The notes under the pieces are model-generated. The model was not told where the DNA came from, searched no databases, and saw only the letters and a program-made list of their open reading frames with translations. From assembly GCF_003116135.1 (NCBI RefSeq), contig NZ_PDOA01000006.1, positions 1 through 64,000 on the forward strand: a DNA stretch of 64,000 bases. Reading direction: 5' to 3'. This DNA comes from Teichococcus aestuarii. GTDB taxonomy: Bacteria > Pseudomonadota > Alphaproteobacteria > Acetobacterales > Acetobacteraceae. Every line of letters begins with the position of its first letter. Position 1 is the stretch's first letter. A program made the translations under genes and the position numbers. Shown here one piece after another: positions 1 through 64,000 of the stretch.

Positions 1-117
1 GGCCTGGTCGTGCGCACCATCGGCCTGGCCCGGGCCGAGGTGAAGATCGGCCTGGCCAATCTCGCCTACAACATGAAGCGGCTTGTCTGGCTGAGCGGCA
101 AGGCCGCGCCAGCATAG
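1..117 (+). pseudogene. IS5-type transposase, C-terminal end (cut by window start)
   Basis: The first reading frame is open from base 1 to a TAG at 115-117 and gives the last 38 residues of a transposase. The stretch RTIGLARAEVKIGLANL followed by AYNMKRLVWL is the usual C-terminus of IS5-family DDE transposases. The rest lies outside the window, so it cannot be said whether the gene is intact; the type 'pseudogene' only marks it as partial here. It abuts the plasmid partition region. I could not identify the element's right terminal repeat in the following bases. Confidence 0.75.
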
Positions 118-501
118 CGATCCGCCCAGCGGGCCAGCGACCACGCCGCGGTCGTGGCTCCCTCGCCAGGGCTACACACCTCGCCCCCCCCGTTGCCGCC
201 GCAGCAGCCTCAAACCACCCTCAGAAGCAGAAGCCGCTGGGTTTCTGGAGGTGTCCAGTTGGCTCTTATAAAGCAAGAGTCGTCGGCTTTGTGATTGCGC
301 GCGCCAGCGCAAGGGCAGAGGCTATCTGATGTCGCTGCAAAGCGGATTAGTCGCCTCCCAGCATGCTCCCTGTCATGAACTTGCCTGCCCTTCAGAACCG
401 ACACAGTACGACGCGCATCGTCCCGTCGGTTGAGTTGATCATGACAACGAGGGTCGGACCTTGTGTTATCACACCCTTCTTGAACACTCTTCGGTAGACG
501 A

Positions 502-510
502 TTATCCACA
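502..510 (+). promoter_or_regulatory. Perfect DnaA-box sequence TTATCCACA
   Basis: TTATCCACA equals the classical high-affinity DnaA binding consensus. It lies 82 bases before the parA start codon and directly beside an inverted repeat. One weaker match (TGTGGACAA, the complement of TTGTCCACA, one mismatch) lies in the iteron region at 3143-3151. A single 9-mer can occur by chance, but this is an AT-rich word in a G+C-rich replicon and it sits in the replication/partition module. Confidence 0.5.
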
Positions 511-512
511 TC

Positions 513-537
513 GCATGTTTGACGCCATCAAACATGC
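513..537. promoter_or_regulatory. Inverted repeat upstream of parA (operator or centromere candidate)
   Basis: GCATGTTTGA (513-522) and TCAAACATGC (528-537) are perfect 10-base inverted arms separated by CGCCA. The repeat begins two bases after the DnaA box and ends 54 bases before parA. No T-run follows, so a transcription terminator is less likely than a binding site for ParA or its partner, or a partition (parS-like) site. The role is inferred from position only. Confidence 0.45.
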
Positions 538-541
538 TACG

Positions 542-554
542 CAGACATTGTCTG
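542..554. promoter_or_regulatory. Short palindrome CAGACA-T-TGTCTG upstream of parA
   Basis: Perfect 6-base arms flank a single T. The palindrome lies 37 bases before the parA start, where the core promoter or a repressor site would be expected. ParA proteins with an N-terminal extension often autoregulate. This one has only a short extension, so the binding partner is open. Confidence 0.35.
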
Positions 555-591
555 TCTTCCAGAATAGGAAAGACGGAGTAGGAGATAACGA

Positions 592-1317
592 ATGGGTCGC
601 CGTCCTCCCTCTGCTCTTGCGCGCAAACCTGCTGCCACAGCCTCGCTGGAACCTTCGGTACCTCATACGCAGGTTTTGCTTTTGTCCAGCGCCAAAGGCG
701 GCAGCGCAAAGACGACGAGCACCCGTAATCTCGCGGCACTCGCAGCTCGCGATGGATACCGAGTGGGCACGATCGACCTGGACATGCAGCGCACGCTGAC
801 ACGGTGGTGGAACCGCCGACCAGATCAGCTGCCCGCTATTCACCATTTTGACAAAGTCAACATGGCTGAAGCGGCCGAGGCAATTCAGGAACTCACTTCC
901 CTCAAGGAATTTGACTTCCTATTCATCGATACGCCGCCGGGTATTGAGCATGATACGGAACAGCTGCGTGCTGTCATTCGGCTGGCTGGACTTGTGCTGA
1001 TTCCTACCAGCCAGGGCGGCGAGGATCTGGAGTCCGTGGCTGAATGGATGAAGCTCGTGCGCACCGAAGGGCGTCCGGCCTTTTTCCTTCTTTGCAAGAC
1101 GGACCGCGATGTCAGCAGCCTGGGGGAAGCGCGGCACTATCTGTCGTCAGTGGGAAAGCTGTGCCCACACGATGTGCGGCATATGCAGGCGGTCATGCGT
1201 ACCTATTTCGACGGCAAGGGCGTCGGCGACCTGACAGGCAAGATGGGTCGTAAGGCAGCGGAAGATTATGAAGCGGTCTGGAATTTCGTTCGGTTCGAAC
1301 TGGGGCTGGAGAAGTGA
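592..1317 (+). CDS. parA: ParA-type partition ATPase
   Basis: The 241-residue protein is a deviant-Walker (MinD/ParA) ATPase that segregates low-copy plasmids by ATP-dependent binding to DNA. The deviant Walker A motif KGGSAKTT is at residues 35-42, with the signature lysine K35. IDLDMQ (61-66) is the A-prime region and FIDTPPG (111-117) the Walker B region. About 30 residues precede the Walker motif, so this is a short ParA without the HTH domain of P1-type proteins. GGAG at 581-584 is seven bases from the ATG. The gene overlaps the next one or almost touches it, indicating one transcript. No recognisable ParB follows. Confidence 0.9.
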   Translation: MGRRPPSALARKPAATASLEPSVPHTQVLLLSSAKGGSAKTTSTRNLAALAARDGYRVGTIDLDMQRTLTRWWNRRPDQLPAIHHFDKVNMAEAAEAIQELTSLKEFDFLFIDTPPGIEHDTEQLRAVIRLAGLVLIPTSQGGEDLESVAEWMKLVRTEGRPAFFLLCKTDRDVSSLGEARHYLSSVGKLCPHDVRHMQAVMRTYFDGKGVGDLTGKMGRKAAEDYEAVWNFVRFELGLEK

Positions 1318-1319
1318 CG

Positions 1320-1946
1320 ATGGCTGTCGATCCCAAGGAGCGGTGGGGCGCCCGCAAGGCAGCTTCGCGCCGCGCTTCCATTCTCACCATTGCCCATGAG
1401 GATGTCGAAACGCCGCGGACGACCGTCTATAAGCTCTCCAATGAGACAGAGGTCGTCCGAGAGGTAGAGGTTCTTTGGGAGACCGCCCAGAGAGCATTTC
1501 TCGCCATCGGCCGACTTCTTGTCCAAGCAGAGCGGCAATTCAGGGGCAGCTTCGAGAAGGACATTATCAGCCGGCTGCCTTTCAACCGTTCCGTCGCGCA
1601 TATGCTGCGGACTGTCGCGGAAAAGGTCGAGCAGGGATATGTACCGGAGGCTGAGTTGCCGCGAAGCTACGCTGCCGCTTTCCGTCTGGTGACGCTGGAG
1701 CCAGAGGCATTGGAGGAGGCGAGAAGCCGCGGCCTCGTTTCTCCTCATACGCCACGCTCCGCCATTGAGCGGTTTCGGCAGGAACTGAAATCACAACGGA
1801 TCGCCGCCAGTGGCGAAGCTGCGCTCCTGGCCGTCAAACGACGGGATCTGCTCTCGCGTCTGGAGCGCGCGAAGCGGGAGGTGGAGAAGCTGTCTCAGGA
1901 ACTGGCCGAATTGGACAGTTTGGAAGCCAGCCAGGACCATTCCTGA
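1320..1946 (+). CDS. ParA-linked plasmid protein with C-terminal coiled coil (putative partition partner)
   Basis: This gene of about 208 residues follows parA immediately. ATG at 1320 has GGAG at 1308-1311 at good spacing; a GTG at 1314 overlapping the parA stop would also be in frame but is too close to that site. The middle (about residues 45-110) has the general pattern of DUF3102-like plasmid proteins: a helix with IGRLLVQAE, then FNRSVAHMLRTVAEKV. The last 40 residues (KRRDLLSRLERAKREVEKL and on) are strongly charged with heptad leucines, as in a coiled coil. It is not recognisably ParB, but its position makes it the likely functional partner of ParA. Its stop codon overlaps an iteron copy. 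Family assignment is tentative. Confidence 0.65.
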   Translation: MAVDPKERWGARKAASRRASILTIAHEDVETPRTTVYKLSNETEVVREVEVLWETAQRAFLAIGRLLVQAERQFRGSFEKDIISRLPFNRSVAHMLRTVAEKVEQGYVPEAELPRSYAAAFRLVTLEPEALEEARSRGLVSPHTPRSAIERFRQELKSQRIAASGEAALLAVKRRDLLSRLERAKREVEKLSQELAELDSLEASQDHS

Positions 1947-1959
1947 GGACTTCGGCGGG
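1945..1959 (-). repeat. Iteron copy at the end of the parA-linked gene
   Basis: GAGGACTTCGGCGGG is the complement-strand form of the family CCCGCCAAAGTCCTC, with one mismatch. The preceding T makes TGAGGACTT, so the repeat begins in the stop codon of the upstream gene. See the cluster at 2985-3298. Confidence 0.6.
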
Positions 1960-1989
1960 AAGCCCCGCGCCGTGGACGAGGCCCGCGTC

Positions 1990-2919
1990 TCAGCGCGTGA
2001 CAAGGGAGATCTGCGTCTTCCGACTGGAAATGGGTGCCGGCGAGGGAGACAGAGACATGCCGCTCGCAAGGCACTCAACCCGGGCGGAGGGATAGACCGC
2101 CGTTGCCAGGGAGAGCTGCTCCATGAACGTCTCCCGGAAATGGTCCAGCCTCCGGATGCCGGTGCCAAACTGCGCGTGCAATGCCTTCCAGGAAACCGAA
2201 GTCGGGCCAGGCAACACATGCAGGCGGTAGGCGAGCCAACAATAGATATCAAGCGCCATGGAGTGGCGGTTGATTGCGCGGATGGCGGATTCCTCAATCG
2301 GCATCGGATGGCGCCTCAGCTGATCGAAGAAGGTTTCCGACAGCTTCGTGCGCTCGAGGAACTGGCTCCCGCCAGAGTCCTCATCCTCGTTGAACAGGGC
2401 CTTGTCGACGATCAACTGCTGGACCAGCGCGGAGCGGCCTGCCTGCTGTACCTCGAAGGTCAAACGGCAGCGCGTGATCCGCTCCGCCTGTTCCCGTACA
2501 TCCTTGATCGACTTTCCGCCCGGCGAAATCCCCATTCGTCCGAGCCAGGCGCGTAGGCTTCGTCCGAGCTCGATTTCCCGGCTGCCTGTCCGAATGGCCT
2601 CGGACTGAAGATACAGCATGATCAGGCGCGCCCGGCTGCCGTAGGGAACCCCGATCCACTCCAGGCTGCCATCAGGACGGGTTTTCCGGCCGGGCTCCAC
2701 CAGCAGGCTCACCTTATCGGTCCGGACCTGCCAGGGCTGGTCGTCCGCCAGCCGCTTGTGGGGCAGTGCGGCCTGCGCCCAGCCGGAATAGATGAAGCCT
2801 ATTCCGCCATCCTCGTCGCCCAGATAGTCGGCCGCGGCGTCGACCACACGTCGGTCGATGTCCAACTTCAAGACACCTTGCCGGCCGTGCACTTCCAGCA
2901 TCCGATGCACTTCCGCCAC
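1990..2919 (-). CDS. repA: Plasmid replication initiator RepA (RepA_C family)
   Basis: The 309-residue protein matches the alphaproteobacterial plasmid RepA family that binds iterons and opens the origin. Recognisable blocks are VPYGSRARLIMLYLQSEA (about 92-109), LGRSLRAWLGRMG, the helical segment ALDIYCWLAYRLHVL (about 226-240), VSWKALHAQFG and a C-terminal VYPSARVE region. The start is a GTG at 2919, preceded by AGGAG seven bases upstream on the minus strand. The gene faces parA, and the iteron cluster lies directly upstream. One iteron copy (2368-2382) is inside the coding sequence. The coding sequence is clearly less G+C-rich than the cargo genes. Confidence 0.88.
   Translation of the reverse strand: MAEVHRMLEVHGRQGVLKLDIDRRVVDAAADYLGDEDGGIGFIYSGWAQAALPHKRLADDQPWQVRTDKVSLLVEPGRKTRPDGSLEWIGVPYGSRARLIMLYLQSEAIRTGSREIELGRSLRAWLGRMGISPGGKSIKDVREQAERITRCRLTFEVQQAGRSALVQQLIVDKALFNEDEDSGGSQFLERTKLSETFFDQLRRHPMPIEESAIRAINRHSMALDIYCWLAYRLHVLPGPTSVSWKALHAQFGTGIRRLDHFRETFMEQLSLATAVYPSARVECLASGMSLSPSPAPISSRKTQISLVTR
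2368..2382 (+). repeat. Iteron copy inside repA
   Basis: CCCGCCAGAGTCCTC differs from the consensus CCCGCCAAAGTCCTC by one base. It lies within the repA coding sequence, where the minus strand reads Glu-Asp-Ser-Gly-Gly-Ser. RepA binding here could affect its own transcription; this is inference. Confidence 0.5.
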
Positions 2920-2984
2920 GGCCCGCTCCTATCCTCATCACGGCGACCTTGAGGAAGATGCAGCATTTCTCCGCTTTTGTCGCT

Positions 2985-3298
2985 GAGGACTTTGGCGGGG
3001 CAAGCTATTAGAAGCCTATTAGTGATACTAGATATTAGTATGTCCCGTCAGAGTCCTCGGGACAAAGGGCTTGAAGCCAGTAAAAACGTCGGAACAGCCC
3101 CGCCCGAGTCCTCACTTTGCCCGCTGAAGTCCTCAGCGGCCGTGTGGACAAGAAAGCCGTAGGCCGCCCTGGCTTTCGGCCCGAATCGGTGCCTGTGCAG
3201 AAGCGCGCGACCGCCGATTCGCTGTCTGGGAGAATGCATCCTCCCGCCAAAGTCCTCGCAGGCAGCCGCTCAAGCAGGATCCTCCCGCCAAAGTCCTC
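2985..3298. repeat. Iteron cluster (oriV candidate), six copies
   Basis: Copies of CCCGCCAAAGTCCTC: 2985-2999 (minus orientation, perfect), 3044-3058 (CCCGTCAGAGTCCTC), 3099-3113 (CCCGCCCGAGTCCTC), 3120-3134 (CCCGCTGAAGTCCTC), 3243-3257 (perfect) and 3284-3298 (perfect). The constant part is AGTCCTC. Start-to-start spacings are 59, 55, 21, 123 and 41 bases; 21 and 41 are close to whole helical turns. The copy at 3120 is embedded in an inverted repeat, CCGCTGA (3121-3127) and TCAGCGG (3133-3139), the form often taken by an initiator's autoregulatory operator. RepA is the expected ligand. Confidence 0.7.
3006..3040. promoter_or_regulatory. AT-rich stretch with TATTAG repeats upstream of repA
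   Basis: Within iteron DNA lies an island with TATTAG at 3006-3011, 3017-3022 and 3033-3038 and TACTAG at 3026-3031, about 7-11 bases apart. Two roles fit: the repA promoter (read on the minus strand, 90-110 bases before its GTG) or the duplex-unwinding element of the origin. The sequence alone does not decide. Confidence 0.4.
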
Positions 3299-3702
3299 AC
3301 CCCCTGCAGCACGGACATGTCCATCCTCGGGTCCAGGAGGCATTCGGCGATCGTGCCTGCGGCATGCCGCTCCGGGGCCGCTGGCGCCGGACCTGCCCCT
3401 GCTGATCCGCGGCAGAGCCCTTGCCACATGCTCAGCAAGGAGAAGTCGACCAAGGCCGACCTGGTGCAGGCACAGCTGCATGGCAGCAGAGCCGGGTTCT
3501 GCATCCCGACCAGGGGAGGCTTTGCACCGGGAGTGTACTCGGAAGCGCGGATGAGGCGTGGCGCGTCTATGCGGGCGGCGGCCGCCGCCTGCGGGGCGAA
3601 GCAGGCAGGGGAGGCATCTGGAAAAGCCGCGTCGAGAAAAATGTCTGGAGACGAGAAGGCAAGGTGGTGTCGCAGTCAGGCTGGGGCCGGATCGGAACAA
3701 GC

Positions 3703-3731
3703 TTGCGAATATTCTGCATACAGAGCACAAT
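3703..3731 (+). promoter_or_regulatory. Possible sigma-70 promoter of pdxA
   Basis: TTGCGA at 3703-3708 and CACAAT at 3726-3731 are separated by 17 bases and lie about 47 bases before the ATG. The -35 has four and the -10 four of six consensus bases. A good ribosome site, GGGAGAG, follows at 3764-3770. Confidence 0.3.
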
Positions 3732-3777
3732 AAAGCAAAGCCCATCGCGTCCTGCCGGGCATCGGGAGAGCACCGCT

Positions 3778-4845
3778 ATGACCCAATCCGCTTCCCTTCC
3801 TGTCATCGCCCTGGCCATGGGTGATCCTGCCGGCATCAGCCCGGAGCTGACCGCGCGTATCCTGGCCGATGAAACGGTGCGCGCCGCTGCCGGGCTGATC
3901 GTCATCGGGGATCTGCGGGTACTGCGGGACGGCGCGCGCGTGGCAGGAGTTGACCCGGCGCTGCATGTCATCGGGCCGGATGCGCCGCTGCCGGAGGATC
4001 TCTCCACCCCTGCCTTCGTCGACCTCGGCACGCTGGACCCTGCCATTCTCCGGCGCGGCGAGATCAGCGAGGCCGGCGGCCGCTTCGCGGCGGAGAACTT
4101 CCGCTATGCGCTGTCCCTCGCCGTGGCTGGCCATGCCGATGCCGTGTCCTTCACCCCTTTCAACAAGGCGGCGATGCGGCTGCACGTGCCGGGCTACGAG
4201 GACGAGATCGGCTTCACCGCCAATTTCATCGGCTTCCGGGGCGCTGCCAAGGAGTTCAACGTGCTGGAAGGGCTGTGGAATGCCCGTGTCACCTCGCATG
4301 TGCCGCTCTCGGCCGTGGCGGGGTTGATCACGCGGGACAGCATCCTGGAGAATCTGCGCCTGACCCATGCGGCGCTGCGCGATTCCGGTATCCAGGCGCC
4401 CCGCGTCGCGGTGGCCGGGCTGAACCCGCATGCCGGGGATGGCGGCAATTTCGGCCGGGAGGAGATCGAGGTGATCGGCCCCGCCGTGGCCGCCGCACAG
4501 GCGGAGGGGCTTGGCTGCGACGGGCCTTATCCGTCCGACACGGTGTTCGTCCGTGCCAGGCGCGGCGATTTCGACGCCGTCCTCACCATGTATCACGACC
4601 AGGGGCAGATCGCGATGAAGCTGATCGGCTTCGAGCAGGGCGTGACGCTGCTGGGCGGCTTTCCCTTCCCGATCTGCACGCCCGCGCATGGCACGGCCTA
4701 TGACATCGCCGGGAAGGGCATCGCCCATCCTGGTGCCGCCCGCAACGCGCTGCTGCTGGCCGCCCGCATGGGGGCCGCCCAGCGGCGCCGCCGCCCGGCG
4801 GCCGGCGGCTCGCTGCTGGAGGTACGGGCCGCGATGGCTGCCTGA
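3778..4845 (+). CDS. pdxA: PdxA-family 4-hydroxythreonine-4-phosphate dehydrogenase
   Basis: The 355-residue protein belongs to the PdxA family, metal- and NAD-dependent oxidative decarboxylases. Family motifs are MGDPAGISPEL near the N-terminus and three metal-ligand histidine sites: TSHVPL, GLNPHAGDGG and MYHDQGQIAMK. The N-terminal MGDPAG is preceded by a short MTQSASLPVIAL; the start has GGGAGAG seven bases upstream. Many plasmid and catabolic-cluster members (PdxA2 type) do not make vitamin B6 but act on threonate-like hydroxy acids. The convergent tartrate/isopropylmalate-type dehydrogenase, GntR and Bug genes favour such a catabolic role. Iteron copies lie on both sides of the gene. 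Confidence 0.85.
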   Translation: MTQSASLPVIALAMGDPAGISPELTARILADETVRAAAGLIVIGDLRVLRDGARVAGVDPALHVIGPDAPLPEDLSTPAFVDLGTLDPAILRRGEISEAGGRFAAENFRYALSLAVAGHADAVSFTPFNKAAMRLHVPGYEDEIGFTANFIGFRGAAKEFNVLEGLWNARVTSHVPLSAVAGLITRDSILENLRLTHAALRDSGIQAPRVAVAGLNPHAGDGGNFGREEIEVIGPAVAAAQAEGLGCDGPYPSDTVFVRARRGDFDAVLTMYHDQGQIAMKLIGFEQGVTLLGGFPFPICTPAHGTAYDIAGKGIAHPGAARNALLLAARMGAAQRRRRPAAGGSLLEVRAAMAA

Positions 4846-4984
4846 TTCAACCCGGACACGGCGGCGCGGGCGAGGCTGTAGTCACTGCCCTTCACCCACC
4901 TCCGCGCCGCGCTGCCGCACGCCCTCCTGGCGGTACGAGGGCGGCCTGGATTGCGCCCCCGCCCGAGGCGGGCCGGCGCGGCTT

Positions 4985-4999
4985 CCCGCCCAAGTCCTC
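4985..4999 (+). repeat. Outlying iteron copy between pdxA and the dehydrogenase gene
   Basis: CCCGCCCAAGTCCTC differs from the consensus by one base. It lies 1.7 kb from the main cluster, on the far side of pdxA, and (as at 1944) its TGAGGACTT begins in a stop codon, here of the minus-strand dehydrogenase gene (4998-5000). Confidence 0.5.
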
Positions 5000-6104
5000 A
5001 GACGAGTGCGCCGAGGCCGAGCCGCTCGGTCACGGCGCGCGCCACCTCCGCCGTGCCGGCGCGGCCGCCGATGTCGGGTGTGCGCAGCCCGGCGGCGAAC
5101 ACCGCGTCCACCGCCGCCTCCAGCTCCGCCGCCGCCTCGGCCCAGCCCGGCCCGGCGCCGCGCCCGGCCAGCCAGTCCAGCATCATCGCCGCCGAGAGCA
5201 GCATGGCGGTGGGGTTGGCGATGCCCTGGCCGGCGATGTCCGGCGCCGTGCCGTGGCTCGGCTGGAACACCGCATGGCCATCGCCGATATCGGCCGAGGG
5301 CGCGAAGCCCATGCCGCCGATCAGCCCGGCGCCGAGGTCGGAGAGGATGTCGCCGAACATGTTCTCGGTCGGCAGCACGTCGAAATCCCAGGGGCGGCGG
5401 ACCATGTCGAGCGCCATGGCATCGATGTAGTGGTGCGCCGCCTCCACCTCCGGGTGCTGGGCCGCCACCTCGTGGAACACCTTCCGCATGAAGGCGAAGC
5501 CGGTGAAGACATTTGCCTTGTCCACCAGCGTCACGCGCCCGGGCCGGCCGCGCCGCGCGGCGCGCCGCCGCGCCAGGTCGAAGGCGAAGTGGGAGAGGCG
5601 CTCCGTGGTCGCGCGGGTGATCACCATGGTGTCCCGCGCCTCGCGGTCGTCGATCAGCTCACCCTTGCCGCGGGCGGCGAACAGCCCCTCCGTGCTCTCC
5701 CGCAGGATCACCATGTCGATCTGCGCGGCACGCGGGTCGGCCAGCGCCAGCGGCACGCCCGGCAGGGCGCGGATCGGCCGCACCCCGGCATAGAGGCCGA
5801 GGCGGAAGCGCAAGTCGAGCTGCGGCGCGATCTCGGTGCCATCCGGATAGCGGATGCCCGGCCAGCCCATGGCGCCGAGCAGGATGGCATCCGCCGCGCG
5901 GGCGCGCTCGAAGGTGGCCTCGTCCATGGCGCTGCCGGTGTCGCGATAGGCCATGGCGCCGGCGCGCAGCGTCTCGGCATGCAGCCCCAGCGCGTGCCGG
6001 CGCGCCAGCACCTCCAGCACGCCCATGCAGGCCTCGCTGACCTCGGTGCCGATGCCGTCGCCGGGCATCAGGGCGATCTGCACCGCGTTGCGGTTCACAG
6101 CCAT
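4998..6104 (-). CDS. Tartrate / isopropylmalate-type dehydrogenase
   Basis: The 368-residue protein is a beta-decarboxylating NAD-dependent dehydrogenase of the isocitrate/isopropylmalate/tartrate family. Visible motifs are the N-terminal PGDGIGTEV, RESTEGLFAARG (substrate loop), VDKANVFTGFAFMRK, DAMALDMVRRPWDFDV and TENMFGDILSDLGAGLIGG, which carry the metal-binding aspartates. The sequence VLPTENMFGD and the overall length fit tartrate dehydrogenase/D-malate dehydrogenase better than LeuB. The chosen ATG (MAVNRN) is at 6104. Its start overlaps the end of the upstream gntR by ten bases, so the two are co-transcribed. The probable substrate is a 2-hydroxy dicarboxylate such as tartrate or malate; this is inferred. 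Confidence 0.82.
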   Translation of the reverse strand: MAVNRNAVQIALMPGDGIGTEVSEACMGVLEVLARRHALGLHAETLRAGAMAYRDTGSAMDEATFERARAADAILLGAMGWPGIRYPDGTEIAPQLDLRFRLGLYAGVRPIRALPGVPLALADPRAAQIDMVILRESTEGLFAARGKGELIDDREARDTMVITRATTERLSHFAFDLARRRAARRGRPGRVTLVDKANVFTGFAFMRKVFHEVAAQHPEVEAAHHYIDAMALDMVRRPWDFDVLPTENMFGDILSDLGAGLIGGMGFAPSADIGDGHAVFQPSHGTAPDIAGQGIANPTAMLLSAAMMLDWLAGRGAGPGWAEAAAELEAAVDAVFAAGLRTPDIGGRAGTAEVARAVTERLGLGALV

Positions 6105-6814
6105 GCCACGCCACTCCGTTCGATGAGAGAGATGAGTTCCGCACCGCTGCGCCGGCGGTGCCGGCGGTACAGCGCATGCGCCCGTTCCGGCTCGCCGGCG
6201 GCGATCGCCTCCAGCACACGGCGGTGCTCGGCGGTGCTGCGGGCGGGCAGGGGGCGCTGGTGCAGGGTGAAGAGCCGTGCGCGGTGCGACTGCTCCCACA
6301 CCTGCATCACCATGCCGGCCAGCCGCCGGTTGCCGCACAACTCGGCCAGGCCGAGATGGAAGGCCTCGTCCGCCTCCGCCCAGGCCGGGCGGTCCTGCGC
6401 CGCCAGCGCCTGTTCCATCGCGCCGCAGGCCTGCTCCAGCCGGCCGAGGCCGGCGGCGGGTTCCGGGCGGCGCGCCAGCAGCTCGGCCGCCATCGGCTCC
6501 AGGCTGGTCAGCACCTCGTAGATCTCGCGCATGTCGGCGGCGGCGATGGGCAGCACGCGCATGCCGTGGCGCGGCGTGATGGCGACCAGCCCCTCCTGCT
6601 CCAGCCGCACCATCGCCTCCCGCACCGGGGTGCGGGACAGGCCGAGACGCAGCGCCAGCTCGCCCTCCAGCAGCTGCGCGCCGGGGGGCAGCAGATTGTC
6701 GAGGATCATGGCCTTCAGCCGGGCATGCGCCTGGCCGGCGGCGGTGGGCTGCCGGCCCTGGCCTTCCCCGTCCAGGGCCTGTGGCGCCCGTGGGGATACG
6801 GGTCCTGTTGCCAT
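6095..6814 (-). CDS. GntR-family regulator (FadR/FCD type)
   Basis: The 239-residue protein has a winged HTH near residues 30-95 (ELALRLGLSRTPVREAMVRL) and a C-terminal FCD all-helical effector domain; the acidic and histidine residues in ADEAFHLGLAEL and the later EHRRVLEAI are the usual metal/ligand positions. FCD regulators typically sense small carboxylates. It is the first gene of the minus-strand unit with the dehydrogenase and is divergent from a Bug gene, so it probably controls both through the 178-base space between them. Confidence 0.88.
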   Translation of the reverse strand: MATGPVSPRAPQALDGEGQGRQPTAAGQAHARLKAMILDNLLPPGAQLLEGELALRLGLSRTPVREAMVRLEQEGLVAITPRHGMRVLPIAAADMREIYEVLTSLEPMAAELLARRPEPAAGLGRLEQACGAMEQALAAQDRPAWAEADEAFHLGLAELCGNRRLAGMVMQVWEQSHRARLFTLHQRPLPARSTAEHRRVLEAIAAGEPERAHALYRRHRRRSGAELISLIERSGVAWL

Positions 6815-6859
6815 CGCTCGGCCCTCCCTGGGTGCATGCCGCCCTGTGTGCGGCAGAAG

Positions 6860-6881
6860 AACGAATTCGTTTGCGTATGCA
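6860..6881. promoter_or_regulatory. Palindromes between gntR and the Bug gene (GntR operator candidate)
   Basis: A perfect 12-base palindrome AACGAATTCGTT (6860-6871) is directly followed by TGCGTATGCA (6872-6881), palindromic at eight of ten positions. The GTAT core flanked by TGC/GCA resembles sites of FCD-type GntR proteins. It sits between the divergent start codons at 6814 and 6992. Confidence 0.4.
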
Positions 6882-6991
6882 TTGTTGGCAGTGACAGGAT
6901 GCCGCCGTCAAGCAAGATCGGCCCACGGACCGCCGTGCAGGACCGGCATCGCCCATGGCCCACGCGCCATGAGCCCCAGGGAGAGACCGCG

Positions 6992-7996
6992 ATGACTGCC
7001 AGCACACGCCGCTTCATGATCACCGCCGCGGCGGCCGCCGCCACGGCGCCCTTACTCCTCCGCGCCGGGCCTGCCGCGGCGCAGGCGGCCAGCGGCTATC
7101 CCAGCCGCCCGGTGCGGCTGATCGTGCCCTTTCCGCCCGGCCAGGCCGCCGACATCTTCGCCCGGCTGATGGCCGACGAGCTGTCGAAGCGCTGGCCGCA
7201 GCGCGTGGTGGTGGAGAACCGCTCGGGCGGTGCCGGGGCGCTCGGCATGGAAGCCGGCGCGCGCGCCGCGCCGGATGGCTACACCCTGCTCATCGGCACC
7301 TCCGGCACGCTGGGGGTGAACCCCTCCGTCATGCCGCACCTGCCCTATGACGCGGAGCGGGACTTCGCCGCCATCACCAACATCTTCACCCTGCCGCTGG
7401 TGCTGGTGGCGCATCCCGGCACCGGGCCGGAGGATCTGCGCGGGATGCTGGCGCGGGCGCGGGAGAAGCCGGGCGCGCTGAACTACGCCTCGGCCGGGCC
7501 GGGCACCGCGCAGCACATGGCCATGGAGATGCTGGCGCACCGCGCCGGCGTGCGGATGACGCATGTGCCCTACCGTGGCAGCGGCCCGGCCATGGCCGAC
7601 CTGATCGCCGGCAACGTGCCGCTGATGATGGACAGCCTGGCCAGCGCCCTGCCGCAGGTGCAGGCCGGCCGCGCCCGGGCGCTGGCGGTGACCAGCCGCG
7701 CCCGCGCGCCGCAACTGCCGGCGGTGACCACGGTGGCTGAGGCCGGTCTGGAAGGCTACGAGGCGCTGGGCTGGTCCGGGCTCGTGGCGCCCGCCGCGAC
7801 GCCGCCCGAGATCCTGGCGCGCATCAACGCCGACGCCGTGGCCATCCTGCGCGACCCCGCCGTGTCAGCGCGCATGCTGGAGCTGGGCGGCTTCCCGGCC
7901 CCCGGCACGCCGGAGGAGTTCGGCGGCTTCATCCGCGGCGAGATCGCAAAGTGGCGGCAGGTGGCGCGGGAGGCCAATGTGAGGCTGGAGGGCTGA
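6992..7996 (+). CDS. Bug/TctC-type periplasmic solute-binding protein (copy 1)
   Basis: The 334-residue protein has an N-terminal export signal with a twin-arginine-like STRRFMI and an alanine-rich core ending near AAAQA. Mature-protein family blocks are YPSRPVRLIVPFPPG, ARAAPDGYTLL, LPYDAERDFAAI and THVPYRGSGPAMADL. Bug proteins bind carboxylates in the periplasm and usually feed a TctAB membrane pair. No such pair is nearby. AGGGAG precedes the ATG. The divergent gntR and the dehydrogenase genes suggest a hydroxycarboxylate as ligand. Confidence 0.88.
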   Translation: MTASTRRFMITAAAAAATAPLLLRAGPAAAQAASGYPSRPVRLIVPFPPGQAADIFARLMADELSKRWPQRVVVENRSGGAGALGMEAGARAAPDGYTLLIGTSGTLGVNPSVMPHLPYDAERDFAAITNIFTLPLVLVAHPGTGPEDLRGMLARAREKPGALNYASAGPGTAQHMAMEMLAHRAGVRMTHVPYRGSGPAMADLIAGNVPLMMDSLASALPQVQAGRARALAVTSRARAPQLPAVTTVAEAGLEGYEALGWSGLVAPAATPPEILARINADAVAILRDPAVSARMLELGGFPAPGTPEEFGGFIRGEIAKWRQVAREANVRLEG

Positions 7997-8033
7997 GAGG
8001 GCCCGCCCCGGCACGCCAGGGGCTGGCCCGCCC

Positions 8034-10250
8034 TCACCAGCGCGCGCGGACCGAGCCGAGGATCAGCCGCCCGTTGCCGTAGTAGCAGGCGGTGACCGAC
8101 GAACAGCTCGCCACATAGTCCTTGTCGGCGATGTTCTGCGCGTTGACGGCGAATTCCAGCCCCTTGGCGCGCTCGAAGCGGGCGCCGAGGTCGTAGCGCA
8201 GCGCGGCGTCGAACAGCGTGACGGCATCCACCTTGAAGGTGTTGGTGTCGTTGCCGTAGGTCGAGCCGACGTAGCGCGCCCCGCCGCCGAGCGAGAGGCC
8301 GCGCAGCGGGCCTTCGGTGAAGCTGTAATTGGCCCAGCCGCTGGCCATGTGGTTGGGCACCTGCGGCACGCGGCTGCCGGCCACGCCCGCATTGTTGGAC
8401 TTGGTGATCTCCGCGTCGATGTAGGAATAGGCGCCGATGAGGTCGAGATTGGCGGTCAGGCTGGCGCGCCCTTCCAGCTCGATGCCGCGCGAGCGGATCT
8501 CGCCCTGGGCGATGCTGCCGGTGAGATAGACCGGGTCCTGCGTCAGCACGTTCTGCTGCGTGATGTGGTAGGCGGAAGCCTGGATGAAGCTGTTCATGCC
8601 GGGGGGCTGGTACTTCACGCCCACCTCGTACTGCTCGCCGGTGGTGGGCTCGAAGGTGCCGCCGCCGCGCTGCGGCGCCTGCGTGCCGGTGTTGGGCAGG
8701 AAGGAGGTGGAGTAGCTGGCATAGGGCGCCAGCCCGTTGTCGAACAGGTAGAGGCCGCCCACCCGCCAGGTCAGCGCGTCGTCGAACTGCGAGAGGCTGC
8801 CGGCATCGGCGCCCGTCGTGGTGTGCGTGGTGGTGCCGATGCTGGCGCGGTCGTAGCGCAGCCCGACATTGAAGCGCCAGCGGCCGAGGGCGACCTGGTC
8901 CTGCGCGTAGAAGCCGAGCTGGTCGATGTTCTGGTTCGTCAGCCCGCTCGGGTCGGTCAGGATGGCGGGGATGGACTGGTAGTAGACCGGGCGGAACAGG
9001 TCGATGCCCGGCACACCCTGCGTGCGCAGCCCCTGGCGCGCCCGGGCCGAGGTGCGCTGCCAGTCGATGCCGAACAGCGCCGTGTGCCGCAGCGCGCCGG
9101 TGGTGAAGCTGGCCTGCGCCTGGTTGTCGAGCGCGAAGGCGTTGGCGTGGTCGGAGACGAAGGTGGCGCTGCGCGTGCCGGTGCGCTGGTCGGCGCCGAC
9201 CGAGCGCACGGAGAGGACGTTCACCTCGGCGTCGATATGCGCGTAGCGGAAGTTCTGCCGCACCGTCCACACATCGTCCAGCCGGTGCTCGAGCTGGTAG
9301 CCGATGGCGGCCTGGGTCCGGTAGTACTTGTCATAGGCCGGGTCGCCGCCGAAGAAATTGCGCGGGATGCGGCCGTTCGGATTGGCCAGCACCGTGCCGC
9401 TGGCCGGCACGAAGTTGTAGAAGCCGCCCTCCGGATCGTGCTGGTAGGAGGCGAGGAGGGTGATGGTGGTGCTGTCGTCCGGCCGCCAGGTGAAGGCGGG
9501 GGCGATGGCGATGCGCTCCTCCTCCACATGGTCGTACTGCGTCCCGGACTTCCGCGCGATGCCGGTCAGCCGGTAGGTGTAGCGGCCATCCTCGGTCAGC
9601 GCGCCGCCGAGGTCGAAGGCGGTCTGCAGCAGCGCGTTGCTGCCGGCCTCGATGCGCACCTCGTTGACGTGGTCGGCGGTGGGGCGGCGGCTGACCAGGT
9701 TCACCAGGCCGCCGACGCCGGTCTGCCCGTAGAGCACCGAGGCCGGGCCGCGCAGCACCTCGATGCGCTCCAGCAGCCAGGGATCCGTGTTGGGCACGCC
9801 GAAATAGAGGCCGCGCCCCTGGCGCAGCCCGTCGAGGAAATTGACGAAGGCGGCGCCCGTGCCCTGGCCGCCGAAGCCGCGCACGAAGACGCTGTCGTAG
9901 CGCGCCGAGGGCCGCACCTCGCCCAGCACGCCGGCGGTGTAGCGCAGCGCCTGGCTGACGCTGAGCGCCGCCTGGTCATCCACCTGGTCGCGGGTGACGA
10001 CGCCGACCGATTGCGGCGCCTCGATCAGCGGCGTGTCGGTCTTGGAACCGGTGGTGGTGACGGGCGCGACATAGCCGGGCACGCCCTCCCAGGCCCGCCA
10101 TGCGGTCGCCTGCACATCGACGGTCGGAAGCTCCAGCACCGCCCCGGCCGAAGGCTCGGTCCCCTGCGCCTGGAGCGGCCGGCCCAAGGTGGGCAGCATC
10201 GTCAGCGCGGCCGAGGCCAGGAGGAGGGTGCGGAAGCGGCGACGTGTCAT
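8034..10250 (-). CDS. TonB-dependent siderophore receptor
   Basis: The 738-residue outer-membrane receptor begins MTRRRFRTLLLASAAL with a cleavable signal ending at LQAQG. A TonB-box-like LPTVDVQAT follows. The plug domain contains APQSVGVVTRDQVDDQ and RGPASVLYGQTGVGGLVNL; the rest forms the 22-strand barrel and ends in the aromatic residue W, as outer-membrane proteins do. It is of the FhuA/ferric-siderophore type without a FecA-like signalling extension. The ATG at 10250 was chosen because it opens the signal peptide; the longer open frame upstream has no signal. A Fur-like palindrome lies 41 bases upstream. No siderophore synthesis genes are in the window. Confidence 0.9.
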   Translation of the reverse strand: MTRRRFRTLLLASAALTMLPTLGRPLQAQGTEPSAGAVLELPTVDVQATAWRAWEGVPGYVAPVTTTGSKTDTPLIEAPQSVGVVTRDQVDDQAALSVSQALRYTAGVLGEVRPSARYDSVFVRGFGGQGTGAAFVNFLDGLRQGRGLYFGVPNTDPWLLERIEVLRGPASVLYGQTGVGGLVNLVSRRPTADHVNEVRIEAGSNALLQTAFDLGGALTEDGRYTYRLTGIARKSGTQYDHVEEERIAIAPAFTWRPDDSTTITLLASYQHDPEGGFYNFVPASGTVLANPNGRIPRNFFGGDPAYDKYYRTQAAIGYQLEHRLDDVWTVRQNFRYAHIDAEVNVLSVRSVGADQRTGTRSATFVSDHANAFALDNQAQASFTTGALRHTALFGIDWQRTSARARQGLRTQGVPGIDLFRPVYYQSIPAILTDPSGLTNQNIDQLGFYAQDQVALGRWRFNVGLRYDRASIGTTTHTTTGADAGSLSQFDDALTWRVGGLYLFDNGLAPYASYSTSFLPNTGTQAPQRGGGTFEPTTGEQYEVGVKYQPPGMNSFIQASAYHITQQNVLTQDPVYLTGSIAQGEIRSRGIELEGRASLTANLDLIGAYSYIDAEITKSNNAGVAGSRVPQVPNHMASGWANYSFTEGPLRGLSLGGGARYVGSTYGNDTNTFKVDAVTLFDAALRYDLGARFERAKGLEFAVNAQNIADKDYVASCSSVTACYYGNGRLILGSVRARW

Positions 10251-10283
10251 TCTGGGCCTCGAGCGACGGGAGGGAGACAGGCG

Positions 10284-10310
10284 ATTTAATTGCGAAAGAC
10301 TCGCATTATC
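10284..10310 (-). promoter_or_regulatory. Fur-like box upstream of the TonB receptor
   Basis: On the plus strand TGCGA (10291-10295) and TCGCA (10301-10305) are inverted around AAGAC, flanked by ATTTAAT on one side and TTATCAT on the other. On the minus strand this reads GATAATGCGAGTCTTTCGCA, close to proteobacterial Fur sites of the GATAATGCGAATCATTCGCA kind. The spacing (about 40 bases before the ATG) fits iron repression of the receptor. Confidence 0.5.
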
Positions 10311-10417
10311 ATCTGTCCCCTGATCGTCGCGTGCAAGAGGCAAACCGCCGCCCCTGTTGCCGGCAAGGCTCGCCCTGTGGCCTCCGCGCCACGCCCGCAA
10401 GGGGGAGGGCCCCGCCG

Positions 10418-10444
10418 CGCGCGGCGGCGGGGCCGGTTCCGGAG
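10418..10444 (-). terminator. Strong hairpin after the M20 gene
   Basis: GGCCCCGCCGC (10418-10428) and GCGGCGGGGCC (10434-10444) form an 11-base-pair G+C stem with a five-base loop, ten bases after the stop of the M20 amidohydrolase gene. No U-tract follows, so intrinsic termination is plausible but not certain. It would insulate the TonB receptor from the upstream operon. Confidence 0.5.
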
Positions 10445-10454
10445 CCCGCCCTGC

Positions 10455-12062
10455 CTAGAGCGGCCCGCCCGCGCCGGTGCCCGTGTGCGGCGTGGGGATG
10501 CACCATTCCTCGCCGCGCGGGGTGGAGACGTATTCGGGCCAGCGCAGATCGACCGGCGGGTCGAAATCGGCCGGCAGCAGCGGCCCCACCCACCGGCTGC
10601 CGCCGACGCCGCCGCCCGTGCGCTCGCGGAACTCCGCCTGGGCGGCGGCCAGGGCGTCCGGCCTGGCGGCGAGGTCCAGCAGGGTCAGCGCCATGGTGCG
10701 GCCGGCGACGAACATGCCGGGATCGACCGCCGCGGGCAGCCCGCCCAGGGCGTTGTAGGCCCAGGCGGGATAGGCATAGCCCGGCTGCGGCGGGCGCAGC
10801 CGCGGCCGCGCGGCGAGCAGCCGCACCGTCGGGCAATGCCAGGAATATTCCACGTAGTCGTCGGCGCTGAGATGCTTCTGCCAGGGCGGCAGGCCGGCGC
10901 GCAGCTTCGCCTCGTTCTCCTCCGGCGGCGTCAGGCGGGAGACGCTGGGGATGAACGGGTCCTGCATCGGCTCCAGCCCGAGGTTGCGCTGGATGGCGCG
11001 GCCGAACTCCAGCGCCGCCTCCGGATAGGCGGGCGCGCCGACCTCCTGCAGATTGGCCCAGGTGAGGTCCGTCATCGCCGTGTTGGGCAGGCCGACGCGC
11101 GTCTTCGTCACCCAGCGCACGAAGGCGCGGCAGCCGGTGATGGCCGCCACGTGGCGGGCATTGGCGGCCAGCACCTTCCAGATCTGCTCCTGGATCGCGA
11201 GCGAGGAGGAACGCCAGGAATACTGGATCTGGCTGAAGCGCGGCGGCAGATTGTCCGAGGTGGCGCCGCCATCGCCCAGGATGAACTCGTTGAGCGTCCA
11301 GGAGCCGCTGTGCGGGAACATCGCCTCCTTGGTGTACTTCGTCGTCGTGTACATCAGGCAGAGCGCGTCCACCGCGCCGGGGCAGCGGGCGATGGCGTGC
11401 GAGGCGTCGATCGGCATCAGCGAGGGATCGACCCACTTCTCCGGTGCCTCCGCCTCGAAGCTGATGACGGCGCTCCAGTAGGCGCCGAAATGCGTCTCGC
11501 CCGTCACGGTGTTGGAGGGCCAGGGGTGCCACACCACGGCGGCGTCCAGCCCGTCGAAATAGCCCTTCGCGGCATGGATGGGCTTGGAGCCGCACACCTT
11601 CTCCGCCGGCTCGCCGAACAGCTTCAGCGTGCCCGGCACGCCATGCGCCTGCATGGCGGATTTGGCGGCCAGGATGGCGGTGAGCGCCGCCGTGCCCAGC
11701 ACCGAATGCGGGTCGGTGTGGCCGGCGGCGTAGGGGTGCACGCCGTCACGCGGCGCCTTGTGGGGCACCACCTGCTGCGAGTTGCCCGGCACCGCGTCAT
11801 ACTCGGAGAAGCTGGCGAGCACCGGCCCGCCTTCGCCCTGCCCCCATCGCGCGGCAAAGGCGGTGGGCATCTGGCCGGAGCCTTCCTCCACCTCGAAGCC
11901 CTCGGCGCGCAGGATCTCCACATAGTCGCGCACCGACTTGTATTCGCGCCAGGCCGGCTCGGCATGCTCCCAGATGCGCGCGTTGAAGGCGGAGAGCCGC
12001 GCCTCGTTCGCCGTGATCCAGTCCATCGCGTGCTGTCGGATCGCTTTGTGCTGCTCCATCAA
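10455..12062 (-). CDS. M20-family amidohydrolase (AbgB-like)
   Basis: The 535-residue protein resembles AbgB, the p-aminobenzoyl-glutamate hydrolase subunit, and related M20D peptidases. Family features are EYDAVPG, GHTDPHSVLGTAAL (the usual GHN metal motif reads GHT here), GEPAEKVCGSKPI and a WHPWPSN block. These enzymes cleave amide bonds of N-acyl amino acids or amino-acid conjugates with a dinuclear metal centre. It is the last gene of a minus-strand unit with a peptide-type binding protein and an amidohydrolase, so its substrate is probably an imported amide or peptide. There is no export signal, so it acts in the cytoplasm. Confidence 0.82.
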   Translation of the reverse strand: MMEQHKAIRQHAMDWITANEARLSAFNARIWEHAEPAWREYKSVRDYVEILRAEGFEVEEGSGQMPTAFAARWGQGEGGPVLASFSEYDAVPGNSQQVVPHKAPRDGVHPYAAGHTDPHSVLGTAALTAILAAKSAMQAHGVPGTLKLFGEPAEKVCGSKPIHAAKGYFDGLDAAVVWHPWPSNTVTGETHFGAYWSAVISFEAEAPEKWVDPSLMPIDASHAIARCPGAVDALCLMYTTTKYTKEAMFPHSGSWTLNEFILGDGGATSDNLPPRFSQIQYSWRSSSLAIQEQIWKVLAANARHVAAITGCRAFVRWVTKTRVGLPNTAMTDLTWANLQEVGAPAYPEAALEFGRAIQRNLGLEPMQDPFIPSVSRLTPPEENEAKLRAGLPPWQKHLSADDYVEYSWHCPTVRLLAARPRLRPPQPGYAYPAWAYNALGGLPAAVDPGMFVAGRTMALTLLDLAARPDALAAAQAEFRERTGGGVGGSRWVGPLLPADFDPPVDLRWPEYVSTPRGEEWCIPTPHTGTGAGGPL

Positions 12063-12085
12063 TCCTCACTCCGGTGCGGCGGCCG

Positions 12086-13669
12086 TCAGGCCGGGCGGAC
12101 ATTCCAGAAGGTGGCGAAGCCATCCAGCACGCCGGTGATGCCGCGGCGGAAGGCGGTGGGCTGCATGTACTGGCCGAGCGGCAGGTAGGGCACGCTCTGC
12201 ATCGCCTGCAGCTGGATGTCGCGGCAGATGGCGGCCTGCGCCGCCTCGTCCGGCGCGTCGAACCAGGCATCGCGCAGCGCGTTGATGCGCGCATCCTCCG
12301 ACCAGCCCGCGTAGCTGCCATCGGCGCGCAGCGCCATGTGCACCGCCGGGTTCAGCCAGTCCGTGCCCGACCAGGTGGTGACGAAGCCGCTCCAGCCGCC
12401 CTCGGCCACCGGCCCGCGGCGGTTGCGCCGCTGCAGCATGGCGTTGAACTCGACTGCGTAGATCTCGACATCCATGCCGAGGCGCTTGAGCAGGTCGGCG
12501 GTGACGGCGCCGAGCGCCATGCCGGCGGCGGTGTTGTTGCCGGCCATGATCAGCACCTTCTCGCCCCTGTAGCCGGCGGCGCGGATCTCCTCGCGCGCCT
12601 TCTCCAGGTCACGCTGGCCGGTCAGCGGCTCCAGCCCCGCCGTCGAGGCCATCGGCGTGTTCGGGCAGAAGAAGCCGAGCGGCACATGGTACAGCGCCGG
12701 GTCATCGACGCCGACGATGGCCTGCATGCAGTCCGACTGGCTGAGCGCCCGCCACAGCGCGCGGCGGATCGCCGGGTTGTCGAAGGGCGGCTGCAGGTGG
12801 TTCAGCCGCAGCATGGTGACGAAGCCGGTGGGGTCGAGCACCCGCGTCGTGACATCGCGGGCGCGCTTCAGCAGCGGCAGCTGGTCGTGATAGGCGTATT
12901 CCTGCCAGTCCTGCTCGCCGGAGAGCAGCGCCGCCGTGGCCGTGCCGCTGTCCGGGATCGAGCGCCACTCGACGCGGTCGTAATGCACCACCTTCGGGCC
13001 GGAGGTCCAGGAGAGCGTGCCATCGGGGCGCGGCACGTAGCGCTCGAACTTGGTGAAGACGTTCATCGAGCCCGGTACGCGCTCATCCGCCTTGAAGCGG
13101 AACGGGCCGCTGCCGACGATCTCGGGCACCGGCTTGAACGGATCCGTCATCGCCAGCCGCTCCGGCATCATGACGCAGACCGGCACCGAGGCCTTGCCGA
13201 GCGCGATGGGCAGCAGCGGGAAGGGCCGCTTCAGCCGGAAGCGGATGGTCCTGTCGTCGGGCGCCGAAAGCTCCTCGGTCGCCGCCATCAGCGTGGTGCC
13301 GAAGACGTCGCGCTGGCCCCAGCGCCGCAGGCTGGCGACGCAGTCCCGCGCCAGGACGCGCTCGCCATCGTGCCAGAACAGGTTGTCGCGCAGGGTCAGG
13401 TCCCAGCGCAGCCCGTCATCCTCCACGCGGTGGCCCGCCACCATCTGCGGCGTGGCGCGGTAGTTGCCGTCCATGCCGTAGAGCGTGTCGTACACCATGT
13501 AGGCGTAGTTGCGCGTGATGTAGCCGGTGGTCAGGATCGGATCGAGCGTCACCAGATCCTGCTGCGGGGTGAAGCGCAGCGTGGTGGCCGAGGCCGCCCG
13601 CAGCTTCGCGGGCAGGGCCAGCGCGGATGCGCCGGCACCCAGGGCCTGAAGGAGGTTGCGCCGTTGCAT
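12086..13669 (-). CDS. Family-5 (peptide/nickel-type) ABC substrate-binding protein
   Basis: The 527-residue protein starts MQRRNLLQALGAGASAL, a Tat-like signal. Typical SBP family-5 blocks follow: DLVTLDPILTTGYITRNY, VYDTLYGMDGNY, LRDNLFWHDGERV (the family motif is normally VKFHDG) and IVGSGPFRFK. These proteins carry oligopeptides, opines or similar solutes to an ABC permease. No permease or ATPase gene adjoins it; its neighbours are two hydrolases. It would have to use a transporter encoded elsewhere. Confidence 0.88.
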   Translation of the reverse strand: MQRRNLLQALGAGASALALPAKLRAASATTLRFTPQQDLVTLDPILTTGYITRNYAYMVYDTLYGMDGNYRATPQMVAGHRVEDDGLRWDLTLRDNLFWHDGERVLARDCVASLRRWGQRDVFGTTLMAATEELSAPDDRTIRFRLKRPFPLLPIALGKASVPVCVMMPERLAMTDPFKPVPEIVGSGPFRFKADERVPGSMNVFTKFERYVPRPDGTLSWTSGPKVVHYDRVEWRSIPDSGTATAALLSGEQDWQEYAYHDQLPLLKRARDVTTRVLDPTGFVTMLRLNHLQPPFDNPAIRRALWRALSQSDCMQAIVGVDDPALYHVPLGFFCPNTPMASTAGLEPLTGQRDLEKAREEIRAAGYRGEKVLIMAGNNTAAGMALGAVTADLLKRLGMDVEIYAVEFNAMLQRRNRRGPVAEGGWSGFVTTWSGTDWLNPAVHMALRADGSYAGWSEDARINALRDAWFDAPDEAAQAAICRDIQLQAMQSVPYLPLGQYMQPTAFRRGITGVLDGFATFWNVRPA

Positions 13670-13759
13670 GGGAGTCTCCTTGCTTCGTCGAGCCGTGTCG
13701 TGAGCCTGGTCTTTCCCCTGTGCCCGGTTTGGCCGGGCCTTGTTGGTCCGGGGTGCGGT

Positions 13760-15172
13760 TCAGCCCTGCCCGGCGGCACCGGGCAGGCCGGTGCCGGCGA
13801 GCAGCCGGTCGCCCGAGGCCAGCAGCCGCGCCTTCTCGGCCGCCAGCCCGGGGTGGAGGAGGCGGCCATCCTGCTTCAGCAGCCGGCCGCCCGCCATCAC
13901 GTCGCGAATGTCGGCCGCCTGCGCGAAGTGGATCAGCGCCTGCACCGGCTCCCGCGCGCCGATCATGCCCAGGCTGTCGCGGCGGACGATGATGAGGTCC
14001 GCCTGCTTGCCGGGCGTCAGCGAGCCGATGCGGTGGTCGAGGCGCAGCGCGCGGGCATTGTTGATCGTGGCCCAGCGCAGCACCGCCTCATGCGTCAGCG
14101 AGACGGCGGTGATGGGCGAGCCGCTGGTGGCGATCTCCTGCGCCGCGGCGGCGGCCGGCTGCGCCTGCTGCCGCGCCACGATGTGCTGGTTGTTGAACAG
14201 CCGGTGCAGCTGCAGGGCGGCGCGCATGCAGTCCAGCATGCCGCCGCCGTTCAGCAACTCGGTGTCCGGCGCGATGGAGGGCGCGCCGCCGAGCGCCGCG
14301 ACGCGGCAGCTCAGCGGCTCCCGCGCATTGCCCTTCACCTCGGCCGCCGCGGTGGAGGTGACGGAGACGCCGCTCTCCACGATGACGCGCAGCTCCTCCT
14401 CGCCCAGATAGGTGCCGTGCACGAGGTTGTGGTCCGGGCCGAGCAGCCCTTCCTCGGCCAGGCGGCGGTAGCCCTCCGGCACCAGCCGGTTGGTGTTGCC
14501 CCAGACATGGGCGGAGGAGAGCAGGCCGTATTCCCGCGCCAGCGCGAAATCCGCGCGGCAGACATCCATCGTGGAATAGTCCGGCCCCAGGATGCAGGCG
14601 GCCAGGGTCACGCGCGCCGTGTCGGCGGCGAGCCGGGTGGTGCGCAGCCGGCGGATCTCGGCGGCGGGATGCGGCACCTCCGAGAAATGCGGCTCGCCCG
14701 GCCGCGGCTGCGGCTTGACGGTGCCGTGGCCGAACACGGCGCGGATGCCGCTGTCCAGCAGCCCGTCCAGCGCGGCGTCGGTGTGCTCCGGCGTGGCGTT
14801 GCCGTGGCACCAGTCGAACAGGGTGGTGACGCCGGCATCGAGCTGCGCCAGCGCCCCCACCAGCGTGCCGACGCGCAGGTCCTCCGGCTGGTAGCGCGGC
14901 CCGAGGACGCCATGCATGATCCGGAAGTAGTCGGCGCTGGTCCAGTCGCCGCCGATGGCGCGCAGCGCGGTCTGCCAGGTGTGCAGGTGCGCGTTCACTA
15001 GCCCGGGCAGCACGAGGCACCCCTCCGCCCCGATCACCGCCGCGTCCGGCGCCTCCAGGGCGGGGCCGACGGCGAGGATGCGGTCATCCTCCACCAGCAC
15101 GTCGCCCTGCGGCAGGCGGCCGATCCGCTCGTCCATCGACAGCACGAGGCCGCCCCTGATCAATGTCCGCAT
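13760..15172 (-). CDS. Amidohydrolase of the cytosine deaminase / chlorohydrolase type
   Basis: The 470-residue protein is a metal-dependent hydrolase of the TIM-barrel amidohydrolase superfamily. Metal ligands are visible: NAHLH (H62, H64), SAHVWGN (H222), VHGTYL (H252) and APDTELL (D303). It ends in the usual LTPGKQADLIIV block that returns the chain to the N-terminal beta domain. Relatives deaminate or dechlorinate N-heterocycles or guanidino compounds. The ATG at 15172 (MRTLIRGG) opens the beta domain and is 35 bases from a palindromic operator shared with a divergent IclR gene. It heads the unit that continues with the binding protein and M20 hydrolase. Confidence 0.82.
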   Translation of the reverse strand: MRTLIRGGLVLSMDERIGRLPQGDVLVEDDRILAVGPALEAPDAAVIGAEGCLVLPGLVNAHLHTWQTALRAIGGDWTSADYFRIMHGVLGPRYQPEDLRVGTLVGALAQLDAGVTTLFDWCHGNATPEHTDAALDGLLDSGIRAVFGHGTVKPQPRPGEPHFSEVPHPAAEIRRLRTTRLAADTARVTLAACILGPDYSTMDVCRADFALAREYGLLSSAHVWGNTNRLVPEGYRRLAEEGLLGPDHNLVHGTYLGEEELRVIVESGVSVTSTAAAEVKGNAREPLSCRVAALGGAPSIAPDTELLNGGGMLDCMRAALQLHRLFNNQHIVARQQAQPAAAAAQEIATSGSPITAVSLTHEAVLRWATINNARALRLDHRIGSLTPGKQADLIIVRRDSLGMIGAREPVQALIHFAQAADIRDVMAGGRLLKQDGRLLHPGLAAEKARLLASGDRLLAGTGLPGAAGQG

Positions 15173-15206
15173 CGCCGCGGCCCCCCGGCCTTGCATGACG
15201 TGTCGC

Positions 15207-15224
15207 TGTTCTCTATATAGAACA
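15207..15224. promoter_or_regulatory. Palindromic operator between amidohydrolase and IclR genes
   Basis: TGTTCT (15207-15212) and AGAACA (15219-15224) are perfect inverted arms around CTATAT in an otherwise G+C-rich stretch. The site lies between divergent start codons at 15172 and 15303. IclR proteins bind palindromes of this size; the core may overlap a -10 element. Confidence 0.55.
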
Positions 15225-15302
15225 CCATTCTTCAGGAAATATGGTGCCGCCGCTGTTCCGGGCCTGTCAACCGGCGCGGCGCGTTTTGTCGCGGGAGCAT
15301 CC

Positions 15303-16097
15303 ATGGCTGCGGGGGAGGGGGCGGCGGCGGTGCCGGCCGTCGGGAAGTGCCTGTCCATCATCCGGCTGCTCGATGCCGAGCCAGGGACGGGGCTTGGCCT
15401 CGCCGCCATCGCCGGCCGGCTCGGCCTCACCAAGAGCCACTGCCTGATGATCCTGCGCACCCTGGTGGCCGAGGGGTGGCTCTCCCACGACGCCGCGCGG
15501 CGGCGCTACGCCCTGGCGCCCTCGCTGCTGCTCGACCTGGCGGCGACCATCCGGCGGCACGACCGCGGGGCGCTGGTGCAGGATGTGCTGGCGAGGCTGG
15601 CGGAGGGCATCGGCCTGCCCTGCCTGCTGTGCCGGGTGAACCGCGACGGCAGCTTCACCTGCGTGGACCGCGTGCAGGGCGGCCCGGCCGGCGCCGCCGG
15701 GCTTGTGATCAACGTGCCGATCGGCCACCGCTACCCGGCGGATGCGCCGGCGCAGATGCGCGCCCGCCTCGCCGCCCTGCCGCCGGCGCGTGCCGCGGCG
15801 CTGCTGGAGGCCATGCCCGTCCACGCCTTCACCCCCGCCACGATGACCGACAAGGCCGCCATCCGGCAGGAGGTGGAGGAGGCGCGGCGGCGCGGCTACG
15901 CCATCGGCCGCATGGAATACCTGGAGGGGATCATGAGCATCGCCGCGGCGGTGCCGGGCGCGGCGGGGCCGGCCAGCCTCATCCTGCAATGCACCGGGCC
16001 GCAGGCCGCCATGGCGGCGCGGGAGGCGGCGCTGGGCGAGGCCGTGCTGGAGGCCGCCCGCCGCCTCGCCCGCGCCGCGGAAATGCCCCGCGGCTGA
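15303..16097 (+). CDS. IclR-family transcriptional regulator
   Basis: The 264-residue protein has the IclR winged HTH (LAAIAGRLGLTKSHCLMIL at about residues 33-51) and a C-terminal effector domain with VNVPIGHRYPADAPAQ-like and EYLEGIMSIAAAVPG blocks. It is transcribed away from the amidohydrolase operon and shares its promoter region. It probably controls that operon in response to its substrate. The ATG at 15303 is used; the longer frame upstream runs antisense into the neighbouring gene. Confidence 0.85.
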   Translation: MAAGEGAAAVPAVGKCLSIIRLLDAEPGTGLGLAAIAGRLGLTKSHCLMILRTLVAEGWLSHDAARRRYALAPSLLLDLAATIRRHDRGALVQDVLARLAEGIGLPCLLCRVNRDGSFTCVDRVQGGPAGAAGLVINVPIGHRYPADAPAQMRARLAALPPARAAALLEAMPVHAFTPATMTDKAAIRQEVEEARRRGYAIGRMEYLEGIMSIAAAVPGAAGPASLILQCTGPQAAMAAREAALGEAVLEAARRLARAAEMPRG

Positions 16098-16100
16098 GCC

Positions 16101-17168
16101 TCAGCCCGCCGCCCAGCCCTCGGGGGCCGGCACGCCGAGCAGCCGCGCCGCGGCGGCCAGGTCCTGCCGCGTCTTCTCCGGCAGGGCCAGCCCCTCCGCG
16201 CGGTGCCGCGCCTCGTTCCGCGCCTCGATCTCGCCGGGGTAGAACACCTCGTCGCAGCCCGGCACGCGCGGCACGGACTTGATCTCCGCCACCATCCTCT
16301 CCATCCGCTCGGCGAAGGCCTCGGCCGGCCCGAAGGCGGCGATGTTCAGCGCCAGGAAGAGATGCCCGCAGCGGCTGCGCTTCTCCGCCTGGTAGGGGCC
16401 GCTCACCTCCTCCAGGATGCCGCTGCCCGAGAGCACGCCGGAGAGCACGTCCATCATCACCGAGATGGCGTAGCCCTTGTGCTCGGCCATGGGGAGGATG
16501 ACGCCGCCCAGCGCCGCCACGGGGTCGGTGGCCGGGTTGCCCTCGGCGTCGATCGCCCAGTGCGGCGGGATGGGCTGGCCCTTCTGCCGCGCCAGGAAGA
16601 TCTTGCCGCGCGCCACCACGGTGTTGGCGATGTCCAGCATCATCGGCGCGTGCCGTCCGGCGGGGGCGGCGATGGACCAGGGGTTGTTGCCCACCAGCTT
16701 GCGCCGCCCGCCCCAGGGCGCCATGGCCGGGCTGCCATTGGTGGTGAGCAGGCCGATGCACCCCTCGGCCGCCGCCATGCGCGTGAAGTAGCCGAGCGCC
16801 CCGTGGTGGTTCGAGTTGCGCACGGAGACGACGCCCACCCCATGCGCGCGCGCACGCCGCACCGCCTCCGCCATGGCCTGCGCCGCCACCACCTGGCCCA
16901 CCCCGTCCGCGGCGTCCATCAGCGCGATGGCGCCGGCATCGACCAGCCAGCGCGGCTGCGTCACCGCCTGCATCACGCCGCTGCGCAGCCGGTCGATGTA
17001 CCAGGGGGCGCGCATGACCCCGTGCGAGGAATGGCCCCAGAGGTCGGCGGTGACGAGGCTCTCGGCCACCAGCCGGGCATCCGGCGCCGGCAGGCCGGCG
17101 GCCTCGTAGAGGCGGGTGACGAAATCGGCCAGGGCGTCGGGCCGGAGGAGGGGGAGGGGCGGGGTCAT
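16101..17168 (-). CDS. Ldh2-family malate/lactate-type dehydrogenase
   Basis: The 355-residue protein belongs to the NAD(P)-dependent Ldh2/YiaK/malate dehydrogenase family, which reduces 2-keto acids with an unusual Rossmann-free fold. Hallmarks are DLWGHSSHGVMRAP with the catalytic histidine, VSVRNSNHHGALGYF, APWGGRRKLVGNNPWSIA and ILPMAEHKGYAISVMMD. It could act on malate, lactate, ureidoglycolate or sulfolactate. It ends three bases from the convergent IclR gene and is divergent from a LysR gene, which probably regulates it. Confidence 0.85.
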   Translation of the reverse strand: MTPPLPLLRPDALADFVTRLYEAAGLPAPDARLVAESLVTADLWGHSSHGVMRAPWYIDRLRSGVMQAVTQPRWLVDAGAIALMDAADGVGQVVAAQAMAEAVRRARAHGVGVVSVRNSNHHGALGYFTRMAAAEGCIGLLTTNGSPAMAPWGGRRKLVGNNPWSIAAPAGRHAPMMLDIANTVVARGKIFLARQKGQPIPPHWAIDAEGNPATDPVAALGGVILPMAEHKGYAISVMMDVLSGVLSGSGILEEVSGPYQAEKRSRCGHLFLALNIAAFGPAEAFAERMERMVAEIKSVPRVPGCDEVFYPGEIEARNEARHRAEGLALPEKTRQDLAAAARLLGVPAPEGWAAG

Positions 17169-17195
17169 GCGTGGCGTTCCCTGCGGGGGTGGCTT

Positions 17196-17220
17196 AATTC
17201 ATGCGCCATGGGCATGAATT
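17196..17220. promoter_or_regulatory. LysR operator over the lysR start codon
   Basis: AATTCATGC (17196-17204) and GCATGAATT (17212-17220) are perfect nine-base inverted arms around GCCATGG, which includes the LysR start codon. A near copy lies upstream of the Bug gene at 19222-19246. LysR-type proteins bind such dyads; binding here would repress lysR and reach the divergent dehydrogenase promoter. Confidence 0.6.
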
Positions 17221-18131
17221 TCGAGATCCTGGATTTGCGCGCGCTGATGGCGGTGCTGGAGCTGCGCAGCTTCAGCCTCGCCGCGGCGCGGCTGAACCTG
17301 TCGCAGCCCGCGCTCAGCCGCCGCATTCAGCGGCTGGAGGGGCTGCTGGGCGGGCCGCTGCTGGAGCGCACGACGCGGCACGTGGCGCCCTCGGCGCTGG
17401 GGCGGCAGGTGCTGCCCCTGCTGCGCCAGGCGCTGGACGGGATGGAGACGGCGCTGGACGGCATCGAGGATCTGGTCAGCCCCGGCGCCGGCCCCGGCGG
17501 CGGGCGCGGCCCGGTGACGGTGGCCTGCCTGCAGACGGCGGTGGCCGGGCTGCTGCCGCCCGCCCTGGCCGCGCTGCGCCGCAGCCACCCGCGGCTGCGC
17601 GTGCGCATCCTCGACATGACGGCGCAGGAGGCGCTGCGCAGCGTGGCGCGGGGCGAGGCGGAGCTTGCCGTCACCATCGCCGCCGACCTGCAGGATGCCG
17701 GGCTGGTGGCGGAGCCGCTGCTGCAGGACCCCTTCGTGCTGGCCTGCGACGAGGCCCACCCGCTGGCGCGGCGGGAGAGCCTCGCCTGGCGTGAGCTGGC
17801 CGGGCTGCCGCTGATCCTGGCCGCGCGCACCAGCGTGCACCGCGCCCTCATCCAGGATGCGCTGGCGCAGGACGGCGTGCGGCTGGGCTGGGCCTACGAG
17901 GTGCTGCATATGGCGAGCGCCTTCCATCTCGTCCGCGCCGGTCTCGGCGTCTCGGTGCTGCCGCGCATCGCCCTGTGCGCGGCGGAGGCGGCGCGGCTGC
18001 GCGCCGTGCCGCTGCGGGAGCCGCTCATCAGCCGCACCCTCTCGCTCGTCCACCGGCGCGCGCGCGGTCTGACCGGCGCGGCGGAGGCGCTGGCGGAGCA
18101 ACTCCGGATCGCGGCGCGGGCGGAGGCGTGA
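17208..18131 (+). CDS. LysR-type regulator
   Basis: The 307-residue protein has the LysR HTH (SFSLAAARLNLSQPALSRRI, residues about 22-41) and a periplasmic-binding-like effector domain. It is divergent from the Ldh2 gene and convergent with a Bug gene. ATGs at 17208 and 17214 are both possible starts, and both lie inside the perfect palindrome. The same palindrome upstream of the Bug gene predicts that this protein controls both neighbours. Confidence 0.87.
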   Translation: MGMNFEILDLRALMAVLELRSFSLAAARLNLSQPALSRRIQRLEGLLGGPLLERTTRHVAPSALGRQVLPLLRQALDGMETALDGIEDLVSPGAGPGGGRGPVTVACLQTAVAGLLPPALAALRRSHPRLRVRILDMTAQEALRSVARGEAELAVTIAADLQDAGLVAEPLLQDPFVLACDEAHPLARRESLAWRELAGLPLILAARTSVHRALIQDALAQDGVRLGWAYEVLHMASAFHLVRAGLGVSVLPRIALCAAEAARLRAVPLREPLISRTLSLVHRRARGLTGAAEALAEQLRIAARAEA

Positions 18132-18152
18132 GGCCCCGGCCCGCATCCGCCC

Positions 18153-19127
18153 TCAGGCGAGGCCGATCTCCTTCAGCACCGCCGTCGTGTCCGTCACCTC
18201 CCGCTTGAGGAAGGCGCCGAACTCGTCGCCGGGCAGCCAGGCATCGTCCCAGCCGCGCTGCGCCAGCAGCTCCTTCCATTCGGGCGTGGCGTGCATCCGC
18301 GCCATCAGCGTCACCAGGGCGGCCTTCTGCTCGGCGCTCAGCGTCGGGGCGGCGAAGACGCCGCGCCAGGTCGGCATCGCGATGTCCAGCCCCGCCTCCT
18401 TCAGCGTCGTCACATCCGGGCCGGCGCGGCGCTCGCCGGTGGTGGCCAGGGCGCGCAGCCGCCCGGCGCGGACCTGCTCGCCGAATTCCGAGATGCCGGA
18501 GATGGCCGCCACCACCTGCCCGCCCAGCACCGCCGCCTGCGCCGGCCCGCCGCCCGAGAAGGCCACGTAGGAGGCCTCCCGCGCCGAGCGGCCCAGCGCC
18601 TTCAGCATCAGCCCCAGCGTGATGTGCTCCGTGCCGCCGGCCGAGCCGCCGGCGACCGAGACGGCGCCGGGATTCTCCTTCAGCCGCGCGAGCAGACCCT
18701 GCAGGTCCTGGATCGGGGAATCCGGCGGCACGACGATGACGCTGACCTCCTCGGTCAGCCGCGCGACCGGCGCCACGTCCAGCACCCCCATGGGCGACTT
18801 GTTGGCGATGGAGGCGCCCACCATCACGCTGCCCGCCACCATCAGCCCCTCGGGCCGGTTGCGGTACTGCGCCAGGAAGCGGGGCAGGCCCACCGTGCCG
18901 CCGGCGCCGCCCACATTCTCCACCTGCACGTTCCCGGCCAGCCCGGCGCGGCGCACCACCTGCTCGATGGCGCGGCCCAGCCCGTCCCAGCCGCCGCCGG
19001 GATTGGCGGGGATGAACAGCCGCAGCATGGAATACAGCGCCTCCGCCTCGGCCTGCCCGCCGCGCAGCAGCAGCGCTGCTGCCGGCAGGGTCAGGGTGGC
19101 CTTCAGCAAATGCCGGCGTCGGGTCAT
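18153..19127 (-). CDS. Bug/TctC-type solute-binding protein (copy 2)
   Basis: The 324-residue protein starts MTRRRHLLKATLTLPAAALL, a good twin-arginine motif (RRHLLKA) and hydrophobic core. The mature part reads LRLFIPANPGGGWDGLGRAIE, the TctC-like variant of the Bug pocket that is close to tricarballylate/citrate binding proteins, and contains AGGSAGGTEHITLG. The ATG at 19127 was chosen for the signal peptide. No TctAB pair adjoins it. The operator copy lies 95 bases upstream. Confidence 0.86.
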   Translation of the reverse strand: MTRRRHLLKATLTLPAAALLLRGGQAEAEALYSMLRLFIPANPGGGWDGLGRAIEQVVRRAGLAGNVQVENVGGAGGTVGLPRFLAQYRNRPEGLMVAGSVMVGASIANKSPMGVLDVAPVARLTEEVSVIVVPPDSPIQDLQGLLARLKENPGAVSVAGGSAGGTEHITLGLMLKALGRSAREASYVAFSGGGPAQAAVLGGQVVAAISGISEFGEQVRAGRLRALATTGERRAGPDVTTLKEAGLDIAMPTWRGVFAAPTLSAEQKAALVTLMARMHATPEWKELLAQRGWDDAWLPGDEFGAFLKREVTDTTAVLKEIGLA

Positions 19128-19221
19128 GCGCGTCTCCTCCTGGCGAACCGGAGCCCCTTGGCGGGGCGGTTGCCCCAGCCATAGAGCCGCGCGCCCCGGC
19201 CGATAAATGCGCGGTTTCGCC

Positions 19222-19246
19222 CATCCATGCGCCACGCGCATAAATC
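19222..19246. promoter_or_regulatory. Second copy of the LysR operator, upstream of the Bug gene
   Basis: CATCCATGC (19222-19230), GCCACGC, GCATAAATC (19238-19246) matches the operator at 17196-17220 at most positions, including the conserved ATGCGCCA and GCAT core. A further half-site, ATAAATGC, lies at 19203-19210. The position upstream of the minus-strand Bug gene fits activation by the LysR protein at 17208-18131. Confidence 0.55.
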
Positions 19247-19311
19247 TGACCCTCGCTTGCGCGCCTGGGGCCGCGTGCTAGTCATGAGACCATGAGGATG
19301 TCGTCGCGCCC

Positions 19312-20571
19312 TTGACCAGCTTCCGCTTCCTGCACGCCGCCGACCTGCACCTGGACAGCCCGCTGCGCGGCCTCGATGCCGACCTGTCCGCCCCGGCCGC
19401 CCGCATCCGCGGCGCCAGCCGCGAGGCGCTGTCCGCGCTGGTCGACCTCGCCATCGCCGAGCAGGTGGATTTCGTCGTCGTCGCCGGCGATCTCTACGAT
19501 GGCGACTGGTCGGATTTCCGCACCGGCCAGGCGCTGGTCGCCGCCCTGGCGCGGCTGACCCGCGCCGGCATCCGCGTCGTCGCCATCCGCGGCAACCACG
19601 ACGCGGAAAGCCAGATCACCCGCGACCTGCGCCTGCCGGACGGCGCCAGCCTGCTCTCCACCCGCCGCCCCGAGAGCGTGCTGCTGGCGGAGCATGGCGT
19701 GGTGCTGCACGGCCAGAGCTTCGCCAACCGCGACGTGACGGAGAACATCGCCCTCGGCTACCCGCCGCCGCGCCCGGGGCTGTTCAACCTGGCGCTGCTG
19801 CACACGGCGGCCACCGGCCGGCCCGGCCACGCCTCCTACGCGCCCTGCACCGTCGAGCAGCTGGCCCGGCATGGCTACGACTACTGGGCGCTCGGCCACA
19901 TCCACACGCGCGAGGTGGTGTTGCGCGACCCGTGGATCGTCTTCCCCGGCAACCTGCAGGGCCGCCACATCAACGAGGCGGGCGCCAAGGGGGCCAGCCT
20001 TGTCACCGTGCGGGAGGGGCGCGTGACGGGCGTCGAGCACCGCACGCTGGACGTGGTGCGCTGGCAGCGCGTGGCGGTGGACTGCACCGGCGCGGCCGAT
20101 GACGACGCCGTGCTGAACCGCGTGCTGCGCGCCGTAGGCGAGGCGGTGGACGCCGCCGAGGGGCGCCTGCTGGCGCTGCGGCTGGAGCTGTCCGGCCCCA
20201 CCGCCGCCCATGCCGCCCTGGCGCGCGACCGGGGCGAGACGCTGGGGCGGATGCGCGCCGCCGCGCTGGAGGCGGCGCCGGAGGAGGCGTTCTGGATCGA
20301 GGCGGTGCGGCTCGGCACCCGCCCCGCCACGCCGCCCGTGCCCCGCGCCGATGCGGTGGGCCGGCTGCTCGACACCATCGCCACCCTGCCGGCCGAGGCG
20401 CTGCCGCCCGACCTGGCCGAGTATGCCGGGCAGCTCCTGCAGCGCGCCCCCGGCCTGCGCGACGCGCTCGGCCCCGACCACCCGGCGGTGCAGGCGGCCG
20501 AGGGGCGGCTCGGCGCCGAGTGGCTCGGCCGGGCGCGGGACCTGCTGCTGGCCCGGCTGGCCGAAGACTGA
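19312..20571 (+). CDS. YhaO/SbcD-like metallophosphoesterase (DNA repair nuclease subunit)
   Basis: The 419-residue protein has all calcineurin-type nuclease motifs: AADLHLDSPL (D and H ligands), VVAGDLYDGD, RGNHDAES, LALLHTAATG and LGHIHTREV. About 150 further residues form a C-terminal helical domain, as in YhaO. The start appears to be TTG at 19312; the nearby ATGs at 19292 and 19298 are out of frame. The next gene, 43 bases on, encodes its coiled-coil ATPase partner. The pair resembles SbcDC/Mre11-Rad50 and probably processes DNA ends in the cytoplasm. Confidence 0.85.
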   Translation: MTSFRFLHAADLHLDSPLRGLDADLSAPAARIRGASREALSALVDLAIAEQVDFVVVAGDLYDGDWSDFRTGQALVAALARLTRAGIRVVAIRGNHDAESQITRDLRLPDGASLLSTRRPESVLLAEHGVVLHGQSFANRDVTENIALGYPPPRPGLFNLALLHTAATGRPGHASYAPCTVEQLARHGYDYWALGHIHTREVVLRDPWIVFPGNLQGRHINEAGAKGASLVTVREGRVTGVEHRTLDVVRWQRVAVDCTGAADDDAVLNRVLRAVGEAVDAAEGRLLALRLELSGPTAAHAALARDRGETLGRMRAAALEAAPEEAFWIEAVRLGTRPATPPVPRADAVGRLLDTIATLPAEALPPDLAEYAGQLLQRAPGLRDALGPDHPAVQAAEGRLGAEWLGRARDLLLARLAED

Positions 20572-20614
20572 ACGCGGCAGACGGAACGCCCCGGACCAAC
20601 GCCTCGGAGACAGG

Positions 20615-23600
20615 ATGCGCCTGACCCGCCTCGCCCTGCGGAACTACGGCCCCTTCGCCGAGGCCGCGCTCGACCTCAGCCCGGAGCCGGGCTGCGTCAA
20701 CCTGGTGCTGGCGCCGAACGGCGCCGGCAAGTCGGTGCTGCGCGCCGCCTTCGGCGACCTGCTCTTCGGCATCGGCATGCAGACGCCGATGGGCTTCCGC
20801 CACGGCTATGGCGGCATGCAGATCGCCGCCGAGGGCGTGGCGCCGGACGGCCGCCGCTTCGCCTTCCTCCGCCGCAAGGGGAAGGGCGCCGGCCCGCTGC
20901 TGGGGCCGGACGAGGCGCCGCTCGACCCCGCCCTGCTGCCGGGCCTGCTCGGCGGCGCCGACCGCTCCCTGCTGGAGCGCCTCTTCGCGCTGGACACGGC
21001 GCTGCTGCGGGCGGGCGGCGCCGGGCTGCTGGCCTCGGGCGGCGCGCTGGCCGAGGCGCTGCTGCAGGCGGCCGGGGGCCTGCGCCCGGCGCAGCGCCTC
21101 GGCCAGGACATCGTGGCGGCGCGGGACCGGCTGGCCCCCACCCGCAAATCGGCCCAGCGGCCCTTCTACGAGGCGCTGGACCAGCTCAAGGCCGCCAAGG
21201 ACACGCTGCGCGGCACCCTGCTGCGCCCGGCCCAGTGGCGCGAGCGCGAGCGCGTGCTGGAGGAGGCGACGCAGAGGCTGGAAGCGGCCCGCGCCGCGGC
21301 CGCCGAGGCCGGCGCCACGCTGCGCCGGCTGGAGCGCGTGCGGCGCCTGGCCCCCGCGCTGCGCCGGCACGCCGCCGCCGAGGCCTGGCTGGCCGCCCAC
21401 CCCGGCGCCCCGCTGCTGCCCGCCGACCTCGCCGGCCGCATCCAGGAGGCGCGCGAGCAGGCCGCCCAGGCCGCCCGCAGCGCCGGGGAGGCGGCCCGCC
21501 AGCAGCAGAGCCTCGCCGCCGATGCGGAGGCGCTGGCGCCCGCCCGGCCCTGGCTGGCGCAGGCCGCGCGCATCGCCGCGCTGCGCGAGGCCGCCGGCGC
21601 CGCGTCCAGGGCGCGCGAGGAGCTGCCCGCCCTGGCGCAGGAGCGGCACGACACGGAGCGGCAGATCGAGGACCGGCTGGGCGCGCTGGGCTTCGCCGGC
21701 GGCGTGGCGGGGGCGGCGTCGCTGCTGCCGGCGCCCGGCCTGCTGGAGAAGGCCCGCCGCCTGCTCGCCGAGCACGCGCCGCTGGCCGAGGCCGAGCGCG
21801 AGGCGCCGCGCCGGCTGGAGCGCCTGCGCGCCGCCTGCGCCGAGGCCGAGGCGGCGCTCGCCGCCCTGCCGCCGCCGCGCGATGCCTCGGCGCTGGAGGG
21901 GCTGCTGGCGGCGATCCGCGCCGAGGGCGAGCCGGCCGCGCTGCTGGCGCGCGAGCGCCGCGCCCTGGCGGAGGCGGAAAGCCTCTGGGCCACGCGCGCG
22001 GCGCGCCTGCCGGCCGCGTGGCGCGCGCCGGAGGCGCTGCGGAACCTGCCCGTGCCGCCCCCCGGCGCCCTGGAGCGGCTGGCCGGCACCTTGCAGGCCA
22101 CGGAGGCGGCGCTGCGCGAGGTGGCGGCCGCCGAGGAGCGCGCCGCCGCCGCCCTGGCCGAGAGCCGGGCGCGGCAGGCCGCCCTGGAGCAGGACGGCCC
22201 CCTGCCGGACGCCGCTGCCCTGGCCGAGGCCCGCGCGCGGCGGGACGCGCAGTGGCAGCACCTGTGCCGGAGCGGCGACGCCGCGGCCGGGGCAGGGGCC
22301 TATGCGGCGCTGGTGGCCGAGGCCGACAGCCTGGCGGACCGCCGCTTCGCCGAGGCGCGCCGGGTGCACGAGGCCGAGCTGCTCGCCGCCGCCCTGGCGC
22401 GGCAGCAGGCGGCGCGGGACGACGCGGCCCGCGCCTGCGAGGCGGCACGGGCCGCCGCGCTCGCCGCCCGCGAGGGCTGGGCGGCCGCCCTGGCGCCGCT
22501 GGCGCTGGACGCCGGCACGGCGCCCGGGGCGCTGCCCGGCCTGTTCGCCGCCCGCGACGAGGCGCTGGACGCCGCCGCGGCGCTGGACCGGCAGCAGGCC
22601 GCCCTGGCGGAACTGGCCGAGCGCCAGGCGGCCGACGCGCTGCGCCTCGCCGCCGCGCTGGGCGAGCCGGCGGCCTCGCCGCTGCCCGTGCTGCTCGACC
22701 GCGCCGGGGCCGCGCTGCGCGAGGCGCAGGCCTCCGCGACCGACCGCGCCCTGCGCCTGCAGGCGGTGCGGGACAGCCGCGCGGCGCTGGCCGAGGCCGG
22801 CCAGGAGGCGGCCGCCCGTGGCCACCGCCTGGAGGCCTGGCGGTCGGAATGGCGCGCCGTGCTGGCGGCGCTGCACCGCCCGCAGGAGGAAGGGCCGCCG
22901 GAAACCGCCGCCGCGCTGGAGCTGCTGGGCCAGCTCGCGCCGCTGGTGCGGCAGGCCGGGACGCTGGCGGCGCGCCAGGAGGCGCTGCGGGCGGAGCTTG
23001 CGGCCTTCACCGCCGATGTCCGCGCCCTGTGCGCGGAGCTGGGCGAGGCCGAGCCGGCCGATGCCGTGGCGGCGGCCCGGCACCTCGCCGCCCGGCTGGA
23101 GGAGGAGCAGGCCCGGCTCTCCCGCCAGGAGGCGCTGCGCCAGCAGGCGGAGCTGGCCGCCCGCGCCGCCGCGGCGCAGGCGCGGGAGGCGGCGGCGCGG
23201 CGGGAGGAGCTCCACGCCGCCCTGGCCGAGGCCGGCGCCACGGATCTCGAGACCGCCTTGCAGCGGCTGGAAGCCTCGGCCGAGCGGGCGCGCCAGCAGG
23301 CGGCGCGGGCGGCGGCGCTGGAGGAGATCCTGGCCGGCCATGACGGGCTGGACCTGGCGGCCCTGCAGGCGGAACAGGCCGCCCACCCGCCCGAGATGCT
23401 GGAGGCCGCCCTGCGGGCGGCCGAGGAGGCCGGCGCCGCCGCAGGGCGCGCCGCCGAGGAGGCCGCGGAGGCGCGCGCCCATGCCGGGGCGGAGCTCGAG
23501 CGGCTCGGCGCCGATGGCGCGGCGCGGGAGGCGGCGGCGGACGAGCAGGCGGCGCTGGCCCGCCTCGGCCATGTGCTGGAGGAGGCGGTGCTGCTGCAGG

Positions 23601-24073
23601 CCGCCCGCTCCCTGCTCGGCGCGGCGATGGAGCGGGTGCAGGAGGCGGGCGACGATGCCCGGCTGCGCCGCATCGGCGATGTCTTCGCCGAACTGACGGA
23701 AGGCGCCTATCCGGCCCTGGCCGCGCGGGAGGACGAGAAGGGCGTCGCCCACCTGCTGGTGCGCCGCGCCACGCCGGAGGGCGAGGAGACGGGGGTGGAG
23801 GCGCTGTCCGAGGGCACGCGGGACCAGCTCTTCCTGGCGCTGCGGCTGGTGGCGATCGAGGACCATGTGGCGGCCGCCACGCCGCTGCCCTTCCTCGGCG
23901 ACGACATCCTGCAGAGCTTCGACGATGGCCGCGCCGCCGCGGCCTTCCACGCGCTGCGCCGCTTCAGCGGCACCACCCAGGTGATCCTGCTGACCCACCA
24001 CCGGCATCTCGTCGAACTGGCCGGGCGCGCCCTTCCGGCGGGCGCGCTGCATGTGCAGGCCCTGCCGGGCTGA
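20615..24073 (+). CDS. YhaN/SbcC-like coiled-coil AAA ATPase
   Basis: The 1152-residue protein has a Rad50-like layout. The N-terminal head contains MRLTRLALRNYGPF and the Walker A motif APNGAGKSVL near residue 35. A long, alanine- and arginine-rich coiled-coil region follows. The C-terminal head has the ABC signature ALSEGTRDQLFLALRL and Walker B PFLGDDILQSFDD. There is no CxxC zinc hook in the coil, as is usual for YhaN. It forms a two-gene unit with the nuclease subunit. The extreme codon bias of the coil produces very long false reading frames in other frames. Confidence 0.87.
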   Translation: MRLTRLALRNYGPFAEAALDLSPEPGCVNLVLAPNGAGKSVLRAAFGDLLFGIGMQTPMGFRHGYGGMQIAAEGVAPDGRRFAFLRRKGKGAGPLLGPDEAPLDPALLPGLLGGADRSLLERLFALDTALLRAGGAGLLASGGALAEALLQAAGGLRPAQRLGQDIVAARDRLAPTRKSAQRPFYEALDQLKAAKDTLRGTLLRPAQWRERERVLEEATQRLEAARAAAAEAGATLRRLERVRRLAPALRRHAAAEAWLAAHPGAPLLPADLAGRIQEAREQAAQAARSAGEAARQQQSLAADAEALAPARPWLAQAARIAALREAAGAASRAREELPALAQERHDTERQIEDRLGALGFAGGVAGAASLLPAPGLLEKARRLLAEHAPLAEAEREAPRRLERLRAACAEAEAALAALPPPRDASALEGLLAAIRAEGEPAALLARERRALAEAESLWATRAARLPAAWRAPEALRNLPVPPPGALERLAGTLQATEAALREVAAAEERAAAALAESRARQAALEQDGPLPDAAALAEARARRDAQWQHLCRSGDAAAGAGAYAALVAEADSLADRRFAEARRVHEAELLAAALARQQAARDDAARACEAARAAALAAREGWAAALAPLALDAGTAPGALPGLFAARDEALDAAAALDRQQAALAELAERQAADALRLAAALGEPAASPLPVLLDRAGAALREAQASATDRALRLQAVRDSRAALAEAGQEAAARGHRLEAWRSEWRAVLAALHRPQEEGPPETAAALELLGQLAPLVRQAGTLAARQEALRAELAAFTADVRALCAELGEAEPADAVAAARHLAARLEEEQARLSRQEALRQQAELAARAAAAQAREAAARREELHAALAEAGATDLETALQRLEASAERARQQAARAAALEEILAGHDGLDLAALQAEQAAHPPEMLEAALRAAEEAGAAAGRAAEEAAEARAHAGAELERLGADGAAREAAADEQAALARLGHVLEEAVLLQAARSLLGAAMERVQEAGDDARLRRIGDVFAELTEGAYPALAAREDEKGVAHLLVRRATPEGEETGVEALSEGTRDQLFLALRLVAIEDHVAAATPLPFLGDDILQSFDDGRAAAAFHALRRFSGTTQVILLTHHRHLVELAGRALPAGALHVQALPG

Positions 24074-24097
24074 AGCCGCCGGCCGCAGCGCCCCGGC

Positions 24098-25345
24098 TCA
24101 GCCGGCGCCGGCGATGCGCTGGAGGTGTGGCATCCCGACCTCGCGGGTCGAGAGGCAGCCCAGCAGCGCCAGGTTGCGGTCCACCTCCTGCGCCAGGATG
24201 TCGATGCCGTGCCGCACCCCCGCCTCGCCGCCCACTGCGGCGGCGTAGAGGAAGGGCCGGCCGACGAAGACGAAATCCGCCCCCAGGGCCAGCGCCTTCA
24301 GCACGTCCGAGCCACGGCGGATGCCGCCATCCATCATCACCGCCATGCCGCCCGCGGCGGCGCGGATCTCCGGCAGGGCGCGCAGGGCGGAGATGGCGCC
24401 GTCGAGCTGCCGCCCGCCATGGTTGGAGACGATGACGCCGTCGATCCCCTCCTCCGCCGCGCGGCGCGCATCCTCGGCGCGCAGGATGCCCTTCACCACC
24501 AGCCGGCCCTTCCACTGCCGCCGGATGCCGGCCACATGGGTCCAGTTCAGGTGGTCGCGCGCGCCGAAATCCCGCTCCACATGCCGCGCGATGATGGGGG
24601 CGCCGCGCTCGGCGTAGTTGTTCTCGAAATGCGGCATGCCGTGGCGGTGCAGGGTGCGCCACAGCGTGTCCCACAGCCAGAGCGGGCGGGTGGCGCCGTC
24701 CCAGGCCAGGCGCAGCGAGGGCTTCAGCGGGGTGGAGAAGCCGGTGCGGATGTTGTTCTCGCGGTTGCCCATGGTGGTGGTGTCCACCGTCAGCACCAGC
24801 GTGCCGAAGCCGGCCGCCGCCACGCGTGCGACGAGCTTGGCAATGCGCGCCTCGTCGCCCGGCAGGTAGGCCTGGAACCAGCTGCCCGGCGCCGCGTGCG
24901 CCACCTCCTCCATCGGGATGAGGGAGGAGCCGCTCATCACCATCGGGATGCCGGCGGCGGCCGCCGCGCGCGCCAGCACCAGGTCGCCGCGATAGGCCAT
25001 GATGGCGCTGATCCCCATCGGCGCGATGCCGAAGGGCGCGCTGTACGCCTGGCCGAAGAGCGAGGTGGCGATGCTGCGCCGCGAGACGTCGATCAGGTAG
25101 CGCGGGCGGAAGGCCCATTCGGCGAAGGCGTCGCGGTTGTCGCGGTAGGCGGCGTTGGTCTCCGCCGCGCCGGCGATGTAGCCGAAGAGCGGCCGCGGCA
25201 GCTTGCGGCGCGCCGCCGGCTCGAAATCGTCCAGCGCCAGGATCGGCCGCAGCCGCCGCGGCGTCGTGCTGCCGATGGCGCGGTACATCGCCTTGGGCGG
25301 CGGTGGCACCGCGACGGTGGGCGGGCCGTTGGCGCCCTCGTTCAC
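24098..25345 (-). CDS. FMN-dependent 2-hydroxyacid oxidase/dehydrogenase
   Basis: The 415-residue protein is of the L-lactate dehydrogenase (LldD)/glycolate oxidase/mandelate dehydrogenase family. FMN-binding and catalytic blocks are visible: APFGIAPMGISAIMAYRGD, the active-site VIVSNHGGRQLDGA (catalytic His and Arg) and MMDGGIRRGSDVLKALALGAD. The GTG at 25345 is preferred because AGGAAGGAG lies eight bases before it; an ATG at 25288 has only a badly spaced site. The gene is divergent from hyuA. It oxidises an (S)-2-hydroxy acid to the keto acid. Confidence 0.85.
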   Translation of the reverse strand: MNEGANGPPTVAVPPPPKAMYRAIGSTTPRRLRPILALDDFEPAARRKLPRPLFGYIAGAAETNAAYRDNRDAFAEWAFRPRYLIDVSRRSIATSLFGQAYSAPFGIAPMGISAIMAYRGDLVLARAAAAAGIPMVMSGSSLIPMEEVAHAAPGSWFQAYLPGDEARIAKLVARVAAAGFGTLVLTVDTTTMGNRENNIRTGFSTPLKPSLRLAWDGATRPLWLWDTLWRTLHRHGMPHFENNYAERGAPIIARHVERDFGARDHLNWTHVAGIRRQWKGRLVVKGILRAEDARRAAEEGIDGVIVSNHGGRQLDGAISALRALPEIRAAAGGMAVMMDGGIRRGSDVLKALALGADFVFVGRPFLYAAAVGGEAGVRHGIDILAQEVDRNLALLGCLSTREVGMPHLQRIAGAG

Positions 25346-25583
25346 GGCGCGGGCTCCTTCCTCGGCGGGAGGGGGCGCGGCGGCTGGCCGGGGCGGCAGG
25401 CGGGGATGCGCAAAGCCAGGACGTTCCTTGCAGGCCGCCGGCGCTCCGGGGCGCGACGGGCTTGGTCTCGTTGCCGGCGATCCTGATGAGCTTCGGGAAA
25501 GCCTGTCAATACGCCGGGCCGGACACGCGCGCCGGCGCGGCACCCGCGATAACCTGCGGCTATGGCCGGCACCCGAATGGGAA
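25346..25583. other. Divergent intergenic region, hydroxyacid oxidase / hyuA
   Basis: This 238-base space must hold both promoters. I see the ribosome site of the oxidase next to 25345 but no convincing palindrome or -35/-10 pair. Several in-frame codons upstream of hyuA are open, so the hyuA start is not certain. Confidence 0.4.
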
Positions 25584-27674
25584 ATGGCCGCACCGCCCGA
25601 TCCGGCGCAGACTCGGCCCGGGATACGCACGGAGGCGGATTTGGCGTGGCGCGTTGGCGTTGATATCGGCGGCACCTTCGCCGACTTCGTGGCCCTGGAC
25701 ACCGGCAGCGGCCGGCTCACCACCCTGAAGGTTCTGACCACGCCGCAGCAGCCCGGGCAGGATGTCGCCGCCGGGCTGCGCCGCCTGGCCGGGGAGGGGC
25801 TGGAGCCGGCGGGCGTCGAGCGCTTCGTGCATGGCACCACCGTGGGGGTGAACACCATCATCCAGCGGCGCGGCGCGCGGCTGGCGCTGTTCACCACCGC
25901 CGGCTTCACCGACATGCTGGAGCTGGCGCGGCTGCGCATGCCGGACACCTACAGCCTGTTCTGCGAGCGGCCCGAGCCGCTGGTGCCGCGCGAGCATGTC
26001 TTTCCCATCGCCGAGCGGATGGATGCCGAGGGGCGCACGGTGACGCCGCCGGACCGGGCCTCGGTGGCCGCGGCGCTGGCCGGCGCGCGGGCGGCGGGCT
26101 GCGAGGGCATCGTCGTCTCGCTGCTGCACGCCTGGCGCAACGCTGCGCATGAGGAGGCGGTGGCCGCGATGCTGGCGGAGCTGGCGCCGGAGCTGTTCGT
26201 CTTCCGCGGCAGCGAGGTGTGGCCGGCGATCCGCGAATATGAGCGCACCACGACCACGGTGCTGAACGCCTATGTCCACCCCCGCATCGACGCCTATCTG
26301 GAGCGGGTGGAGGCGCAGCTCGCCGCCGCCGGCATCGCTGCGCCGCTGCTGCTGACCACCTCCGCCGGCGGCACCATGACCGCCCGGCGCGGGCGGCGGG
26401 ACTGCGTCGGCATGCTGCTCTCCGGCACGGCGTCCGGCGTGGTCGGCGCGGGGGTCGTGGCACGGGCGGCGGGGCTGCCGGCGGTGCTGACCCTCGATGT
26501 CGGCGGCACCAGCGCCGATGTCGCACTGCTCAGCGACGGCGCGCCGGCCTTCGGCACCGGCCACGCGGTGGGCGAGTTCCCGCTGGCCATCCCCACCGTG
26601 GCGGTGGTCTCGAGCGGCCAGGGCGGCGGCTCCATCGCCTGGCTGGACGCGCAGGGCGTGCTCCAGGTGGGCCCCGAGAGCGCCGGCTCCACCCCCGGCC
26701 CGGCCTGCTTCGGCCGCGGCGGCGAGCGCTGCACCGTCACCGACGCGGCGCTGCTCTGCGGCATCCTCGGCCAGGGCGCGCTGGGCTTCGGCGCCATCGC
26801 GCCGCAGGCGGATCTGGCGGAGGTGGCCATCGCCCCCATCGCCGCCCGGCTCGGCACCGACGCGGCGACGGCGGCGGAGGGCGTGCTGCAGGTGGCCATC
26901 AGCGGCATGCTGGTGGAGATCGACAAGCTGCTGGCGCGCGCCGGCATGCATGCCAGCGAGCTGACGCTGATGCCCTTCGGCGGCGCCGGCCCGATGCTGG
27001 GCGCGCTGCTGGCCGAGGCGGCCGGCATCCGCCGCGTGCTGGTGCCGCCGGCGCCGGGCACGCTCTGCGCGCTCGGCGCGCTCGCCGCCGATCTGCGGCG
27101 GGACACCATGCGCACCGTGCTGCTGCCGCTGGAGGACGCCACCTGGCCGCGCCTCGGCGCCGTGTTCACCGCCCTGTCGGCCGAGGCCGGCACGGCGCTG
27201 GCGGAGATGAGCGGCACGGGGGAGGCGGAGGTGACGCTGGCGGCCGACCTGCGCTACCGCGGCCAGTCCTACGAGCTGACCGTTCCGGTGCCCGTGCGCT
27301 TCCGCGATGGCGGCTCGGCCGGCGAGATGGCGGCGCTGTTCCACGCCGCCCATGCCGAGAGCTTCGGCCATGCCGATGCGGCGGCGCCGGTGGAGGTGGT
27401 CAGCCTGCGCGCCGCCGCCCGCCGCCCCGCGCCGCCCCTGCCCATGCCGCGCCACCCCGCCCGGCCCCGCGCGGCGGCGCCCGAGGCGCCGATCACGCTG
27501 CGCCTCGGCGGGTCCTGGCAGCAGGCCGGGCTGTACCGGCGCGATGCGCTCTCGCCCGGGGCGCATTTCACCGGGCCGGCCGTCGTCACCCAGGCGGATT
27601 GCACCGTGCTGGTGCCCGCCGGCTGGAACGCCGCGACCGACGCGCTCGGCAATTTGGTGATGGAGCAGCCCTGA
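25584..27674 (+). CDS. hyuA: Hydantoinase/oxoprolinase subunit A
   Basis: The protein of about 696 residues is an ATP-dependent hydantoinase/5-oxoprolinase A subunit of the ASKHA fold. Motifs are VGVDIGGTFADFVALD, FVHGTTVGVNTIIQRRG, the mid-protein LDVGGTSADVALL and LMPFGGAGPM. Relatives open N-methylhydantoin or 5-oxoproline rings, or carboxylate acetone. ATG 25584 was chosen; a TTG at 25641 with GGAGG five bases upstream would trim the N-terminus to just before the conserved VGVDIGG and is a serious alternative. The stop overlaps the hyuB start (TGATG). Confidence 0.86.
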   Translation: MAAPPDPAQTRPGIRTEADLAWRVGVDIGGTFADFVALDTGSGRLTTLKVLTTPQQPGQDVAAGLRRLAGEGLEPAGVERFVHGTTVGVNTIIQRRGARLALFTTAGFTDMLELARLRMPDTYSLFCERPEPLVPREHVFPIAERMDAEGRTVTPPDRASVAAALAGARAAGCEGIVVSLLHAWRNAAHEEAVAAMLAELAPELFVFRGSEVWPAIREYERTTTTVLNAYVHPRIDAYLERVEAQLAAAGIAAPLLLTTSAGGTMTARRGRRDCVGMLLSGTASGVVGAGVVARAAGLPAVLTLDVGGTSADVALLSDGAPAFGTGHAVGEFPLAIPTVAVVSSGQGGGSIAWLDAQGVLQVGPESAGSTPGPACFGRGGERCTVTDAALLCGILGQGALGFGAIAPQADLAEVAIAPIAARLGTDAATAAEGVLQVAISGMLVEIDKLLARAGMHASELTLMPFGGAGPMLGALLAEAAGIRRVLVPPAPGTLCALGALAADLRRDTMRTVLLPLEDATWPRLGAVFTALSAEAGTALAEMSGTGEAEVTLAADLRYRGQSYELTVPVPVRFRDGGSAGEMAALFHAAHAESFGHADAAAPVEVVSLRAAARRPAPPLPMPRHPARPRAAAPEAPITLRLGGSWQQAGLYRRDALSPGAHFTGPAVVTQADCTVLVPAGWNAATDALGNLVMEQP

Positions 27675-29647
27675 TGCGCACCGACCCCGTGACCCTGCAG
27701 GTGCTGCGCAACCACTGCCGCGCCGCCGCCGAGAGCATGGCGACCACCCTCTACCGCACCGCCCATTCCACCTTCGTGAAGGAGACGGAGGACTTCACCA
27801 TCCAGCTGCTCGATGCGCGCGGCAAGACCTGCGCCGTGCCGCTGGACCTCGGCGCCACCTGGTACCCCGGCGTCGACTACGAGGCGGCGATCGGCCTCGT
27901 GCCGGGCGGCTACCAGCCCGGCGACATCGCCATGACCAGCGACCCCTATTCCGGCTTCCTCTCCACCCATTCGCCGGACACCAACATGTGGAAGCCGGTG
28001 TTCCACGAGGGCGAGATCATCGCCTTCGCCGGCGGGCACATCCACAATGTCGATGTCGGCGGCGCGGTGCCGGCCAGCCTCTCCCGCACGCTGACGGAGG
28101 TGCACCAGGAGGGGCTGCGCGTGCCGCCCAGCAAGCTCTACCGCCAGGGCGTGCTGGACGAGACGCTGCTGCGCACCATGCTGGCCAATGTGCGGGTGCC
28201 CGAGCAGAACTGGGGCGACCTGAAGGCGCTGGTGGCGGCGGTGAACACCGGCGAGCGGCGCATCCTCGACCTCGCCCGCCGCTTCGGCGTGGCGCGGCTG
28301 CGGGACGGGCTGGCCGACCTGCTGGACTATGGCGAGGCGCAGGCGCGCGCCGTGCTCGCCGGCCTGCCCGACGGCACCTACCACTTCGCCGACTATTGCG
28401 ACGAGGATGGCGTCGGCGGCGATCCGCTGCGGCTGAAGCTGGCGCTGCGCATCCAGGGCGACAGCGCCGAGCTGGACTTCGCCGGCACCGACCCGCAGAC
28501 CCTCTCCTCGATGAACGTGCCGACGGGCGGCCACCCGCGCCATTCGCTGATCCTGGTCGGCGTCTACTACGTGCTCTCGGCGCTCAGCCCGAAGATCCTG
28601 CTGAACTTCGGCACCACGCGGCCCTTCACCTGCATCCTGCCCGAGGGCAGCGTGGTGAACCCGGCGCATCCGGCGGCGGTCGGCATGCGCAGCCTCACCT
28701 GCGCGCGGCTGCGCAGCCTGGTGTTCGGCGCCTTCGCGCAAGCCGCGCCGGAGCGGCTGCCGGCGGCGCCGGCCGGCTCCTCCTCCATCATCAACCTCGC
28801 CGCCGAGCATCCGCGCACGGGGCGGCGCGTCATCGCCGCCGTCGCTCCCATCGTCGGCGGCGGCGGCGGCATGCCGCACCGCGACGGCACGGACGGCTCC
28901 GGCGCCGATGCCGCCTACCTCAAGAATAGCCCCGTGGAGATCACGGAATCCGAGGCGCCGGTGCGCATCCTGCGCTACGGCCTGATGCCGGACACGGGCG
29001 GCGCCGGCGTGCATCGCGGCGGCCTCGCCACGGTGCTGGAATTCACCACCGACGCGCCGGATGCCACCGTCACCGCCCGCAACCGCGACCGCTCCATCTT
29101 CCGCCCCTGGGGCATCCTGGGCGGGCGGCCGGGCGCGGCCAGCACCTTCACCCTGAACCCCGGCCGGCCGGAGGAGCAGGACCTGGGCAACACCGACCTG
29201 CTGCACCTTTCGCCAGGCGATGTGGTGCGCATCGTCTCGCCCGGCGGCGGCGGGCGGGGCGACCCGGCGCGGCGCGACCCGCAGGCCGTGCTGCGCGACG
29301 TGCGCGCCGGCCGCCTGACCCCGGCCGCCGCGGAGCGGGACTACGGCGTCCTCATCCGCGACGGGGCGGTGGACATGACGGCGACGGCGGCGCGGCGTGC
29401 CAGGCTGCCGCCGCGCGCGGGCTTCGATGGCGGCGCCGAGCGGGCCGCGCACGAGGCGCGCTGGGACGCCGATGCCTATGCCGCGCTGGGCGAGGCGATG
29501 GCGCGGGTGCCGGCCAGCTGGCGCGGCCGCCTCAAGCGGCGCCTCTTCGCCGCGGTGCGCGCCGCGCCGGAGCAGGCGCCGCGCGCCGTCATCGCGGCGG
29601 TGCTGCGCGAGGACCGCGCCTTCCGGCGGACGGCGGCCGGGGACTGA
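27674..29647 (+). CDS. hyuB: Hydantoinase/oxoprolinase subunit B
   Basis: The 657-residue protein is the HyuB partner of the gene before it. Family blocks include TLQVLRNHCRAAAESM, PGDIAMTSDPYSGFLSTHSPD, FAGGHIHNVDVGGA (metal-ligand histidines), NVPTGGHPRHS and VSPGGGGRGDP. The A subunit uses ATP and the B subunit carries the hydrolytic metal site. Translational coupling to hyuA is certain from the TGATG overlap. A LysR gene follows 36 bases later and is probably the local regulator. Confidence 0.88.
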   Translation: MRTDPVTLQVLRNHCRAAAESMATTLYRTAHSTFVKETEDFTIQLLDARGKTCAVPLDLGATWYPGVDYEAAIGLVPGGYQPGDIAMTSDPYSGFLSTHSPDTNMWKPVFHEGEIIAFAGGHIHNVDVGGAVPASLSRTLTEVHQEGLRVPPSKLYRQGVLDETLLRTMLANVRVPEQNWGDLKALVAAVNTGERRILDLARRFGVARLRDGLADLLDYGEAQARAVLAGLPDGTYHFADYCDEDGVGGDPLRLKLALRIQGDSAELDFAGTDPQTLSSMNVPTGGHPRHSLILVGVYYVLSALSPKILLNFGTTRPFTCILPEGSVVNPAHPAAVGMRSLTCARLRSLVFGAFAQAAPERLPAAPAGSSSIINLAAEHPRTGRRVIAAVAPIVGGGGGMPHRDGTDGSGADAAYLKNSPVEITESEAPVRILRYGLMPDTGGAGVHRGGLATVLEFTTDAPDATVTARNRDRSIFRPWGILGGRPGAASTFTLNPGRPEEQDLGNTDLLHLSPGDVVRIVSPGGGGRGDPARRDPQAVLRDVRAGRLTPAAAERDYGVLIRDGAVDMTATAARRARLPPRAGFDGGAERAAHEARWDADAYAALGEAMARVPASWRGRLKRRLFAAVRAAPEQAPRAVIAAVLREDRAFRRTAAGD

Positions 29648-29683
29648 CGGCGCCGCCGATGGGAGAAGCCGGCGGCGGGCGCT

Positions 29684-30625
29684 ATGCTCGCCGCCATGAA
29701 CGCCCGCGACATCGAGATCTTCCGCGCCGTCATGCAGGGCCGCACGCTGCGCGCGGCGGCGGAGATGCTGCATGTCTCGCAGCCCGCCCTCTCCAAGGCG
29801 CTGCGGCATTGCGAGGACCGGCTGGGCTTCCGCCTGTTCCAGCGCATCGCCGGCCGGCTGGTGCCCACCGCCGAGGCGCACGCCATGCTGCCGGAGGCCG
29901 AGCGGCTGTACCAGGAGCTGCAGGGCTTCAAGGGCTTCGCGCGTGATCTCGGCAGCCACCGGGGCGGCCTGCTGCGGCTGGGCGCCAGCTCATCGCTGGC
30001 CGTGTCGCTGGTGCCGGCGGCGATGGCGGCGCTGCGGCGGGAGCGCGAGGCGGCGCGGCTGACCCTGAACCTGCTGCCGGTGCGCGAGCTGGCCGAGGCG
30101 CTGCTGGCCCGCCGCCTCGATGTCGGGCTGGCGCTCACGCCCATGGCGCTGCCGGGGCTGGAGAGCGAGACGCTGGGCAGCGTGCCCTGCGTGGTGGTGC
30201 TGCCGGCGGCGCACCCGCTGGCCGCCGAGCCGGTGCTGCGCCCCTCGCTGCTGGCTGGCGCGCCGGAGGTGGGCTTCGCCGGCTGGCAGGATTTCGGCCA
30301 GAGCCTGGATCTCGCCTTCCGGCAGGAGGGGGTGGAGCGCCGCCTCGCGGTCGAGGTCGGCACCACCGTCAGCGCCGTGGCGCTGGTGCGGGAAGGGATG
30401 GGCTACGCCATCGTCGATGGCTTCGCCTGCCGCAGCCTGCCGCCGGGCCTCGTCTCGCGGCCCTTCCGCCCCGAGGTGCGGCGCGGGGTGGTGATGGCAC
30501 GCAGCCCGGCGCTGGGCAGCTCCGCCCTGCTGGACCGGCTGCGGGACATCCTGGCCAAGCTGTGCGCGGCGCCCGCCCTTCAGTCGGCGCGCGCGCCGCT
30601 CGCCTTCACCAGCGGCACCCAGTAG
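29684..30625 (+). CDS. LysR-type regulator
   Basis: The 313-residue protein has an N-terminal LysR HTH (TLRAAAEMLHVSQPALSKAL) and effector domain. ATG 29684 and ATG 29696 (MNARDIEIF) are both possible; neither has a good ribosome site. It follows hyuAB on the same strand. Its last 46 bases overlap the 3' end of the convergent Bug gene, so the C-terminal residues SARAPLAFTSGTQ are constrained by the opposing gene. Confidence 0.85.
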   Translation: MLAAMNARDIEIFRAVMQGRTLRAAAEMLHVSQPALSKALRHCEDRLGFRLFQRIAGRLVPTAEAHAMLPEAERLYQELQGFKGFARDLGSHRGGLLRLGASSSLAVSLVPAAMAALRREREAARLTLNLLPVRELAEALLARRLDVGLALTPMALPGLESETLGSVPCVVVLPAAHPLAAEPVLRPSLLAGAPEVGFAGWQDFGQSLDLAFRQEGVERRLAVEVGTTVSAVALVREGMGYAIVDGFACRSLPPGLVSRPFRPEVRRGVVMARSPALGSSALLDRLRDILAKLCAAPALQSARAPLAFTSGTQ

Positions 30626-31587
30626 TCGATCTCCTCCTTCAGGAAGGCGCCGAACTTTTCCGGCGTGTAGCCGCGCATCGGCGGCAGCCCCATCTCCTGG
30701 TCCAGCCGCCGCGCCACGGCGGGGTCGGCGAGGGCTGTCTCCATGCCGGCGGCCATGCGGCCAATGATGGGCTTCGGCGTGCCGGCGGGGGCGAAGACGC
30801 CGAACCAGGAATAGGCCCTGTAGCCGGGCAGCCCCGCCTCGGCGCTGGTCGGCACCTGCGGCAGCACGGAGGAGCGCTGGTCGGTGGCCATCACCAGCGC
30901 CTTCAGCGCGCCGGACTCCACATGCGGCTTCATCAGCCCGGGTACGTCGGCGGTGAAGTCCACCACCCCGGCCAGCAGGTCGTTGAACACCGGGCCGCTG
31001 CCGCGATAGGGCACGTGCACCGCCTGGGTGCCGGTCTTCTGCAGGAAGGCGACCACCGAGATGTGGCCCGAGGCGCCGTTGCCCGCGCTGCCGTAGCTGT
31101 ACTTGCCCGGGTTGGCCTTCAGCAGCGCGATGAATTCCTGCAGCGTCGAGACGCCCAGCTCCCGCCGCACGCAGATGCCGATGGGCGCCAGCACGGAGGG
31201 CGCGACCGGCGCCAAATCCTTCACCGGGTCGTAGGGCAGCTTGCCGTAGAGGCCCAGCGCCAGCCCCACGGTGGAGAGCGAGGCCATGATGAAGGTGTAG
31301 CCGTCGGGCGCCGACTTGGCGACGTAATCGGTGCCGGTGGTGCCGCCGGCGCCGGGCCGGTTCTCGATCACCACCGGCTGCCCCAGCACCTCGGAGAGCT
31401 TCTGCGTCACCAGCCGGGCGCTGACATCGGTGGCCCCGCCGGCGGCGAAGGGCACCACCATGCGCACGGGCCGGTCCGGCCAGGCCGGGGCCTGCGCCAG
31501 CGCGGCAGGCGCCAGGGCGGGCGTCGCCAGCAGAACCGGCATGGCGGCGAGCAGCCGGCGGCGGGGAAGCAGATGGTCGCGGGCCAT
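30580..31587 (-). CDS. Bug/TctC-type solute-binding protein (copy 3)
   Basis: The 335-residue protein begins MARDHLLPRRRLLAAMPVLL with a Tat-like signal and has the Bug blocks WPDRPVRMVVPFAAGG, SAPDGYTFI, LPYDPVKDLAPV and HVPYRGSGPVFNDLL. It starts immediately after the stop of the iclR gene (31588), so both are on one transcript. Its C-terminus overlaps the convergent lysR. The ligand is presumably linked to the hydantoinase or the IclR effector; this is inferred from position only. Confidence 0.87.
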   Translation of the reverse strand: MARDHLLPRRRLLAAMPVLLATPALAPAALAQAPAWPDRPVRMVVPFAAGGATDVSARLVTQKLSEVLGQPVVIENRPGAGGTTGTDYVAKSAPDGYTFIMASLSTVGLALGLYGKLPYDPVKDLAPVAPSVLAPIGICVRRELGVSTLQEFIALLKANPGKYSYGSAGNGASGHISVVAFLQKTGTQAVHVPYRGSGPVFNDLLAGVVDFTADVPGLMKPHVESGALKALVMATDQRSSVLPQVPTSAEAGLPGYRAYSWFGVFAPAGTPKPIIGRMAAGMETALADPAVARRLDQEMGLPPMRGYTPEKFGAFLKEEIDYWVPLVKASGARAD

Positions 31588-32427
31588 TCAGGATTCTCCG
31601 GGGCGAGGGTTTCGCAGGATGGCGGCAGGCACCGCCAGGCTGGCTTCCACCATGGCGGCCTCCTGCCGCATGCGCGCCAGGAACTGCCGGCGCGCCGCGG
31701 CATCCAGCCGGCTGGCGATGAAGTTGGTGGCGATGGCGGCGGTGACGGCACGGCCGGGCGGACGGATGGCGAGGCCGATCACCGCCAGCCCGGCGATCAG
31801 CGAATCATCGCTCATCAGGTATCCCTCGGAGCGCACCTGCTCCACGCGGCGGCGCACCTGCTCCGCGCTGCTGCCGAACTGCCGGTAGCGCACCGCGTTC
31901 GCGGCCAGCACGGCCTCGATCTCCGCCGGCGTCTGGCTGGCGAGGATGGTGGCGCTGCCGGCGCCGATGCCGAGGGGCATCAGCCCGCCCACGCCCTGCG
32001 TCAGGCTCTCGATGACATAGGCGCCGTCCTGCCGGTCGGTGACCACGGCGTTCAGCCCGCTGCGGACGATCAGGAAGGTGGTCTCGCCGCTCTCGCCGGA
32101 GAGCCGCGCCAGGACGGGGCGGCAGAGGCGGCGCAGCCCGGTGCCGTCGGCCGCCTGCCCGGCCAGCGCCACCAGCGCGGCGCCCAGCCGGTGACGCCTG
32201 CCGCCCTCCACCCGCTCCACCCAGCCATGGTGCTCCAGCGCCGCCAGCAGGCGGTGCGCGGTGGAGACGCTGAGGCCCAGCGCGCCGGCCAGGCGGGAGA
32301 GCTGCTGGCCACCCGCACCCGCCTCGCCGAGCAGCCCGAGCAGGCCCACCATCCGATCGAGGACCTGGATGCCGGAAGTCCCGTCCAGGGGGTCGGGCAC
32401 GGGTGCGTCGGGCGGGGAAGGCGCCAT
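31588..32427 (-). CDS. IclR-family regulator
   Basis: The 279-residue protein has the IclR HTH (LAGALGLSVSTAHRLLAALE) followed by the GAF-like ligand domain with MPLGIGAGSATILA. ATG 32427 (MAPSPPDAPV) was chosen; an upstream frame to 32514 would add a segment unlike the family. It is divergent from the ABC peptide-type operon and in one unit with a Bug gene, so it may regulate both. Confidence 0.84.
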   Translation of the reverse strand: MAPSPPDAPVPDPLDGTSGIQVLDRMVGLLGLLGEAGAGGQQLSRLAGALGLSVSTAHRLLAALEHHGWVERVEGGRRHRLGAALVALAGQAADGTGLRRLCRPVLARLSGESGETTFLIVRSGLNAVVTDRQDGAYVIESLTQGVGGLMPLGIGAGSATILASQTPAEIEAVLAANAVRYRQFGSSAEQVRRRVEQVRSEGYLMSDDSLIAGLAVIGLAIRPPGRAVTAAIATNFIASRLDAAARRQFLARMRQEAAMVEASLAVPAAILRNPRPGES

Positions 32428-32480
32428 GGCGGCAGCATAGACAGCGTCCCGCGAGAGCAACAATTCCATAAGGCGAGAAA

Positions 32481-32510
32481 TTCCGGAAAAACTTCCTGCA
32501 TCCTGGAAAT
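32481..32510. promoter_or_regulatory. Inverted repeats between iclR and the ABC operon
   Basis: TTCCGGAA (32481-32488) is a perfect eight-base palindrome. TTCC (32493-32496) and GGAA (32505-32508) form a second, wider dyad beside it. The area is AT-richer than its surroundings and lies between the divergent starts 32427 and 32575. It is a candidate IclR site. Confidence 0.35.
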
Positions 32511-32574
32511 GCACGTCGCGGCGGCCGACTTTTGGGGCTTGCCATGTTATGTTATTTCATTGCATCAGGCTGGC

Positions 32575-34113
32575 ATGCCATCCGCACCGCTCTCCCGCCG
32601 GCCGCTTCTCCTGGCCGCCGCCGGCCTGCCCGTCCTGCCGCGGCCCGCCGCCGCGCAGCCCGCCGCGGACCTGTTCCGCGTCGTCACCTCGCAGGAGATC
32701 AACGGGCTCGACCCCGCCCGCTCCGGCTATGTGTTCACCCGCATGCAGGTGCTGGAGACGCTGGTGGGCGCCGACGATGGCGGCCTGGCGGTGCCGCAGC
32801 TCGCCCGCGCCTGGACGCTGTCGGAGGACCGCCTGACCTGGCGCTTCGCGCTGCGCGAGGGCGCCCGCTTCCACGACGGCACGCCGGTCACGGCCGTGGC
32901 CGTGGCCGCCGCCCTGGAGCGCGCGCGCGGCCAGTCCGGGCTGCTCGGCACCCTGCCGGCCGAGCGCATCGCGGCCGATGACGGCGCGGTGCTGGTCCGC
33001 ACCAGCCGCCCCTTCGCGCCGCTGCTGGCCTTCCTGGCGCATTACAGCGCCGGCATCCTGGCGCCCGCCGCCTTCGAGGGCCAGGCGGTGCGGGAGATGA
33101 TCGGCAGCGGCCCCTACAAGGTCAGCCGCCTGCTGCCGCCGCAGCGCCTGGAGGCGGCGCGGTGGGAGCGGTGGGACGGGCCGGCCCCCGCCATCGGCCG
33201 CGTCTCCTACCTGGCCGCCGGGCGTGGCGAGACCCGCGCCGCCATGGCCGAGGGCGGGCAGGCCGAGCTGGTCGCGCAGCTGGCGCCCGAGACGGTGGAG
33301 CGGCTGCGCCGCAACCCGCGCGTGGCGGTCGATGTGCGGGCCATCCCGCGCACGCGGCTGATCAAGCTGAACTGCGCCTCGCCGCTGTTCCGCGACGTGC
33401 GGGCGCGCCACGCGCTCAGCCTGGCGCTGGACCGGCAGGGCATGGCGGCGGCGCTGCTGCGCTCGCCCGCCTCGACGGCCACGCAGCTCTTCCCGCCCGC
33501 CATGGCGGAATGGCACGTGCCGGCGCTGCCGCCGCTGCGGCGGGACCTGCCGGAGGCCCGGCGCCTGCTGGCCGAGCTGGGCTGGCAGCCGGGGCCGGAG
33601 GGCATCCTGCACCGGGAGGGCCGGCCCTTCGCCTTCACCCTGCGCACCTTCTCCGACCGGCCGGAACTGCCCGGCCTGGCCACCGCCATGCAGGCGCAGC
33701 TGCGCGAGGCGGGCATCGACATGGCCGTGGCCGTCGTCAACAGCGGCGAGATCCCGGCCGGGCACCGCGACGGCACGCTGGAAGCCGCGCTGATGGCGCG
33801 CAACTTCTCCCTGGTGCCGGACCCGCTGGGCACCATGCTGCAGGATTACGGGCCGGAGGGTGGCGACTGGGGCGCCATGGGCTGGTCCAGCCCCGCCCTG
33901 AACGGCGTGCTGGAGCGGCTCGGCGCGGTGGCCGACCCGGCGGAGCGCGCGGCGCTGCGCGGACGCGCCTCGGCCATCCTGCACGAGGAGCTGCCGGTCA
34001 TTCCCGTCAGCTGGTTCGACCTGGCCACGGCGGTGTCGCGCCGCGTCGCCGGCCTCGCGGTGGACCCGCTGGAACTCTCCTTCCGCATCGCGGGTGCCCG
34101 ATGGGCGGGCTGA
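32575..34113 (+). CDS. Family-5 (peptide-type) ABC substrate-binding protein
   Basis: The 512-residue protein starts with a Tat-like signal (LSRRPLLLAAAGLPV). It has the family-5 pattern: EINGLDPARSGYVFTRMQ, LETLVGADDGG, LREGARFHDGTPV and MIGSGPYKVSRL. It is the first gene of a four-gene importer operon and overlaps the first permease gene by 13 bases. The ligand (dipeptide, nickel chelate or similar) cannot be told from the sequence. Confidence 0.88.
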   Translation: MPSAPLSRRPLLLAAAGLPVLPRPAAAQPAADLFRVVTSQEINGLDPARSGYVFTRMQVLETLVGADDGGLAVPQLARAWTLSEDRLTWRFALREGARFHDGTPVTAVAVAAALERARGQSGLLGTLPAERIAADDGAVLVRTSRPFAPLLAFLAHYSAGILAPAAFEGQAVREMIGSGPYKVSRLLPPQRLEAARWERWDGPAPAIGRVSYLAAGRGETRAAMAEGGQAELVAQLAPETVERLRRNPRVAVDVRAIPRTRLIKLNCASPLFRDVRARHALSLALDRQGMAAALLRSPASTATQLFPPAMAEWHVPALPPLRRDLPEARRLLAELGWQPGPEGILHREGRPFAFTLRTFSDRPELPGLATAMQAQLREAGIDMAVAVVNSGEIPAGHRDGTLEAALMARNFSLVPDPLGTMLQDYGPEGGDWGAMGWSSPALNGVLERLGAVADPAERAALRGRASAILHEELPVIPVSWFDLATAVSRRVAGLAVDPLELSFRIAGARWAG

Positions 34114-35045
34114 TCCGGGTGCTGGGCGGCCGCGCCGTCCAGGCCGTGCTGGTGGCGCTGCTGGTCGGCACCGCCTGCTTCCTGATGGTGCGGCTGCTGC
34201 CCGGCGACATGGCCTACCGCATCGCCGCCAGCCGCTACGGCTACGACCTGGTGGATGGCGCCGCCGCCGAGGCCGTGCGGCAGGAGCTGGGCCTGGACCG
34301 GCCCTGGCCCGTGCAGCTCGGCGCCTGGTTCGGCGGCCTGCTGCGGCTCGATCTCGGCGTCTCCCTCGCCTCGGGCGAGGAGGTGGCGGAGGCGCTCGGC
34401 ATCCAGCTCGGCCACACGCTGCTGCTCTCGGTCACGGCGCTGCTGTTCTCCCTGCTCATCGGGCCGCCGCTCGGCGCGCTGGCCGGGCTGCGCAGCGGCG
34501 GGTGGTGGGATGGCGCGCTGCTGGTGCTTTCCGCCGCGCTGCGCGCCCTGCCGGCCTTCGTGGTGGGCATCGGCCTGATGCTGTGGCTGGCGGTGGAGTG
34601 GGAATGGCTGCCCGTCGCCGGCGTCGGCGGCTGGCGGGAGGTGATCCTGCCGGCGCTGACGCTGGCGCTGGGCCTCGCCGCCGCCTCCTCCCGCGTGGCG
34701 CGGGACGCGGTGGCCGGGGTGGTCGCCTCCCCCTTCTTCGGCTTCGCGCGGATGAAGGGGCTGGACGATGCCACGGCCTTCCGGCGCCACGGGGTGCGCA
34801 ACGCCGCCATCCCGGTGGTCGCCTATCTCGGCCTGCAGCTCGTCATCCTGATCGAGGGCGTGGTGGTGGTGGAATCCCTCTTCGCCTGGCCGGGCATCGG
34901 GCATGCGCTGGTGCACGCCGTGCTGGGCCGCGACATCCCGATGGTGCAGGGCACGGCGCTGGTGATGGGGCTGCTCTTCGTCGCCCTCAACGCCCTGACC
35001 GACCTCGCCTGCTGGCTTCTGGACCCGAGGCGCCGCGCCGCATGA
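34101..35045 (+). CDS. ABC transporter permease (DppB/OppB type)
   Basis: The 314-residue inner-membrane protein has about six membrane segments and the DppB-like N-terminus (VRLLPGDMAYRIAASRYG). The EAA-type cytoplasmic loop is visible around DDATAFRRHGVRNAAIPVVAY, and EGVVVVESLFAWPGIG is a strong DppB signature. It overlaps the genes on both sides, the downstream one by ATGA. Confidence 0.9.
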   Translation: MGGLIRVLGGRAVQAVLVALLVGTACFLMVRLLPGDMAYRIAASRYGYDLVDGAAAEAVRQELGLDRPWPVQLGAWFGGLLRLDLGVSLASGEEVAEALGIQLGHTLLLSVTALLFSLLIGPPLGALAGLRSGGWWDGALLVLSAALRALPAFVVGIGLMLWLAVEWEWLPVAGVGGWREVILPALTLALGLAAASSRVARDAVAGVVASPFFGFARMKGLDDATAFRRHGVRNAAIPVVAYLGLQLVILIEGVVVVESLFAWPGIGHALVHAVLGRDIPMVQGTALVMGLLFVALNALTDLACWLLDPRRRAA

Positions 35046-35824
35046 CCCTCTCCTCCAGGCGCCTGCTGGGCGGCGCCATGCTGGCGGCCGTGGCCGGCTT
35101 CGCCCTGCTCGGGCCGCTGCACGGGGCCGACCCGCTGCGCCAGAACCTCTCCGCCACGCTGCTCCCCCCGGGCGCTGGCCATCCGCTCGGCACCGACCAT
35201 CTGGGGCGCGACATGCTGGCACGGCTGGCCGCCGGGGCGCGGCTGTCCTTCGGCTACGCGCTGCTGGCGGCGCTGGCCGCCGCCGTGCCGGGCACGCTGC
35301 TCGGCCTGCTGGCGGCGCTGCGCGGCGGCTGGCCAGAGCGCCTGCTGCTCGGCCTGGCCGACGCGGTGCAGGCGCTGCCGGCGCTGCTGCTCGTCGTGCT
35401 GGTCACCGCCTTCGCGCCGGGCGAGTTCCTGCCGCTCTATATCGGCGTCGCCCTGGCGCTGTGGGTGGAGTTCTTCCGCATCAGCCGCAACACCGCCGCG
35501 GGCGTGCTGGCGCGGCCGCAGGTGGAGGCGGCGCGGCTGCTCGGCCTCGGCACCGGCCATATCCTGCGCCGCCATCTCTGGCCCGAGGTGGCGGCGCTGA
35601 CCGCCACGCTGTTCGCCTTCGCCGCCGGCACGGCCGTCACCACCGTGGCGGCGCTGGCCTTCGTGGGCGTGGGCGCCCGCCCGCCGGTGCCCGAATGGGG
35701 CAGCATGATGACCGAGCTGCTGCCCTACCACGCCGAGGCGCCGCTGGCCCTGCTGCTGCCGGCGCTGCTGATCTTCCTCACCGTGCTCGGCCTGCACCTG
35801 CTGGCGGGGCGGGAGCGCGCATGA
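35042..35824 (+). CDS. ABC transporter permease (DppC/OppC type)
   Basis: The 260-residue inner-membrane protein carries the DppC hallmark HPLGTDHLGRDMLARLAAGA near residue 47 and the EAA loop around ARLLGLGTGHILRRHLWPEV. The C-terminus has the family block FVGVGARPPVPEWGSMM. It pairs with the preceding permease, with ATGA overlaps at both ends. Confidence 0.9.
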   Translation: MTLSSRRLLGGAMLAAVAGFALLGPLHGADPLRQNLSATLLPPGAGHPLGTDHLGRDMLARLAAGARLSFGYALLAALAAAVPGTLLGLLAALRGGWPERLLLGLADAVQALPALLLVVLVTAFAPGEFLPLYIGVALALWVEFFRISRNTAAGVLARPQVEAARLLGLGTGHILRRHLWPEVAALTATLFAFAAGTAVTTVAALAFVGVGARPPVPEWGSMMTELLPYHAEAPLALLLPALLIFLTVLGLHLLAGRERA

Positions 35825-37209
35825 GCCTCATCGTCGAGAAGCTCCGTATCCGCGGGCCGGAGGGCGTGCTGGTGCAGGGCGCCAGCTTCGCCCTGGCCCC
35901 GGGCGAGCCGCTGGTGCTGCTGGGCGAGACCGGCTCCGGCAAGTCGCTGCTGGCGCAGGCGGTGATGGGCACCCTGCCGCCGGGCCTGCGCGCGGAAGGC
36001 CGCATCCTGCTGGATGGCCGGGACCTGCTGCCGCTGCCGCCGCGCGAGCGCCGCGCCCTGTGGGGCCGGCGCATCGCCATGCTGCCGCAGGAACCCTGGG
36101 CGGCGCTGGACCCGACCATGCGCGCCGAGGCGCAGGTGGCGGAGGTGGACCGGCTGGTGCACCGCCATGGCGCGGCCGAGGCGCGGCGGCGCGCGGCGGC
36201 GCGGCTGGCGCATCTCGGCCTGCAGGGCGCCGGCCGGCGCTATCCCTTCCAGCTCTCCGGCGGCATGAACCAGCGCGTGGCCCTCGCGGCCACCGAGGCC
36301 GCGGGCGCCGCGCTGCTGATCGCCGACGAGCCGACCAAGGGGCTGGACGCGGCACTGCGCGATACCGCCGGCGCGCTGCTGCGCGCCGAGGCGGAGGCGG
36401 GGCGCATGCTGCTGGTCATCACCCACGACGTGGCCCTGGCGCGCCTGCTGGGCGGCCAGGCCATGGTGATGCTGTCGGGCGCTGTGGTCGAGGCCGGCGC
36501 CCTGCCGGGGCTGCTGGAGGCGCCCCAACACGACTACACGCGCCGGCTGGTCGCCGCCGAGCCCTCCCGCTGGCAGGACTGGCCGCGCCGGCCCCCCGGC
36601 CGGGCGATCGTGGAAGGGAACGGCCTGCACAAGCGGCTGGGCGGGCGCGAATTGTTCGGCGGCCTCGACATGAGCATCGGCGAGGGGGAGGTGGTGGCCG
36701 TCGCCGGGCCCAGCGGCTGCGGCAAGACCACGCTGGGCAACCTGCTGCTCGGCCTCGCCCGGCCGGACCGCGGGCAGGTGCGGCGCGGCGCCTGGGTGGC
36801 GCCGCTCGGGTTGCAGAAGCTGTACCAGGACCCGGTCGCGGCCTTCACGCCGCACCAGACGCTCGGCCAGGGCATTGCCGAACTGCGGCGCCGGCACGGG
36901 CTGGCGGAGGACCGCGCCGCAGGGCTGCTGCCGCGCCTGCGGTTGCAGCCGGCGCTGCTCGGCCGCAGGCCGTCGGAGGTCTCGGGCGGCGAGCTGCAGC
37001 GCTTCGGCCTGCTCCGCGCGCTGCTGCTGGACCCGGCCCTGCTGTTCGCGGACGAGGCGACCTCCCGGCTCGACCCGCTGACCCAGCAGGAGGTCATGGC
37101 CCTGCTGCGGGAATGCGTGGAGGAGCGCGGCACGGCGCTGCTCCTCGTCACGCATGAGACGGCGCTGGCGGAGAAGGCGGCCGGCCGCGTGCTCCGGTTG
37201 GGCACGTGA
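35821..37209 (+). CDS. Fused double ATP-binding subunit (DppD-DppF type)
   Basis: One 462-residue protein contains two ABC ATPase domains. Domain 1: Walker A GETGSGKSLL, signature LSGGMNQRVALA, Walker B ALLIADEPTKGLD. Domain 2 (from about residue 260): Walker A GPSGCGKTTLGN, signature VSGGELQRFGLL, Walker B ALLFADEATSRLD. In most Dpp/Opp importers these are two genes (D and F). Each half is short and lacks the long C-terminal tail with its oligopeptide/Fe-S motif. Both nucleotide sites look intact, and the first signature has M in place of the usual Q. It completes the importer. Confidence 0.9.
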   Translation: MSLIVEKLRIRGPEGVLVQGASFALAPGEPLVLLGETGSGKSLLAQAVMGTLPPGLRAEGRILLDGRDLLPLPPRERRALWGRRIAMLPQEPWAALDPTMRAEAQVAEVDRLVHRHGAAEARRRAAARLAHLGLQGAGRRYPFQLSGGMNQRVALAATEAAGAALLIADEPTKGLDAALRDTAGALLRAEAEAGRMLLVITHDVALARLLGGQAMVMLSGAVVEAGALPGLLEAPQHDYTRRLVAAEPSRWQDWPRRPPGRAIVEGNGLHKRLGGRELFGGLDMSIGEGEVVAVAGPSGCGKTTLGNLLLGLARPDRGQVRRGAWVAPLGLQKLYQDPVAAFTPHQTLGQGIAELRRRHGLAEDRAAGLLPRLRLQPALLGRRPSEVSGGELQRFGLLRALLLDPALLFADEATSRLDPLTQQEVMALLRECVEERGTALLLVTHETALAEKAAGRVLRLGT

Positions 37210-37217
37210 TCCGGCTG

Positions 37218-37245
37218 GGCGCCGCCGCCTGAACGGGGCGGCGCC
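37218..37245. terminator. Bidirectional terminator-like hairpin
   Basis: GGCGCCGCC (37218-37226) and GGCGGCGCC (37237-37245) form a perfect nine-base stem with a ten-base loop. It lies in the 56-base gap between the converging ATPase and LysR genes. There is no T-run on either strand. Confidence 0.5.
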
Positions 37246-37265
37246 GATCCGGCGGATGGGCCGCT

Positions 37266-38180
37266 TCAGCCGGAGAGGTGCGGGGCGGAGAGGTGCCGGG
37301 CCAGGAAGTCGATGAAGGCGCGGATGCGCGCCGCCAGATGGGCATGGCCGAGATGGAGGGCGTTGATCTCCTCCGTCTCCCCGGCATTGTAGGCTTCCAG
37401 CACCGGCACCAGCCGCCCCTGCGCGATGTCCTTCTCCACATGGAAGGCGCCGAGCCGCGCCAGGCCGAGCCCCGCCCGGCAGAGCTGCAGATGGGTGGCG
37501 CCGTTGTTCGCCTGCACATTGCCGGGCACGGCCAGGGTGTAGGCCTCCGTGCCGCCGGGGTCGCGGAAGGGCCAGCCCTCCAGGCTGCGGCGGAAGTTGA
37601 AGCCCAGGCAGTTGTGCCGCATCAGGTCCTGCGGCCGCTCCGGCACGCCGTGCCGCGCCAGATAGGCGGGCGCGGCCACGATCACCCGCCGGCTGCGCAT
37701 CAGCAGCCGCGCCTTCAGCGCCGAATCCCGCAGCGGGCCGGAGCGGATGGCGATGTCGGTGCGGTCCTCCACCAGGTCCACCAGCCCGTCGCTCAGCGAG
37801 AGGTCGAGCTGCACGGCGGGGTGCAGCGCCAGGAAGGCCGGCACCAGCGGCACCACGCAGCTCACGCCGAACCCGACCGAGGCGCTGACCCGCAGCTTGC
37901 CGCGCGGCACCGCCCCGGCGCCGCTGGCCACCGCGCGCTCCGCCGCGTCGATCTCGGCCAGGATGTGCTGCGCCCGCGCCAGATAGGCTTCGCCTTCCGG
38001 CGTCAGCCGCAGCGCCCGGGTGGAGCGCAGCAGCAGGCGGGCGCCCAGCCGGTCCTCCACCCGCGCCACCAGCTTGCTGACGGCGGAGGGCGAGAGCCCC
38101 AGCCGCCGCCCGGCGGCGGAGAAGCTGCCCAGCTCCGCGGCCAGGGCGAAGGCCTCCATCTCGCCGGCCCGGTTGTTCAT
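37266..38180 (-). CDS. LysR-type regulator
   Basis: The 304-residue protein has the HTH SFSAAGRRLGLSPSAVSKLV and a standard effector domain with SGPLRDSALKARLL. The CrgA/AaeR-like spacing (PVERPQDL region) is typical of regulators that control efflux or aldehyde metabolism. It is divergent from the MFS gene, with GTTCA half-sites between them, so it probably controls the transporter and itself. Confidence 0.87.
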   Translation of the reverse strand: MNNRAGEMEAFALAAELGSFSAAGRRLGLSPSAVSKLVARVEDRLGARLLLRSTRALRLTPEGEAYLARAQHILAEIDAAERAVASGAGAVPRGKLRVSASVGFGVSCVVPLVPAFLALHPAVQLDLSLSDGLVDLVEDRTDIAIRSGPLRDSALKARLLMRSRRVIVAAPAYLARHGVPERPQDLMRHNCLGFNFRRSLEGWPFRDPGGTEAYTLAVPGNVQANNGATHLQLCRAGLGLARLGAFHVEKDIAQGRLVPVLEAYNAGETEEINALHLGHAHLAARIRAFIDFLARHLSAPHLSG

Positions 38181-38208
38181 GCTGGCTCCTATTCATGAAC
38201 CCAGTTCA
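38175..38208. promoter_or_regulatory. Operator candidate between lysR and the MFS gene
   Basis: Three half-sites occur in 34 bases: GTTCAT (38175-38180, containing the lysR start codon on the minus strand), ATGAAC (38195-38200) and GTTCA (38204-38208). The last two form TGAAC-CCA-GTTCA. The arrangement suits a LysR tetramer footprint overlapping the regulator's own start. Confidence 0.45.
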
Positions 38209-38321
38209 CAGGTGTCGTGCCAAATGCCTCGATTATCAGAAGGCTCGCCAGGGCGCATTTGGGGCGCAACCCGATCCTTCCCCCATTCGCCCGCCCGCTG
38301 CGGCGGGCGAGGAGCCTTTCC

Positions 38322-39506
38322 ATGCCTCTTGCCCTCTTTGCCCTGACCATCGCGGCCTACGCGATCGGCACCACGGAATTCGTCATCGTCGGCCTGCTGC
38401 CCACCGTGGCGCAGGATCTCGGCATCTCCCTGCCCCTGGCGGGGCTGATCGTCAGCGTCTACGCGCTGGGCGTCACCTTCGGCGCGCCGGTGCTGACGGC
38501 GCTGACCGGCCGGGCCGGGCGCAAGGCGCTGCTGCTCGGGCTGATGGCGCTGTTCGTCGCCGGCAACCTCGCCGCGGCGCTGGCGCCGGGCTACGGCACG
38601 CTGCTGGCGGCGCGCGTGCTCTCGGCCTTCGCGCATGGCGTGTTCTTCTCGGTGGGCGCCACCATCGCCGCCGGGCTGGTGGCGCCGGACCGGCGCGCCT
38701 CGGCCATCGCCATGATGTTCATGGGCCTCACCGTCGCCATCGTCACCGGCGTGCCGCTCGGCACCTGGATCGGCCAGAGCTTCGGCTGGCGGGCCACCTT
38801 CCTGGCCGTGGCCGGGCTCGGCGTGGTGGCCTTCATCGCCATCGCCGCGCTGCTGCCCGCCGGCCTGCCCAAGGCGCCGCCGACGCGCCTGCTGGAGCAG
38901 GCCCGCGTGCTGGGCAGCGGCCGCCTGCTGCTGGTCTTCGCCATGACGGCGCTGGGCTATGGCGGCACCTTCGTCACCTTCACCTATCTCGCGCCGGTGC
39001 TGCAGCAGGTGGGCGGCTTCTCGGAGGGCAGCGTCAGCCTGATCCTGGTGCTCTACGGGCTGGCCATTGCCGCCGGCAACCTGGTGGGCGGCCGCGTCGC
39101 GGACCGCGACCCGGTGCGGGCGCTGACCGTGCTCTTCGCGCTCCAGGCGCTGGTGCTGGCGCTGTTCAGCCTGACCGCGCCGCTGCCCTGGCTGGCCCTG
39201 CCGACGCTGGCGGCGCTCGGCTTCCTCTCCTTCGCCAACGTGCCGGGGCTGCAGCTCTATGTGGTGCAGCTCGCCCGGCTGCACCGGCCGGAGGCGGTGG
39301 ATGTCGCCTCCGCGCTGAACATCGCCGCCTTCAATCTTGGCATCGCCGCCGGTGCCTGGGTGGGGGGCGTGGTGGTGGAATCGCCGCTCGGCCTCGGCGC
39401 CACACCCTGGGTGGGCGCGCTGCTGGTGGCCGCCGCCCTCGGCCTCACCCTGTGGAGCGGTGCGCTGGACCGGCGCGCCCGCGGCGCCGCCCCGCAGCCG
39501 GCCTGA
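38322..39506 (+). CDS. MFS efflux transporter (AraJ/DHA1 type)
   Basis: The 394-residue protein has twelve predicted membrane segments. The N-terminal AYAIGTTEFVIVGLLPTVA and the loop TGRAGRKALLL are typical of DHA1 sugar-efflux/drug-resistance permeases such as AraJ. The ATG at 38322 opens the first membrane helix; the open frame extends further upstream without a matching sequence. The divergent LysR gene is its likely regulator. Confidence 0.86.
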   Translation: MPLALFALTIAAYAIGTTEFVIVGLLPTVAQDLGISLPLAGLIVSVYALGVTFGAPVLTALTGRAGRKALLLGLMALFVAGNLAAALAPGYGTLLAARVLSAFAHGVFFSVGATIAAGLVAPDRRASAIAMMFMGLTVAIVTGVPLGTWIGQSFGWRATFLAVAGLGVVAFIAIAALLPAGLPKAPPTRLLEQARVLGSGRLLLVFAMTALGYGGTFVTFTYLAPVLQQVGGFSEGSVSLILVLYGLAIAAGNLVGGRVADRDPVRALTVLFALQALVLALFSLTAPLPWLALPTLAALGFLSFANVPGLQLYVVQLARLHRPEAVDVASALNIAAFNLGIAAGAWVGGVVVESPLGLGATPWVGALLVAAALGLTLWSGALDRRARGAAPQPA

Positions 39507-39564
39507 CCGGCCCCCGCCCGAGGCGCGGCACTCTCCGCAGGGCGGCTCTGTTCCTGAGATTTAA

Positions 39565-39628
39565 CAAGCGCCTAGGCTCTTGCCGAAGCGGCCCCGCCCC
39601 GGCAGAATGGGAACACATGTTCCCGTTC
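39565..39628. promoter_or_regulatory. Two palindromes upstream of the tyrosine recombinase
   Basis: First, CAAG..CCTAGG..CTTG (39565-39582), a near-palindrome around CCTAGG. Second, GAATGGGAACA (39605-39615) and TGTTCCCGTTC (39618-39628), 11-base arms with one mismatch around CA. They lie 77 and 31 bases before the ATG. Either an operator or a recombination core site is possible. Confidence 0.45.
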
Positions 39629-39658
39629 GCCGGGGCTGCTCAAAAGGAGGACAGAGGC

Positions 39659-40693
39659 ATGGCCGACCAGGACAGTTCCGCGTCCCCGCCGGCCGTGCCG
39701 CAGGAGGTGCTGCAGCTCGCCGCCGGCACCCTCTCGCCCGAGGCGCTGGCGCTGCTGTCCGGGCCGGTGGGGCAGGCGGTGGCCAAGGCCGCCAACTACG
39801 CCGGCCGCGCCCTGTCGGACAACACCCGCCGCGCCTACGCCTCCGACTGGAAGGCCTTCTCCACCTGGTGCCGGGCGGGGGGCGTCTCCGCCCTGCCGGC
39901 GGCGCCGGTGGTCATCGCCGGGCACCTGGCCAGCGTCGCGCAGACGCTGGGCCGCAACAGCCTCAAGCGCCGCCTCGCCGCCATCGCCCACATGCACCGG
40001 CAGTCCGGCCATCCCTGGCAACCGGGGGACCCGGCCATCCGCGCCACGCTGCGCGGCATCTTCGCCACCCACTCCAAGCCTGTGCGGCCGGCGGCGGCGC
40101 TGACCTCGGTGGAGGTGAAGCAGCTTCTCAACGTCTGCGGCACCGATCTCGCCGGGCTGCGAGACCGCGCCATCTTCCTGCTCGGCTTCGCCGGTGCCCT
40201 GCGCCGCTCCGAGCTGGTGGCGATCGACCGCGAGCATCTGCGCTTCACCACCGATGGCATGACGCTGCGCATCCCCCGTTCCAAGCGCGACCAGGAAGGG
40301 GAGGGGGCGGATCTCGGCATCCCGCGCGGCCTGAACCCGCTCTCCTGCCCGGTGCGCGCCATGGAGCAGTGGCTGGGCCGCAGCCGGATCGAGTACGGCG
40401 CGGTGTTCCGCCGCGTCACCGCCGCCGGCACCATGGAGGACCGGCTCAGCCCGCAGGGGGTGTGGCGCATCCTGCGCCGCCGCGCCGAGCGGGCCGGTCT
40501 AACGGTGGATGAGCGGGAGCGCCTCTCGCCGCACGGGCTGCGTGCCGGCTTCATCACCGAGGCCTATCTGAACGGGGCGCGGGACGAGCAGGTGATGCAC
40601 CACGCCCGGCAATCGGATTTCGCGACCACCCAATCCTACCGCCGCCGCGCCAAGATCACCCAGGACAGCCCGGCGCGCCTGCTGGACCTCTGA
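39659..40693 (+). CDS. Tyrosine recombinase / site-specific integrase
   Basis: The 344-residue protein has a SAM-like N-terminal DNA-binding domain (about 45-130, with DNTRRAYASDWKAFSTWC) and a C-terminal catalytic domain. Catalytic residues are R182 or R183 (GALRRSEL), K209, H292 and R295 (SPHGLRAGF) and the nucleophile Y327 (TTQSYRR). At the place of the third conserved His/Trp, nine residues before the tyrosine, there is Q318. AAGGAGG at 39644-39650 gives an excellent ribosome site. No phage or integron genes adjoin it. Palindromes precede it and a hairpin cluster follows. Confidence 0.87.
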   Translation: MADQDSSASPPAVPQEVLQLAAGTLSPEALALLSGPVGQAVAKAANYAGRALSDNTRRAYASDWKAFSTWCRAGGVSALPAAPVVIAGHLASVAQTLGRNSLKRRLAAIAHMHRQSGHPWQPGDPAIRATLRGIFATHSKPVRPAAALTSVEVKQLLNVCGTDLAGLRDRAIFLLGFAGALRRSELVAIDREHLRFTTDGMTLRIPRSKRDQEGEGADLGIPRGLNPLSCPVRAMEQWLGRSRIEYGAVFRRVTAAGTMEDRLSPQGVWRILRRRAERAGLTVDERERLSPHGLRAGFITEAYLNGARDEQVMHHARQSDFATTQSYRRRAKITQDSPARLLDL

Positions 40694-40709
40694 TACCGGA
40701 TTCCCCGGC

Positions 40710-40799
40710 GAGGCGCCTGCGCCCGGATGGGCGCAGCGCCTCATGGCGCGTAGCCATGGCGGAGCGCCGGCGCCTGAAGGCGGATCGGGACCGATCCGC
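40710..40799. repeat. Cluster of four inverted repeats downstream of the recombinase
   Basis: (1) GAGGCGC-C-TGCGCCC (40710-40724) pairs with GGGCGCA-GCGCCTC (40729-40742), 14 pairs with one bulge and a GGAT loop. (2) CATGGC/GCCATG (40742-40747, 40753-40758). (3) GCGCCGGCGC (40764-40773). (4) GCGGATCGG/CCGATCCGC (40780-40788, 40791-40799). The first begins 17 bases after the recombinase stop. It could be a terminator, a REP-like element or a folded recombination site. Confidence 0.55.
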
Positions 40800-40949
40800 A
40801 AGACTTCTTGGCCCCTGCTACCCTTTTCCTGCCTGCCCCTTCCCTTCCTGCCTCCGCACCTGGGTCAGGCCCGCCATTCCGGATGGCGGGCCGCGGCGCA
40901 TTCGCGCCCGCCCGGGCGATGTTTCAAACGACAGGCAACTCGCTTATTC

Positions 40950-40967
40950 CGCTAGGCAAGACGAACG
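40950..40967 (+). promoter_or_regulatory. Shared 18-base motif, copy A (upstream of the acyl-CoA dehydrogenase operon)
   Basis: CGCTAGGCAAGACGAACG matches CGCTTGGCAAGACGAATG at 55942-55959 at 16 of 18 positions, and TT just upstream is also shared. Both lie in promoter regions. The copy at 55942 is between an iclR gene and a nitronate monooxygenase-like gene, which suggests an IclR binding site. Confidence 0.5.
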
Positions 40968-41011
40968 TACCAACATACAGTTTGGGAAACGCCGAGCAGC
41001 GGGAGGAAGCC

Positions 41012-41062
41012 ATGCAGAAGAACCGGCCGGGTGCGCCGTGCCGTCACGCGGGCCAGGGCTGA
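41012..41062 (+). CDS. Possible 16-residue leader peptide
   Basis: ATG at 41012 is preceded by an excellent ribosome site, GGGAGGAAG (41001-41009). The frame reads MQKNRPGAPCRHAGQG and stops at 41062, ten bases before the ATG of the acyl-CoA dehydrogenase gene. That gene itself has a weak ribosome site (GGGCTGAGG), so translation of the short frame could load ribosomes for it by reinitiation. It shows no run of a single amino acid typical of attenuators. It may instead be the strong but false start of a longer misread gene. Confidence 0.4.
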   Translation: MQKNRPGAPCRHAGQG

Positions 41063-41072
41063 GGCCGGCGCC

Positions 41073-42236
41073 ATGGACACCCAGGCCCCGCATCCCGCCG
41101 CCCCCGCCCGCACCGTCCTCGGCGCCGAGCACGAGCTGTTCCGCGACCAGGTGCGCCGCTTCTTCGACCGCCACATCGTCCCCTTCCATCGCCAATGGGA
41201 GCGCGACCAGCTGGTGCCGCGCGAGGTCTGGCGCCTGGCCGGCGCGCAGGGGCTGCTCTGCCCGACCATGCCGGAGGAGTACGGCGGCGCCGGCGCGGAT
41301 TTCGGCTATTCCGCCGTGCTGATCGAGGAGATCGCCCGCACCAATGCCAGCGGCGTCGGCTTTCCGCTGCATTCGGACATTGTGGCGCCCTACATCCTGG
41401 CCTATGCCACCGAGGCGCGGAAGCGCGACTGGCTGCCGCGCATGGCGCGGGGCGAGCTGATCGGCGCCATCGCCATGACCGAGCCGGGCATGGGCAGCGA
41501 CCTCAAGGCGGTGCGCACCACGGCGCGGCGCGAAGGCGAGCACTACGTGCTGAACGGCTCCAAGACCTTCATCACCAACGGGCAGAATTCCGGCCTCGTC
41601 ATCGTCGTCGCCAAGACCGACCCGGCGGCGGGGCGCAAGGGCATCAGCCTGATCTGCGTCGAGGAGGGCACGCCCGGTTTCAGCAAGGGCCGCAACCTCG
41701 AGAAGATCGGCCTGCACGCGCAGGACACCTCCGAGCTCTTCTTCGACGAGGTGCGCGTGCCGGTGGAGAACCGCCTCGGCGAGGAGGGGCAGGGCTTCCG
41801 TTACCTGATCCACAACCTGCCGCAGGAGCGGCTGATCATCGCCATCCGCGCCGCCGCCTCGATCGAGGCGATGCTGGCGGAGACGGTGTCCTATGCGCGC
41901 CAGCGCGAGGCCTTCGGCGGCACGGTGTTCGACTTCCAGAACACCCGCTTCCGCCTGGCCGACGCCAAGGCGCAGGCCACCATGCTGCGCGTCTTCGTCG
42001 ATCACTGCCTGGAGCTGCACCTGCGCGGCGCGCTTTCGGTGGAGATGGGCGCGAATGCCAAGCTCGTCGCCTCCGAGATGCAGAACAAGCTGCTGGACGA
42101 GTTCCTGCAGGTGCATGGCGGCTACGGCTTCATGAGCGAGTACGCCATCGGCCGTGCCTGGGCGGATGCGCGCGTCGCCCGGATCTATGGCGGCAGCTCG
42201 GAGATCATGAAGGAGATCATCGCCCGCACGCTGTAG
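41073..42236 (+). CDS. Acyl-CoA dehydrogenase
   Basis: The 387-residue FAD enzyme introduces a 2,3 double bond into an acyl-CoA. Blocks are AMTEPGMGSDLKAVRTT (FAD/substrate binding), YVLNGSKTFITNG and VHGGYGFMSEYAI. The usual medium-chain catalytic glutamate position (IYEG) reads IYGG; instead HNLPQERL carries a glutamate (E252) at the place used by long-chain and isovaleryl-CoA dehydrogenases. The ATG at 41073 was chosen. It starts an operon with Bug, SDR and Bug genes. A hairpin separates it from the first Bug gene. Confidence 0.87.
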   Translation: MDTQAPHPAAPARTVLGAEHELFRDQVRRFFDRHIVPFHRQWERDQLVPREVWRLAGAQGLLCPTMPEEYGGAGADFGYSAVLIEEIARTNASGVGFPLHSDIVAPYILAYATEARKRDWLPRMARGELIGAIAMTEPGMGSDLKAVRTTARREGEHYVLNGSKTFITNGQNSGLVIVVAKTDPAAGRKGISLICVEEGTPGFSKGRNLEKIGLHAQDTSELFFDEVRVPVENRLGEEGQGFRYLIHNLPQERLIIAIRAAASIEAMLAETVSYARQREAFGGTVFDFQNTRFRLADAKAQATMLRVFVDHCLELHLRGALSVEMGANAKLVASEMQNKLLDEFLQVHGGYGFMSEYAIGRAWADARVARIYGGSSEIMKEIIARTL

Positions 42237-42243
42237 CGCCGCG

Positions 42244-42281
42244 GGCGCCGCAGGCCGACCCCGGGCACACGGGGCGGCGCC
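42244..42281 (+). promoter_or_regulatory. Intercistronic hairpin in the acyl-CoA dehydrogenase operon
   Basis: GGCGCCGC (42244-42251) pairs with GCGGCGCC (42274-42281), enclosing CCCCG/CGGGG. It lies between the dehydrogenase and Bug genes, just before the strong ribosome site AGGGAGGAG. It may stabilise or partly terminate the transcript. Confidence 0.35.
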
Positions 42282-42298
42282 AGGGAGGAGAAAGAGAG

Positions 42299-43282
42299 AT
42301 GCAACGCAGGACCCTGCTGGGGGCCGCGGCGGCGGCCGCCTGCGCGCTGCCCGGCCTGGCCCATGCCGCGGCCGGTGCGGCACGGGCCGCCTATCCGGAC
42401 AAGCCCATCCGCGTGGTGGTGCCCTTCCCGCCGGGCGGGGCCACCGACACCTGGTGCCGCCTCGTCACCGCGCCGATGGCCGAGGCGCTGGGCCAGCCTT
42501 TCGTGGTGGATTGCCGCTCCGGCGCCGCCTCGATGATCGGCAGCGAGGCGGTGGCCCGCGCGGCGCCGGATGGCCACACGCTGCTCTTCACCATCAGCAG
42601 CCTGGTGCAGAGCCCGGTGGTGTTCCGCCGCGCGCCCTACGACGCCGAGAAGGATTTCGCCCCCATCGGCCAGCTTGGCACCACCTCGCTGGTGCTGGCC
42701 TGCAACAAGGATGTGCCGGGGCGGACGCTCGCGGAATTCGTCGCCGCGGCGAAGGGGCGGAACTACAGCTTCGGCTCATACTCCCCCGCCTCGACCGGGC
42801 ATGTCTTCGGCCAGCTCTTCTCCGACGTGGCGGGGCTCGGCATGACGCATGTCGGCTATCGCGGCGAGGCGCCGGAGCTGCTCGACCTGATCGGCGGCAG
42901 GCTGCACTGCGCGCTGGTCAGCATGACCTCGGCCAAGGGCTATCTGCTGGACGGCACGCTGCGCCCGCTCGCCTGCCTCGGCCGCCAGCGCCTGCCGAGC
43001 CTGCCCGGCGTGCCCACCTTCGTCGAGCTCGGCTACCCGGAGGATTTCGCCTGGAGCGGCTTCGTCGGCATGCTGGCGCCGGCGGGGACGCCCGCCGCCA
43101 TCGTCGAGACCCTGGCCGGCAGCTTCCGCGCCGCGACGGAGCGGGCCGAGGTGCGGCGCACCCTCGCGGAACAGGATTTCATCCTGCAGTGGCTTGGCCC
43201 GTCCGACATGGCGCGGGAGGTGCGGCGCGCCCGGCAGAGCTGGGCGGAACTGGTGGAGCGCACCGGCATCTCGGCCGAGTGA
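42299..43282 (+). CDS. Bug/TctC-type solute-binding protein (copy 4)
   Basis: The 327-residue protein begins MQRRTLLGAAAAAACALPGL, a Tat-like signal. The Bug pocket is YPDKPIRVVVPFPPGGATD, followed by ARAAPDGHTLLF and APYDAEKDFAPI. A strong purine-rich ribosome site precedes it. It follows an acyl-CoA dehydrogenase gene and precedes an SDR gene, an arrangement that couples uptake of an organic acid to its beta-oxidation-like breakdown. Confidence 0.87.
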   Translation: MQRRTLLGAAAAAACALPGLAHAAAGAARAAYPDKPIRVVVPFPPGGATDTWCRLVTAPMAEALGQPFVVDCRSGAASMIGSEAVARAAPDGHTLLFTISSLVQSPVVFRRAPYDAEKDFAPIGQLGTTSLVLACNKDVPGRTLAEFVAAAKGRNYSFGSYSPASTGHVFGQLFSDVAGLGMTHVGYRGEAPELLDLIGGRLHCALVSMTSAKGYLLDGTLRPLACLGRQRLPSLPGVPTFVELGYPEDFAWSGFVGMLAPAGTPAAIVETLAGSFRAATERAEVRRTLAEQDFILQWLGPSDMAREVRRARQSWAELVERTGISAE

Positions 43283-43314
43283 CGCCCCGCGCGACAACGA
43301 AACCCACAGGGAAC

Positions 43315-44160
43315 ATGGAAACGATGACGGCTGCGACAGGCAAGCTTGCTGGCAAGGTGGCGCTGGTGACGGGCTCGGGGCGGGGCATCGGGCGCGAGAT
43401 CGCGCTCAAGCTGGCCTCCGAGGGGGCAAGGCTGGTCATCAACGACCTCGATGCCGGGCCGGCGGAGGAGGCGCTGGCCGCCATCCGCGCCGCGGGCGGC
43501 GAGGCGGTGGCCTGCAACGGCAGCGTCACGGAGGCGGATTTCGGCGAGCGCATCGTCAAGGCCGCGCTGGATGCCTTCGGCGGCATCGACATCATCGTCA
43601 ACAATGCCGGCTACACCTGGGACAACGTCATCCAGAAGATGACGGACGAGCAGTGGTACGCCATCATCGACGTGCACATGACGGCGCCCTTCCGCATCCT
43701 GCGCGCCGCCGCCCCCTTCATCCGGGAGGCCGCCAAGCGCGAGGCGGAGGCGGGGCAGGAGAGGTTCCGCAAGGTGGTGAACATCTCCTCCACCTCCGGC
43801 GTCTACGGCAATGCGGGCCAGGCCAACTACTCCGCCGCCAAGGCGGGTGTCGCCGGCATGACGCGGGCGCTGGCCAAGGAGTGGGGGCGCTACAAGGTCA
43901 ACGTCAACGCCGTGGCCTTCGGGCTGATCATGACGCGGCTGACCGAGGCGGCGGCGGGGGAGGGCGCCTCCATCGACATCGAGGGCCGCGCGATCAAGGT
44001 GGGCGTCAACCCGCAGGTGCTGAAGAACGCCGAGGCGCTGATCCCGCTCGGGCGCGGCGGCACGCCGGCCGAGGCGGCGGGGGCGGTCTACCTGCTCTGC
44101 ATCCCCGAATCCAACTATGTCAGCGGGCAGACGCTGGTGGTGGGGGGCGGGCGGCCATGA
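43315..44160 (+). CDS. Short-chain dehydrogenase/reductase (FabG-like)
   Basis: The 281-residue protein is a classical SDR. The cofactor motif is TGSGRGIG, followed by NNAG. The catalytic Ser-Tyr-Lys lie in NISSTSGVYGNAGQANYSAAKAG. The C-terminus has VSGQTLVVGGG. Starts at 43315 and 43324 are both possible. It probably oxidises a 3-hydroxyacyl-CoA or similar, which fits the upstream acyl-CoA dehydrogenase. The stop overlaps the next Bug gene (ATGA). Confidence 0.88.
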   Translation: METMTAATGKLAGKVALVTGSGRGIGREIALKLASEGARLVINDLDAGPAEEALAAIRAAGGEAVACNGSVTEADFGERIVKAALDAFGGIDIIVNNAGYTWDNVIQKMTDEQWYAIIDVHMTAPFRILRAAAPFIREAAKREAEAGQERFRKVVNISSTSGVYGNAGQANYSAAKAGVAGMTRALAKEWGRYKVNVNAVAFGLIMTRLTEAAAGEGASIDIEGRAIKVGVNPQVLKNAEALIPLGRGGTPAEAAGAVYLLCIPESNYVSGQTLVVGGGRP

Positions 44161-45131
44161 GCGCACCGCTTGGCCGGCGCGCGGCGCTGGCTCTGGCGGG
44201 CGGCGCCGCCCTGGCGCGGCCGGCGCCGCTGCGCGCCGCGCTGCCCGAGCGGCCCATCCGCCTGGTCGTGCCCTGGCTGCCCGGCGGCACGGCGGACAGC
44301 CATTTCCGCCTGCTGGCCGAGCTCGCCTCGCAGCGCCTCGGCCGCACCGTGCTGGTGGAGAACAAGCCCGGCGCCAGCGGCACGCTGGGCGGCCAGATGA
44401 TGGCCAACGAGGCGCAGGGCGACGGCACGCTGATCGGCCAGATCCCGGTCACCCTGTTCCGCTACCCCGCCATGACGAAGCGCCCGACCTTCGACCCGTT
44501 GAAGGATTTCACCTACATCATCCATCTCACCGGCTACCTGTTCGGCGTGGTGTCGAGGCCGGACGCGCCGTGGCGGGACTGGGCCGGGCTGATCGACCAC
44601 GCGAGGCGCAACCCGGGCCGCGTCACCTATGGCACGCCCGGCGTCGGCAGCTCGCTGCACATCACCATGGAGCGGATCGGCGAGCTGGCGGGGGTGCAGT
44701 GGGTGCATGTGCCCTTCCGCGGCGGGCCGGACAACATCCAGGCCGCGCTCTCCGGCCAGACGCATCTGGCGGCCGATTCCAGCAGCTGGGCGCCGCTGGT
44801 GCTGGAGGGGCGGATGCGGCTGCTCTGCACCTGGGGCGCGGAGCGGGCGAAGCGCTTCCCCGAGACGCCGACGCTGCGCGACCTCGGCCTCGACATCGTC
44901 TCGGACTCGCCCTACGGCATCGGCGGACCGCGCGGCATCCCGGCCGCGACGGTGCGCGTGCTGCACGACGCCTTCAAGGACGCCCTGCACGACCCGCGCT
45001 CCGTCACCGCGCTGGAGCGCTTCGACATGGCGCTGCGCTACATGGACAGCGAGACCTACGCCGCCTTCGCCCGCCGCCTCTATGCGGAGGAGAGCGCGAC
45101 GGTGAGGCGGCTCGGCCTGCAGATCGACTGA
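44157..45131 (+). CDS. Bug/TctC-type solute-binding protein (copy 5)
   Basis: The 324-residue protein has a signal segment (MSAPLGRRAALALAGGAAL) and the Bug pocket LPERPIRLVVPWLPGGTAD. It overlaps the SDR gene by ATGA. The binding pocket region has WLPGG and FRGGPDNIQAAL, different from copy 4, so the two Bug proteins of this operon probably bind different ligands. It resembles copy 7 (57064-58044) in the block FTYIIHLTGYLFGVV. Confidence 0.86.
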   Translation: MSAPLGRRAALALAGGAALARPAPLRAALPERPIRLVVPWLPGGTADSHFRLLAELASQRLGRTVLVENKPGASGTLGGQMMANEAQGDGTLIGQIPVTLFRYPAMTKRPTFDPLKDFTYIIHLTGYLFGVVSRPDAPWRDWAGLIDHARRNPGRVTYGTPGVGSSLHITMERIGELAGVQWVHVPFRGGPDNIQAALSGQTHLAADSSSWAPLVLEGRMRLLCTWGAERAKRFPETPTLRDLGLDIVSDSPYGIGGPRGIPAATVRVLHDAFKDALHDPRSVTALERFDMALRYMDSETYAAFARRLYAEESATVRRLGLQID

Positions 45132-45154
45132 GCGCAGGAGGAGGAGGGCGCGCC

Positions 45155-46738
45155 TCAGTGCACCTGGCGCGTCCCCTCCTGCCAGAAGCCCGCGCGCAGC
45201 GCCTTCTTGTCGATCTTGCCGATCGGCGTGGTGGGCAGAGCGTCCACCAGCACCACCGTCTTCGGCGCCTGCACGGCGCCCTTCAGCGCCCGCACATGCG
45301 CGGCCAGCGCCGCTTCCTCCGGCCGCCGCCCCTGGCGCGGCACGACGAAGGCCTGCACCCGCTCCCCCCAGCGCGCATCCGGCACGCCGATCACCGCCGC
45401 CGCCGCCACATCCGGGTGGGTGGCCAGCGCATCCTCCACCTCGCGCGGATAGACGTTGAAGCCGCCGGAGATGATCATGTCCTTCCGCCGGTCGACGATG
45501 TGCAGGTAGCCCTCCTCGTCCTCGCGGGCGATGTCGCCGGTGTGCAGCCAGCCATGGCGCAGCGCCTCCGCCGTCTCCTCGGGGCGCTTCCAGTAGCCGC
45601 GCATCACCAGCCGGCCGCGCACGCAGATCTCGCCCGGCGTGCCGCGCTCCACCGGCGTGCCGTCCTCGGCCAGCAGCTTCACCGCCACCCCCGCCATGGG
45701 CTGGCCGCAGGCGGAGAGCCGCTCCGGCCGCGCCGGGTCGTGCTCCGCGCGGCGCAGCAGGCAGACGGTGTTGGGCGCCTCCGTCTGGCCGTAGAGCTGC
45801 ATGAAGACGGGGCCGATGCGCTCCATCGCCTCCAGCAGCGTGGCGGGGGCGATGGGGGCGGCGCCGTAGATGAAGGTCTCGAGCATCCGTGTGCGGGCGC
45901 GGGAGAGGCGCGGCTCGGCCAGCAGGGCGCGGATCATGGTCGGCACGCCGAAGGCGCAGTTGATGCCCTCCGCCTCGATGCAGCGCAGATAGGCCTCTGG
46001 CTCGAAGCCGCCCAGAACATGCACGGTACCGCCGCGCAGCAGGGCGGGCACCACCAGCGAGCCGGCGGCGTGGCTCAGCGGCGTCGCCAGCAGCATGCGC
46101 GGCACGGCGGGCCAGTCATACTCGGCCAGCATCATCGTGGCGCATTGCACCAGGGCGCGGTGCGGCAGCATCACCCCCTTGGGCTGGCCCGTGGTGCCGC
46201 CGGTGTAGCTGATCTGGCCAAGACCCTCCTCATCGCCGATCGGGTCGAAGGGCGCGTCGGACTCCGCCCCGGCGGCGGCGAGCAGATCCCGGGCGCCGCC
46301 GCCGCCCAGCGAGAGCACCAGGCCGCAGCCGGACGCTTCCGCCGCCGCATGGGCGCGCCCCGCCTCGGCAGGGTCGTGCACCAGCAGGCGGATCTCGGCG
46401 TCGCGCAGGATGTGGGCGAGGTCGGCGGGGCCGGACAGCCGGTTCAGCGCCGTGTAGCGGCAGCCGATGAGCTGCGCCGCGGTGCGCAGCATGAACACCT
46501 CCGGCCGGTTGGCCATCAGCGCCGAGACGCCCTCGCCCGGGCGCAGGCCGAAGCCCTGCAGCGCCCGAGCCAGGGCATGGATGCCCGCCGCCACATGCCG
46601 GCGGGACCAGACCTGCCCCTCCTGCACGAAGGCCGGCCGCTCCGGGTTGCGCCGCAGCCCGAGCAGCGCGAGATGGCCCATGGTGATGCCGGCCTGTGCC
46701 GTGCCCTGTGCCATGCCTTGGGCCGTGGGGCCGCTCAT
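45155..46738 (-). CDS. AMP-forming acyl-CoA ligase
   Basis: The 527-residue protein is of the acyl-adenylate superfamily (class I). Motifs: P-loop-like ISYTGGTTGQPKGVMLPH, QLYGQTEAPN, HTGDIAREDEEGYLHIVDRRKDMIISGG split over the hinge, FNVYPREVED and the C-terminal lysine block PIGKIDKKALR. It activates a carboxylic acid as an acyl-AMP and then CoA thioester. It ends with the convergent Bug gene of the previous operon and its start overlaps the next minus-strand gene by ATGA. Confidence 0.87.
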   Translation of the reverse strand: MSGPTAQGMAQGTAQAGITMGHLALLGLRRNPERPAFVQEGQVWSRRHVAAGIHALARALQGFGLRPGEGVSALMANRPEVFMLRTAAQLIGCRYTALNRLSGPADLAHILRDAEIRLLVHDPAEAGRAHAAAEASGCGLVLSLGGGGARDLLAAAGAESDAPFDPIGDEEGLGQISYTGGTTGQPKGVMLPHRALVQCATMMLAEYDWPAVPRMLLATPLSHAAGSLVVPALLRGGTVHVLGGFEPEAYLRCIEAEGINCAFGVPTMIRALLAEPRLSRARTRMLETFIYGAAPIAPATLLEAMERIGPVFMQLYGQTEAPNTVCLLRRAEHDPARPERLSACGQPMAGVAVKLLAEDGTPVERGTPGEICVRGRLVMRGYWKRPEETAEALRHGWLHTGDIAREDEEGYLHIVDRRKDMIISGGFNVYPREVEDALATHPDVAAAAVIGVPDARWGERVQAFVVPRQGRRPEEAALAAHVRALKGAVQAPKTVVLVDALPTTPIGKIDKKALRAGFWQEGTRQVH

Positions 46739-47727
46739 TCGGGCTGGATCCCGGCGGCCTGGATGAGGCGCCGGTTCAGCGCGGCCTCGCGGGTCAGCCG
46801 GTCCATCAGCGCCTCGGGGCCCGGGGTGGCGGGCACCAGGCCGAGCCGGTCCAGGCGCGCGCGGGCCTCGGGCGCGGCGAAGGCCTCCGTTGCCGCGCGC
46901 TCCAGCTTCGCCAGGATGGCGGGCGGCGTGCCGGACGGCGCCGAGAGGGTGAACCAGCCGCTGCTGACGAAATCCTTCTGGCCCAGCTCCGCCAGCGTCG
47001 GCACCGCCGGCAGGGCGGGGCTGCGCGCGGTGGAGGGGATGGCCAGCGCCCGCAGCCGCCCGCTTTCCACATGCGGCCGCGCCGGCGCGAAGGTAGAGAA
47101 CATCAGGTCCGTGCGGCCGGCGATGGTGTCGGTCAGCGCGGGGGGCGAGCCGTTGTAGGGCACGTGCAGCAGCTCGGTGCCGGTGCGCGCCATCAGGTCC
47201 ACCATCATCAGGTGGGCGGTGGTGCCGACGCCCCAGGTGGCGAAGGAGAGCTGCCCCGGCCGCTGCCGCGCCGCCGCCAGCAGCGCCTCCAGGCTCTCCC
47301 AGCGCGGGTTCGCCACGAGCAGGAACTGCGTGTCCGAGATCATGGTGATGTGCGCGAAATCCTTCACCGCGTCATAGCCCGGGTCGCGCAGCGCGTAGGG
47401 GGCGGTGGTGAAGGTGACCACGGTGCCCATCAGCAGCGTGTTGCCGTCCGGCTTCGCCCGCGCCACGTGCCGCGCGGCCAGCGTGGTGGAGGCGCCGGGC
47501 TTGTGCTCCATGACGAAGGTGCCGCCGAGCCGCGCGGAGAGCCCCTGCGTCAGCACCTGGGCCAGCACGTCCGGCGCGCCGCCGGGGGCGTAGGGCAGGG
47601 CGATGCTGACCGGCTGGCTGCCCGGATAGGGCGTGTCCGCTGCCGCGCCGCGCGGCAGGGCGGGCGCCGCCAGCACGCCCCCGAGCCCGGCCAGGGCCGC
47701 CCGCCTGGACAAAGCGTGATGCCGCAT
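46735..47727 (-). CDS. Bug/TctC-type solute-binding protein (copy 6)
   Basis: The 330-residue protein begins MRHHALSRRAALAGLGGVLA with a signal peptide. The Bug pocket is VSIALPYAPGGAPDVLAQVL. ATG 47727 has GGAGGAAG four to five bases upstream on the minus strand; ATG 47742 has none. It lies just before the acyl-CoA ligase gene and is co-transcribed with it, so the captured acid is probably the ligase substrate. Confidence 0.87.
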   Translation of the reverse strand: MRHHALSRRAALAGLGGVLAAPALPRGAAADTPYPGSQPVSIALPYAPGGAPDVLAQVLTQGLSARLGGTFVMEHKPGASTTLAARHVARAKPDGNTLLMGTVVTFTTAPYALRDPGYDAVKDFAHITMISDTQFLLVANPRWESLEALLAAARQRPGQLSFATWGVGTTAHLMMVDLMARTGTELLHVPYNGSPPALTDTIAGRTDLMFSTFAPARPHVESGRLRALAIPSTARSPALPAVPTLAELGQKDFVSSGWFTLSAPSGTPPAILAKLERAATEAFAAPEARARLDRLGLVPATPGPEALMDRLTREAALNRRLIQAAGIQPE

Positions 47728-47773
47728 CCGTCTTCCTCCCATGCTCCGGTTCGTGCCGGGCTTGTCGGCGCCC

Positions 47774-47871
47774 AGCCTGCGGCAGGGATCGGATGCGAGT
47801 CAATTCCGCTGTGCGAGCCGGAAAAACCATGGAGCGGGACATTGACGCATTGCAGCGGAATGCCGCAGGCT
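47774..47871. promoter_or_regulatory. Nested dyads between divergent Bug and ligase operons
   Basis: Outer arms AGCCTGCGGCA (47774-47784) and TGCCGCAGGCT (47861-47871) and inner arms ATTCCGCTG (47803-47811) and CAGCGGAAT (47853-47861) are perfect inverted repeats. The word TTCCGCTG with its following G+C block resembles IclR-family boxes. One site faces each promoter; a DNA loop between them would co-regulate both operons. Confidence 0.5.
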
Positions 47872-47922
47872 CCCCCACGACCGGCGACGCAGAGCGCCGG
47901 CATGAGGAGAAGGGTCCGAGCC

Positions 47923-49467
47923 ATGGCGCATCTGGCACGCTGGGCGCAGCTTCAGCCCGACAGGGTGGCGGCGCATTTCCCCGATGACGGGGCGGCGCTG
48001 ACCTTCGCGGCGCTGGATGCGCGGGCCAACCGCCTGGCGCAGTGGCTGATCGGCCTCGGGCTGCGGCCGGGGGACGGCATCTCGCTGCTGCTGGAGAACG
48101 GCCCGGCGCTGCTGGAGCTGGCCCATGGCGCGCGCCGCGCCGGGCTCTACTACACGCCGCTCAGCACGCATCTGCGCGTGCCCGAGATCGCCTACATGCT
48201 GGCCGACAGCGATGCGCGGCTGCTGATCGTCAGCCCTGCTTTGGCCGGGCTGGCGGCGGAGGTGGCGGAGGATGCGGCGCTCGCCGCGCTGCCGCGCTGC
48301 GCCACGGGGGAGGGGCTGCCCGGCTACCGCTCGGTAGAGGCGGAGCTGGCTTCCTACCCCATGCCCGCGCCGCTGCCGGAACGCCCGGTGGGGCGGGATT
48401 TCCTTTATTCGTCCGGCACCACGGGGCTGCCCAAGGGCATTCGGCGCGACCTGCTGCCGCCCGAAAAGCGCGGCGCGCCGGACTGGTCGCCCGGCTGGGT
48501 GGCGACCTACGGCATCGGCCAGGACAGCGTCTATCTCTCGCCCGCGCCGCTCTACCATGCCGCGCCGCACCGCTACGTGATGCGCACGCTCGACCGCGGC
48601 GGCACGGTGGTGGTGATGCGGAAGTTCGACGCCGCCCGCAGCCTGGCGCTGATCGAGCGCCATCGCGTGACGCACAGCCAGTGGGTGCCCACCATGTTCA
48701 CCCGCCTGCTGGCGCTGCCCGAGGCAGAGCGGAGGGCGCACGACCTGTCCAGCCACCGCGTCGCCATCCATGCCGCCGCGCCCTGCCCGCGCGCGGTGAA
48801 GCAGGCGATGATCGACTGGTGGGGGCCGATCCTCGTCGAATACTATGCCGGCTCGGAATCCATCGGCGGCACGGTGATCGACAGCCATGACTGGCTGCGC
48901 CGCCCCGGCTCGGTGGGCCGGGCGCTGGAATGCCGGCTGCACATCCTGGGGCCGGAGGGGGAGGAGTTGCCGCCCGGCGAGGTCGGCGGCATCTGGTTCT
49001 CGGGAGGGGCCACCTTCCGCTACCACAACGCGCCCGAGAAGACCGCCGCCGCCTTCGACAGCCAGGGCCGCGCCACCTATGGCGATCTCGGCCATGTCGA
49101 TGAGGAAGGCTTCCTCTATCTCAGCGACCGGCGGGCCGACCTGATCCTGTCGGGCGGCGTGAACGTCTATCCGTGGGAGATCGAGCAGGTGCTGCTGCGC
49201 CACCCGGCCGTGGCCGAGGCCGCCGTGATCGGCGTGCCGGACGCGGATTTCGGCGAGGTGGCGCGCGCCGTGGTGCGCGCCGCCGTGCCCGTCACGCCGA
49301 CGCTGGAGGAGGCGCTGGTGGCGCATTGCCGCGCCCACCTGGCAGGCCCCAAGGTGCCGCGGCGCATCGATTTCGCCGAGGAACTGCCACGCAGCGAGAC
49401 CGGCAAGCTGCTGCGCCGCGTGCTGAAGGAGCGCTACCGCGACGGCGCCGCGCTCTCCGTTGCCTGA
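47923..49467 (+). CDS. AMP-forming acyl-CoA ligase
   Basis: The 514-residue protein has the adenylation motifs FLYSSGTTGLPKGIRR, EYYAGSESIGG, YGDLGHVDEEGFLYLSDRR and GGVNVYPWEIEQV and the C-terminal ETGKLLRR lysine. ATG 47923 is used, with GGAGAAGGG upstream. It is divergent from the Bug/ligase pair. It is followed 22 bases later by genes for a DUF35 protein, a thiolase and a nitroreductase, so it probably activates the first acid of that pathway. Confidence 0.87.
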   Translation: MAHLARWAQLQPDRVAAHFPDDGAALTFAALDARANRLAQWLIGLGLRPGDGISLLLENGPALLELAHGARRAGLYYTPLSTHLRVPEIAYMLADSDARLLIVSPALAGLAAEVAEDAALAALPRCATGEGLPGYRSVEAELASYPMPAPLPERPVGRDFLYSSGTTGLPKGIRRDLLPPEKRGAPDWSPGWVATYGIGQDSVYLSPAPLYHAAPHRYVMRTLDRGGTVVVMRKFDAARSLALIERHRVTHSQWVPTMFTRLLALPEAERRAHDLSSHRVAIHAAAPCPRAVKQAMIDWWGPILVEYYAGSESIGGTVIDSHDWLRRPGSVGRALECRLHILGPEGEELPPGEVGGIWFSGGATFRYHNAPEKTAAAFDSQGRATYGDLGHVDEEGFLYLSDRRADLILSGGVNVYPWEIEQVLLRHPAVAEAAVIGVPDADFGEVARAVVRAAVPVTPTLEEALVAHCRAHLAGPKVPRRIDFAEELPRSETGKLLRRVLKERYRDGAALSVA

Positions 49468-49489
49468 GAACACCCACAAGGAGACTGGC

Positions 49490-49924
49490 ATGGCCCTGCC
49501 CGCCGGGCGACCGCGCCCCGAGCCCACGCCCGAGACGCAACATTTCTGGGATGGCACCAAGGCCGGCGAGCTGCGCCTGCAACGCTGCCAGGCCTGCGAG
49601 AAGGCCTACTTTCCGCCGCGCCCCTTCTGCCCCGGCTGCGGCGCGCGGGAGGTCTCGGTCTTCGCCGCCAGCGGACGTGCCACGCTGCACAGCTACGTCA
49701 TCCATCACCGCAAGGTGCCGGGCTTCGAGCCGCCCTATGCCATCGCCGTGGTGGAGCTGGAGGAGGGGCCGCGCATGATGACCAACATCGTCGATTGCCC
49801 GCAGACGCCCGAGGCGCTGCAACTGGACATGAAGCTGGAAGTGGCCTTCACGCCGATGGATGACGAGATCACCCTGCCGCTGTTCCGGCCGGCGCAAGGA
49901 ACACCGGCGGGAGAGCGGGCATGA
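49490..49924 (+). CDS. DUF35 zinc-ribbon/OB-fold protein
   Basis: The 144-residue protein has an N-terminal rubredoxin-like zinc ribbon with cysteines C33, C36, C47 and C50 (CQAC...CPGC) and a C-terminal OB fold. DUF35 proteins form tight complexes with thiolase-fold enzymes, deliver or hold acyl-CoA, and act in sterol side-chain and acetone-related pathways. AAGGAG at 49478-49483 precedes the ATG. The stop overlaps the thiolase gene by ATGA, which points to a one-to-one complex. Confidence 0.87.
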   Translation: MALPAGRPRPEPTPETQHFWDGTKAGELRLQRCQACEKAYFPPRPFCPGCGAREVSVFAASGRATLHSYVIHHRKVPGFEPPYAIAVVELEEGPRMMTNIVDCPQTPEALQLDMKLEVAFTPMDDEITLPLFRPAQGTPAGERA

Positions 49925-51072
49925 GCATCGCTCCTGGTTCGATCGCGATCGTCGGCGCCGCCGAGAGCACGCGCATCGGCAGCGTGCCGGAGATGTCGCA
50001 GATCATGCTGCACGCCGACGCGGCGCTGAACGCCCTGGCCGATGCCGGGCTGAAGCCCTCCGATATCGACGGCGTGGCCTGCACCGGCGCGATGATGACG
50101 CAGCAGGTGGCGCACTATCTCGGCATCACGCCGAAATGGGTGGACGGCACCAGCGTCGGCGGCTGCTCCTTCATGCTGCATGTGCGCCACGCCGCCGCCG
50201 CCATCCATGCCGGCTACTGCAACACCGTGCTGATCACGCATGGGGAGAGCGGCAAGTCCCGCATCAACGCCACGCCCCGCCCGCCGGAGCCGCAGAGCCT
50301 GAACGGGCAGTTCGAGGCGCCCTTCGGCCCCTTCGGCCCGCCGACGCTCTTCCCCATCCCCGTGCTGCGCTACATGAAGACCTATGGCGTGACGCATGAG
50401 CAGCTCGCCATGGTCGCCGTGGTGCAGCGGGAATGGGCCTCGCGCAACCCGCGCGCCGCGCAGCGCGACCCGATCACGGTCGACGACGTGCTGAACAGCC
50501 GGATGATCGCCTATCCGTTCCGGCTGCTGCAATGCTGCCTGGTGACGGATGGGGGCGGCGCCCTCATCCTCACCCGCGCCGACCGCGCGAAGGACTTCCC
50601 GCAGCGGCCCGCCTACATCCTCGGCACGGGCGAAAGCGTGGAGACCAACATGATCAGCCAGATGGAGGATTTCACCAGCTCGCGCGCCTTCCGCGTTGCC
50701 GGCCCGGAAGCGTTCCGCTCCGCCGGCATCAGCCATGCCGATGTCGACCACCTGATGATCTACGACGCCTTCGCCCATCTGCCGCTCTACGGGCTGGAGG
50801 ATCTGGGCTTCGTCGGCCGCGGCGAGGCGGGGGCCTTCATCGAGGCGCGCCACACCGCGCCGGGCGGCAAGCTGCCGATGAACACCAATGGCGGCGGCCT
50901 CTCCTACACCCACACCGGCATGTACGGCATGTTCGCGCTGCAGGAGAGCGTGCGCCAGGTGCGCGGCACCGCGCCGGCGCAGGTGGAGGGCGTGAACATC
51001 TCCGTCTGCCACGGGGTGGGCGGCATGTTCTCGGCCAGCGGCACCATCGTGCTGGGGCGGGAGCGGCCATGA
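49921..51072 (+). CDS. Thiolase-like protein (acetyl-CoA acetyltransferase / lipid-transfer type)
   Basis: The 383-residue protein is a thiolase-fold enzyme of the SCP-x/lipid-transfer branch. Candidate catalytic residues are retained: C82 in SVGGCSF, H331 in LSYTHTG and C363 in VCHGVGG, with NTNGGG (321-326). This speaks for a thiolytic enzyme rather than an Ltp2-type aldolase, in which the cysteines are lost. The DUF35 gene before it and nitroreductase gene after it overlap by ATGA, so all three are made together. Confidence 0.85.
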   Translation: MSIAPGSIAIVGAAESTRIGSVPEMSQIMLHADAALNALADAGLKPSDIDGVACTGAMMTQQVAHYLGITPKWVDGTSVGGCSFMLHVRHAAAAIHAGYCNTVLITHGESGKSRINATPRPPEPQSLNGQFEAPFGPFGPPTLFPIPVLRYMKTYGVTHEQLAMVAVVQREWASRNPRAAQRDPITVDDVLNSRMIAYPFRLLQCCLVTDGGGALILTRADRAKDFPQRPAYILGTGESVETNMISQMEDFTSSRAFRVAGPEAFRSAGISHADVDHLMIYDAFAHLPLYGLEDLGFVGRGEAGAFIEARHTAPGGKLPMNTNGGGLSYTHTGMYGMFALQESVRQVRGTAPAQVEGVNISVCHGVGGMFSASGTIVLGRERP

Positions 51073-51740
51073 CGCCCGCGGAGGCGCTGGCCTCCCGCCG
51101 CAGCGTGCGGGGCTTCCTGCCCTGCCCGGTGCCGCGCGAGACGGTGGAGCGCATCCTGACCCTCGCGGCGCGCGCGCCGAGCGGCAGCAACATCCAGCCC
51201 TGGAAGCTGCATGTGCTGGCGGGCGCCAGCCTCGCCCGCGTCACCGCCGCGCTGCGCGCGGCGCACGAGGCGGAGGAGCCGAGCCGGCGGGACTATGAAT
51301 ACTACCCGACGAAATGGCGCTCCCCCTATGTGGAGCGCCGCCGCCAGCTCGGCTGGCAGCTCTACGGCCTGACCGGCGTGCAGAAAGGCGACCGCGCCGC
51401 CGGCAAGCGGCAGGAGGGCCGCAACTACGACTTCTTCGGCGCGCCGGTCGGCCTCGTCTTCACCATCGACGACGATCTGGAGAAGGGGAGCTGGCTGGAT
51501 TACGGCATGTTCCTGCAATCCATCATGGTGGCGGCGCGGGGGGAGGGGCTGGACACCTGCCCGCAGGCCGCCATCGCCAACTACCCCGACATCCTGCGGC
51601 GCGAGCTGGGCATCCCGGCGAGCGAGGTTGTGCTCTGCGGCATGGCGCTGGGTTGGGCGGACCCGGAGGAGCCGGCCAACCGCCTCGCCTCGGAGCGCGA
51701 GAAGCTGGCCGTCTTCACCACCTTCCACGACCCCGGCTGA
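51069..51740 (+). CDS. Nitroreductase-family flavoprotein
   Basis: The 223-residue FMN protein begins ASRRSVRGFLPCPVP, then RAPSGSNIQPWKLHVL, the phosphate-binding block, and ends with GMALGWADPEEPANRL. The family includes nitroreductases, enoate reductases and iodotyrosine deiodinase-like proteins. Its place behind DUF35 and thiolase suggests a reductive step in the CoA pathway. The stop is five bases from the convergent MFS gene. Confidence 0.85.
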   Translation: MTPAEALASRRSVRGFLPCPVPRETVERILTLAARAPSGSNIQPWKLHVLAGASLARVTAALRAAHEAEEPSRRDYEYYPTKWRSPYVERRRQLGWQLYGLTGVQKGDRAAGKRQEGRNYDFFGAPVGLVFTIDDDLEKGSWLDYGMFLQSIMVAARGEGLDTCPQAAIANYPDILRRELGIPASEVVLCGMALGWADPEEPANRLASEREKLAVFTTFHDPG

Positions 51741-51744
51741 GGCT

Positions 51745-52995
51745 TCAGCCGGCGGCCCGCGCCAGGCGCCCGCCCGTGGCGTTGTGGCGCGTGGCCAGCC
51801 ACAGCAGCCAGCCGATGACGGTGATGTTCAGCAGGTTCCAGGCCAGCCCATGCACGAAGGCGGCGTGGTAGCCGCCGCTCCAGTCGAAGATGCGGCCCGC
51901 CAGCCAGCCGCCCAGCGCCATGCCGAGCAGCGTCGCCATCAGCGTCTTGCCGACGCGCTCGCCCGCCTCGGCGGCGGGGAAGTGCTCGCGCACCACGATG
52001 GCGTAGCTCGGCACCAGCCCACCCTGGAACAGGCCGAACAGCGCCGAGATGACGTAGAGCGAGAGCAGCCCGTCGAACAGCGCGTAGAGCACCAGCGCCA
52101 CGCCCTGCAGCACCGAGCCCAGCAGCAGCGTGCGCAGGCCGCCGATGCGGTCCGCCACCCAGCCGGAGGCGACGCGGCTGACGATGCCGCAGGCCAGCAT
52201 CAGCGCCAGCATCTGCGTCCCCCGCGCCACGCCGTAGCCGAGGTCGCCGCAATAGGCTACGATATGCACCTGCGGCGTGGCCATGGCGACGCAGCAGGCG
52301 ATGCCCGCCACCCAGAGCGACACCTGCAACGCCGCCGGCGAGAGCGGCAGCGTGCCGCCGGCAGGCCGGGCCACCGGCATGGCCGCGGGCGGGGGCGCCG
52401 TGCCGGCGGCGGGGCGCACCGCCGGCCGCCGCAGCGTCCATGCCAGCGGCACCAGCACCGCGACGCAGGTGAGGCCGATGACGAGATGCGCCACCCGCCA
52501 GCCCTGCGCCGCCATCATCTGCTGCATCACCGGCGGCCAGAAGGCGCCGGCCAGATAGTTGCCGGCGGCGCAGACGGCGATGGCGGTGGCCCGGTGCCGG
52601 TGGAACCAGTGCGAGACCTCCGCCATCAGCGGCCCGAAGCCGATCGAGCTGGCGGCGCCGATCAGCAGCCCCTGCGCGAGTGCGAACTGCCAGAGGTTCT
52701 GCGCCGCCGCCGCGCCGGCATAGCCCAGCCCGAGTGCGATTCCGGCCACCGCCAGCGGCCGCGCCAGGCCGAACCGGTCCACCGCGCGGCCGAAGGCCAC
52801 GCCGCCAAGCGCGAAGCCCACCATGGTGAGAGTGTAGGGAAGGGAGGCGGCGGCGCGGGAGATGCCGAACTCGGCCTCCACCGCCGGCAGCGCCACCACC
52901 ACCGACCACATGCCGACGCCGCCCACCGTGGCCGCCAGCGTGGCCAGCGCCAGCCGCAGCCAGGAGAGGCGGGAATCCGCCGTGATGTGAACCAT
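51745..52995 (-). CDS. MFS transporter
   Basis: The 416-residue protein has twelve membrane segments and the loop GRAVDRFGLARPLAV. The fold is of the oxalate/formate or monocarboxylate porter type. It starts at ATG 52995 (MVHITADS) with GGGAAG upstream; a longer form from 53013 is possible. It converges on the nitroreductase gene and may export or import the metabolite of the neighbouring CoA pathway, but the sequence does not show this. Confidence 0.82.
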   Translation of the reverse strand: MVHITADSRLSWLRLALATLAATVGGVGMWSVVVALPAVEAEFGISRAAASLPYTLTMVGFALGGVAFGRAVDRFGLARPLAVAGIALGLGYAGAAAAQNLWQFALAQGLLIGAASSIGFGPLMAEVSHWFHRHRATAIAVCAAGNYLAGAFWPPVMQQMMAAQGWRVAHLVIGLTCVAVLVPLAWTLRRPAVRPAAGTAPPPAAMPVARPAGGTLPLSPAALQVSLWVAGIACCVAMATPQVHIVAYCGDLGYGVARGTQMLALMLACGIVSRVASGWVADRIGGLRTLLLGSVLQGVALVLYALFDGLLSLYVISALFGLFQGGLVPSYAIVVREHFPAAEAGERVGKTLMATLLGMALGGWLAGRIFDWSGGYHAAFVHGLAWNLLNITVIGWLLWLATRHNATGGRLARAAG

Positions 52996-53047
52996 TCGCT
53001 TCCCGCCCCGCATTGCCCCCGCAGCCTCGGGGCGGGGCGGGCCAGCG

Positions 53048-53587
53048 TCAATCCCGGCTTGCCTTCCCCGGCAGCATGCCGGCCAGGCTGGAGGCGGCGC
53101 CATCCCCTTCCTCCCCGGGCGGGCGGCTGCCCAGCACGCTCAGCGTGCCATCGGTCTCCAGCACCACGGCCAGGGCCTGCTCCGGGCCCGGCACGCCCGC
53201 GGCGCGCAGGGCGGAGAGCACCTCGTCGCGCGTCACGCGCTGGGCGCGCAGGGCGGCGTCGAGGAAGCGGCCCTTGTGCAGCAGGAGGCTCGGCTCGGAT
53301 TTCACCAGCGCATCGAAGCGGGTGGAGCGCACCGAGAGCCAGGCCACGGCATATTGCAGCCCGGCCAGCAATGCGAAGGCGAGCACCCCCTCGGCCAGGG
53401 CCACGGAGTTGTTGAGCAGCACGGTGGCCAGGGTGGAGCCGAGCGCGACGGTGACGATCAGGTCGAAGGCGTTGAGCTTGGCCAGGGTCCGCTTGCCGGA
53501 GAGGCGCAGCAGGAACACCAGCGCGGCATAGGCCAGGGTGCCCACCACCAGCACCCGCAGCAGCCCGAACCAGGACTCGAAGAACAT
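53048..53587 (-). CDS. YetF-like membrane protein (DUF421)
   Basis: The 179-residue protein has three N-terminal membrane segments and a soluble C-terminal domain. The block LRLSGKRTLAKLNAFDLIV followed by TVALGSTLATVLL is the DUF421/YetF signature. The C-terminal 100 residues form the YetF alpha/beta domain, with LLLHKGRFLDAALR. The function is unknown. It lies on one strand with the MFS and PRC-barrel genes. Confidence 0.87.
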   Translation of the reverse strand: MFFESWFGLLRVLVVGTLAYAALVFLLRLSGKRTLAKLNAFDLIVTVALGSTLATVLLNNSVALAEGVLAFALLAGLQYAVAWLSVRSTRFDALVKSEPSLLLHKGRFLDAALRAQRVTRDEVLSALRAAGVPGPEQALAVVLETDGTLSVLGSRPPGEEGDGAASSLAGMLPGKASRD

Positions 53588-53661
53588 GCACGGCCTTTCA
53601 TGAGGAAGGGCGGAGGGATGGCACCCTCCGCCCCGGCATTAGCTTTCGGCTCGCGGCGGGC

Positions 53662-54750
53662 TCAGCCGCCCCGGCTCTGCTGCCAGAACCTGTCGATCTC
53701 CTGGCGCCGCTGCTGGCCCGCCCCGCCATCGGCGAAGCTGTCCGGATCGACGGACGGCGCCTTCTCCAGCTGCGCCTCGCTCATCGGCAGCACGAAGGAA
53801 TCCATCTGCGGCGTGGCGCGCAGCCGTGCCCAGGGCACCGCGATGTAGTCCTCCCCAAGGCCGAGGAAGCCGCCGCGCGAGAGGATCACATAGCCGATCC
53901 CGCCCGTGCCGGGGTTGAGGACGACATCCTCGACGCTGCCCAGGCTCTCGTCCTGCGGGTTGCGGACATCGGTGCCGGTGATGGTATCGGCGCGGAAGTT
54001 CCGCCGCATCTCCGTCACGGGCTGGGCCGCGGCCAGCTGCTGCTGGCGGTAGGAGACCATCTGCCCAGGCTCGACGCCCGCCTCGCGGAGCTGGCCGGCA
54101 TATTCGCCGTAGACGCTGCGCACCTGGCCCAGCACGGTCTGGCAGGCCTGCTCCTCGCCACGCTGCGCCAGCACGGCGGCGGCACGGTAGAGCGTGCCCA
54201 GCTCCTGCGCCGGCGGGGTGTTCCAGTTGAGGCCGCCCCAGGGGGCGGTGCCGCCGCTGGCCATGGCGGCGCGGTTGGCGCTGCCATCCGCCGCGCCTGC
54301 CGTGCCGCGCGCGGCCGGGCTGCCGGTGCCGGGGTTGGCGCCGCCGGCCGCCGGCGTGCCGCCCTGGCGGGCCGCCTGCATGTCGGCGGGCGCGCCGCGC
54401 GAGCCATCCACCCGCAAGGCAGCCGTGTTGTTCCAGCCATAGCCCTGGCGATAGCCGGTCAGCCAGTAGCCTTCCTTCTCCACCCTGCCGCGGAAGGCGG
54501 TAAGGTCCTGCCGGCATTGCTGCGCCACCTGGCGGCCCTGCATCGCCTGGTCCTGGCCTGCCTTGCCCTGGACCGGCTTGCCCTGGACTGGGTTGCCCTG
54601 GCTCGTCTTGCCCTGGGCGCTCTGTCCCGACGAAGCCTGGCTCTGGCCGGTCTTCTCGCCAGCGGAGCTGGCGGGCTGGGCGCTGGCCAGCCAGGGGGCC
54701 AGGCAGGCCACCGCCAGAACAGAACCGGACAGCAGAGTTTTCGTGGCCAT
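53662..54750 (-). CDS. Secreted PRC-barrel domain protein
   Basis: The 362-residue protein has a cleavable signal (MATKTLLSGSVLAVACLAPWL to ASAQP). A Gln/Lys/Gly-rich repeat region follows (about 30-68), then a helical middle part with DLTAFRGRVEKEGYWL, and a C-terminal PRC barrel (about 255-330) with DVRNPQDESLGSVEDVVLN and GYVILSRGGFLGLGEDY. PRC barrels are small protein or RNA interaction modules; periplasmic ones in alphaproteobacteria are stress-linked. ATG 54750 was chosen as the start of the signal. Confidence 0.82.
   Translation of the reverse strand: MATKTLLSGSVLAVACLAPWLASAQPASSAGEKTGQSQASSGQSAQGKTSQGNPVQGKPVQGKAGQDQAMQGRQVAQQCRQDLTAFRGRVEKEGYWLTGYRQGYGWNNTAALRVDGSRGAPADMQAARQGGTPAAGGANPGTGSPAARGTAGAADGSANRAAMASGGTAPWGGLNWNTPPAQELGTLYRAAAVLAQRGEEQACQTVLGQVRSVYGEYAGQLREAGVEPGQMVSYRQQQLAAAQPVTEMRRNFRADTITGTDVRNPQDESLGSVEDVVLNPGTGGIGYVILSRGGFLGLGEDYIAVPWARLRATPQMDSFVLPMSEAQLEKAPSVDPDSFADGGAGQQRRQEIDRFWQQSRGG
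54547..54621 (-). repeat. 15-base tandem repeats in the PRC-barrel gene
   Basis: Five units of 15 bases with the core CTTGCCCTGG run from 54547 to 54621 and encode a degenerate Gln-Gly-Lys-x-x pentapeptide. The period is a multiple of three, so copy-number change would not break the frame. Confidence 0.65.
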
Positions 54751-54916
54751 GTGCGTCTCCCTTGTGCGTGTCGCTGCACCCTCGGGTGCGGGGGAGGCGT
54801 CCGCGGTCGCGTCCACCTGAGCGAGAGACAACCAGGCGAGGCGCACCGGGTTCGGCAATTGGGGCCAAAAAAAGGCAGAAGAGCCCCATTCCGCCCAAAT
54901 CAGGCCCAGCCGCTTC

Positions 54917-55867
54917 TCAGAAGCCCAGCAGCGGCGCCACCATGCGGGAGAGGTGCGCGATGCGGGGGCCGAGCTCCTTTTCCAGCCGCGCCTGGTCCAG
55001 CATGTAGCCGGGCGCGCCGATGTTCATGGCCATGATGGTGGTGCCGTCCAGCGAGACCAGCGGCGCGCCGGCGGTGCGCACATCCGGCTGCCACTCGCCA
55101 TCGACGATGCAGAAGCCGCGCGCCTGCACCTGGGCGATGCCGTCCAGCACGCGCGGCTTCAGCTCGGCCCAGGCGGCGCCATAGCGGCGGGCGAGGCGCT
55201 CCAGCAGGTAGTCCCGCTCCGTCTCGCCCAGCGCCGCCAGGAAGGCGCGGCCCAGCGCGCTGCGTGCCATCTCCACCCGGCTGCCGATGCCGAGCCGCAG
55301 CGTGGCCAGCGCGCTGGAGGCGGTGTTCTCCACATAGATCATCGAGAGCCGGTCGCGGCTGGCGAGGCCGACGGCGGTGCCGGTCTCCTGCGCCAGCTGC
55401 CGCATGTGGTCATGCGCCGCCTGCCGCACGCGCAGATTGGCCAGCACCGGATAGCCCAGCGCCAGCAGCGCCGGCGCCGGCTCGTAGCGCCCCTGCTTGT
55501 GCAGCACGCGCAGGTAGCCAAGCTCGGCCAGGGTATAGGTGAGGCGGGAGACGGTGGGCTTGGGCAGCCCGGTGAGCGCCGCGATCTCCCCCACGCCCAA
55601 TGGGCCGCGCCCCGGCTCGAAGGCGCGCAGCACTTCCATGCCGCGCGCCAGCGCCCAGACGAAGCGGCGGTCGCTGGCATAGTCGGCGCTGACATCCTCC
55701 TGGTCATAGACCAGCCGCACGGCGGAACGGGAGGCGGCCAGGACGACCGGCGCCTTGGCAGCGGGCGCCTTGGCAGCGGGCGCCTTGGTGGCGGGTGCCT
55801 CGGCAGAGGGCGCCCCGGCCGGGGCGGGGCTCCGCCGGGGGCGGCTGGCGGAAGGCTTGGGCGGCAC
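54917..55867 (-). CDS. IclR-family regulator with repetitive N-terminus
   Basis: The protein has the IclR HTH (IAALTGLPKPTVSRLTYTL) and an effector domain with MARSALGRAFLAAL. The HTH is preceded by about 80 residues with Ala/Pro/Lys repeats (APATKAPAAKAP...). GTG 55867 was chosen because AGGAG lies eight bases before it. It is divergent from the nitronate monooxygenase-like gene. The shared 18-base motif in the space between them suggests that it controls itself, this operon and the acyl-CoA dehydrogenase operon at 41073. Confidence 0.83.
   Translation of the reverse strand: MPPKPSASRPRRSPAPAGAPSAEAPATKAPAAKAPAAKAPVVLAASRSAVRLVYDQEDVSADYASDRRFVWALARGMEVLRAFEPGRGPLGVGEIAALTGLPKPTVSRLTYTLAELGYLRVLHKQGRYEPAPALLALGYPVLANLRVRQAAHDHMRQLAQETGTAVGLASRDRLSMIYVENTASSALATLRLGIGSRVEMARSALGRAFLAALGETERDYLLERLARRYGAAWAELKPRVLDGIAQVQARGFCIVDGEWQPDVRTAGAPLVSLDGTTIMAMNIGAPGYMLDQARLEKELGPRIAHLSRMVAPLLGF
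55751..55825 (-). repeat. 15-base tandem repeats in the IclR gene
   Basis: Five 15-base units with the core GCGCCTTGGCAGCGG lie at 55751-55825; the first two are identical, the last is degenerate. They encode the Ala-Pro-Ala-Thr/Ala-Lys pentapeptide linker before the HTH. Like those in the PRC-barrel gene they keep the frame. Confidence 0.65.
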
Positions 55868-55941
55868 GCGGGTCACTCCTCGGCTCGGGCGGCCGTTCTT
55901 CCATAGCACGGCCCTGCCTCTGCAACATGGCGTCAACGTTT

Positions 55942-55959
55942 CGCTTGGCAAGACGAATG
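55942..55959 (+). promoter_or_regulatory. Shared 18-base motif, copy B (between iclR and the monooxygenase gene)
   Basis: CGCTTGGCAAGACGAATG, with TTT before it, matches copy A at 40950-40967 at 16 of 18 bases. It lies in the 180-base region between divergent starts 55867 and 56048. TTCG...CGAA arms give it a dyad character, as in IclR-family boxes. Confidence 0.5.
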
Positions 55960-56047
55960 CGTCGCCCTACGGTCCCCGGCAACGAAAACGCGGCGGCGGC
56001 TGGGGATCTGCGCGGTTCCGCCCCCGCCTTGCGGAGGAGACCGATCC

Positions 56048-56989
56048 ATGCCCCTTCCCGCCGCCTTCGAGGGCCGCCTGGCCCTGCCGGCCGTGGCCGC
56101 GCCGATGTTCCTGGTCTCCGGCCCGGACATGGTGGTGGAGACCTGCCGCGCCGGCGTCGTCGGCACCTTCCCCTCGCTGAACCAGCGCAGCAACGAGGGA
56201 TACGCCGCCTGGCTGGAGGAGATCGGGGAGCGGCTGGCGCAGGCGCCGGGTGCTGCGCCTTATGGCGTCAACCTCATCGTCCACCGCAGCAACAAGCGGC
56301 TGGAGGCGGATCTCCGGACCACCGTGGCGCACAAGGTGCCGCTGGTCATCACTTCGCTCGGCGCGGTGGCCGAGGTGGTGCGGGCGGTGCACGGCTATGG
56401 CGGGCTGGTGTTCCACGACGTCATCAACACCCGCCACGCCGAGAAGGCGATCGAGGCGGGGGTGGACGGGCTGATCGCCGTCTGCAACGGCGCCGGCGGC
56501 CATGCCGGCACGCTGAACCCCTTCGCCTTCCTGTCCGAGTTGCGCGGCATGTTCGACGGCACGCTGCTGCTGGGGGGTGCCATCAACACGGGGCGGCAGG
56601 TGGCGGCGGCGCGGCTGATGGGGGCGGACCTCGCCTATATCGGCACCCGCTTCGTGGCCACGCAGGAGAGCATGGCGCCGGCCGAGTACCGCCGCATGAT
56701 CCTCGAGGCGCGGGCGAAGGACATCCTCTACACCGCCGCCATCAGCGGGGTGAAGGCGAACTTCCTGCGCGCCAGCATCGCCGCCGCCGGGCTGGACCCG
56801 GATGCGCTGGACGAGGCCACGCCGCTCAACGTCTCCGACCATGAGAGCCGGCCCTGGAAGAACATCTGGTCGGCCGGCCACGGTGTCGGCGGCATCGAGG
56901 ACGTGCCCGGCGTCGCCGCCCTCTGCCAGCGCCTGGCCGCCGAGTACCGCGCCGTGGCCCCGGCCGGGTTCGCCATGGCCGCCGAGTAA
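56048..56989 (+). CDS. Nitronate monooxygenase-like FMN oxidoreductase
   Basis: The 313-residue TIM-barrel flavoprotein is of the 2-nitropropane dioxygenase/enoyl-ACP reductase II (FabK) family. Visible blocks: LPAVAAPMFLVSGPDMV, GVDGLIAVCNGAGGHAGTL (FMN phosphate and catalytic His), LLLGGAINTGRQVAAA and GADLAYIGTRF. ATG 56048 lies 13 bases after GGAGG (56033-56037). It heads an operon with a Bug and a racemase-type gene; relatives in such operons may reduce enoyl-CoA rather than oxidise nitronates. Confidence 0.85.
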   Translation: MPLPAAFEGRLALPAVAAPMFLVSGPDMVVETCRAGVVGTFPSLNQRSNEGYAAWLEEIGERLAQAPGAAPYGVNLIVHRSNKRLEADLRTTVAHKVPLVITSLGAVAEVVRAVHGYGGLVFHDVINTRHAEKAIEAGVDGLIAVCNGAGGHAGTLNPFAFLSELRGMFDGTLLLGGAINTGRQVAAARLMGADLAYIGTRFVATQESMAPAEYRRMILEARAKDILYTAAISGVKANFLRASIAAAGLDPDALDEATPLNVSDHESRPWKNIWSAGHGVGGIEDVPGVAALCQRLAAEYRAVAPAGFAMAAE

Positions 56990-57063
56990 AAGCCCCCATC
57001 CCGGGCCGGACGGGGCCGCGCAAGAGCCCCGCCGCCCCTCCGCCGTTCCAGGGAGGAACATCC

Positions 57064-58044
57064 ATGCCCATCGCTCCGCCCACCCTGCCGCGCCGTGCCC
57101 TGCCGGGCCTGGCGGCGGGGCTCGCCCTGCCGCGCCTGGCCCGCGCCGAGGCCGGCTTCCCGAGCCGCCCCGTCAGCATCCTGGTGCCCTTCACCGCCGG
57201 CGGCACCACCGACCAGCAGATGCGCGCCCTGGCCGAGGGCGCCGCGCGCCGGCTGGGCCAGCCGGTGATCATCGAGAACCGCCCGGGCGGCGGCGGTACG
57301 CTGGGCGTCGCCGCCACGGCCAAGGCACGGCCGGATGGCCATACCCTGGCGCAGATGATCACCCCCGCCATGCGGCTGGCCATGCTGCAGCCCATGTCCT
57401 ACGACGTGCTGCGGGATTTCTCGCCGGTCATCCACCTCACCGGCTATTTCTTCGGCCTCGCCGTGCGCGCCGATGCGCCCTGGGAGAGCTGGCGGGACTT
57501 CGTCCAGGCGGCGCGGTCGAGGCCGGGGCAGCTCAGCGTCGGCAACAGCGGCGCCAATGGCACGCTGCATCTGGGCATGCTGGAGCTGGGGCTGCGCGAG
57601 GATGTGCAGTTCAACCACGTGCCCTTCCGCGGCGAGGCGGACACCATCCCGGCGCTGCTCGGCGGGCATGTCGATGCCGTGGCGAACAGCGCCGGCCTCG
57701 GTGAGCTGGTGGACAATGGCAAGGCGCGCTGGCTGAACGTCTGGACCGCGCAGCGCTCCCGCCGCTGGCCGGATGTGCCGACGCTGGTGGAGCTGGGCTA
57801 TGACGGCATGGTCATCACCTCGCCCTACGGGCTGGTGGGGCCGGCGGGGATGCAGCCGGCGGTGGTCGGCCGGCTGCACGACGCCTTCCGCGCGGCGATG
57901 GACGACCCGGCGCACCGCGCCGTGCTGCAGAAGGCGGACATGGTGGCGGAGTATCTGGGGCCGGACGAGTATGCCGCCGCCCTGCGCGCCCAGGTGGAGC
58001 GCGAGCGCGCCCTGCTGCGCCGCCTGAAGCTGCTCGCCGCGTGA
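57064..58044 (+). CDS. Bug/TctC-type solute-binding protein (copy 7)
   Basis: The 326-residue protein has a signal segment and the Bug blocks [31 protein letters not shown] and [14 protein letters not shown]. It is close to copy 5 in the block [16 protein letters not shown]. Ribosome site AGGGAGGA precedes it. The next gene starts inside its stop codon (GTGA). Confidence 0.86.
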
Positions 58045-59186
58045 GCGGGGCGGGTGAGGGGGGGCCGCTGGCCGGCCTCCGCGTGGTGGAGATGGCGGGC
58101 ATCGGCCCCGCGCCGCTGGCGGCGATGCTGCTGGCCGGGCTCGGCGCCGAGGTGGTGCGGCTGGACCGCCCCGCCGCCCCCGGCCGCGCCATGCCGATGG
58201 CGGCGCGGCACGATGTGGTGGGGCGCGGCCGCCGCGCCGTGGCGCTGGACCTGAAATCCCCGGGCGGGGTGGCGCAGGCGCTGGAGCTCGCCGCCGCGGC
58301 GGATGTGCTGATCGAGGGCTTCCGCCCCGGCGTGATGGAGCGTCTGGGGCTGGGGCCGGAGCCCTGCCTCGCCCGCAACCCGCGCCTCGTCTACGGGCGG
58401 ATGACGGGCTGGGGGCAGGACGGGCCGCTGGCACAGAGCGCCGGGCACGACATCAACTATCTCGGCCTCACCGGCGTGCTGCACGCCATCGGCCGCGCGG
58501 GAGAGCGCCCGGTGCCGCCGCTCAACATGGTGGCGGACTATGGCGGCGGCACGATGATGCTGCTCTTCGGCCTGCTCGCGGCGCTGTGGGAGAGGGAGCG
58601 CTCGGGCCGTGGCCAGGTGGTCGATGCCGCGATGACCGACGGCGTGGCGGCGCTCTCCGCCTTCTTCCACGGGCTCCGCGCCGCCGGCCACTGGTCGCTG
58701 GAGCGCGGGGCCAACCTGCTCGATGGCGGCGCCCCCTTCTACGACACCTACGAGACGGCGGATGGCCGCTTCCTGGCGGTCGGCTGCCTGGAGCCCGCCT
58801 TCTTCGCCGAGATGGCGCGGCGCCTCGGGCTCGATGCGCGCTTCATCGCCGGCCAGCGCGACCGCGCCCTCTGGCCGGAGATGCGCGCCCAGATGGCCCG
58901 CCTCTTCCGCACCCGCGGCCGCGACGATTGGGAGGCCGCCTTCGCCGGCAGCGATGCCTGCGTGACGCCGGTGCTGGACTGGGACGAGGCGCCCGCGCAC
59001 CCGCACAACGCGGCGCGCGGCAGCTTCATCGAGGCGGACGGCGTCGCCGCCCCGGCCCCGGCGCCGCGCTTCTCCCGCACCCCCGGCGCCCCGCCGGCGG
59101 AGACGGCACCCGCCACGGTGGCCGATGTGCTGCGCGGCTGGGGCGCGGGGAGGGGCGGCCTCAGCCGCGGCGCAGCCGGCGCATGA
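58041..59186 (+). CDS. CoA-transferase family III protein, alpha-methylacyl-CoA racemase type
   Basis: The 381-residue protein is of the CaiB/BaiF/racemase family. Racemase hallmarks are [42 protein letters not shown] (H136 and D137) and ADYGGGTMM (D166), the residues used for base and acid in alpha-methylacyl-CoA racemase. A true CoA transferase would have the catalytic Asp at another place (GVxx motif). The start is a GTG that overlaps the Bug stop. It probably epimerises 2-methyl branched acyl-CoA. Its last 26 bases overlap the convergent lysR. Confidence 0.84.
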
Positions 59187-60084
59187 GCTGTTCCGCCTGC
59201 CGCTGCGCCACCTCGGAGACCAGGCCAGCGAAGACCTGCGCCGTCTCCGAGCGGGCCTGCCAGGCCGGGTAGAACAGCCCGTAGGGCAGCGGCACGGCCG
59301 GCCGGAAGCGCCGCATGACGAGCTGCGGCGCGGCCGCCGAGAGCGCCACGAAGGGGTCGGCCAGCGCTAGGCCGAGGCCCTGCGCCGCCATCTGGCACAC
59401 CACCACGCCATTGGCGGCCTCGAAGCGGTAGCGCGGCATCAGGCCCGCCTGCCGGCAATGCTGCTCCAGCCGCTGCCGCAGCAGCGAGCGCGCATGGGTG
59501 GCGATGAGGTCGTGCTCCACCAGGGCCGGCAACTCCACCTGCCGGCGCGCGGCGAGGGGGTGGTCGCGCCGCATCACCACCACCGCCTCCACCTCGCAGA
59601 GCGGCTCCACCCGCAGGCCGGGGTGCTGCAGGGGCGGCACCGTCACGCCCAGGTCGAAATGCTCCTGGCCCACCACCGCCTCGGCATCCAGCCGCACGCG
59701 GGTGTCGATGCTGGCGGTGAAGTCCGGCGCGCGGCGGGCCATCTCGGCCAGCGCCTCGCCGAGCAGGGCATTGGCCATCTGCGGCGCGGTGAGGATGCGC
59801 AGGTGGCTGTCCCGCTGCCCGCCGCGGATCTGCCCCGCGAGCTGCGCCAGCCCGTCATGCCCGGCCAGCACGCGCTCCGCCTGCTGGTAGAAGCGCCGCC
59901 CCTCCGGCGTCAGGGAGAGGCGCTGCCGCTCCCGCGTGAACAGGGCGAAGCCGAGGGACTGCTCCAGCCCCGCCAGCAGCCGCCCCACCTGCGGCTGGGT
60001 GCGCCCGAGCCGCGCCGCCGCCTGGCTGACCGAGCCGCATTCGACGAAGGCCCGCAGCGCCTCCAGCGCGCTGATCTTGAGCAT
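59161..60084 (-). CDS. LysR-type regulator
   Basis: The 307-residue protein has the [23 protein letters not shown] and a standard effector domain. It is divergent from the CocE-type hydrolase gene and overlaps the racemase gene tail-to-tail by 26 bases. It is the likely regulator of the downstream hydrolase/ABC-binding-protein unit. Confidence 0.86.
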
Positions 60085-60224
60085 GCGGCCTCCTCATCCT
60101 GTGCGGAAAGCGCATGATCTGCACCGGATAATGCATTTGACGCAAGGACGGCCCTGGCCGAACCCTGACGGAATGATGACAGATGCCGCCCCCCGTACCG
60201 GCCGCCCAGGAGGCCCGAAGCGCC

Positions 60225-62078
60225 ATGTCTGACCGCGACGAGAGCGGCACCGCCTGGCGCCTCGCCCCCGCGGACTACGCCGCCCGCCGCGAGGCGCCCT
60301 TCGCCCTGCCGGCGGCGCCCGCCTCCCGCTACCTGACCATGCGCGACGGCTGCCGCATCGCCATCGATGTCTGGCGGCCGGAGGGGGCAGAGGGCCCCGT
60401 GCCCGCCATCCTGATCCTGACGCCCTATTACCGCCGCTTCCGGCTGCGCGAGGGCGGCAGCGGCGACGCCATCCCCAATGCCGGCAAGTTCGTCCGCCAC
60501 CTGGTGCCGCGCGGCTACGCGGTGGTGGTGGTGGATGTGCGCGGCACCGGCGCCAGCTTCGGCACGCGCGACAGCTTCCGCTCCCCGCGCGAGCGCGAGG
60601 ACAGCCGCGAGATCGCCGACTGGATCGTGGCGCAGACCTGGTCGGACGGGCAGATCGGCGCCACGGGCATCTCCTATCCCGGCGCGGCCTCGGACTTCCT
60701 GGCCAGCACGGGGCACCCGGCGGTCAAGGCCATCGCGCCGCTCTTCGCCGTGTGGGACACCTACGCGGACAACTACTATCCCGGCGGCATCCTGCTGAAG
60801 CAGCTCGCCAAGAGCTATGACGACCTGATGGTCGCCATGGACCACGACCGGCGCGACCTGCTGCGCAACTACGTCTACTACGCCAACCCCGACCTCGCCG
60901 GCCCGCACCCGGTGGACGAGGACGCCGACGGCACGCTGCTGGCCGAGGCGTTGCGCGAGCATCTCGGCAATTTCCGCCAGCCGGACTTCATGGGCGAGTT
61001 CCGCTTCCGCGAGGAGCCGCTGCCCTACGACGCGTCCTTCAGCTCCGCCTCCTTCAGCCCTTATTCGGTGCGCGGCGGCATCCGGCCGGATGTGGCGGTG
61101 CTGGCCGTCTCCGGCTGGATGGATGGCGCGGGCTACGCCAACGGCGCCATCTCCCGCTACCTGACGCTGCGCGACAACCCGGTGCACCTCATCCTTGGCC
61201 CCTGGGACCATGGCGCGCGCTGCCATGTCTCGCCCTGGCGCCGGGCGCAGACGCCGGATTTCGACCTGCTCGGCGCCCTGCTGCGATTCTTTGACCACTA
61301 CCTGCTGCGCCGGCCCACGGGGCTGGAGCAGGAGGCGCCCATCCACTACTTCGCGATGCATGCCGAGGCCTGGCGCAGCGCCGAGGCCTGGCCGCCCGTG
61401 CCGGAGACGCGGCGCCTCCATCTCGCCGAGGGGAGCGCGCTGGCCGAGTCCCCCGGCGCGGCGGGGGCCGACACCACCACGGCGGATTTCGCCTGGGGCA
61501 GCGGGCAGGGGACGCGCTACGAGCGCATCGCCGGCATCAACAGCACCACCTACCACGCCGACTGGCCGGAGCGGGAAGCCGCGCTGGCGGGCTGGACCTC
61601 GGCGCCGCTGCCGGAGGCGATGGAACTGGCGGGCCACGGCCTGGCCGATCTCTGGCTGGAGAGCAGCGAGCCGGATGCCGCGCTCTTCGTCTATCTCTCC
61701 GAGGTGGAGGCGGACGGCACGGTGCGCTACGTCACCGAGGGGCTGCTGCGCGCCCTGCACCGCAAGGAGAGCCCGGCGCCGGAGAACTACCGCACCACCT
61801 GGCCCTTCCGCAGCTTCCGGCGGGAGGATGCGGCGCCGCTGGTGCCGGGGCGGGCGGAGCGCATCCGCATTCCGCTGCTGCCCGTGGCCTGGGTGTTCCG
61901 GGCCGGCAGCCGCCTCCGCCTCTCCCTCTCCGGCGCCGATGCCGACCACGCGGTGCAGGTGCCGCATGGCCGCCCGCCGCGCCTGACCCTGCTGCGCGGC
62001 GGCGACCGCGCCTCCGCCCTGGAGCTGCCGCTCCGCCCCTACACCGCTGCCCTGGAGTTGCCCCATGCGACGTCGTGA
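60225..62078 (+). CDS. CocE/NonD family alpha/beta hydrolase
   Basis: The 617-residue protein is a serine hydrolase of the X-Pro dipeptidyl-peptidase/cocaine-esterase family. The catalytic Ser is S150 in GATGISYPG, and the His is probably the one in GPWDHGARC. The C-terminal 200 residues form the jelly-roll domain (LWLESSEPDAALFVYLSEV). It cleaves esters or amides, such as acyl-amino acid esters or ring-opened lactams. ATG 60225 was chosen; AGGAGG is about 11 bases before it. It has no signal peptide. It overlaps the next gene by 14 bases. Confidence 0.86.
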   Translation: MSDRDESGTAWRLAPADYAARREAPFALPAAPASRYLTMRDGCRIAIDVWRPEGAEGPVPAILILTPYYRRFRLREGGSGDAIPNAGKFVRHLVPRGYAVVVVDVRGTGASFGTRDSFRSPREREDSREIADWIVAQTWSDGQIGATGISYPGAASDFLASTGHPAVKAIAPLFAVWDTYADNYYPGGILLKQLAKSYDDLMVAMDHDRRDLLRNYVYYANPDLAGPHPVDEDADGTLLAEALREHLGNFRQPDFMGEFRFREEPLPYDASFSSASFSPYSVRGGIRPDVAVLAVSGWMDGAGYANGAISRYLTLRDNPVHLILGPWDHGARCHVSPWRRAQTPDFDLLGALLRFFDHYLLRRPTGLEQEAPIHYFAMHAEAWRSAEAWPPVPETRRLHLAEGSALAESPGAAGADTTTADFAWGSGQGTRYERIAGINSTTYHADWPEREAALAGWTSAPLPEAMELAGHGLADLWLESSEPDAALFVYLSEVEADGTVRYVTEGLLRALHRKESPAPENYRTTWPFRSFRREDAAPLVPGRAERIRIPLLPVAWVFRAGSRLRLSLSGADADHAVQVPHGRPPRLTLLRGGDRASALELPLRPYTAALELPHATS

Positions 62079-63681
62079 CCTTATTGCCGCCGCAGGTGCC
62101 CTTGGCGGCGCCCTCGCCACCACCGGCTGGGGCGCGCTGGCGCCCCGCCCCGCGCACGCCCAGGGTCCCGCCCAGGGCACGGCCCTGCGCATCGGCCTCG
62201 GCGGCGCCTTCACCACCATCGATCCGCATTTCTACCACGCCGTGCCGAACCACACGGTCGCGATGCACATGTTCGAGCGGCTGATCAACCGCGCGCCGGA
62301 TGGCCGGCTGATCCCCGGCCTCGCCACGGAATGGAAGCCGCTCTCGGACACGCTGTGGGAATTCAGGCTGCGCCCCGGCGTGAAGTTCCACGATGGCGGC
62401 GACTTCACGGCGGACGACGTGGTCTTCACCTTCGAGCGTGCCCGGGACGTGCCGAACAGCCCGGGCGGCTTCGGCGGCTTCCTGCGCGCGGTGGAGCGGG
62501 TGGAGGTGATCGACCCGCTGACCATCCGCCTGCACACCCCCGTGCCGGCGCCCGACCTCGGGCCGAACCTCACCTATGTCGGCATCGTCTCGCGCCGGGT
62601 GGGGGAGGGGGCCAGCACGGCCGACTACAATTCCGGCAAGGCGGCCATCGGCACCGGCCCCTACCGCTTCGCCGGCTACACGCCGGGCAACCGGGTGGAG
62701 CTGGCGCGGCATGATGCCTGGTGGGGCGGCCGCCCGGCCTGGGAGAGCGTCTCGCTGCGGCTGCTGAGCAACCCGGCCGGCCGCACCGCCGCGCTGCTCT
62801 CGGGCGATGTGGACCTGATCGACACCCCCTCGGTGAGCGACCTGCCGCGGCTGCGCGAGGATGAGCGCGTCTCGGTCAAGGCCATCCCCGGCATCCGGCT
62901 GATCTACCTGGTGCCGGACCTCTCGCGCGAGGGGGAGAGCCCCTTCGTCACCGACGCGCAAGGGGCGCCCCTGCCGCGCAACCCCTTCCGCGACCGGCGG
63001 GTGCGCGAGGCGCTCTCCCTCGCCCTGCACCGCGAGGCGCTGGGCGACCGGGTGATGCTCGGCACCGGCACGCCCACCAACCAGTGGATGCCGCCCGGCG
63101 GCTATTCCTACGCCCCGAAGGTGGTGCCGCCGCAGCCCGATCCGGCCCGCGCCCGCCGCCTGCTGGCCGAGGCCGGCCTGCCCGAGGGCTTTCGCCTGAC
63201 CCTGCACACGCCGAACGACCGCTACCCCAACGATGCCCGCCTGGCCCAGGCCGTGGCGCAGATGTGGACGCGCATCGGCGTGCAGACCACGGTGGAGGCG
63301 ATGCCCTGGAGCACCTATGCCGCGCGCGGCGGCCGGCAGGAATTCTCCATGGGGCTGTGGGGCTGGGGCAGCGCCACCTTCGAGGGCGGCTACATGCTGA
63401 GCCAGTGCTTCGCCACCAACAGTAAGGAGCGCAGCCTCGGCCTCTACAATTACGGCCGCTACAGCGACCCGGCGCTGGATGCCGCCATCGCCCGCGCCGT
63501 CTCCACCGTGGACGAGGCGGAGCGCGAGCGGCTGCTGGTCGCGGCCACGGAGCAGGCCATGGCCGAGACGCCCATCATCCCGCTGCTGATGCTGCAGAAC
63601 CTCTGGGCGGTGCGGCAGGGCATCGCCTTCCAGCCGCGCTCGGACGAGCGGACCCTGGCCATGGACGCCACCCCCGCATGA
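62065..63681 (+). CDS. Family-5 (peptide-type) ABC substrate-binding protein
   Basis: The 538-residue protein begins MRRRDLIAAAGALGGAL, a Tat-like signal. Family-5 blocks are GLGGAFTTIDPHFYHAVPN, MFERLINRAPDGRLIPGLA, LRPGVKFHDGGDFTADDVVF and AAIGTGPYRFAGYTPG. It overlaps the hydrolase gene before it and the GAF gene after it, so all three are one transcript. Permeases may follow outside the window. The hydrolase suggests that the imported solute is an ester or amide. Confidence 0.88.
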   Translation: MRRRDLIAAAGALGGALATTGWGALAPRPAHAQGPAQGTALRIGLGGAFTTIDPHFYHAVPNHTVAMHMFERLINRAPDGRLIPGLATEWKPLSDTLWEFRLRPGVKFHDGGDFTADDVVFTFERARDVPNSPGGFGGFLRAVERVEVIDPLTIRLHTPVPAPDLGPNLTYVGIVSRRVGEGASTADYNSGKAAIGTGPYRFAGYTPGNRVELARHDAWWGGRPAWESVSLRLLSNPAGRTAALLSGDVDLIDTPSVSDLPRLREDERVSVKAIPGIRLIYLVPDLSREGESPFVTDAQGAPLPRNPFRDRRVREALSLALHREALGDRVMLGTGTPTNQWMPPGGYSYAPKVVPPQPDPARARRLLAEAGLPEGFRLTLHTPNDRYPNDARLAQAVAQMWTRIGVQTTVEAMPWSTYAARGGRQEFSMGLWGWGSATFEGGYMLSQCFATNSKERSLGLYNYGRYSDPALDAAIARAVSTVDEAERERLLVAATEQAMAETPIIPLLMLQNLWAVRQGIAFQPRSDERTLAMDATPA

Positions 63682-64000
63682 CCGCCGCGCGCCCCGATCC
63701 CTGGCCCGCCCTGGCGCGCCTCGCCCTGGCCCAGGCCGAGCCGGGCCAGCCCGCCGCCCTGTTCCAGGCGCTGGAGCAGGCGCTGGCCGAGGCGGTGGGC
63801 CACCGCCTCTGCACCATCCAGATCCACTATCCGGATGGCGAGGCGGAGCGCGTCTGGTCCAACCACCCGGAGCACTACCCGGTGGGCGGGCGCAAGCGCG
63901 CCTCCCAGGCGCCGCGGATGCGGGAACTGATGGAGCATGGCCGCCCCATCCTGATCCGCGCGGCGGAGGAGCTGCGCCGCTCCTACCCCGACCATGCCGG
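63678..64000 (+). CDS. GAF-domain protein (3' end outside window)
   Basis: The first 107 codons are present and the frame is open to the last base. The sequence VGHRLCTIQIHYPDGEAE, then RVWSNHPEHYPVGGRK, then MEHGRPILIRAAEELR is a typical small GAF domain, as found in proteins linked to amide- and hydantoin-degrading operons. It overlaps the binding-protein gene by ATGA. Ligand and function are unknown. Confidence 0.7.
   Translation, partial: MTAARPDPWPALARLALAQAEPGQPAALFQALEQALAEAVGHRLCTIQIHYPDGEAERVWSNHPEHYPVGGRKRASQAPRMRELMEHGRPILIRAAEELRRSYPDHA

Follow-up and report, generated by a model that had tools for sequence, protein, structure and literature searches.

The question and the organization of the locus

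An exact DnaA box stands beside inverted repeats just upstream of a parA gene in the DNA examined here, raising the question of what the repeats do, which protein reads them and whether the box belongs with them. An earlier note, made from the sequence alone, had placed three features between positions 502 and 554 and proposed that they could be the partition site or the promoter operator. We have analyzed the whole 64,000-nucleotide stretch, hereafter the window, which comprises bases 1-64000 of contig C74 (246,298 bp) in a genome of 5.2 Mb. The elements occur in the order DnaA box and palindrome, parA, an overlapping partner gene and a convergent repA gene.

The parA gene (592..1317, + strand) encodes a 241-aa protein that resembles type Ib, with a Walker ATPase domain beginning at about residue 27. 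The product scores above the cut-off for the Pfam families AAA_31, ParA and CbiA; against NF041546 (ParA_partition) it reaches 93.6 bits, under the cut-off of 180. The Walker-type ParA ATPase of a ParA-type (type I) plasmid partition system is thus present. As the ATPase domain starts so early there is no space for an N-terminal DNA-binding domain, and with a ParA of this kind the partner would be the natural repressor. The partner gene (1314..1946, + strand) has 210 codons, with a likely start at 1320 that gives a protein of 208 aa, and belongs to a DUF3102-related family. It adjoins or overlaps parA on the downstream side, here as in each of the 78 further modules described below whose parA is co-oriented. 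It is followed by the gene for the replication initiator RepA (1990..2919, - strand; RepA_C, PF04796), which is convergent with the parA-partner pair. We considered a RepABC replicon and rejected it, because the locus has this convergent RepA_C gene after parA and the partner, and not a repA-repB-repC operon.

At the very start of the window an open frame enters from the contig end (1-117). By eye it looks like the tail of a transposase (GLVVRTIGLARAEVKIGLANLAYNMKRLVWLSG...); the 38-residue piece that it encodes gave no Pfam match. An IS element may therefore lie just upstream of the par genes and end the contig.

A conserved block upstream of parA

The DnaA box TTATCCACA lies at 502..510 on the + strand, and is the only exact copy in the 64 kb, where 0.03 would be expected. 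The perfect box claimed in the earlier note is therefore present, and beyond chance. It forms the first half of a composite element. The second half is the inverted repeat GCATGTTTGA-cgcca-TCAAACATGC at 513..537, which we propose to be the operator or parS of the partner protein, and which ends 54 bp before the start of parA. Among 500 mononucleotide shuffles of 401-591, none produced an inverted repeat with arms of at least 10 bases and a gap of up to 8. The third feature, CAGACA-T-TGTCTG (CAGACATTGTCTG) at 541..553, is of a different standing. Arms of at least 6 bases with a gap of up to 3 were seen in 73 of 500 shuffles of the same stretch, and the sequence is missing from both close relatives of the locus. 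All three features of 502-554 thus exist, with the box and the 10-base repeat exceeding chance and CAGACATTGTCTG compatible with it, and we rejected the last as a functional site. Its core AGACA-n-TGTCT resembles the TTAGAC-type sites of three family loci (L100, L106 and L113). We take this as coincidence, since the other partner homologue of the genome (contig C29, locus L074) goes with TTTTACGCGGTAAAA.

Two independent close relatives were found, in Roseomonas sp. 18066 (L032) and Pseudoroseomonas deserti (L033), with parA 76-85% identical to that of the window. The former is the same locus as L120 in genome G778, and the latter coincides with the plasmid locus of L003, L040 and G361. Among 17 genomes of the genus searched at E ≤1e-50, only the window and these two were recovered. 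By blastn the window aligns with both relatives from base 671 onward, with no other similarity upstream. When the upstream 300 bp were compared without gaps, the best match was exactly 502-535 of the window in both relatives, with scores of 24 and 22 set against maxima of 13 and 11 in 40 shuffles each. The block that is kept reads TTATCCACA-N6-GTTTGACGCC(A/G)TCAAACAT. The spacer (511..516) is 6 bp in all three modules while its sequence varies (TCGCAT, GGCCAG and GGTCGG). The core of the palindrome, GTTTGACGCCATCAAACAT at 517-535, differs from the relatives by one A/G change, and the flanking arms are longer in the window. The conserved unit is accordingly 502-535, not 502-554. The combination TTATCCACA-N6-GTTTGAC occurs in 2 of 397 genomes of the family, both times upstream of this parA. 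A nucleotide search of PLSDB with 200-1950 gave no matches.

The earlier note had held that the repeats should be conserved in plasmids carrying the same parA if they are functional. By this measure the 10-base repeat stands and CAGACATTGTCTG fails. The note had seen no canonical parS palindrome and we agree, having recognized neither a RepABC nor a chromosomal parS motif; the 10-base repeat is itself likely to be the parS. The exact sequence GTTTGACGCCRTCAAAC is found once in the genome, with three further places that carry 2 mismatches, and the CATGTTTGAC arms are found again in two other family loci (L047 and L051).

Within the palindrome, TTGACG at 519..524 (+ strand) is a possible -35 hexamer by the sigma-70 consensus. 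In the relatives, TACAGT or TAGGTT follows it after a 16-bp spacer, which could be read as a promoter. No promoter emerged from a strict scan of 380-620 in the window.

The DnaA box within the genome and the subgroup

The box is exact, and at a fixed 6-bp spacing from the palindrome, in all three modules of the subgroup (the window, L032 and L033). In the remaining 76 of the 79 modules, the 500 bp that precede the P-loop contain no exact DnaA box; L042, which is among these, carries an upstream copy with one mismatch. Since the box is fixed in three of three modules here and exact in none of 76 elsewhere, it is a trait of the subgroup that the basic machinery of these modules does without.

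The whole genome contains 10 exact copies of TTATCCACA, and a reversed-pattern control gave 6. One of the other copies adjoins two one-mismatch boxes beside a gene that by eye we take to be hemE (L123), which looks like an oriC-like setting. Two more lie upstream of an initiator gene of the Rep_3 family (L121, G000:C23, at 909 and 1106). The occurrence of the sequence beside the hemE-like gene and the Rep_3 gene indicates that the host very probably uses the DnaA consensus, and on such sequence grounds DnaA of this host very probably recognizes TTATCCACA as a genuine site. There is by eye a ParA-like gene near the L121 boxes, which would give this genome a further origin of plasmid type. Two further pairs of exact boxes were noted, one on opposite strands 60 bp apart (L125, G000:C41, 1529 and 1589) and one on a single strand 227 bp apart (L126, G000:C63, 1430 and 1657), the latter with TTATCCGCA at 1418.

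A probable replication origin beyond repA

A probable oriV lies at 2984..3299, upstream of repA. It contains 16-bp iterons CCCGCCAAAGTCCTCA with up to 3 mismatches at 2984 (- strand), 3044, 3099, 3120, 3243 and 3284, and between inverted iterons there is an AT-rich stretch (3003..3045) resembling an unwinding element. Further copies of the iteron occur at 1944-1959 (- strand) near the stop codon of the partner gene, at 2368-2383 inside repA and at 4985-5000. Both relatives have iterons around repA, which is 89% identical over 306 aa in each, and AT-rich 60-mers in the iteron regions. Among the iterons of the window is a DnaA-box-like sequence with one mismatch, TTGTCCACA (3143..3151, - strand), that is also found in L033 and not in L032. 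From its sequence organization the iteron region is the likely replication origin, and we judge it unlikely that the 502-537 element is one. Because the likely origin with its iterons and AT-rich stretch sits elsewhere, the box is more likely to be regulatory, or to act at a centromere as in Caulobacter, than to serve an origin.

Palindromes in the wider family of modules

Homologues of the partner were found in 59 of 397 genomes of the family (E ≤1e-8) and in 60 PLSDB records, where they are annotated mostly as hypothetical or DUF3102. A class-level search of 385 genomes recovered the partner in 2, including that of the window. The family genomes hold 99 places, the window being one. We fetched 78 of these, leaving 20 (G206 and the 19 weakest), together with two of three places from G446, a genome of another family. 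Adding the window and L032 to these 80 loci gives 82. A co-oriented parA is present in 79; L065, L070 and L119, which have none in the stretch, were dropped.

Inverted repeats with arms of at least 7 bases are present upstream in 50 of the 79 modules, compared with 8 of 79 when a stretch of the same length within parA is taken, and with a mean of 9.7 and a maximum of 16 in 20 rounds of dinucleotide shuffling. The contrast is sharper for half-sites ending in AC and GT that are 2-4 bp apart with arms of at least 6 bases. Such palindromes occur in 45 of 79 modules; the stretch within parA has them in none of the 79, and shuffles give a mean of 1.0. The 79 modules are not independent, as some are near-identical, and the 45 with such a palindrome reduce to 32 at >30% partner divergence. 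The remaining 34 have no perfect AC..GT palindrome; they include the window, with its A/G mismatch, and L073, L080, L079 and L091. Ten further plasmids from the 60 PLSDB records, chosen by eye for spread and not fully independent since some of their genera had already been sampled, gave the AC-GT type in 7 of 10 (3 of 10 are without it) and arms of at least 7 in 8 of 10, compared with 1 of 10 and 2 of 10 respectively inside parA.

Palindromes of the family include GTTTGACGCCGTCAAAC, TCTTACGCCGTAAGA and TTAGACATGTCTAA, and TTTTACGGCGTAAAA, which occurs in pairs. Those that resemble the window's repeat are CCATGTTTGACATGTCAAACATGG (L047) and CATGTTTGACGTGTCAAACATG (L051). Two or three copies are present in L064, L069, L087, L090, L099, L130, L132 and L133, with TTTTACACGTGTAAAA found three times in L099. 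The genome under study has two partner homologues at E ≤1e-8, on C74 and C29. The second belongs to another parA and partner module (L074, G000:C29) with a palindrome of another type (TTTTACGCGGTAAAA again). Differing sites for the two modules are as expected if divergence keeps coexisting replicons apart.

The proposal of a partition site or promoter operator thus fits what we find. The repeat is kept with parA in both relatives, and palindromes of its class are enriched upstream of parA across the family. As regards candidate centromere repeats, palindromes are enriched near parA and conserved in the subgroup, as seen at the level of sequence.

The partner protein and the reading of the palindrome

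The window partner has no Pfam match of its own. In an alignment of 65 members of its family, 24 match DUF3102 (PF11300) at E ≤0.01 (best 4.6e-7), and the window protein is not among them. An AlphaFold2 model based on the 65 sequences has a mean pLDDT of 86. Residues 1-41 have no predicted secondary structure and mostly low pLDDT, and are followed by a helical core and a C-terminal helix of 61 residues. An arginine in the N-terminal tail is present in 59 of the 65 rows of the alignment (the window has D in that column), and would be reminiscent of tails that contact ParA.

Comparison of the model with the PDB by VIA-align placed DNA-binding domains of the ParB superfamily (KorB, ParB/Spo0J and Noc) in 11 of the 12 best rows, with Z of 5.8-8.7 over 91-118 residues, and 8.7, 8.3 and 7.4 for KorB; for helical proteins, Z values below about 13 may lack specificity, and the twelfth row was the unrelated Raf1 at 6.8. 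Foldseek against the PDB gave nothing at E ≤0.001 (best 2.2), and a PDB sequence search with the partner profile returned no DNA-binding protein and no persuasive match, mostly coiled-coil or helical chains. The modelled likeness to the ParB superfamily is a strong hint rather than proof. By prediction the partner combines a ParB/KorB-type helix-turn-helix with a long helix at its C-terminus, and has no CTPase domain. A canonical ParB, which is a CTPase, was rejected as its identity, given that residues 1-41 lack a predicted fold and the protein has no Pfam match; with no CTPase domain by prediction, the partner is not a canonical ParB.

Distances between half-sites correlate with distances between partners (r 0.45, n=32, 0 of 2000 permutations), and a partial correlation persists given ParA (0.143, p 0.027, n=32). 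The correlation with ParA distance is similar (r 0.437, n=32), and falls to 0.065 (p 0.21) given the partner. Over all 45 modules the partner has a lower partial correlation (0.095, p 0.052), and in an earlier test with 43 hand-assigned half-sites the ParA correlation given the helix-turn-helix of the partner also reached p 0.036. The automatic assignment covers the 45 modules with a perfect AC..GT palindrome and not the other 34, and gave L076 a GC-rich palindrome in place of TTTAACCGCGGTTAAA. Half-site differences therefore appear to track the partner more than ParA, although the effect is modest and some variants of the test do not show it. Taken with the model, the partner is most likely the reader of the palindrome, both as operator-binding repressor and as centromere-binding protein.

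A proposed mechanism and its alternatives

On balance we think it probable that the palindrome is an operator or parS of a ParA-type system, read by the partner, with a DnaA box fused to it in this subgroup. The region 513-537 would be the cis site, acting as operator and, most likely, as the centromere. The partner of 208-210 residues, probably a dimer, would bind the palindrome and repress the parA-partner operon, and its flexible N-terminal tail would let nucleoid-bound ParA move the plasmid. With the box fused 6 bp upstream, DnaA and the partner would occupy adjacent sites about 19 bp apart, center to center, so that DnaA could adjust parA expression or assembly of the partition complex with the replication cycle. 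Coupling of partition to the host cell cycle by a DnaA box, as the earlier note suggested, is on these sequences a hypothesis. The proposal is supported by conservation of the composite block, by enrichment of palindromes in the family, by the predicted fold of the partner and by the origin-like iterons elsewhere. From these we infer binding by the partner and by DnaA, dimerization, autoregulation, centromere function and the direction of any effect of DnaA.

The palindrome could instead be an autoregulatory operator only, with DnaA as a transcription factor at the promoter and the centromere elsewhere, for example in the iterons or other repeats. On many plasmids the centromere is distinct from the operator of the par genes, and an operator would agree with a single exact site in the genome that ends so close to parA and has the -35-like TTGACG inside. 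The two or three copies upstream of parA in several members are more typical of a centromere, and we consider the operator-only reading rather unlikely. Another reading is that the palindrome is bound by ParA, or by a regulator encoded on the chromosome; in its favor, operator distance also correlates with ParA distance. The correlation falls from significance once the partner is taken into account, except in the hand-assigned test, and a ParA whose ATPase domain begins at about residue 27 is poorly suited to the task. A single host regulator is unlikely given that the two modules of the genome (C74 and C29/L074) have different sites, and overall we find this explanation very improbable. A chance arrangement without function is true of CAGACATTGTCTG; for the rest it is scarcely credible, as the block 502-535 is kept in both relatives and the enrichment is family-wide.

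A further alternative concerns the box only, and is compatible with the palindrome being parS. The box might belong to the origin, with DnaA at 502 helping to open the iterons some 2.5 kb away and its link to the palindrome being structural. In favor of this, both relatives share repA and the iterons with the window, and neither has another exact DnaA box within its 10.6-10.7-kb locus; the iterons of L032 are without any box of up to 1 mismatch. Against this, the iterons and AT-rich stretch have their own place at 2984-3299, with counterparts in the relatives; the GC content around the box is 62-64% in the relatives (47% in the window); and it is the palindrome, not the iterons, that stands at a fixed 6 bp from the box. 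We regard an origin role for the box as quite improbable.

Implications

Our preferred reading, in which the partner reads the palindrome as operator or parS, may have a broader meaning. There might be a large and little-characterized alphaproteobacterial partition family of plasmids with a CTPase-less ParB/KorB-like partner and fast-diverging palindromic centromeres, in one branch of which a fused DnaA box would let host DnaA license segregation directly. This we put forward tentatively, as we do the analogy that would make the branch a plasmid counterpart of the link between DnaA and parS in Caulobacter. If true, it would give a predictable parS or operator and its reader for modules in 59 of 397 genomes and 60 PLSDB records. 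It would also offer a small plasmid system for control of plasmid segregation by host DnaA, a question that the excerpts of the literature compared treat for chromosomes and for the secondary replicons of Deinococcus, and it would add a further CTPase-less ParB-like lineage for which no sequence relationship to ParT was found.

Literature searches on DUF3102, alone (titles) or with ParA and plasmid, returned nothing on partition. Among the matches listed for DnaA box with par or parS and for KorB/ParB, the site family is not described in titles or the starts of abstracts; nor is it described among those listed for Acetobacteraceae or Roseomonas par and for CTPase-less partners.

Comparison with known systems

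KorB of the IncP plasmid RK2 is the best structural match of the modelled DNA-binding core of the partner. In KorB, a CTPase, the N-terminal domain binds CTP, whereas residues 1-41 of the partner have no predicted fold. An oligonucleotide of the KorB operator OB contains TTTTAGCGGCTAAAA, according to an excerpt of the source (PMC11790492), which is close to family sites such as TTTAGCCGGCTAAA of L073 and L080. This sequence, upstream of parA in both loci, is one base longer than TTTAGCGGCTAAA of the RK2 KorB operator.

The ParATS system of the Streptomyces plasmid SCP2, as excerpted, also has a ParA with a ParB-like partner that has a flexible N-terminal tail, a helix-turn-helix in the middle and no CTPase fold (PMC12260392). 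ParT, of a family marked by NTP-independent clamp loading at parS, has 325 aa and a C-terminal dimerization domain, its system has a parS of inverted repeats, and its homologues are reported mainly from Actinomycetota and Cyanobacteriota (PMC12260392, in part). A similar protein architecture is predicted here. We found no sequence relationship between ParT and the partner (hhalign probability 0.6%, BLASTP E 0.37), and, in contrast to the present locus, the excerpted text on ParATS mentions no DnaA box (PMC12260392).

Association of DnaA with segregation has its closest parallel in Caulobacter crescentus. There DnaA binds the parS region and enables segregation even without replication (Mera et al. 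2014, as cited in the excerpt of PMC6399470). Both cases are alphaproteobacterial, and here an exact DnaA box lies 6 bp from the candidate centromere in all three subgroup modules. The Caulobacter system, however, is a chromosomal canonical ParABS, whereas here there is a plasmid, one box and a different type of site. In Deinococcus radiodurans the cisII/cisMP elements upstream of parAB on secondary replicons bring together DnaA- and ParB-binding elements, described in the excerpt as arrays of direct repeats that contain non-canonical DnaA boxes and show ori-like activity (PMC7671480). The present locus differs in having one exact box and one palindrome, with the origin-like region elsewhere. 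At rctA/parS2 of Vibrio cholerae chromosome II, RctB and ParB2 bind adjacent zones of the centromere and jointly control parAB2 (PMC6399470, in part), the protein beside ParB2 being the initiator RctB and not DnaA. Seen against these systems, the module would work like a ParABS system, with a partner set apart from canonical ParB by the predicted absence of a CTPase domain.
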